A stretch of DNA of 27,026 nt, from the IMG/VR virus record IMGVR_UViG_3300032316_000474, positions 1-27,026 of that record, one strand, 5' to 3'. The DNA comes from a virus. The first letter of the stretch is position 1. Each line of letters starts with the position of its first letter. A program made the position numbers and the translations under genes. Shown piece after piece: positions 1-27,026 of the stretch. Below the pieces are notes generated by a model that saw only the letters and a list, made by a program, of their open reading frames with translations, was not told where the DNA came from and made no database searches.

Positions 1-3000
1 AAGCAACCGATCGAACGGTTGATTATCATACAGCAATATTGAATAGCTCTCGTCTGGGATTAGTAACGACGCATTAGTGCTAGTCGGTGTTGGCTTCTCT
101 ACGTAGAATTGCAGCATCGACTTATCACTATAGCCCGCGAGACGATATACCAGTCTAACGTCTAGGTTATCTAGTGTTGTGGTAATCTCAGTAGTCGCAT
201 CAATGCCTTGTTGCTTCTCATAGTCAACAATCCAATTGATGTAGCTAGTCTTTGCAGTGCCATTGCCGTAAACTTCTATGTTGCTAGGTATGAGATGGCT
301 TCTGTCGTTGAACAGGTACTGATTAAATTCTGCATTATACTTGTAGTTGTCTAGGTCTACGCAAAGATTATAGAACTCTGCCGGACGAGTTAATGCAAAA
401 ATTCTTGTTAGGTCGAACGGGAAGGTTGAGCTACGGCGATAGCTTAGCTCAGCAGGACCGTCGTCTCCTACAACCCAATCTTTATTAAAAGTGCTTGGGT
501 TGTAGTTACTGACTATTACTTTGAATGGTGACAGCAAGTCACCGTTCGAATTTACAGGAATGACAGCAGACAATCCCGGACGAGCTACTAGTGGATTGAT
601 GTAGGGGTCGCCGTTGTTCCAAATCAAGCCTTGCTCTAGATCATTCCAGAGAATGCCGTTGTCACTAGTGTATGGTGCCGGACCGTAGCGTGAAGTCCAC
701 CAAGTTGGCATGATAGTAAAGCCAAGCATTTCCCAAGGAGTTGTGTCTGGAGTAGTAGTGTCATAGTAATACTGATACACACCTCTCCAATAACCCTGAA
801 GGATAGGACTATTGTCTAACTTATTTGAAGAATTTGTATAGTTGTAAGTAAATTCATTTACTCTTGAGAAGTACTGTGTTTTGTAATCAATACGATTTTG
901 ACCAATCCAGTTTAAGAACTGAGTTGAGTAAATTCTTAAGAATTCATCCCATGAATAAGTAGGAGTTCTAAAGAAGCCCGGAACAACCTCGTATCGTGTG
1001 ATAGGTGTTTCAGTGCTTAGTTTGAGATTGTTATAAACTCTCTTTTCAAATTCTAGCAATGCCTGGTCTCTGAAGTCAACAAGAATATCAAATTCAGGAA
1101 TATAATCACCATACAACTTAGTATATGAACCGTCGTGTCCAAGAATGAAATATGTTGGGATCAAATAGTTAGAGTCAAGGATTACTTGAGGAATGTACTT
1201 AGGATAGATGCCTAACTTAGTTGGTGTATTAGGAACATATGATCCATAAGTCTGATTGTATTCTCTAATAGTTACTATGTCTCCGTCTTGCATTGGAATA
1301 GTGATAGTAAGTGTAGGCGAGTCTGTACTAACCACATACTCTGTACCAATAAGTAGTTGCTTTTCAACAACGATGTTGTCAACCGCACGACTTATGTATA
1401 CAAGAACACCATTGTAGTTTGCAGTCTCAAAGTTGTACACATGACTTAGTGGATATTGTGATCTATCTAAATCGTTGTTGAATACATAGGAGTTGCTAAT
1501 GTACGAAGACTTGTTTGGCAACATGTCTGACCAGAAGAACGCATTGATCTGGCTCTTCGCCGCCGTGATTTGATCCAGTGCTTCATCTAGAATTTCTGCC
1601 GGAGTATAACGCTGCTCGTATGGAGTGTTCTGAACTGTATCTACCAACAGTTGCTTGTACTTGACATATTCACGAGAGTTGAATTGCAACGCATTAAACA
1701 GATTGTACTGTGGATTACGTAAGAATGTTCCTGGTAGCACGAGTGATGCACTATTTTGAATGATCTTGGTGCCGTATGGATTTAGGTTGCCGCAGTCTCT
1801 AAAGTTGTTTGGACCAAAGATTGTTCCTGTTGTATTGGGAGCATTGATGAAAATATCTTGATACTGAGTTCTAATATCACCGGTGTTTACTGTAGTTAGG
1901 TCTGTATTAAGTGGATTGTTACTTAGGTTGAGAGGAACTTGATAGTAGCCAACCTTACTGACTTGATCACTCAGCAATAGTACCTGTACCACAGTGTCTT
2001 CGTCGATTTGTGTGAACAATTGTATTGTAGTCGAGTTGGTGCCGATCTCTACCGAGTAATCAGAAGGTTCTTGATATACGTTATTGATATATACCTTAAC
2101 TCTTGGCCAACCCGTCTCATTTGGTTGAAGTGCCGACAGTGCTGCGATATCGCATATAAAAATATACGCCGGTGCAGTCAGCGAGAAATCAAAATTGAAG
2201 ATTTGATATTGCTGACTAGGTGCAATCGCAGTTTCCCAACCTAACAATCTAGTGTATGAAACATCAGATGTTATATTGTAAACATAACCAGTATTAACTT
2301 TTTGATTGAATGGGTTACCGCCGGAAACGTATGAGAATGTGTCGGAGTTCAGGGAGACATCAAAACTAACGTCACCTTGGTTAGATACGGAACTATAACG
2401 AATTGGGAAGCCCAACACCGGGTCCTTTGTGCCTGACCCTAATGTGTAGTTGAATAATTTACAACCAGTAAAGGTCGTACTTGGGTATACGATAGGATCA
2501 CTGAAGCTGACACCGTTTCCATCTAAGATGTCGAATTCGGGAGCTTGGTTTAGTTGTGTCTTCTGTTGTGATTGCATCCAGTCGATGCCGTCGAACCAAT
2601 AACTCAAGCCGGAGTTTGCGTAACCGCGTGTTATTACAGTTTGTGTATCAGGAGCAACAATGCCGTCTTCAGCAACGATAAGAGTGATGACTGGTTGTGT
2701 TGACGGTGCGACTACTGAGAAGTTAGAAACATAAATCTTGCTTCGTACGGTGACATCATTGTCAGCAGCAAAGATTACACGAGCGCCGGGGAACAATCCA
2801 TAATTGTTAACAGTGGTATCACTGGCATAAAGAATTGCAGTAGATGTTCCTGCAATGTTTTGCGGAATAGCCCAGCTTACTGTTAAAGTTAATGTATCGG
2901 TTCCTGAAATGTTAGTGATTTGTGTATTGGCTGGAAGCAACGCAGTAGAGTCTGCGATGAACATAAAATTCGTTAGTGTGCCGGTCAATGCAGCAGCAGC

Positions 3001-5325
3001 TACTGTTATAGTAGTTGAGGTTGCTAATGGTACTGCGAATCCGTTTCCTGAGCCTGCGTTTTCGCACACGAAGATGCTGCCTACCGCATAGTTGCTGTCA
3101 ACCGTTCCGGCTACTGCGTTCCAGTCTGTAGTTGTACCGTATGTGCTAATCTGATATGTTACACCTGCTACAAACGAACCTGCTGCTATCGGAGTCACCG
3201 AAGTAGCATTGATGGTTGCAGTTGCAGTAGAGTATGTCTGCACATCAGGGTAATATGCGAGTGATCCAGGAACAGTTGACAATGCGTCAGTGTTGGTAGT
3301 GTCAATGAAGTCTACCGGATCTTTACCTACTGCACCGGAATTGAATAATTTTAAGTTTGGATAAAACTCAATGATAGGTCTTGCGGCTTTATGAGAAATA
3401 TTCGCATATGTTGTTACAATAGTAGGATCGTCGTTGTATCTTGCAGTTGCAGTGATTACATCGATGTGGAACCAGCGGTTACTTCTTGCCCATGCATTCT
3501 TATTAATTGAGTTACGTGCAATGGTAACATAGTCAGCTTGAACAGGAATATCAAGGCTGATATCCCAATTTCCGATATCCCAATCCAAGATGTCCCATGC
3601 GATGTATTCGCCTTGGCTAAACTCTTCCGGCACTACAAGTGTTTCAACGGGTACCAGTTCAATTGAGGTTCCTACGCCTTGGACATAGTATTCACCTGTA
3701 AGATAGCTTGTAGGGATTACATCGCCGTTGAAACTTACCTTTAGTCCATTAGTAAACACAACACCGTTAGGAGATGTGTAATTTGTGCGACCTAAAATTT
3801 GTGTCTCGACATTGATAGTATTATTCAAGTTATCTTCGATGAGACGAATAACACCTACTTTATTTGGATTATCTCCGTCTTGATAGTACAGTACATCAAG
3901 GGGTGCGCTAATATACGGAATCAGTTCTAGGTTGTTAGAAGCGTTAAGATAGAAAGGTATGTTATTCCATTCCGTGCCGTAAACTGGCAAGATGCGAGTG
4001 TCTGCGGGAATTGCCCCGTCTGGAATCAATCTTATGATTGGGTCAGCCGGATCGCCGATATACGTAACTACAAAGAATGTGTTTCCTACATTTACACTAA
4101 ACCCGTCTTCATACAGACCTTGGTTGACATTAACTGTCATTGTACCTGAAGCCGCAGTCAAGGTGATTGGGTCACCGTTCAATGCAGTTGAAATAGTGAA
4201 TGAAGTTGAGTTAGGAATACTTTGAATGAAGTAAACTTGTCCTAGGGTAATACCACCAAAGCCAACTCCACTAAATGTTACAGTGCCTCCTACGATCAAT
4301 CCGCTTGTACTACCCGAAGCTAAAGTAAATGCGCCAGTGTCGCAGCTACTAACAGTGAGTGTGATAGGTGCAACTAAATCAGGATCATTGGTATCATATT
4401 CAGTTTCATCAAAGTAAGAAGAAATGTATGCAATTGGTTGCGGGGTGTTATAGAAAGCAACACGCAAGCCTTGCAACGATGTGATTCCATCGATACCCTC
4501 AAATGAGTTTACGAATTGGCCGTTGATGTCATCAAAGGAGCTAGTGCTAATCACATCGGTGTTAACTGTAGTAGGGAAAATGTATTCATCTTGTGCGTTA
4601 CGTTGCGGAACTTCAAAAGTAACAAGACCCGAAGTGGCGCCGTTGTTGACTACACCGTATACATCGCGCACTGATTGATTTGGTTGTGTCGGGCTATATC
4701 CGGAAACACCAGGAGCGCCCTGAATCCAAAACGGGGAAGACTGGTCTACTTGAAAAGTATACGTGCCGCCTCTCAATAATGTGATTGCAGGATTAGTATT
4801 TGATCTGGTAGAACCTTCTCTAACGATACTATACGTGTTAGTGTTGTCGGTAACAACAAATGCTTCTCTTGAGAATACAGTCGATGCTGCGACCTGAACG
4901 GAAGGAGGCCCTTCCGGCAACCAATAATACTGATTGAAATTGATGAGAGTGTCTAGATTGGTGAACGAATCCCAGGAATAGAATTGACTCTTAAACAATA
5001 TATTATTGTTTTCAGTTATTCCACCTTCCATCTTGAGCGCATCAATGATTCCAGGATAAGTGATGAAATCTTTAGCAGTAGACTCGTCTGGCTTAGTGAA
5101 AACAACACTAGGATCCAGCTGATAGTCGGCGCGAGTTTTAGTAGGTTCAGTGACGTATGCATCAGTTGCATTGACACCGGTTCCAAATGTACTACCAACA
5201 TAGCCTTGGATGTTTGCTACACTCGGTGGATTTACGAGTTGATCGAGGGTTGCTGCCAAAAACTGTGCGTTGGGAGGGGTTTGAAAAACCTCTGGAAGAA
5301 AATTAAGTGTTCTTACTCTAGCCAT
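1..5325 (-). CDS. Very large virion structural protein at the gp7 position (partial)
   Basis: The reading frame is open from the ATG at 5325 to the left edge of the window (1775 codons, no stop found), so the C-terminus is missing. The protein starts MARVRTLNFLPEVFQ and is rich in Asn, Thr, Tyr and beta-type segments, as expected of a virion structural protein. Residues about 335-378 and 714-760 look like small beta domains common in phage tail proteins; the second contains GTTTDWN and ends in AGSGNGF. It follows gp6 in transcription order, the place T4 gp7 occupies, so a baseplate wedge role is likely, but I do not recognise clear gp7 sequence. It starts 14 nt after the gp6 stop, and that gap is almost filled by a GATAAATA late-type box with no clear Shine-Dalgarno. 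It is much longer than T4 gp7 (about 1030 aa). Confidence 0.8.
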   Translation of the reverse strand, partial: MARVRTLNFLPEVFQTPPNAQFLAATLDQLVNPPSVANIQGYVGSTFGTGVNATDAYVTEPTKTRADYQLDPSVVFTKPDESTAKDFITYPGIIDALKMEGGITENNNILFKSQFYSWDSFTNLDTLINFNQYYWLPEGPPSVQVAASTVFSREAFVVTDNTNTYSIVREGSTRSNTNPAITLLRGGTYTFQVDQSSPFWIQGAPGVSGYSPTQPNQSVRDVYGVVNNGATSGLVTFEVPQRNAQDEYIFPTTVNTDVISTSSFDDINGQFVNSFEGIDGITSLQGLRVAFYNTPQPIAYISSYFDETEYDTNDPDLVAPITLTVSSCDTGAFTLASGSTSGLIVGGTVTFSGVGFGGITLGQVYFIQSIPNSTSFTISTALNGDPITLTAASGTMTVNVNQGLYEDGFSVNVGNTFFVVTYIGDPADPIIRLIPDGAIPADTRILPVYGTEWNNIPFYLNASNNLELIPYISAPLDVLYYQDGDNPNKVGVIRLIEDNLNNTINVETQILGRTNYTSPNGVVFTNGLKVSFNGDVIPTSYLTGEYYVQGVGTSIELVPVETLVVPEEFSQGEYIAWDILDWDIGNWDISLDIPVQADYVTIARNSINKNAWARSNRWFHIDVITATARYNDDPTIVTTYANISHKAARPIIEFYPNLKLFNSGAVGKDPVDFIDTTNTDALSTVPGSLAYYPDVQTYSTATATINATSVTPIAAGSFVAGVTYQISTYGTTTDWNAVAGTVDSNYAVGSIFVCENAGSGNGFAVPLATSTTITVAAAALTGTLTNFMFIADSTALLPANTQITNISGTDTLTLTVSWAIPQNIAGTSTAILYASDTTVNNYGLFPGARVIFAADNDVTVRSKIYVSNFSVVAPSTQPVITLIVAEDGIVAPDTQTVITRGYANSGLSYWFDGIDWMQSQQKTQLNQAPEFDILDGNGVSFSDPIVYPSTTFTGCKLFNYTLGSGTKDPVLGFPIRYSSVSNQGDVSFDVSLNSDTFSYVSGGNPFNQKVNTGYVYNITSDVSYTRLLGWETAIAPSQQYQIFNFDFSLTAPAYIFICDIAALSALQPNETGWPRVKVYINNVYQEPSDYSVEIGTNSTTIQLFTQIDEDTVVQVLLLSDQVSKVGYYQVPLNLSNNPLNTDLTTVNTGDIRTQYQDIFINAPNTTGTIFGPNNFRDCGNLNPYGTKIIQNSASLVLPGTFLRNPQYNLFNALQFNSREYVKYKQLLVDTVQNTPYEQRYTPAEILDEALDQITAAKSQINAFFWSDMLPNKSSYISNSYVFNNDLDRSQYPLSHVYNFETANYNGVLVYISRAVDNIVVEKQLLIGTEYVVSTDSPTLTITIPMQDGDIVTIREYNQTYGSYVPNTPTKLGIYPKYIPQVILDSNYLIPTYFILGHDGSYTKLYGDYIPEFDILVDFRDQALLEFEKRVYNNLKLSTETPITRYEVVPGFFRTPTYSWDEFLRIYSTQFLNWIGQNRIDYKTQYFSRVNEFTYNYTNSSNKLDNSPILQGYWRGVYQYYYDTTTPDTTPWEMLGFTIMPTWWTSRYGPAPYTSDNGILWNDLEQGLIWNNGDPYINPLVARPGLSAVIPVNSNGDLLSPFKVIVSNYNPSTFNKDWVVGDDGPAELSYRRSSTFPFDLTRIFALTRPAEFYNLCVDLDNYKYNAEFNQYLFNDRSHLIPSNIEVYGNGTAKTSYINWIVDYEKQQGIDATTEITTTLDNLDVRLVYRLAGYSDKSMLQFYVEKPTPTSTNASLLIPDESYSILLYDNQPFDRLL

Positions 5326-5330
5326 CTATA

Positions 5331-5338
5331 TATTTATC
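5331..5338 (-). promoter_or_regulatory. Late-type promoter box GATAAATA before the giant structural gene
   Basis: The minus strand reads GATAAATA in the 14-nt gap after the gp6 stop. It differs from the T4 late consensus TATAAATA only at the first base. If spaced as in T4 (box at about -13 to -6), transcription would start at or next to the A of the ATG at 5325, giving a leaderless message. The same 8-mer lies before gp6 and before the 485-aa gene. Confidence 0.5.
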
Positions 5339-5339
5339 T

Positions 5340-8300
5340 TTATGCAACTTGGAGTTCTGCGGGTGTCAGCGCCGCCACAACTACGATATCATTTGGCGTA
5401 GCTGCGTTTGCGAAAATCTCATACGGTAAACATTTGATTTCATACAAGTCTCCGAATGGTTTTTGCGGGTCATTGGGAACAAGAACCGCAGAGCTAATCA
5501 AATCTCCGCACTCTGCGTGAAGATACGCACTTAGTTCTGAGAAGTAGAACGTGTCCCCAAAGTCCCAGTTATTTACATTGAAGTACGAGTTCATCGCGGT
5601 TAGTACAGCACTTCTGATCTCACTGTTGCTTGCATTTGTGCTGCTTGCCTTGATGACCTTGATAGTACCCTGCAATGCAGATGCAGCTTTAGGACCAAAG
5701 AGAGGCTTGAACACGACACTATTTAGAATCACTGAATCTGACAACATTTTATAATCTTGAAGTTGACCATAATCTTGTCCTAGTTCAGTCATTGTTGGCA
5801 TTTCCGGAATAGGGATAGTTCCGGTGGTGTCTTGAATGTAATTTTGATAGGCAGTGTAATATGATTGGGTCACTACATACATGTCAATGATATTTGTAGT
5901 TGCAGGATCAATTCTATTTGTGTTATTAGAATTGTGTCTATATTGGAAAGACACACCCTGACGACCCGGCATCATGGAATATTGTGGTTGCAACGTCATA
6001 ATATAAAAAGGGGTAAGGACAGTAAGGTCTTGCACTGATGCATAGAATTTGTCTTCACTGGACGCATAAAATACTTGTCCCAAAGGATAGTCATACTTTA
6101 CTACTTCAATTTGATTGAGTGTTGGCCATGCGTACACGATGTCAGACGACGGAATAACATACTGCCTCGACAGATTGAATGGATCTATCACTGTTTCGAA
6201 GAACGTATAGATTCCAACATTAGTTCCCCCGGTGACATAGCCAGTAATCTCATTAAAGAAGTCTGGATTTGCGATTAATTGACGATTGTTAACGTCGGTA
6301 GCTGCAACTTCTACTTCAAAGTCATTGATGTACCCGTCACTCTGTGTAGTCTGACCAACAACATTTATTTTATAGTCTCTACCTAGCGATTGTGTTGCGT
6401 TGGGTTGAGGGTTTACTGAAAGAACGTTAACGAAATCTTGAATAACTTTTCCTGAGAAAGGATCATAAACGATCTCGTCTCTGTTAAAAGTGAATCTAGT
6501 GTCAGCTACTGATCCAAAGTAGTATGTCAATGAGCGGTAAGTGATCGTGTATGCATTAGTTCCAGTGCAGACAAACTTGACAAAATAATTTGGATTGTCA
6601 CCCCGACCGACAGACCAACGTTGTTGATTGATCAACAATGAATTATCAAATAGCAGAGTGAAGTTTTGTTGTAGTTCCATTCTCAAAGCACACTCTCGGA
6701 TAACCTCAGCAGGAATAGAATTATCAAATACAGGAATTACTTGCGCTAGAATCGCATCATTGGGCAAATATCCACTAATCTTGATAGGCCCTGTTCCGTT
6801 AGCGAAGCTACCTTGATTATTATTACTACCATCACCTGCGACATTCAATATAGTAGTCCAAATGTAGCTAGAGTCGCCCGGACCCGGAATACCAGATTGC
6901 AATCTATTATTGGCATCAAAGTAAAATCCAGACGGTGCAACAAACTTACACAATGCGCCGTTAGTGACATACTTTAGATTATTAGATGCAAAGGTCCCCA
7001 CAGACTGCGGTGTTTCGAGCGCACCTAGAACGTTATAAAAGTAGCCTGACTCAGTACTAGTATCTACTGTACTAGTCTTCCAATAGATGACTTGTGAAGC
7101 CGGTGTGGTTGCAGGGTCCGTCACCGTGTATCTAGGATAGTCTTGAATGTAATACTGATTAGCTCTGTTCAATGCTAGCACTGAAGCTAAGGTATTAGTA
7201 AAGAACGAAATGATTTCACTGCTATTAGTAATTGTTAGAGTTAAGAAACCCTCTGCATCACTCTGGTACAATGCGCCATCGCTTCCAAAAGAGTTGGTGC
7301 TTGAATATTTGCCAGTAGGGTCAAGTAAATCTAAGTTCTTGGATACACCGATAGAAGAACGGTTGATTGCCTTGGACTTAATGATTGAACTGTACAGGGT
7401 ATATGGGAAATTATTATAGTCTTCTCCGTTAACCATTCTGTTCTGGGTGTAGTAACGGGTTGGTGCTCGTTGCTTAATGTCTTGTAAAGACTCACGTGCC
7501 TGTGCATTAGAAACCGTCAACGTGAGAGTTAGTCCAGCAGTAAGAGTTTGTGGTCTTCCTGTTCTATCAATATAAGTGAACGACACAGTAACACCGTTCA
7601 TCTCGGTTGGATCGATTGTGTATGTTAGTGCGTTGCTTGCACGAACATACGCTCTGAAATTTCCTAGAGGAATTTCAGAGAAGACGCCGTCGCCAAAGAT
7701 ATAAGACACCGTATCATTGAAGCCTGAGTTTACTGAGAAGATTTTTCTTCCTGAAGTTTCAGTTTGCAGATACGCATTGGCATAGATGTTAGCAACCTGA
7801 GCCCAAAGCGTTCTTGTGTTGTTACTATTAATCTGATATAACCAAGTATCCGTGTTGTTGACACCTTCGATGTTACCGATACCAATGTTTTGATTTGAAA
7901 CTTGTTGTTGTAGTGAGAAATCGTAATTCTGCAACTGACCCTGCTTGAAGTAGAAGAAGAATCCAGTTTCAGGGGACCCAAATCCTAACTTATCATTACG
8001 ATATAGTACATTGAATCTTCCGGACGGAGCCGGAGGAATCTCATAAACATAATCTTCACCAATCGTAGATACGCTCACTAATTCAAAGTTCATGTTCATG
8101 TTATTGATGGAAGAAGCGAAGGGGATGATTGGCAAAGACGTAGTAGGAATCTGTAATGCATATTCGCTAGTCGTGACTCCTAGAACATCGGTCGTGTTGC
8201 CCGGTCTGCCTATTCTCTGCGTGTTGATCATAGCAGCATTCCAGATAGTGTTCATCTGTTCTAACCAATTGGGATTGGCAGGATCGTTCCAAAGAACTGT

Positions 8301-8720
8301 CTGATTACCTAAATTCATACCGTTAATATCAGTGATATTTTGGGTAGTCTGAATACTAGTAACCTTTAAGTAGCCTTGGCCAGCTAGATTACGCTTTGGA
8401 GTGTAAGAGACAAGATTAGCTAGCTTGATAACAGAGTCACGGCGTTCAGCAGTATCAATAAAGTTTTCACGGGCATTTAGATCATCGCGGAAGGCAAGAC
8501 CCTGTCCCATGAACGCAATAACATCCAGCAGGGCAATAAACTCCGAAGATTCAGTGTAGTCGTTGAAAGTTTCTGGATAGTATAGTCGTAGGTAATCAAT
8601 GAAAGACTTACGTAAGGTTTCAAAATCATAGCTCTGAAAATCAGCTTGATTGTATGTTTGATATAAGGTCTTCCAGTCATTAAGACCGAAGAGTGCTGAT
8701 TGCCTGGAACTTGATGCCAT
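5340..8720 (-). CDS. 6: Baseplate wedge protein gp6-like
   Basis: This 1126-aa protein is a T4 gp6-type baseplate wedge subunit, which forms the ring holding the wedges together. The N-terminus is the best evidence: the run from LNDWKTLYQTY through DYTESSEFIALLDVIAFMGQ to the segment with RRDSVIKLANLVSYTP is typical of gp6 in T4-like phages of environmental bacteria. gp25 lies immediately upstream, the usual gp25-gp6 order. It is much longer than T4 gp6 (about 660 aa); the extra mass is Asn/Thr/Tyr-rich and probably inserted beta domains. The ATG at 8720 follows an AAGAGAG ribosome-binding site and a GATAAATA box 25 nt upstream. The stop is TAA at 5342-5340. Assignment is by motif reading and order; I am sure of the family and less sure of the inner domain borders. 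Confidence 0.88.
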   Translation of the reverse strand: MASSSRQSALFGLNDWKTLYQTYNQADFQSYDFETLRKSFIDYLRLYYPETFNDYTESSEFIALLDVIAFMGQGLAFRDDLNARENFIDTAERRDSVIKLANLVSYTPKRNLAGQGYLKVTSIQTTQNITDINGMNLGNQTVLWNDPANPNWLEQMNTIWNAAMINTQRIGRPGNTTDVLGVTTSEYALQIPTTSLPIIPFASSINNMNMNFELVSVSTIGEDYVYEIPPAPSGRFNVLYRNDKLGFGSPETGFFFYFKQGQLQNYDFSLQQQVSNQNIGIGNIEGVNNTDTWLYQINSNNTRTLWAQVANIYANAYLQTETSGRKIFSVNSGFNDTVSYIFGDGVFSEIPLGNFRAYVRASNALTYTIDPTEMNGVTVSFTYIDRTGRPQTLTAGLTLTLTVSNAQARESLQDIKQRAPTRYYTQNRMVNGEDYNNFPYTLYSSIIKSKAINRSSIGVSKNLDLLDPTGKYSSTNSFGSDGALYQSDAEGFLTLTITNSSEIISFFTNTLASVLALNRANQYYIQDYPRYTVTDPATTPASQVIYWKTSTVDTSTESGYFYNVLGALETPQSVGTFASNNLKYVTNGALCKFVAPSGFYFDANNRLQSGIPGPGDSSYIWTTILNVAGDGSNNNQGSFANGTGPIKISGYLPNDAILAQVIPVFDNSIPAEVIRECALRMELQQNFTLLFDNSLLINQQRWSVGRGDNPNYFVKFVCTGTNAYTITYRSLTYYFGSVADTRFTFNRDEIVYDPFSGKVIQDFVNVLSVNPQPNATQSLGRDYKINVVGQTTQSDGYINDFEVEVAATDVNNRQLIANPDFFNEITGYVTGGTNVGIYTFFETVIDPFNLSRQYVIPSSDIVYAWPTLNQIEVVKYDYPLGQVFYASSEDKFYASVQDLTVLTPFYIMTLQPQYSMMPGRQGVSFQYRHNSNNTNRIDPATTNIIDMYVVTQSYYTAYQNYIQDTTGTIPIPEMPTMTELGQDYGQLQDYKMLSDSVILNSVVFKPLFGPKAASALQGTIKVIKASSTNASNSEIRSAVLTAMNSYFNVNNWDFGDTFYFSELSAYLHAECGDLISSAVLVPNDPQKPFGDLYEIKCLPYEIFANAATPNDIVVVAALTPAELQVA

Positions 8721-8744
8721 AATTATACTCTCTTGATATGAATA

Positions 8745-8752
8745 TATTTATC
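8745..8752 (-). promoter_or_regulatory. Late-type promoter box GATAAATA before gp6
   Basis: The minus strand reads GATAAATA in the 55-nt gap between gp25 and gp6. With T4-like spacing the start site would fall near 8739, giving a leader of about 19 nt that contains the AAGAGAG ribosome-binding site. It matches 7 of 8 bases of the T4 late consensus. Confidence 0.55.
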
Positions 8753-8775
8753 ATTATCAAAAAAGTGTATTTTGA

Positions 8776-9279
8776 TTATACCGGAGCAGCAACAGCAGTT
8801 TCTTGGTTAAAGAAGATGTTCAACGTCGCTGGGTTGTTGAAAGGAACGATAGAACATTGGATTTCTATCAATATACCCTGCTCTTGTGGGAAGGCTTTAA
8901 TAAAGTTGAGAGCAAGCCTAGGATCCTGTGATGCGACCCGGCGAAGTTCATTTTCTAGTTGAGCTTGTACATCTGGTGTGTTCGGTTCAAACAAGAAGGA
9001 CCAAAGAGATGTTCCTAACTGAGGTTGACCAACTTTGCTTCCAAGCGGGATGTTTAGCGCATTCAAGAAATCCCTGATCACAAGTTGTTCGTCAGTTAAA
9101 GTGAATTTTTTACCAGGAATCAACGAGCTACCGATTCCGCCGTACCCCGTGGGGATACCATAGCCGTTGATGTTGAGACCGTTGACGCTAACAGACTGGT
9201 TCATTGAACTGCCAAGTTGCATGTTCGTACTTCTTGGTTGGCATGCGTTTTGTGTGTTGAATCCGATATATTGTGGCAT
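8776..9279 (-). CDS. 25: Baseplate wedge protein gp25-like
   Basis: A 167-aa member of the GPW/gp25 family, a small wedge subunit shared by contractile injection systems that links the wedge to the sheath end. The conserved core is the second half: TDEQLVIRDFLNALNIPLG, then GTSLWSFLFEPN with the family EPN motif at about residues 98-106, then a C-terminal segment with the hydrophobic ILIEIQCSIVP strand. It is longer than T4 gp25 (132 aa) because of a Gly/Asn/Ser-rich N-terminal extension of about 55 residues. The ATG at 9279 lies 3 nt after the gp5 stop, and its ribosome-binding site AGAGGA overlaps the end of gp5, so the two are probably translationally coupled. Confidence 0.9.
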   Translation of the reverse strand: MPQYIGFNTQNACQPRSTNMQLGSSMNQSVSVNGLNINGYGIPTGYGGIGSSLIPGKKFTLTDEQLVIRDFLNALNIPLGSKVGQPQLGTSLWSFLFEPNTPDVQAQLENELRRVASQDPRLALNFIKAFPQEQGILIEIQCSIVPFNNPATLNIFFNQETAVAAPV

Positions 9280-9282
9280 TGT

Positions 9283-12200
9283 TTATCCTCTACCGTTTAG
9301 CTCTCTGTTCAGTGCTATCAACTCTTCTGCTGTCCTAGCATTATTTATTCTACCAATACGTTGCGCCCCCGCCTCTCGTCTGATGCTCAGTGCCCGATCA
9401 CCCGCGGTGTTGAGCCGAGCAATTGCAGCATTATATTCATCACCGTATGCAAGGTCGCGCCACTTCTGATAAGCCTCAGCAATCTTAGGATCTCCTGGAG
9501 GCAACGTAGAATCAAGTCGTTTGAATTCATTAAGCGCAGCAATGACAGTTGCCGATATTTCCATAAATGCAGCATGGGCTGCGCGGTTTTCTGCTTGCGC
9601 CTGCTGTTCTAGCTCGTCTATTGACGCTCTGGCTGTCTCTGGAATTGAGCCAACCAAATTAGGAGTAGGAATTCCTGGATCACCTAACGTAGCATTAATC
9701 TGGTTAGTGATAGCTGTTCTGTCCGTTGTATTAAATCCTACAGAAGGAAGTGCGATTGCTCCCGGTGTTCCGCCCGCGAGTGCAGCAATAGACGACTGTA
9801 ACTGTGCTATTGCGCCGACCGGAAGTCCGACAGAAGCCAATGCAGTTAGGCCACCCAATCTGCTTGCAGCATCCCCCAATGCTCCACTCAATGCGCCGGC
9901 TGCTCCGCCCAATGCACCCGACACATTATCCAAGTTACCTGCCAGTGAAGATAGTGCTCCTGTTGCCGCAGTTACCGAAGATAGTCCATTCATTGCAGCA
10001 CTTGACGCAGCACTAATTGCACCCGACAATGGGCCGAGTCCTGGAATAGCATTGATTGCACCTGCTGCTTGGTTGACTACTGTACTGACCGTATTAATAC
10101 CGCCCGGAAGATTACTCAGCCCGCTTGCGAGAGCAGACGACGTTGCGGCAGAGGCGCCTCGCTGAATAGATGCGGCTGCATTAGTTAGAGCAGCCGTTCC
10201 GCCCGCTGCGATAGTTGCTCCGGCCCCGGCTAGTGCGCTGACTGTGTTCACTGCATTTTGTACGCCGCCGATCGTGGTGTTCAATGCAGAACCTGTTACT
10301 GCCCCAGAGACGCTGCTTGCAACAGCAGTCACGTTATTGATAGTTGCCGAAATTGATGTTCCGACACCTGCCACAGATGTTATAGCATTGGTGACAGAGG
10401 TGAGGCCACCTGTAATGCTAGCCACACTGTTGTTTATCGAAGCAGCATTAGTAATACCACCGACCGAACCTGCAATAGAACTCAAGGCACCGGTCGTGCG
10501 AGTGATTGCACCTCCAACAGAACTCAATGCACCGGTTGCACTGCCTAGTGCTCCGACGGTTCCCGACAATGCGCCTCCAACAGAACTCAATGCACCGGTT
10601 GCACTGCCTAGTGCTCCGACGGCTCCTCCTGCGATTGACCCAGCAGCATTTAATAGGTTACTGCCGGCTTGTGTAGTCTGATTGGCGACTTCGGCTGCGG
10701 CTGCTGCGTTGTCTCTTGCAATCTGTGTTAGATTTTGCGGCACTCCGGCCCTAAACGGTTTGAAAGAATTCTTGATAGCATCAAACGCCGATGCTGCTAC
10801 GCCCTTTGCTTGATCCATAAGTCCGGCTAAGCTAGGAACATTGCCCATTGCAGTTAGTGCGCTTTGAATCCCGCCCAATCCACCGATAGATTCTGCTAAT
10901 CCTGCTGCTGCTGCACCCGAACCAATCGCCGCTAGTGCAGTCCTAGCAGAACCTAATGCATTGTCGGCAGCGCCGCTCAACTGTCCTGCTGCACCTGATA
11001 CCGCACCTGCCAATGATCCAGCAAGTGAGTTTGCTGTTCCGGCTAACGAACCAGCAGCACTCGCTGCACCTGATATTCCGGCTACGGCTCCACCGATCGA
11101 TCCTGTTGCACGTCCTAACGCAGCCGATGCACCGGACACCAAATTGGTCGCACCTGCGACCGAAGACACTGCGCTACTTGCTGCGCTACCTGCCTGTTGT
11201 ATTGCAGCTACAGTTGGACCCAAACCCACCGTAGCTGCGGCAGTTACCATACCCGTAATTTGGGTGGAAGCCTCTGAACCTGTGATTGCACCGACTCTAC
11301 CTAATGCAGTCTGTGCTTGCTGCATGGTATTTACGACTGAAGTAGCTTGGGCAGGCATGTTCTGTACTAGACTTGTTAGGTTCAACGCTCCTGCTGCACC
11401 GGTAAACAATGATGCGGGCATCGCTTGAGCAATGTTTGCACCGGCTTGTACTAACCCAGTGACTAGCGTTGCCGAACCTGGCTTTAATATGCCGCCGGCT
11501 GCTAACTGGGAAGCAGTTTGTGCGAATGCCCCCACTGCTGCAACCATACCTGTAGCAGTAGGTACTACTGCTGCGCCCTGACTTACAGCAGCCGCCAATA
11601 CGCCGCCTGCTGCTGATGTAGCGATTGAGCCCAATGCTGCCGCTGTTGTGTTATTGTTGACGGCCGCAGAGATTGCCGGTACTCCCGCCGGAGCAGAGGC
11701 AACCGTAGCGACTGCCGGAGGTGTTGCTCCCGTGTTTGCTGCCGCTGCTGTAGTTGCAGCTACTGCTGGACTAGGTGCGGCTGGAAGCTGACTTGCAGCG
11801 TCTAGGTTTGTTTTTACATCAACGCCCTGACCTGCATTAGCCCAAGGTGCATGTGCCGGAGCGCGAGAAACAATCGTGAGCAACTTACCAGGAGCTGCCA
11901 TAAATCCTCTTCCTTCATCATACAACGTATCAGTCTGTGCAATTAAAGGAATAGTGCTTACTGGATCAGGTGACGTTCCCGGCGCGCCGCTGTTTAGGTT
12001 TACTTTGCTTCCGTTGACGAATGCTTGACCTCCACCGACTAGAGAAGCATCTCCGCCGGCACCCCATGCAATAGCACCTCCTGCCAAACCAGTAAGCTTT
12101 CCTGTAGCGGACATGTTGAAATCGCTACCAGCCCTCATCATTGTTTTTTCTTCAGAGTTAGTTTGAATGTTCTTTGCTTGGATGTTAAGATTTTCCATAG

Positions 12201-13233
12201 CATGAATATTGACGTTTCTGTCGGCATGTAAGTTTAGATCACCTTGTGTTCTAATGTTTACTGAGTTAGTAGAGTACATATCAATCGTACCCTCTTTACC
12301 TAACTCAATATAAGATTGTCCGTTAGAATGGAGTATCATTAGAGTCTGACCATCATCCGACATTAGAATCTGATGACCTAATGCTGTTCTGATTCTGACT
12401 AGTTGATCACGCCCAATGATGTCTCCGTCATCCATGACGATGGAGTGCCCGCCCCTACGAGCCACAACTTTTAATTGTTCATTTTTGCTTCCATCTAAGT
12501 TTTGTGTTACTGTTGAGTCATCGAACCCGCCTTCATAGATAGGACGGCCCGGGGTAGAAACGCCCCATCCAACACGAGATGCAGGTTCACGAGAAGCAGA
12601 AGATGAGATAGGGCCTCGAATAGGGTCACGAATGATACCTTGCTGATTCATGATCGTAGCAGAGTAACTGTGTACAGGGCGAGGACTGTCGTTAAAGTTG
12701 GGGCTATTAGAGTTAGTAGGATTATTAGAGTTGAAGTTTGTTGCTGGTAATCTAGTTGCGCCGCCGTAGCTAGATGCTTCCCCTTCGTTATTGATAACGT
12801 AGTCTGATGAGCCAATAGCAGGAACCATATGAAGTGCGTCCGGTTCCGGCACACACCCGATATAAAACCCGTAGTTGGGGTCACCGTTAACAAAGATACA
12901 AATTACTGTTGTACCAATATCCGGCGGAGCATGCCATTGTCCGTACGATGTAGGATTTGATTTGTAAGTCCCGTTATCTTCATTTCCGCTACCAGCAGAA
13001 CCACCGATTGTTCCAAAAAAGTCAGAAAGAAAACTGACTGTTACCCAGTTGGCCGAATTGTTAGAGTCGTTTGGGTTGTTTCCGCTTAGCAGAACTCTAA
13101 TACGACCTGCACGTGTAGGATCAATGTTGTCTTTGACGATACCAAATACAGGAAAATTTTGTGTGTTGGCTCCGCCTACAGTTGGGTTGGCTGATTTAGG
13201 AGGACTTTTTGTTTTAATTATGTCTTGTGCCAT
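9283..13233 (-). CDS. 5: Baseplate hub/spike protein gp5-like with long Ala/Gly/Ser-rich region
   Basis: A 1316-aa protein of the gp5/VgrG type, the central spike under the tail tube. Residues about 27-135 form the OB-fold domain (FPVFGIVKDNIDPTRAGRIR, then QWHAPPDIGTTVICIFVNGD, then YGFYIGCVPEP). Residues about 255-360 match the start of the spike beta-helix (HSIVMDDGD, GHQILMSDDGQT, then alternating VNIRTQGDLNLHADRNVNIH). I see no lysozyme domain between them, unlike T4 gp5. From about 475 to 1200 the protein is low-complexity Ala/Gly/Ser/Thr with GALSS and GALGSATGA units; the last 115 residues are charged and helical. DNA repeats at 10511-10622 lie in the low-complexity part. The ATG at 13233 has an AGAGAG site 12 nt after the previous stop. 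Family confidence is high; the function of the long tract is unknown. Confidence 0.85.
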   Translation of the reverse strand: MAQDIIKTKSPPKSANPTVGGANTQNFPVFGIVKDNIDPTRAGRIRVLLSGNNPNDSNNSANWVTVSFLSDFFGTIGGSAGSGNEDNGTYKSNPTSYGQWHAPPDIGTTVICIFVNGDPNYGFYIGCVPEPDALHMVPAIGSSDYVINNEGEASSYGGATRLPATNFNSNNPTNSNSPNFNDSPRPVHSYSATIMNQQGIIRDPIRGPISSSASREPASRVGWGVSTPGRPIYEGGFDDSTVTQNLDGSKNEQLKVVARRGGHSIVMDDGDIIGRDQLVRIRTALGHQILMSDDGQTLMILHSNGQSYIELGKEGTIDMYSTNSVNIRTQGDLNLHADRNVNIHAMENLNIQAKNIQTNSEEKTMMRAGSDFNMSATGKLTGLAGGAIAWGAGGDASLVGGGQAFVNGSKVNLNSGAPGTSPDPVSTIPLIAQTDTLYDEGRGFMAAPGKLLTIVSRAPAHAPWANAGQGVDVKTNLDAASQLPAAPSPAVAATTAAAANTGATPPAVATVASAPAGVPAISAAVNNNTTAAALGSIATSAAGGVLAAAVSQGAAVVPTATGMVAAVGAFAQTASQLAAGGILKPGSATLVTGLVQAGANIAQAMPASLFTGAAGALNLTSLVQNMPAQATSVVNTMQQAQTALGRVGAITGSEASTQITGMVTAAATVGLGPTVAAIQQAGSAASSAVSSVAGATNLVSGASAALGRATGSIGGAVAGISGAASAAGSLAGTANSLAGSLAGAVSGAAGQLSGAADNALGSARTALAAIGSGAAAAGLAESIGGLGGIQSALTAMGNVPSLAGLMDQAKGVAASAFDAIKNSFKPFRAGVPQNLTQIARDNAAAAAEVANQTTQAGSNLLNAAGSIAGGAVGALGSATGALSSVGGALSGTVGALGSATGALSSVGGAITRTTGALSSIAGSVGGITNAASINNSVASITGGLTSVTNAITSVAGVGTSISATINNVTAVASSVSGAVTGSALNTTIGGVQNAVNTVSALAGAGATIAAGGTAALTNAAASIQRGASAATSSALASGLSNLPGGINTVSTVVNQAAGAINAIPGLGPLSGAISAASSAAMNGLSSVTAATGALSSLAGNLDNVSGALGGAAGALSGALGDAASRLGGLTALASVGLPVGAIAQLQSSIAALAGGTPGAIALPSVGFNTTDRTAITNQINATLGDPGIPTPNLVGSIPETARASIDELEQQAQAENRAAHAAFMEISATVIAALNEFKRLDSTLPPGDPKIAEAYQKWRDLAYGDEYNAAIARLNTAGDRALSIRREAGAQRIGRINNARTAEELIALNRELNGRG
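10511..10622. repeat. Two direct copies of a 49-bp unit, 63-bp period, inside gp5
   Basis: The 49 bases at 10511-10559 recur without change at 10574-10622, a period of 63 bp or 21 codons. They encode, on the minus strand, the repeated GALGSATGALSSVGGA unit. A degenerate third copy lies at about 10469-10500. The reading frame is kept, so this is an in-frame internal duplication. Identity at the DNA level suggests a recent event or gene conversion. Confidence 0.9.
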
Positions 13234-13245
13234 TTTTACTCTCTA

Positions 13246-16128
13246 TTATCCGCGCCGTGAACCATCACTGTCTGCAACTCCATTCCGAGTCACGGGCGTT
13301 GCAGGGGTTTGATTGCTAGTATCAGCCGGTGGTGATATTCCCGGACGTACATTGAAACTAGGATCCGGCAGGGTGCCGGTGTTGCGGTTTGTGCCCGGCG
13401 GAGTAATGCTTGGCGCGGTTCCCGGCGGAGTAGTGTTCGTGTTCCCATCTGCCGGTCTTTCGCCGGCTGACGGTGGTCTTACAAATGGTGAATGAAGTCG
13501 TGCGGTTAGTTGTTGGGTGAACGCCCCCTTACTAAACTTGCTATCGACTTGTGTAAGCTGATAGCTGACTCCTTTAATTTTGTTAGCTATGCTCGGCGGG
13601 TATTTCACAAATTGAATAGATTCGTTGATACTCAGCGTACCGGTTTCATTTGTATAGTCTACTGCTTCTTTAAAGTCAATTTCAATAAAGACCTGACCTC
13701 CGTTTGGGTTTACCGTCAAGCCTTTAGTGTAGACATTATCATATATAACATTTTCACTGAGCGAGGGATTTTCGAATAGATAATCCGGATCTCCTAAAAT
13801 ATCGATTATTGCTGTGGAAAAGGTATCTTGGGAATAGAGCGAGGTAAGGTAGTTATTCTGTGCTTCCATACCAAGACCTGCTCTACCTAAACGATCTTGT
13901 TCAGTCTGAAGCAGCGGCGCTGTAGAAACACCTGAAGCAGACAGGTCGCCTCTTCCAGCTAGTGCAACGTTGAAGAATAGATTATCAAATGTTTGTTCGT
14001 ATTTAATAATCTCAGAGTTTTTACCGGTATGCCAATAGTCATAACGTTTGTGCGGTCCCGGATAAATCTGGTTCAACTCCCCTACGTAAACACTATCCAC
14101 AAGCGGAGTTTGATAGCTGTGAATATTATAAGTGATATCATATGCCCAGTCGCTTACTTTTGTGTCCCATACCATTTTCTCAATCTCGGCTGTACAGCTA
14201 AACCAAGATACTCTTGTTTGCTGAGCATTATCGATTTGGGCCGGCGCATCTCGATCTTCGGGTGCTTGTAGGGCAGTAGTGTATACTATATTCAATGCAT
14301 TCTCTAGAAAAGAACTCTGTGCTATTATTTTGTTGATTGCGCTTAAAATAGGAGTTTGGGGAGAAAATGGGACATTGATCGAGGTATTAGACGCACTCTG
14401 TGTCCGTACTTCAAGTGCAGCGTTGACTTGTTCTTGTTTGTTAGCTCCGCTTCCCGGCCACTTAAATTTTTGCAAATCAGCCTCAGAAATCAAGGCGGCA
14501 TCAATTATCGGTTGCGTGCCGGGAGCCCAAACTACTTTGAATGTATTAGGATGAAGAATCGTGCCGGCAACAACAAGATCCTGTTGTACTTTGTTTAGCT
14601 GCACCATCAAAAGGTCGATGGCCTGAGCCACATTTCCAGCAGTTACATTAGTTATGTTATTTATCAAACCGTGTTTCACAGAATATGCACCTTTGCCGCC
14701 TACGCTCGTAGCTTCTATACGATACGTGGTTGCCCTACCGTCGAGTTTGAATTTTATTGAATTCACGCTGATATCATGATACTGTTCAAAAAGATTACCA
14801 TTCTGAGACAGCGGGTCAATAGCCCCCGTCACATAGTTGGGTTCTGCCTTTCCACCGTTGTATGACATCACGTCCGACGGGTTTGCCGGTACTCCGGCAA
14901 CTCCGTATCCTAGAAACTTAATTCCCAAAATAAAAAACTGTTTGAATGGGTTTTCTGGATTATTTGTAGAGCCGCCGTTATAACTAGCAATCACCGCATT
15001 TATCCTTGTTAGGTTACTGATAAACGAAAACCCATATGGTTCAATTATGTCAAAGCTATAACCATACGTTGTGTTCACGGGTGATCCGCCATTTTCACTG
15101 CTACTAATAACAGCATTGATTGTAAGATTATCTATTCCATGGTCATATTCGAAACCGGGAGCCCTTTTACTATTTGTGTTGTTGATGCCGCCGCTCTGTG
15201 CAACTAACCATGCGCCGCCACCTTCCCTGCCTTCAGCAACCGAATTAAAAACATCAATTTTTGTTCTTCCGCCGGCAACAAACGCTGAATAAGCATCGGG
15301 GGTGATCACATATAAACTCAATTGATACGTATATGAGTTAAATTCTCCTAATGGATTTTTTAATCTTTTTCCTGGAGTAGAAAATGCAGCTACTTCTTGA
15401 GTACTAGCCTTAGAAAAATCACTGAAAGTATAATTAGCAATCGTGGGCAACGTAACGGGGCCGGGCCTGAAAATAGGTGTGGCAACTTCGCCTGTGTCAA
15501 CTGCGTCTGGTGTACTGCCACCTGCGCCTGCCGTGCCTGCCGGAGAGTCAGGGGTAATTCCGGGGGCTGATGCTTGTGGTGCCCCACTATCATCGTTCCC
15601 TGATCCTGTAACTGGATTTGTGACGACAGTTTCTGCAGGTGCTACAGGTACTACCGGCGCCGGGTTTACGGTAGCGACGTTTGTTGGTGGCGGAACAGTT
15701 ACCTGTTGTTCTAATGTATTCGTTACTTCAGAAAAACTTTGATTGAAGTTAATGCTGGCCGTCTTTAAATTATCTGCTTCACTGAGATATGCTGCTGCCT
15801 GAGCCCTGACCTGCAAAAGGCTTCTCTCTGCTTCTGCTTTTTCTTCGGGACTAGAGGTACTGCTGTTTATAATTGCAAGTAATGGCGGTATCAGGTTTTC
15901 CTGGTCAACATAGTTCCGCCGCTCTCGGCGCTCCATCCTAGCAAGCTGTTCCGTAATCCTAATACGCATATCATCACGAGTAGAAAAGGTGCCACTCGCA
16001 GAAGCATAGTCCTCGAAGTTTCGGCCATTATAAATACTTATTGTTAGGGACGCGTTCGGGCCGGGGCCTGCTAAAGTATATCTTGCTACTATGTCGGGAG
16101 CAAGAGTCTGTATTGTTTGTTCTGCCAT
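13246..16128 (-). CDS. Large virion structural protein, probable baseplate hub component
   Basis: A 960-aa protein that I cannot assign to a named T4 protein. Residues about 60-145 are charged and helical (MERRERRNYVDQEN onward), followed by a Pro/Ala/Gly/Thr-rich linker to about 222. A long folded part begins at NPLGEFNSYTYQLSLYVITP and ends near VSYQLTQVDSKFSKGAFTQQ; the last 80 residues are again Pro/Thr/Asn-rich and probably disordered. It lies between gp53 and gp5 in a tight run: the ATG at 16128 is 1 nt after the gp53 stop with AGGAA upstream, and gp5 starts 12 nt after its stop. In T4 the hub partner of gp5 is gp27, so this could be the gp27 counterpart, but that is inference from position. 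It is a structural protein with high confidence; its role is uncertain. Confidence 0.75.
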   Translation of the reverse strand: MAEQTIQTLAPDIVARYTLAGPGPNASLTISIYNGRNFEDYASASGTFSTRDDMRIRITEQLARMERRERRNYVDQENLIPPLLAIINSSTSSPEEKAEAERSLLQVRAQAAAYLSEADNLKTASINFNQSFSEVTNTLEQQVTVPPPTNVATVNPAPVVPVAPAETVVTNPVTGSGNDDSGAPQASAPGITPDSPAGTAGAGGSTPDAVDTGEVATPIFRPGPVTLPTIANYTFSDFSKASTQEVAAFSTPGKRLKNPLGEFNSYTYQLSLYVITPDAYSAFVAGGRTKIDVFNSVAEGREGGGAWLVAQSGGINNTNSKRAPGFEYDHGIDNLTINAVISSSENGGSPVNTTYGYSFDIIEPYGFSFISNLTRINAVIASYNGGSTNNPENPFKQFFILGIKFLGYGVAGVPANPSDVMSYNGGKAEPNYVTGAIDPLSQNGNLFEQYHDISVNSIKFKLDGRATTYRIEATSVGGKGAYSVKHGLINNITNVTAGNVAQAIDLLMVQLNKVQQDLVVAGTILHPNTFKVVWAPGTQPIIDAALISEADLQKFKWPGSGANKQEQVNAALEVRTQSASNTSINVPFSPQTPILSAINKIIAQSSFLENALNIVYTTALQAPEDRDAPAQIDNAQQTRVSWFSCTAEIEKMVWDTKVSDWAYDITYNIHSYQTPLVDSVYVGELNQIYPGPHKRYDYWHTGKNSEIIKYEQTFDNLFFNVALAGRGDLSASGVSTAPLLQTEQDRLGRAGLGMEAQNNYLTSLYSQDTFSTAIIDILGDPDYLFENPSLSENVIYDNVYTKGLTVNPNGGQVFIEIDFKEAVDYTNETGTLSINESIQFVKYPPSIANKIKGVSYQLTQVDSKFSKGAFTQQLTARLHSPFVRPPSAGERPADGNTNTTPPGTAPSITPPGTNRNTGTLPDPSFNVRPGISPPADTSNQTPATPVTRNGVADSDGSRRG

Positions 16129-16129
16129 C

Positions 16130-16447
16130 TTAAGTTCCTAATACCGTTCTTAATGTATCTATATTAGGTATATATATACCTGAGCCAGCTGTGAAATTAA
16201 AGTACGGATCAGGACCCAACTTGTTTGGATTACGAGCGGCAAACACCCACCATAACTTAGGGTCACCATACAAGTCATATGCTAGTAGATCAGGTCTGTA
16301 TTCATATACTGATGTCAGCACCATATACACATCGCTAGGTAGCATTGGAATATTGCGAGAAATCATAACGTCTAGGAATTTGTTACTTACCACGTTAGTT
16401 TCGTTGTAAGGACTCGTTTTTGGATATAAATTCTGATTACCTGACAT
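16130..16447 (-). CDS. 53: Baseplate wedge protein gp53-like
   Basis: A 105-aa protein of the T4 gp53 family, a wedge subunit. The core reads NKFLDVMISRNIPMLPSDVYMVLTS, then YEYRPDLLAYDLYGDPKLWWVFAARN and a C-terminal SGIYIPNIDTLRT that resembles a LysM-like fold, as in gp53. It is shorter than T4 gp53 (196 aa), mainly at the C-terminus. I chose the ATG at 16447 rather than the GTG at 16453 because a GGAGG site lies 9 nt before this ATG and would be too close to the GTG. The ATG shares one base with the TAA stop of the upstream 485-aa gene (TAATG), which indicates translational coupling. The stop is TAA at 16132-16130. Confidence 0.85.
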   Translation of the reverse strand: MSGNQNLYPKTSPYNETNVVSNKFLDVMISRNIPMLPSDVYMVLTSVYEYRPDLLAYDLYGDPKLWWVFAARNPNKLGPDPYFNFTAGSGIYIPNIDTLRTVLGT

Positions 16448-17904
16448 TACCACATACCTCCGCCTGGATTTACCGAACCACGGAGAAGTGCTCCGGTGCC
16501 ATACTCTGCCAGACTGAATTTGTTCGATACCATATTTCTGCTCATCATCGGGTAACAGTTGATCTGAAGTTCAATCTTAGTCGGAACCCAAGTCGTTTCT
16601 GCATTTATAGAAGCCGGAGTCGATGGGTACGTAGGTGGACGAGGAGTGCCTCCCGGCCCTACCCCTATTCCCAGCAATCTTGCTGCCCCTGACAAGAAAT
16701 TAGCTGACCGATTGGTGTTATTATTCGGTAGCGTTGGTTGAGGAGTACCTGCGAGAGACGCACCGGTAGTAGGAATATAGTCAACGTCGGTTGGTAAAGT
16801 ATATGTGAACCCTGTAATCGCTAAAGGTAATGCGTCAAACTGGTATCCACCTAGTCCGTAAATATAGCACAGCGGGGGCGGAGTTCCGTTTTTTGGATTG
16901 TTGTCTTGACCATAGAACATCTTGGTCATTGATCTGAAGAAATGAATCACAGCTAAAAGATATTTTGCCTCAAACACATCTTGACAAGTAAAAGTACCTG
17001 CAATAGTCACTGCCTCAATACTACTATTTTGGTATTGATAGACTTTATAGTTGCTATGAATAATATCTTGGGGATTGTAGTTGGCGGCATATTGTACTGT
17101 GATCTGTGGTGTATACGGAAAAATTACACCGTCGGTATCACCAAGTGGCGAAAGAATACCTGGGCCTCCCTGACCGGCTACCAGGCCTGGGTTGGCTTTG
17201 TACAAATAGTTAGCTCCCGGAGCAAGGGCGAGACGAACTCTCCAGTCCTTAGCTGCCGGGAAATCAGCTTGATCTTGTGCGGTTGCCTGTGCTGCAAGTC
17301 TCTGTCTTTCTCCCGTTATGCCGTTGCCTTGAATCAGGGACTCGACTCTAGTGCCCTGCACCACAACCTCAGGCAACTCGACCACATTCGGATCTACTAC
17401 GGTCGGAGGTGCTGTAACAGGTGCAGGTGTGTTTACAGGCGGCGTCTGCGGTGCCGATAATGCTGCTGCTTGAAGTTGGGGAGCTATAGCCCGTATGCCG
17501 GTTGCACCTAAGGCCGGCGTGGTCGCAGGGGGCGGGGATGCTGGGGCGGCGAGCGGATTACCTAACCGAGCCGTGACTTGTACGCCTGTGGCGATACCGC
17601 TGTTCACTTGGCGCAGGGCGTTAGGAAGTGCCGCAATATAGCTTGAGACAGATTCTGTCCTTACTGCGATTTCCTGTCCGTTAACTTCTACGAACGAAGT
17701 CGGTATACCATTAATAGTGGTCGTTTGGGGCAGTACACGAATTTGTAGTTGAGCAGCCGTGAGTCCGCTGACGATCTGAGGACCAAAGATAGCCATACTG
17801 TCGCCAAAATCCAATTGATATGTTATTGGTGCTCCTGCTGACGGCGCGGTACCCGTAAGTATCCCGCCTGCAACAGGTTCGCTGATTGAATATGATGTCG
17901 CCAT
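16447..17904 (-). CDS. Tail/baseplate structural protein, first gene of the minus-strand late block
   Basis: A 485-aa structural protein without a firm name. Residues 1-115 look folded; 116-175 are a Pro/Ala/Thr linker. Residues about 176-186 read VELPEVVVQGTR, which looks like a TonB box (see findings). Residues about 215-380 form the best-conserved-looking domain, with DTDGVIFPYTPQITVQYAANY, NYKVYQYQNSSIEAV and YLLAVIHFFRSMTKMFYGQD; then a Pro/Asn linker and a C-terminal segment with WVPTKIELQINCYPMMSRN. Such a protein directly before gp53 in a T4-like late operon is probably part of the tail-tube/baseplate junction, but I cannot align it by eye with T4 gp48 or gp54. The ATG at 17904 has AGGA upstream and a GATAAATA late box 35 nt upstream. 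Confidence 0.75.
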   Translation of the reverse strand: MATSYSISEPVAGGILTGTAPSAGAPITYQLDFGDSMAIFGPQIVSGLTAAQLQIRVLPQTTTINGIPTSFVEVNGQEIAVRTESVSSYIAALPNALRQVNSGIATGVQVTARLGNPLAAPASPPPATTPALGATGIRAIAPQLQAAALSAPQTPPVNTPAPVTAPPTVVDPNVVELPEVVVQGTRVESLIQGNGITGERQRLAAQATAQDQADFPAAKDWRVRLALAPGANYLYKANPGLVAGQGGPGILSPLGDTDGVIFPYTPQITVQYAANYNPQDIIHSNYKVYQYQNSSIEAVTIAGTFTCQDVFEAKYLLAVIHFFRSMTKMFYGQDNNPKNGTPPPLCYIYGLGGYQFDALPLAITGFTYTLPTDVDYIPTTGASLAGTPQPTLPNNNTNRSANFLSGAARLLGIGVGPGGTPRPPTYPSTPASINAETTWVPTKIELQINCYPMMSRNMVSNKFSLAEYGTGALLRGSVNPGGGMW

Positions 17905-17938
17905 ATTTTTCCTATACTAAATACGATTACTCAAATAG

Positions 17939-17946
17939 TATTTATC
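17939..17946 (-). promoter_or_regulatory. Late-type promoter box GATAAATA at the head of the minus-strand late block
   Basis: The minus strand reads GATAAATACTATT here. It follows the T4 late pattern TATAAATA plus downstream CT-type bases, with G for T at the first position. A start near 17933 would give a leader of about 29 nt before the ATG at 17904. It is the probable promoter for the whole baseplate run and a target of the gp55 factor encoded next to it on the other strand. Confidence 0.6.
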
Positions 17947-17976
17947 GTTTCAAAAAATCGCTAAATTTACCCAATG

Positions 17977-17996
17977 CTGTTGCATTTATGCAACAG
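17977..17996. repeat. Perfect 9-bp inverted repeat in the divergent control region
   Basis: CTGTTGCAT and ATGCAACAG are exact reverse complements separated by TT. The repeat overlaps the -35 hexamer of the rightward sigma70-type promoter and lies 31 bp upstream of the leftward late box. It is not followed by a T-run and is too near gene starts to be an obvious terminator, so an operator for a dimeric regulator is plausible. Confidence 0.6.
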
Positions 17997-18008
17997 TACT
18001 AGTACAAT
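17980..18008 (+). promoter_or_regulatory. Sigma70-type promoter for the gp55-gp47-gp46 cluster
   Basis: TTGCAT at 17980-17985 and TACAAT at 18003-18008 are 17 bp apart, with the -10 element matching 5 of 6 consensus bases. A start near 18015 would give a leader of about 18 nt with the AAAGGA ribosome-binding site of gp55. The -35 element is weak and lies in the inverted repeat. Confidence 0.5.
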
Positions 18009-18032
18009 ACGTATTACTGTAAAGGATACAAT

Positions 18033-18932
18033 GTGATAACAAAACCAAAGAGACCTGTTAATTATCTAAACAACAAAGACATTCTTAAAGAAATCCACGC
18101 GAGCAAGAACTCCTACTGTTACTTTACTGAACCGGAATACAATCGATATGATCTTATCATCGACATGCCCGATTCTCCCATAGAAACCAGTCTAGATTTT
18201 GCAATAAAGCCAGAACAAATCCAAGCAGCTAAACAGACTAGAGCAGTCTGGCTTTCACTACAGGCAGAAGAAAAGATTCTTCCAGAATCAATAAAAACTG
18301 AAGATTTAATCTTCAGAGTCATGACTTGGGACCATATCCCAGTTGCTCAAAAGCAGCCTCGTAAGACTACAAAGAAGAAAACAGCCAAAGACATCATCGT
18401 TTTTGAAGATGACGAGTTGGAAGATTTTTCTGATTTAGAAGACAAGACCACGAAGGCCGAAGTTGACGACATGGTTCATGTTAGAGTGAACTTCCCTCCT
18501 TTCCAGCACTTTAAGTTAGACGAAACTAACACATTTAGGTGTGTAGGCAAGTCACATTGGGTTGACGGAATTGAGAATGGGCACTTCTCTAAGGACCACG
18601 GAAACATCACTAACAAACTAGCTCGTATGTACATGATGCTTTGCGAAAAATATGCAATGAGGTTCAACTGGCGCGGCTACACATATAATGATGAGATGCG
18701 TAACTCTGCTATTCTACAGTTGACCTATGTTGGCCTTCGATTCAACGAGGCAAAGTCTTCTAATCCGTTCGCATACTATACAGCAGCTATCACTAATAGC
18801 TTCTGTCGAGTACTAAACTCAGAAAAGCGAACCCAAAACATCCGCGATGACATTCTTGAAATGAACGGGCTTAACCCTTCGTTTACAAGACAAATGCGTG
18901 AGGTAAAACCTAAACAAGTTAAGGTTACCTAA
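18033..18932 (+). CDS. 55: Late transcription sigma factor gp55-like
   Basis: A 299-aa homologue of T4 gp55, the divergent sigma factor that directs host RNA polymerase to late promoters. The N-terminus has NYLNNKDILKEI (residues 10-21). The region 2-like core is in the C-terminal third: LARMYMMLCEKYAMRFNWRGYTY (about 196-218), YNDEMRNSAILQL, then SSNPFAYYTAAITNSFCRVLN (242-262) and NGLNPSFTRQ. Between them lie about 170 residues not in T4 gp55 (185 aa), with a basic run (KQPRKTTKKKTAK, 107-119) followed by an acidic one (FEDDELEDFSDLED, 124-137). The C-terminus ends basic and lacks the hydrophobic/acidic sliding-clamp tail of T4 gp55. The start is a GTG at 18033, 7 nt after AAGGA; the ATG two bases earlier is followed at once by TGA. 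Its likely targets are the GATAAATA/TATAAATA boxes in this window. Confidence 0.88.
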   Translation: MITKPKRPVNYLNNKDILKEIHASKNSYCYFTEPEYNRYDLIIDMPDSPIETSLDFAIKPEQIQAAKQTRAVWLSLQAEEKILPESIKTEDLIFRVMTWDHIPVAQKQPRKTTKKKTAKDIIVFEDDELEDFSDLEDKTTKAEVDDMVHVRVNFPPFQHFKLDETNTFRCVGKSHWVDGIENGHFSKDHGNITNKLARMYMMLCEKYAMRFNWRGYTYNDEMRNSAILQLTYVGLRFNEAKSSNPFAYYTAAITNSFCRVLNSEKRTQNIRDDILEMNGLNPSFTRQMREVKPKQVKVT

Positions 18933-18936
18933 CTGA

Positions 18937-18965
18937 TTGCGATTTGCAACTAAGGATAATATAAT
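18937..18965 (+). promoter_or_regulatory. Sigma70-type promoter directly before gp47
   Basis: TTGCGA at 18937-18942 and a perfect TATAAT at 18960-18965 are 17 bp apart in the 39-nt gap between gp55 and gp47. Transcription would begin about 18972, the A of the gp47 ATG, so the product would be nearly leaderless. The only Shine-Dalgarno-like AAGGA (18952-18956) lies 15 nt from the ATG and upstream of that start, and would serve only read-through message. Confidence 0.4.
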
Positions 18966-18971
18966 ATAAAC

Positions 18972-19988
18972 ATGGCACAACTATTCAAGAAGGCAGCAGT
19001 CTTCACGGACATTCATTTTGGGTTAAAGAGTAATAGCATACAACACAATACTGATTGTATTGAGTTTGTAGACTGGTTCATCACTAAAGCTAAGGCTGAG
19101 GGATGTGAGACATGTTTGTTCTTAGGTGACTACAATCATCATAGATCAAGTATAAACATGCATACCCTTCAGTTCGGCCTTCGTGCGTTGGAAAAACTGA
19201 ACGACGCATTTGAACGAGTATATTTTATTCCCGGTAACCACGATCTATATTATCGTGATCGCAGAGACATTCACTCAGTAGAATGGGCAAATCATCTACC
19301 TAATGTTACCATCGTCAATGATTGGTTTCAGCAAGACGATGTAGTCATTGCTCCTTGGTTAGTCGGTGACGATTATAAGAAGCTACCCAACATGAAGGGC
19401 AAGTACTTGTTTGCCCATCTAGAACTGCCGCATTTTTATATGAATGCGATGATACAGATGCCCGATCACGGAGAGATCAACTCAGAATACGTTTCAGGAT
19501 TCGAGTGGGTCTTCTCTGGTCACTTTCACAAGCGTCAATGCCGCAAGAACATCTGGTATATCGGTAACGCTTTCCCTCATAACTATGCAGATGCAGGCGA
19601 CGATGCCAGAGGCATGATGATTCTAGACTGGGGGTGTGAACCTGAATTTCATGCATGGCCGAATCAACCTATCTTTCGGGTCTACAAACTAAGTGCTATC
19701 TTAGATAACCCAGAAGGTCTTCTTCTTCCTAAGTCTAGTGTCAGAGTACATCTTGACATTGATATTTCATATGAAGAAGCTAATTTTATTCGTGAAACAC
19801 TAATCCCACAATATGGACTAAGAGAAATGTCTTTGATTCCTATCAAGAACACAGAGTTCGCACAGGATCTTGCTCCCGGCGAGGTGAACTTTGAAAGCGT
19901 AGACCAAATCGTCATCGATCAGATCACCAAGATCGAAAGCGATTTCTACGATCCTAAGCTATTACTAGAGATTTACCGTAACCTATGA
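18972..19988 (+). CDS. 47: Recombination endonuclease subunit gp47-like (SbcD/Mre11 type)
   Basis: A 338-aa metallophosphoesterase nuclease, the phage counterpart of Mre11/SbcD. With gp46 it resects double-strand ends for recombination-dependent replication and helps degrade host DNA. All phosphodiesterase motifs are visible: DIH at 13-15, GDYNHH at 52-57, GNHD at 88-91, the His in FAHLE at about 149, and GHFH at 183-186. These supply the two-metal-ion ligands. Length matches T4 gp47 (339 aa). The stop overlaps the gp46 start by 4 nt (ATGA at 19985-19988), so the two subunits are translationally coupled. The ATG at 18972 is the first codon giving the full N-terminal strand before the DxH motif. 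Confidence 0.93.
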   Translation: MAQLFKKAAVFTDIHFGLKSNSIQHNTDCIEFVDWFITKAKAEGCETCLFLGDYNHHRSSINMHTLQFGLRALEKLNDAFERVYFIPGNHDLYYRDRRDIHSVEWANHLPNVTIVNDWFQQDDVVIAPWLVGDDYKKLPNMKGKYLFAHLELPHFYMNAMIQMPDHGEINSEYVSGFEWVFSGHFHKRQCRKNIWYIGNAFPHNYADAGDDARGMMILDWGCEPEFHAWPNQPIFRVYKLSAILDNPEGLLLPKSSVRVHLDIDISYEEANFIRETLIPQYGLREMSLIPIKNTEFAQDLAPGEVNFESVDQIVIDQITKIESDFYDPKLLLEIYRNL

Positions 19989-22063
19989 GTATCGTCCTCA
20001 AGAATATCACCCTCCGTAACTTCCTGTCAATTGGTGCAGTAACACAAGCTGTCAACTTCGATAGCAAAGAACTTACGCTTATCCTAGGTGAAAACCTAGA
20101 CTTAGGCGGGGACGGTTCTCGCAATGGTACCGGAAAGACTTCGCTCATGCAAGCTCTTTCTTATGCTGCATTTGATGCCCCCATCAATAAGATTCGCAAG
20201 GATAACCTAATCAATCGTACCAACGGTAAGGGTATGATGGTCACGCTAGAGTATTCTTCTAAGGGCGTTGACTATAAGATTGAACGAGGTCGTCGTCCAA
20301 ACACTCTTAGGTTCTATGTCAACGGAGTTGAACAGGCTGATGACAAGGATACTGCTCAAGGAGAGAACAAAGATACACAAAAAGAAATTGAGCGTACCCT
20401 GGGTATGTCACATGATATGTTTAAGCATATCGTTGCATTGAACACCTATACTGAACCGTTTCTTTCATTGGGTGCCGGTGAGCAGCGCAAGATCATTGAG
20501 CAGTTGCTCGGTATTACTTTGCTTTCAGAGAAAGCAGAAACAATCAAAACAAAAATCAAGTCTAACAAAGAAACGATTGAGCAAGAGCAATTCAAGGTTA
20601 AGACTATCCAAGAAGCTAACAAGAGAGTCGAAGAACAGATTGAGAATCTTCGACGCCGTCAGCGTTTATGGAATGCCAAGCACAACGAAGACCTCAACAG
20701 GCTCGTCAGTGATTACGATGAGCTAAGCAAGATTGACATCGTTGCCGAACTTCAAGCTCACAAAGACTTGACTATCTATAACGAAAAGAAGAAAAAGCAA
20801 GAACGTTACGAAGCTATCCTAGCTCGTCAAACTGCTTGGAAGCAGAAACTTGATAGTGACGTTGCATCATTGCAGGCTCAATATAATACTTTAAGTCATA
20901 TTGATATCACTTCCGAACTTCAAGCTCACGTTGATCTTAAGGTATATGAAGCCAACAAGCTAGAGCTTGCAAACACAACCAAAACTGTTGCAGGACTTGA
21001 AGCTTCATTGAAGAAGGATCAAGCACTTGTTGTGAAACTTGAACAAGAAATCAAGACACTTGAAGATAACAAGTGTTACACTTGCGGACAAGATTTCCAT
21101 GATGACAATCACACTCATGTAATTAACAGCAAGCATAAACTTCTCGCTGATGCAGTATGTGATCTTGCCCAAACCCAAAACGATTTAGAAAAAAATAAAA
21201 ATAATATTTTCGTTTTGGGCGAGAAGCCAACAACATACTATAGAACGGAAACAGAAGCAATCAAACATAGTTCCGAACTTGAAAGATTGCAACAGAATAT
21301 TGAAGCAAAGAGAAACGAAGATGATCCTTATGCTGAACAGTTGATCGAGAATTCTTGCCTAATCGTTGGCCCTATGCCTGTGACTCATTATGACACCGAA
21401 GCAGAAGCAATCGAACATCGTAGTGTTGTATCAAGCTTGTTAAAGCAGATCGAGAAGAAGGCAGAAGATGTTGATCCATATGTTGATCAAATCAGCGAGA
21501 TGGAAGCCAATGCCCTACAGGCAATTGACTTTGAAATCGTTAATGAACTGTCAAAGTTAGGTGATCACTTAAAGTTCTTGCTTGACTTGCTCACTAGCAA
21601 GGATAGCTTCGTTCGCAAGAAGATCATTGATCAGAACTTGTCATACCTTAACGCAAGACTGACTCACTATCTTGACAAGATTGGTCTTCCACATACAGTC
21701 GTGTTTATGAATGATCTTTCAGTTGAGATCACCGAGTTAGGTCGTGAACTAGACTTCGACAACTTGTCTCGGGGTGAACGTAATCGTCTCATCCTTGGTC
21801 TGTCGTTTGCATTCAGAGATGTTTGGGAAAATCTATACTTCCCGATCAACACTCTATTCATTGACGAACTCATTGATAGCGGTCTTGATAGCATCGGGGT
21901 TGAGAACGCAATGGCAATTCTAAAAGACATGTCACGTAGACGTAGTAAATCTATATGGCTCGTCAGTCACCGAGAAGAACTTGCAGGACGCGTTCCTAGC
22001 GTTCTCAAGGTGATTAAAGAAAACGGGTTTACTAGTTACAATACTACGACAGATATCACATAA
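19985..22063 (+). CDS. 46: Recombination endonuclease ATPase gp46-like (SbcC/Rad50 type)
   Basis: A 692-aa SMC-like ATPase, partner of gp47. The Walker A is GSRNGTGKT (44-52), the signature motif LSRGE (594-598), Walker B TLFIDE (623-628), the D-loop DSGLD follows, and the H-loop His is 662. The middle is coiled coil with a zinc hook CYTC at 364-367. It is longer than T4 gp46 (560 aa). Two internal duplications account for part of this: residues 247-265 resemble 303-321 (both contain a LS-x-IDI-x-x-ELQAH core), and 410-455 resemble 460-505 (both have TEAIKH/AEAIEH and end DPY-x-x-QI/L). One pair precedes the hook and the other follows it, so they may pair across the antiparallel coil. It is coupled to gp47 by a 4-nt overlap. 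Confidence 0.93.
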   Translation: MSIVLKNITLRNFLSIGAVTQAVNFDSKELTLILGENLDLGGDGSRNGTGKTSLMQALSYAAFDAPINKIRKDNLINRTNGKGMMVTLEYSSKGVDYKIERGRRPNTLRFYVNGVEQADDKDTAQGENKDTQKEIERTLGMSHDMFKHIVALNTYTEPFLSLGAGEQRKIIEQLLGITLLSEKAETIKTKIKSNKETIEQEQFKVKTIQEANKRVEEQIENLRRRQRLWNAKHNEDLNRLVSDYDELSKIDIVAELQAHKDLTIYNEKKKKQERYEAILARQTAWKQKLDSDVASLQAQYNTLSHIDITSELQAHVDLKVYEANKLELANTTKTVAGLEASLKKDQALVVKLEQEIKTLEDNKCYTCGQDFHDDNHTHVINSKHKLLADAVCDLAQTQNDLEKNKNNIFVLGEKPTTYYRTETEAIKHSSELERLQQNIEAKRNEDDPYAEQLIENSCLIVGPMPVTHYDTEAEAIEHRSVVSSLLKQIEKKAEDVDPYVDQISEMEANALQAIDFEIVNELSKLGDHLKFLLDLLTSKDSFVRKKIIDQNLSYLNARLTHYLDKIGLPHTVVFMNDLSVEITELGRELDFDNLSRGERNRLILGLSFAFRDVWENLYFPINTLFIDELIDSGLDSIGVENAMAILKDMSRRRSKSIWLVSHREELAGRVPSVLKVIKENGFTSYNTTTDIT

Positions 22064-22102
22064 GAAATATTACCAGCACTACGAGAAAGCATAAGTTATT
22101 AT

Positions 22103-22666
22103 ATGACATCACCTAGCAAAGCCAAAGGCTCATCATTCGAACGAGAAGTTGCAACCTTCTTGTCAAAGACATACAATGAAAGTTTTATTAGGGCTCCCGG
22201 CTCAGGTGCATACATTGGCGGCAAGAATCAATCTCGCAAGCAATATTTGGATGAAGGTCAGATTCGTAGCTTCAAGGGAGATATCGTCCCGGGAGTTACC
22301 TTCACTAAATTTAACGCAGAATGCAAGTCATATGCAGACTTCCCCTTTCATCTTCTTTTATCCGGAGACTGTAAACAAATCGACAGTTGGCTAGACCAGC
22401 TGATGGCTGTAGCAGAAACCGATGATTGTAATGTGCTATTCATGAAGTTTAATCGTAAAGGCAAGTATGTCGCTGTACAAGCAAAGTGTACTTGGGTTAC
22501 GGACAACTTCATTTACTACAGTTCCTCTAAGTTTGGGGACTGGATCATCATTGAATTTCAGCACTTCTTCAAGCTCAACAAAGACCTTCTTAAAGCTTAC
22601 TCAGGCTCACCTATCGCAAACATTGACACCGCGTCTACAGCTAACCTACTAACACTCAACACCTAA
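22103..22666 (+). CDS. Probable PD-(D/E)xK nuclease
   Basis: A 187-aa protein with the layout of a restriction-endonuclease-fold nuclease such as the Holliday-junction resolvase or RecB-like families. The N-terminus has KGSSFEREVATFLS, with acidic residues E13/E15 in the first helix, then APGSGAYIGG, the metal-binding Asp in GDIVPG (D60), and ECKSY (E73-x-K75), giving the D...E-x-K catalytic signature. Downstream segments are strand/helix mixtures (CNVLFMKFNRKGKYVAVQ). It lies 39 nt after gp46 on the same strand, which suits a role in recombination or branch processing, but the substrate cannot be read from sequence. The ribosome-binding site is weak. The last 45 bp contain a candidate promoter for the following structured RNA. 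Confidence 0.75.
   Translation: MTSPSKAKGSSFEREVATFLSKTYNESFIRAPGSGAYIGGKNQSRKQYLDEGQIRSFKGDIVPGVTFTKFNAECKSYADFPFHLLLSGDCKQIDSWLDQLMAVAETDDCNVLFMKFNRKGKYVAVQAKCTWVTDNFIYYSSSKFGDWIIIEFQHFFKLNKDLLKAYSGSPIANIDTASTANLLTLNT
22623..22652 (+). promoter_or_regulatory. Candidate sigma70 promoter for the structured RNA, inside the nuclease gene
   Basis: A perfect TTGACA lies at 22623-22628, followed 18 bp later by TACTAA at 22647-22652, a poor -10. A start near 22659 would be about 13 nt before the first predicted helix of the RNA. The -35 match is good but the -10 is weak, and chance occurrence within the coding region is possible. Confidence 0.35.
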
Positions 22667-22671
22667 ACAAA

Positions 22672-23190
22672 AACACAGAACCCTACATAGATGTTTGGTC
22701 GGGATTGCTCGACTCTCCTTGAGGACGCATGGAATACTGCGAACGGATTCTGGAGCCGAAGGTGCATTCCTTCAAAATTGCATAGGTGTTTACATCTATG
22801 GAATACCGATAGGGCCCTCGTTAGGTTAAGCGAACCCTAAATGAGTCTGTGTTGTACTCTGTCTTGAGAACACAGAACATGCGTTGCCGAGGAATCGAAA
22901 GATAGCCTCACTACAGTCCCAGTAAACTTTACAGGGCAACCGGTAGCGTCAATCAGCATCAAAAGCTAGGTTGACGGGGAATAGACAGCAAGGGTGACGG
23001 GCCATGGCAATGTCCTAGACCATTGGTAGTGCTAAGTAGCACTACCATGGATTCTGAACCGGCAAATATCATTCAGTAAGTCTATCTTAAACATTACCAT
23101 TAAAGAGAATGAAAAAGAATATACCGAAACGAACGAAGTGAGTAAGGTATAAGTTGTCCGAAGGACAACTCTGAATGATAGCTAGGATAG
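22672..23190 (+). ncRNA. Large structured non-coding RNA of about 520 nt
   Basis: The 564-nt gap from 22667 to 23230 has no convincing protein frame but many perfect complementary arms. Nested 5' domain: 22672-22679 with 22846-22853 (8 bp), 22681-22685 with 22810-22814 (5 bp), 22686-22694 with 22792-22800 (9 bp). Middle: 22883-22887 with 22936-22940 enclosing a GAAA-tetraloop hairpin (22889-22909) and a CCC/GGG hairpin (22918-22936); then 22947-22952 with 22971-22976. A long hairpin spans 23020-23050 (14 pairs, one bulge, perfect 10-bp arms). 3' domain: 23067-23076 with 23171-23180 (10 bp) enclosing 23120-23125 with 23146-23151 and 23152-23159 with 23163-23170 (8 bp, GAA loop). GAAA and GAA loops and a tandem G.A motif at 23129-23143 make sense only on the plus strand. 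Size, complexity and phage setting recall the GOLLD and ROOL classes, but I cannot assign it. Exact ends are estimates. Confidence 0.75.
23020..23050 (+). repeat. Strong hairpin within the structured RNA
   Basis: GGTAGTGCTA (23025-23034) and TAGCACTACC (23037-23046) are exact reverse complements with a 2-nt spacer, and CCAT/ATGG extend the stem across one bulged T. No T-run follows on either strand, so it is not an intrinsic terminator. The 2-nt spacer implies that the top pairs open in RNA. Confidence 0.85.
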
Positions 23191-23195
23191 AAGCC

Positions 23196-23229
23196 AAAAA
23201 AAGAGAGAACTAAATGAATAGTTCCCTCT
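23196..23229 (-). terminator. Intrinsic terminator of the gp26 transcription unit
   Basis: On the minus strand, AGAGGGAACTA and TAGTTCTCTCT (11 paired positions, one mismatch; 23229-23219 and 23212-23202) flank a 6-nt loop and run into seven Ts (23202-23196). The hairpin starts 2 nt after the stop codon of the frameshifted ORF at 23231. It has the classical stem plus T-run form and ends leftward transcription before it enters the structured RNA from the opposite strand. Confidence 0.85.
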
Positions 23230-23230
23230 A

Positions 23231-23461
23231 TTAGAAATATGGAAGTTGTGACTTCTTTGTGACTTCCATGTGTTCTTCTATGATCTTGTTTATTTGCTCT
23301 CGTTCAAACGAAGACATGTTTAATATGTCCTCATAGGAAGCACCACCCCTCATGTGCCATGACATATTTAGGGCACCGCTTCTTATGTTATTGACTTCTT
23401 CCTCATATGACGCAAACAGCTTCTTAATTCTTTCAGAATCGGCATTAAGAAGCGTTACTCG
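23231..23461 (-). CDS. -1-frame extension of gp26, expressed by frameshift (76 codons)
   Basis: This frame is open from the slippery site at 23467-23461 to the TAA at 23233-23231 and encodes 76 residues beginning RVTLLNADSERIKKLFASYE and ending KKSQLPYF. It is protein-like throughout: charged helix, then NMSWHMRGGASYEDIL, then an acidic/basic helix. It has no ATG, GTG or TTG start before the ATG at residue 33 (23365), and that ATG has no ribosome-binding site. In the same frame a TGA sits immediately upstream of the slippery site, so this ORF can be joined to gp26 only within a 12-nt window. Its position matches T4 gene 51, next to gene 26, and the two-product layout matches lambda G/GT tail chaperones. 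I infer it is made only as a 349-aa fusion with gp26. Confidence 0.75.
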   Translation of the reverse strand, partial: RVTLLNADSERIKKLFASYEEEVNNIRSGALNMSWHMRGGASYEDILNMSSFEREQINKIIEEHMEVTKKSQLPYF

Positions 23462-23467
23462 AAAAAA
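23419..23467 (-). promoter_or_regulatory. -1 programmed ribosomal frameshift cassette
   Basis: On the minus strand, T_TTT_TTC (23467-23461) is a canonical X_XXY_YYZ heptamer in the gp26 frame; both Phe codons re-pair fully after a -1 slip. Seven nt later a perfect 10-bp stem begins: GCTTCTTAAT (23453-23444), a 15-nt loop, ATTAAGAAGC (23428-23419). The gp26 stop TAA (23457-23455) lies in the spacer. All three usual parts (heptamer, spacer, stem-loop) are present with standard distances. Confidence 0.8.
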
Positions 23468-24279
23468 TCAGCAGGGTTCAACGTGAATGGCTGTTCATAT
23501 TCGTGGCTGCAACTTGGGCAAGTCACTTGCAATGGCTTAAGCTCAGTTCCACTCTTTAGTTCTGCGTTTCGGTCTCGGATAGCATTGTAGATATTTTTGT
23601 CACAGTTTTTCAAGAAGTCTAAAATGAATTCTGTCTCTTTAACTTCTACAGTGCCGGTTTTGACATGTTCAACAGATGCTGCAACCAACTCCATAGTCAG
23701 TAGTGTCACTCGTTCTACGATTTCATAACCTGCTTTATCTCGTTGATCTAGGTCTGTCTCCGTATCGAGTGATTTGATAAGCTTTTGAAGCTCAAACTGC
23801 TTCAATCCTGCTTCGTTTAATTCCTTGAAGGTTAGTGGTCTAAACTTAATACGGAAATGGTTAATCTCTAGCTCACTCAAGTAGTCACCTGACTTAAGTG
23901 TAGATAGGGTAGAAACTAGATTTACACCGTATGAACTGATTTCTTCACACGACGGGCACATCGAATCGATGTCAAGTGTTTCGCTTCCTGATGCAGCTTT
24001 GATGCCAATAAGAATAGCATCCATGTCGTTACTTGTCACTGCCCATGGGTTTTTAACATTAGGGATGCAACTCTTGATCAATTCAGCAATCGCAGTACCG
24101 TTGAATAACGCATCCGGAGTTCTAATAGTGATTTCATCAATCGCTGTCATGGGGTAAACTGGAAGTTCTCCTGATTCAGGTATGATCAAATCATCAGGAC
24201 TATAACCAACACCTCCGCTGGGGAGTTTAATGTAAACTGATGGTCTTCTGAAATACTGTCTTAGTGGATTGTTGTCCAT
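23455..24279 (-). CDS. 26: Baseplate hub / tail assembly protein gp26-like
   Basis: A 274-aa protein of the T4 baseplate (gp26) family, needed for hub assembly in T4. The N-terminus NPLRQYFRRPSVYIKLPSGG is the family hallmark, followed by YSPDDLIIPESGELPVYPMTAIDE and IRTPDALFNGTAI. Two CPSC pairs, at 108-111 and 254-257, could bind one zinc ion. It is longer than T4 gp26 (208 aa). I chose the ATG at 24279, with AAGGA 6 nt upstream; an in-frame GTG at 24312 lacks a ribosome-binding site and lies just after the expected late start. The TAA at 23457-23455 directly follows a slippery heptamer, so a share of ribosomes probably continues into the downstream -1 frame. Promoter: TATAAATA at 24336-24329. 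The neighbouring tape-measure gene is divergently transcribed. Confidence 0.87.
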   Translation of the reverse strand: MDNNPLRQYFRRPSVYIKLPSGGVGYSPDDLIIPESGELPVYPMTAIDEITIRTPDALFNGTAIAELIKSCIPNVKNPWAVTSNDMDAILIGIKAASGSETLDIDSMCPSCEEISSYGVNLVSTLSTLKSGDYLSELEINHFRIKFRPLTFKELNEAGLKQFELQKLIKSLDTETDLDQRDKAGYEIVERVTLLTMELVAASVEHVKTGTVEVKETEFILDFLKNCDKNIYNAIRDRNAELKSGTELKPLQVTCPSCSHEYEQPFTLNPADFFE

Positions 24280-24328
24280 TTCGGTTCCTTTTGAGCTTGT
24301 CTTTATAAACACTAAATAGTCTATAAAG

Positions 24329-24336
24329 TATTTATA
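24329..24336 (-). promoter_or_regulatory. Late promoter TATAAATA before gp26
   Basis: The minus strand carries the exact T4 late consensus TATAAATA, followed by CT. A start near 24323 would leave a leader of about 44 nt with the AAGGA site of gp26. It is the only perfect T4-type box I found among the promoters of this window; the other three begin with G. Confidence 0.7.
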
Positions 24337-24360
24337 TTTGTGAAAAAAGCATCACAAATA
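24335..24360. repeat. 9-bp inverted repeat between gp26 and the tape-measure gene
   Basis: TATTTGTGA (24335-24343) and TCACAAATA (24352-24360) are exact reverse complements with an 8-nt spacer. The repeat touches the upstream edge of the leftward late box and lies 18 bp before the rightward ATG. It has no terminator T-run. Like the repeat at 17977-17996 it sits in a divergent control region, so an operator or a leader hairpin for the rightward message are both possible. Confidence 0.55.
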
Positions 24361-24378
24361 AAATCGATAGGATAACAC

Positions 24379-27026
24379 ATGGCGGACAGTATTGATGGAG
24401 TCGATGAGCTAAACATCCGTATTGCAGAGTTGAACGACACTCTCAATAACTTTAGTTCAAGTTTGCAATCTCAGATGAGAACAAACAGCCAAGCCTTTGG
24501 TGAAAGTACCACGCGTTTAAATCAAAACAATGCTGCTGTGTCTGGATCAACTAAGTTATCCGAAATACAAGACCAAATAGACCAAAATCTAGCAAGAAGA
24601 AAGCAAGAACGCGAAGCCAACTACAGTGCAGCAGTACGTTCTACTGCTCAGGCACTCAGGAGTTTTGGCTCTGCGATGTTGAGTACTGAACAAGGGTTCA
24701 AAAAGTATGGTCAGAGTATTGATCAGGCCGGAGATGCAGTATATAGCATGGGTAAAAGTTTTGGTTTGGTGGGAGGCGCGGTCGGCGGCCTAATCAAATT
24801 TATGACTATGTTTGCCTCAACTGCATTAGGATCAGTTGATGTTCTAGTTAATTTTAGAGATGAAGTATCTAAAACTTCAGGTGCTATTCCGACAACACTG
24901 AGAGGTATCCAAGATTTGGGTATCGAGGCCGGTTACTCAGGTGATCGCTTGCAAGTATTACAGAAGATTACTATGGGCCTTGGAACTAGTCTTCAAGGGC
25001 TAGGCGGTGTTGCAGGTACTGGTGTTATTAAATTTATGCAACTCGCAGATGTCTCCAAAGATGTGCGAGATAGATTCGGTAGGATGGGCGTCGACCAAGA
25101 ACGCTTGACAGACTTACAAGCAAAATATGTACAGATGCAAGCAGCATCCGGCATGCAATATCAACTACAAAACAAAAGCATGTCTCAACTGCGTAGAGAA
25201 TCACTCGATTACGCAGATAATATGACTAGGTTGTCAGCATTGACTGGTAAACAAGCTGACACGCTACAACAAGAACAAGAACAAGTCCAGTTGGAGTTCG
25301 AAGAGCAAGCTGCTATCATGGCAGACCAAGCAAGAATACGCGAGTTGAGGGCGCGGACCGGTGACGCGGCGGCGCAGGCCGAAGCGGATCAATTAGAAAG
25401 ATCAATGAACGCTCGTAAGGAAATACAGAACTCTCTTACAACCCTTCTTGGACCTGAGCTATCATCGCAAATGTCACGAGTATTTAGGACCGGATTCTTT
25501 GACTCCAAGTCCGGCCCCCTCTCACAGATCATGCCTGAATTAGTAGGGTATCATGAAAGACTGAAGAATATCCAACCCGGAGAAGATGTAGATGCAATCA
25601 CAAGAGAACTCTTTGATACAGTTGCAAGGAAGTATGAAGAGGGCTCTATAACTTTCGAAACTGTTCTGCAGGTTATGGGAGAAGAAGGTGCTAGAGCATT
25701 AGGTCTTAATGCTGAAACATTTAAAAGACTAAACTCTTATGCCGGGAAGACGTATGATCAACTTATGGCGGATACTGAAAAAAACAGGGAACAGGCCCTC
25801 AAAGCCGATAAAGCAGCCGATGACATAGCAAAACTTAGACAAGAAGAAATTGTACTTCAGGCTAATTTTCAAAAAGCATTAGTACCGTTAGCTACTCAAT
25901 TAATGCCGATGATCACTTCTACTATGAATTTCTTGAACAAAAACTTTGTCACTATCGTAAACCCTGTACTAGAAGGTTTGGGCAGAGGTTTAGGTTGGGT
26001 GTATAATAAGATTAAAGCCTGGGTGGATGGCGACGGCATTGAAAAACTAAAAGCACAATTCGAAAAACTAAAAGAACAATTCGAAAAAATAGTCGCTTGG
26101 TTTAATAGTCCAGAAGCTAAAAAAATATGGGAAGGCCTTACAAGTTTAGGAAAAGTGGCTGCTTGGGTTGGAAACAATTTAACTGCTTTAGCCATCGGCG
26201 TCGGTAGTGTGTGGCTAGCATTTAAGGGTTTTAGTATTATTAAAGGGGTTGTGGATCTATTCAAAATACTTAAAGGAGTGCTTGGCGGTTTTGCAGGATG
26301 GGTAAGTAAGCTATTTGGAGGAGGTGCCGCCGCATCAGGTCGAGGAGGTAGTGGCGGACCGGACGGTGGCCCAGGAGCTGCGAATGACAACAAGCCGGGT
26401 CGAGGCGGCGCTCCGGGCAGGGGTAGGCTGGGCGGATTGTTAAGAGGCGGTGCAGGGTTATTAGGTCGTCTAGCAGTGCCTTTAGCTGTCGCCGGCTCGC
26501 TGTTCCAAGGGTTCTCTGGTTGGAGTGCTGCATCGTCACAAGAAAGACAAGGAACAATTTCAAGAGAAGAAGCTTCACGTAGAAGAGGTCAAGCTGTCGG
26601 TGGTACCGCCGGCGGGCTAGGCGGCATGTGGGCCGGTGCGGCAGCCGGGGCCGCTGCAGGTTCAGTCGTTCCGATTGTGGGAACTGCTATCGGCGGATTG
26701 CTCGGCGGATTGCTCGGATATGGTATAGGAAATATGGCAGGTAGAGCAGTCGGCGGTGCAGCCGGCGGGGCATTAGCAGGCTCTCCGACGGCCGATGCTA
26801 GTAAGAAAAGCACAGAAGCAATTGCTCAACATTCTGAACAAGTGGAAGTTGACACTAAACAACGAAAAGAGAATATTGAACAGAATACAAAAATAGCCAA
26901 AGATACAAAAGAACAGATGATCGTGCAGACTGAGCTATTTGGTTTGCTCACTAAGGCTATAAAAGAAACCACTTCTAAGTTTTTACCGTTTAAAATGTCT
27001 ATTGAAGATATTACTACTCAAATAGG
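24379..27026 (+). CDS. Tape-measure-like tail protein (partial)
   Basis: The frame is open from the ATG at 24379 to the right edge (882 codons and 2 bases), so the C-terminus is missing. The first 480 residues are mostly helical and Gln/Arg/Glu-rich. Hydrophobic stretches lie at about 130-155 (GGAVGGLIKFMTMFASTALG) and 599-620 (LTALAIGVGSVWLAFKGF), then a Gly/Arg-rich stretch (646-690) and a long small-residue hydrophobic region (738-800). A short heptad duplication, EKLKAQF/EKLKEQF, is at about residue 555. This pattern (long helical N-part, membrane-active Gly/Ala segments) is typical of tape-measure proteins, which set tail length and enter the host membrane; the T4 equivalent is gp29. It sits beside the gp26 chaperone-like gene. 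The ATG has AGGAT 8 nt upstream. A weak TATAAAG at 24322-24328 might be its late promoter. Confidence 0.72.
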   Translation, partial: MADSIDGVDELNIRIAELNDTLNNFSSSLQSQMRTNSQAFGESTTRLNQNNAAVSGSTKLSEIQDQIDQNLARRKQEREANYSAAVRSTAQALRSFGSAMLSTEQGFKKYGQSIDQAGDAVYSMGKSFGLVGGAVGGLIKFMTMFASTALGSVDVLVNFRDEVSKTSGAIPTTLRGIQDLGIEAGYSGDRLQVLQKITMGLGTSLQGLGGVAGTGVIKFMQLADVSKDVRDRFGRMGVDQERLTDLQAKYVQMQAASGMQYQLQNKSMSQLRRESLDYADNMTRLSALTGKQADTLQQEQEQVQLEFEEQAAIMADQARIRELRARTGDAAAQAEADQLERSMNARKEIQNSLTTLLGPELSSQMSRVFRTGFFDSKSGPLSQIMPELVGYHERLKNIQPGEDVDAITRELFDTVARKYEEGSITFETVLQVMGEEGARALGLNAETFKRLNSYAGKTYDQLMADTEKNREQALKADKAADDIAKLRQEEIVLQANFQKALVPLATQLMPMITSTMNFLNKNFVTIVNPVLEGLGRGLGWVYNKIKAWVDGDGIEKLKAQFEKLKEQFEKIVAWFNSPEAKKIWEGLTSLGKVAAWVGNNLTALAIGVGSVWLAFKGFSIIKGVVDLFKILKGVLGGFAGWVSKLFGGGAAASGRGGSGGPDGGPGAANDNKPGRGGAPGRGRLGGLLRGGAGLLGRLAVPLAVAGSLFQGFSGWSAASSQERQGTISREEASRRRGQAVGGTAGGLGGMWAGAAAGAAAGSVVPIVGTAIGGLLGGLLGYGIGNMAGRAVGGAAGGALAGSPTADASKKSTEAIAQHSEQVEVDTKQRKENIEQNTKIAKDTKEQMIVQTELFGLLTKAIKETTSKFLPFKMSIEDITTQI

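Follow-up and report, generated by a model that had tools for sequence, protein, structure and literature searches.

The locus studied lies in a 27-kb virus record (IMG/VR record IMGVR_UViG_3300032316_000474), the whole of which, at 27,026 nt, was analysed and is called the window here. Its source is a giant T4-type phage, and the window carries a tail module of T4 type, including genes for the baseplate wedge and the hub/lysozyme, together with a late sigma factor and a subunit of an SbcD-like endonuclease. The features of the locus, with their functions as predicted, are:

24379..27026, plus strand: tape-measure protein gene, divergent from gp26, matching PHROG tail length tape measure families and running off the window end
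24329..24336, minus strand: putative T4-type late promoter -10 element TATAAATA upstream of gp26, a consensus match only, with 1.4 expected by chance in the window
23455..24279, minus strand: gp26-type gene (PF12322 T4_baseplate; 274 aa, ATG start), predicted short tail-assembly chaperone (TAC-N)
23468..23470, minus strand: TGA that ends the -1 frame right before the heptamer, read from the sequence
23461..23467, minus strand: putative slippery heptamer T_TTT_TTC, read from the sequence, with T_TTT_TTY in 126/126 jumbo-type junctions and synonymous freezing
23454..23460, minus strand: 7-nt spacer GAGTAAC, read from the sequence, holding the gp26 stop TAA (23457-23455)
23419..23453, minus strand: putative stimulatory stem-loop with arms 23453-23444 GCTTCTTAAT and 23428-23419 ATTAAGAAGC, from the fold and its conservation in relatives
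23231..23467, minus strand: -1 ORF (FFRVTLLNADSERI...QLPYF) of 78 codons and TAA, open in all complete relatives and with pN<pS, predicted C-terminal domain of the long chaperone
23202..23229, minus strand: intrinsic terminator-like hairpin with a T run just past the -1 ORF stop, a consensus match only

The product of the gp26-type gene belongs to Pfam family PF12322, which it matches with E=2.2e-15 and 57.4 bits against a curated cut-off of 24.5, and it also matches PHROG 150 'baseplate hub' (E=1.4e-15). Its AlphaFold model (pLDDT 87) was matched by Foldseek to T4-like hub-assembly proteins (E=5e-25), these being viral predicted models of the gp26 family, and a Foldseek search against the PDB gave no meaningful match among solved structures. 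The Foldseek list further contained larger uncharacterised proteins of the jumbo phages Erwinia Special G, RSL1, RP12 and RSF1, for which, going by the models, a role as tail chaperones is possible. The TATAAATA element and the terminator-like hairpin are consistent with one late transcript unit for both products of the locus, and a search of the window against Rfam returned no family reaching the gathering score.

A preliminary description of the window had proposed a complete -1 frameshift cassette at the end of the gp26-type gene, and all its parts were found in place, namely an in-frame T_TTT_TTC, a stop-containing spacer of 7 nt and a perfect 10-bp stem-loop. The heptamer TTTTTTC (23467-23461) is read in the gp26 frame as GAT TTT TTC GAG TAA, and T_TTT_TTC fits the X_XXY_YYZ pattern, placed in the zero frame close to where the upstream ORF ends. 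The downstream structure, a 10-bp stem after a 7-nt spacer, falls within a spacing of 5-9 nt, and has a 15-nt loop and A-U in most pairs. The -1 frame was likewise as described: a TGA immediately precedes the heptamer, the 76 codons that follow the heptamer are open, and no start codon lies near their beginning. It stays open for 78 codons (FF + 76) as far as the TAA at 23233-23231, giving a predicted shifted product of 349 aa, and its first ATG, GTG or TTG is codon 34 (the first Phe being codon 0), inside the conserved domain. Taken alone, the window proves little, because plain TTTTTTC occurs at chance frequency (6 seen, 6.5 expected) and the 71-nt region as a whole folds no better than shuffles (z -0.29).

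The expectation that the elements would recur at the gp26 loci of relatives was borne out for the heptamer (126/126) and the intact -1 ORF, and also for a covarying stem (59 relatives), the stem being lineage-specific. Junctions were read in 17 isolated jumbo phages (including Atu_ph07, Phosso, 121Q, MIJ3, RaK2, Munch, GAP32, CBB and SCTP-2) and in IMG/VR relatives; after one locus cut by a contig end had been dropped, the set comprised 126 loci, some from contigs fetched twice, with 82 unique fusions. All 126 readable junctions in these jumbo-phage relatives have an in-frame T_TTT_TTY at the gp26 end followed by an intact -1 ORF beginning FF, with T_TTT_TTT instead of T_TTT_TTC in XacN1 and RAS14. 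Among 50 divergent representatives (<75% aa identity), T_TTT_TTC was found in 48 and T_TTT_TTT in two, and a T precedes the two Phe codons in every one, though the residue encoded there can be any of seven (D, S, H, N, R, Y, A). Of 268 gp26 columns in these representatives, only those of the heptamer codons GAT and TTT reach a synonymous identity of 95% or more (mean 46%), and the third codon, TTC, stands at 92% owing to the two TTT variants. The choice of FF codons alone gives a log10 P of about -30, assuming independent lineages. The distance from the heptamer to the gp26 stop is 9 to 33 nt, rather than 3, in several phages, with the heptamer and the -1 frame unmoved. Across the sequences compared, it is this conservation, not the single window, that confirms the cassette as real.

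The downstream structure was assessed similarly. Across relatives, the 50-nt stretch starting 4 nt past the heptamer folds more stably than gp26 windows of the same genes (mean -12.1 vs -5.7 kcal/mol; Wilcoxon p 5e-12). In the 59 sequences of the window clade, an outer six-pair stem GCUUCU/AGAAGC at a fixed position is 97.7% paired and shows compensatory changes of G-C to A-U and of C-G to U-A, with 9 double-change cells vs 1.2 in shuffles (0/500 shuffles as high). Part of the pairing could be incidental, because the same bases are also under constraint from the Leu-Leu and Lys codons, but the compensatory changes argue against this. The stem is absent or weak in the RaK2, Munch and Hallingskeid types, with no comparable hairpin past the heptamer in the isolates Hallingskeid, SNUABM_47 and Munch, and is therefore not universal.

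The -1 ORF behaves as a real coding region under purifying selection. Among 66 gapless C-domains, pN was lower than pS in all 2140 pairs, with a mean ratio of 0.38 and with close pairs giving pN/pS of, for example, 0.016 against 0.433. The two other frames across the C-domain region contain hundreds of stops, and the residues FFR, LL, W, RG, Y, N and ER do not vary among 40 aligned C-domains. That the locus is a chance arrangement or a decayed gene end with an unexpressed -1 ORF is hardly credible on these data; the chance frequency of the heptamer and the ordinary folding of the 71-nt region within the window would fit such a reading, but it is refuted by the comparative data, in which conservation is universal, the ORF is under purifying selection and the synonymous sites are frozen.

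A more serious alternative is translational coupling, in which reinitiation at the gp26 stop would yield the downstream ORF as a separate small protein, with no fusion. Overlaps of the ATGA or TAATG type occur in Atu_ph07, Phosso, 121Q and several IMG/VR relatives, annotators call truncated ORFs at phages with such overlaps, and the heptamer-less distant relatives Cygsa01 and K475 have TAATG. Reinitiation is thus possible in 11/50 representatives, since these have a possible start (ATGA or TAATG type) within 8 codons. Against this, the selected -1 ORF lacks a start of its own both in the window, up to codon 34, and in 39/50 representatives, which have no ATG, GTG or TTG before codon 14; FFR and LL, which precede every possible start, never vary; in some lineages the gp26 stop has shifted by up to 33 nt downstream with the heptamer and -1 frame fixed; and T4 has the same architecture as one fused protein. 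From the selection on the -1 frame, the missing starts and the fixed heptamer despite moved stops, it follows that the locus is not accounted for by a small protein with its own initiation, and coupling is considered improbable. Even less probable is transcriptional slippage, in which bases would be added to or removed from the mRNA on the T-run and the altered mRNA translated into the fusion. The motif is indeed a run of six or seven T, but the codon phase of T_TTT_TTC and the stem 7 nt downstream fit ribosomal slippage, and a stretch of six T before a C is short by the standards of polymerase slippage.

As a predicted frameshifted fusion, the locus was compared with the two T4 genes. With the -1 domain alone as query, tblastn reached no phages other than Atu_ph07, Phosso and, from Stenotrophomonas, CM1 and RAS14, and the more distant relatives were therefore sought via gp26. 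PF12322 covers T4 gp26 end to end (residues 1-206 of 208) and T4 gp51 over residues 1-201 of 249 only. The window-clade fusion aligned with T4 gp51 across the junction (hhalign, E 2.2e-5; reversed control 0.12), as did the cyanophage/phiAS5 fusion in a profile comparison (E 1.2e-13 over 243 columns). In these full-length comparisons the -1 ORF pairs with the C-terminal end of T4 gp51, the isolated C-domain matching the gp51 profile weakly (E 0.014) and being convincing only within the full-length alignment. The PF12322 coverage and the fusion alignments therefore indicate that T4 gp51 is a pre-fused long form and T4 gp26 the short form. The preliminary description had taken gp26 and a gp51-position peptide for a frameshift chaperone pair; that reading is supported, but the -1 peptide alone is not 'gp51', since by homology gp26 and the -1 domain together are the T4 gp51 equivalent and the unshifted product is the T4 gp26 equivalent.

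The cassette extends beyond jumbo phages. T_TTT_TTC/T is present in 79/79 complete cyanophage-type loci; S-RIM8 has T_TTT_TTC, as do Aeh1 and phiAS5 of the Straboviridae, and phiN3 has T_TTT_TTT. Among the loci examined, it is absent from T4, the Ackermannviridae Salmonella phage S117, Vibrio phage K475 and Cygsa01. A downstream domain without the heptamer, named beforehand as counting against a frameshift, thus does occur in S117, K475, Cygsa01 and T4, but not in the window's own clade. The loci of Cygsa01 (L142, 2072-2982), K475 (L225, 702-1705) and S117 (L226, 801-1607) have no T6 run, yet in the -1 frame they extend into a segment similar to the gp51 C-domain. Cygsa01 and K475 have TAATG at the gp26 stop, which suggests that the second product is made there in another way, perhaps by reinitiation. 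We would give even chances to the frameshifted single-gene chaperone being ancestral in the T4 superfamily, with duplication and in-frame fusion (genes 26 and 51) having replaced it in the T4 lineage. If so, T4 would have exchanged ribosomal slippage for two genes to set the ratio of short to long protein, and jumbo phages, cyanophages and Aeh1-type phages would have retained the frameshift state.

The neighbouring gene gives the proposed products a context. It matches the PHROG tape-measure families with E=6.1e-16 and 1.7e-12, and the gp26-type gene adjoins it as expected of a chaperone pair, though the divergent orientation differs from lambda. The two genes diverge from an intergenic region of ~100 nt (24280-24378), lambda-type order usually being co-directional. 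Short and long proteins with a common N-terminal domain are predicted from the sequence and are homologous to the gp26/gp51 pair; PMC3004832 lists T4 gp26 and gp51 as chaperones of hub assembly. In lambda, frameshifting sets the ratio of gpG to gpGT; both proteins coat the tape measure, bring in the tube protein and are not retained in the virion (PMC5009743). In the accessible part of the report on the CBB virion proteome (PMC5259590), CBB_251, the neighbour at the tape-measure position, is represented by 29 peptides, and CBB_250 (gp26), labelled 'structural protein' in GenBank, is not among the entries of the mass-spectrometry table. As far as that part of the source goes, the peptides lend weak support to a chaperone that leaves the virion.

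Taken together, the locus is very probably a -1 programmed ribosomal frameshift cassette making a short and a long tail-assembly chaperone. Most ribosomes would halt at the gp26 TAA and produce the short chaperone of 274 aa, whereas the stem-loop 7 nt farther on would make a minority pause and slip on T_TTT_TTC, the Phe-Phe tRNAs re-pairing on TTT-TTT. The slipped ribosomes would read CGA (Arg) onward and add a 76-aa domain, yielding a long chaperone of 349 aa that corresponds to T4 gp51. If the two products act like lambda gpG/gpGT, the short form in many copies and the long form in few may coat the neighbouring tape-measure protein, recruit tail-tube subunits and then leave. We infer slippage, with its efficiency and product ratio, and the chaperone action from the cassette with its conserved slippery site and covarying stem, the purifying selection on the -1 ORF, the adjacent tape-measure gene and the homology of the fusion to gp51 and of the short form to gp26.

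Between the chaperone cassette and a convergent gene (22103-22666) lies a 563-nt non-coding stretch (22667-23229) with 72-94% nucleotide identity in about 60 jumbo-phage relatives. It gave no Rfam family at the gathering score and no DNA match in isolated phage records. Its alifold consensus structure has 83 pairs and -138.8 kcal/mol vs -62 (sd 6) for column-shuffled alignments (z about -12.5), with double changes at 43/83 pairs and the plus strand slightly better. From its conservation and fold, the stretch looks like a large structured RNA that has gone unrecognised, and this candidate is the most novel by-catch of the analysis. In isolated RaK2-like phages (L003, L006, L008, L011 and L014), a gene-free (unannotated) stretch of 0.7-0.8 kb, from about 2540 to 3220-3380, lies downstream of the -1 ORF and is followed by EndoVII except in L008; this stretch may contain a divergent version of the structured region.

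Vladimirov, Gautam and Davidson (Virology 2022, 566:9-15) reportedly identified the tail assembly chaperones of T4-like phages, under a title that names a mechanism other than frameshifting. The preliminary description knew of no account of such a frameshift in T4-like phages; the subject is not new, as a citing paper (PMC12846349) credits Vladimirov et al. 2022 with poly-T slippery sites in T4-like TAC-N genes. The account of the PRFect authors (PMC10885494) is that Vladimirov et al. 2022 described one short gene and one longer fused gene, which matches the reading of gp26 as short and gp51 as pre-fused. Vladimirov et al. 2022 may already have reported the jumbo and cyanophage cases; in the literature searched, to which that paper did not belong, no report of jumbo-phage chaperone frameshifts was found. 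According to Atkins et al. (PMC5009743), G-T frameshifting is widely conserved except in T4, and the present results indicate that this exception does not extend to the large relatives of T4. The kind, a -1 frameshifted tail chaperone, is thus already known, and there is now strong sequence evidence for it in T4 relatives. No fusion was annotated in the jumbo isolate records inspected, where downstream ORFs are truncated or missing, and the annotation would be corrected for many jumbo phages and cyanophages, in which the -1 domain has been missed or called a truncated hypothetical or 'gp51' ORF. T4 gp51, which is essential and whose role has long been unclear, would be the counterpart of a frameshift product, and slippage and gene duplication as ways of setting a chaperone ratio can now be compared within one protein family.

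Among the closest known systems is T4 gp26/gp51, with which the window shares family PF12322, T4 gp26 being the short form and T4 gp51 a short-type domain with a C-terminal extension; T4 has two genes and no frameshift site, as against a single gene carrying a slippery site in the window. The cyanophage and Aeh1/phiAS5-type gp26 loci have an identical T_TTT_TTC cassette and a homologous long product, but their C-domain is shorter (about 60-65 codons) and their gp26 only distantly related. The slippery site of lambda is GGGAAAG. The likeness to lambda G/GT (PMC5009743) is one of arrangement and consists in a short protein and a rarer -1 extension made from one gene beside the tape-measure gene; here the site is T_TTT_TTC, and the chaperone and tape-measure genes are divergent rather than in one operon. 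The TAC locus of Pakpunavirus Adele and the Vandenendeviridae (PMC12846349) similarly has a poly-T site at the TAC-N end and an uninterrupted -1 ORF, formerly misannotated as a separate hypothetical gene, but its motif is GTTTTT and it belongs to another phage family; its resemblance to the window is one of arrangement.
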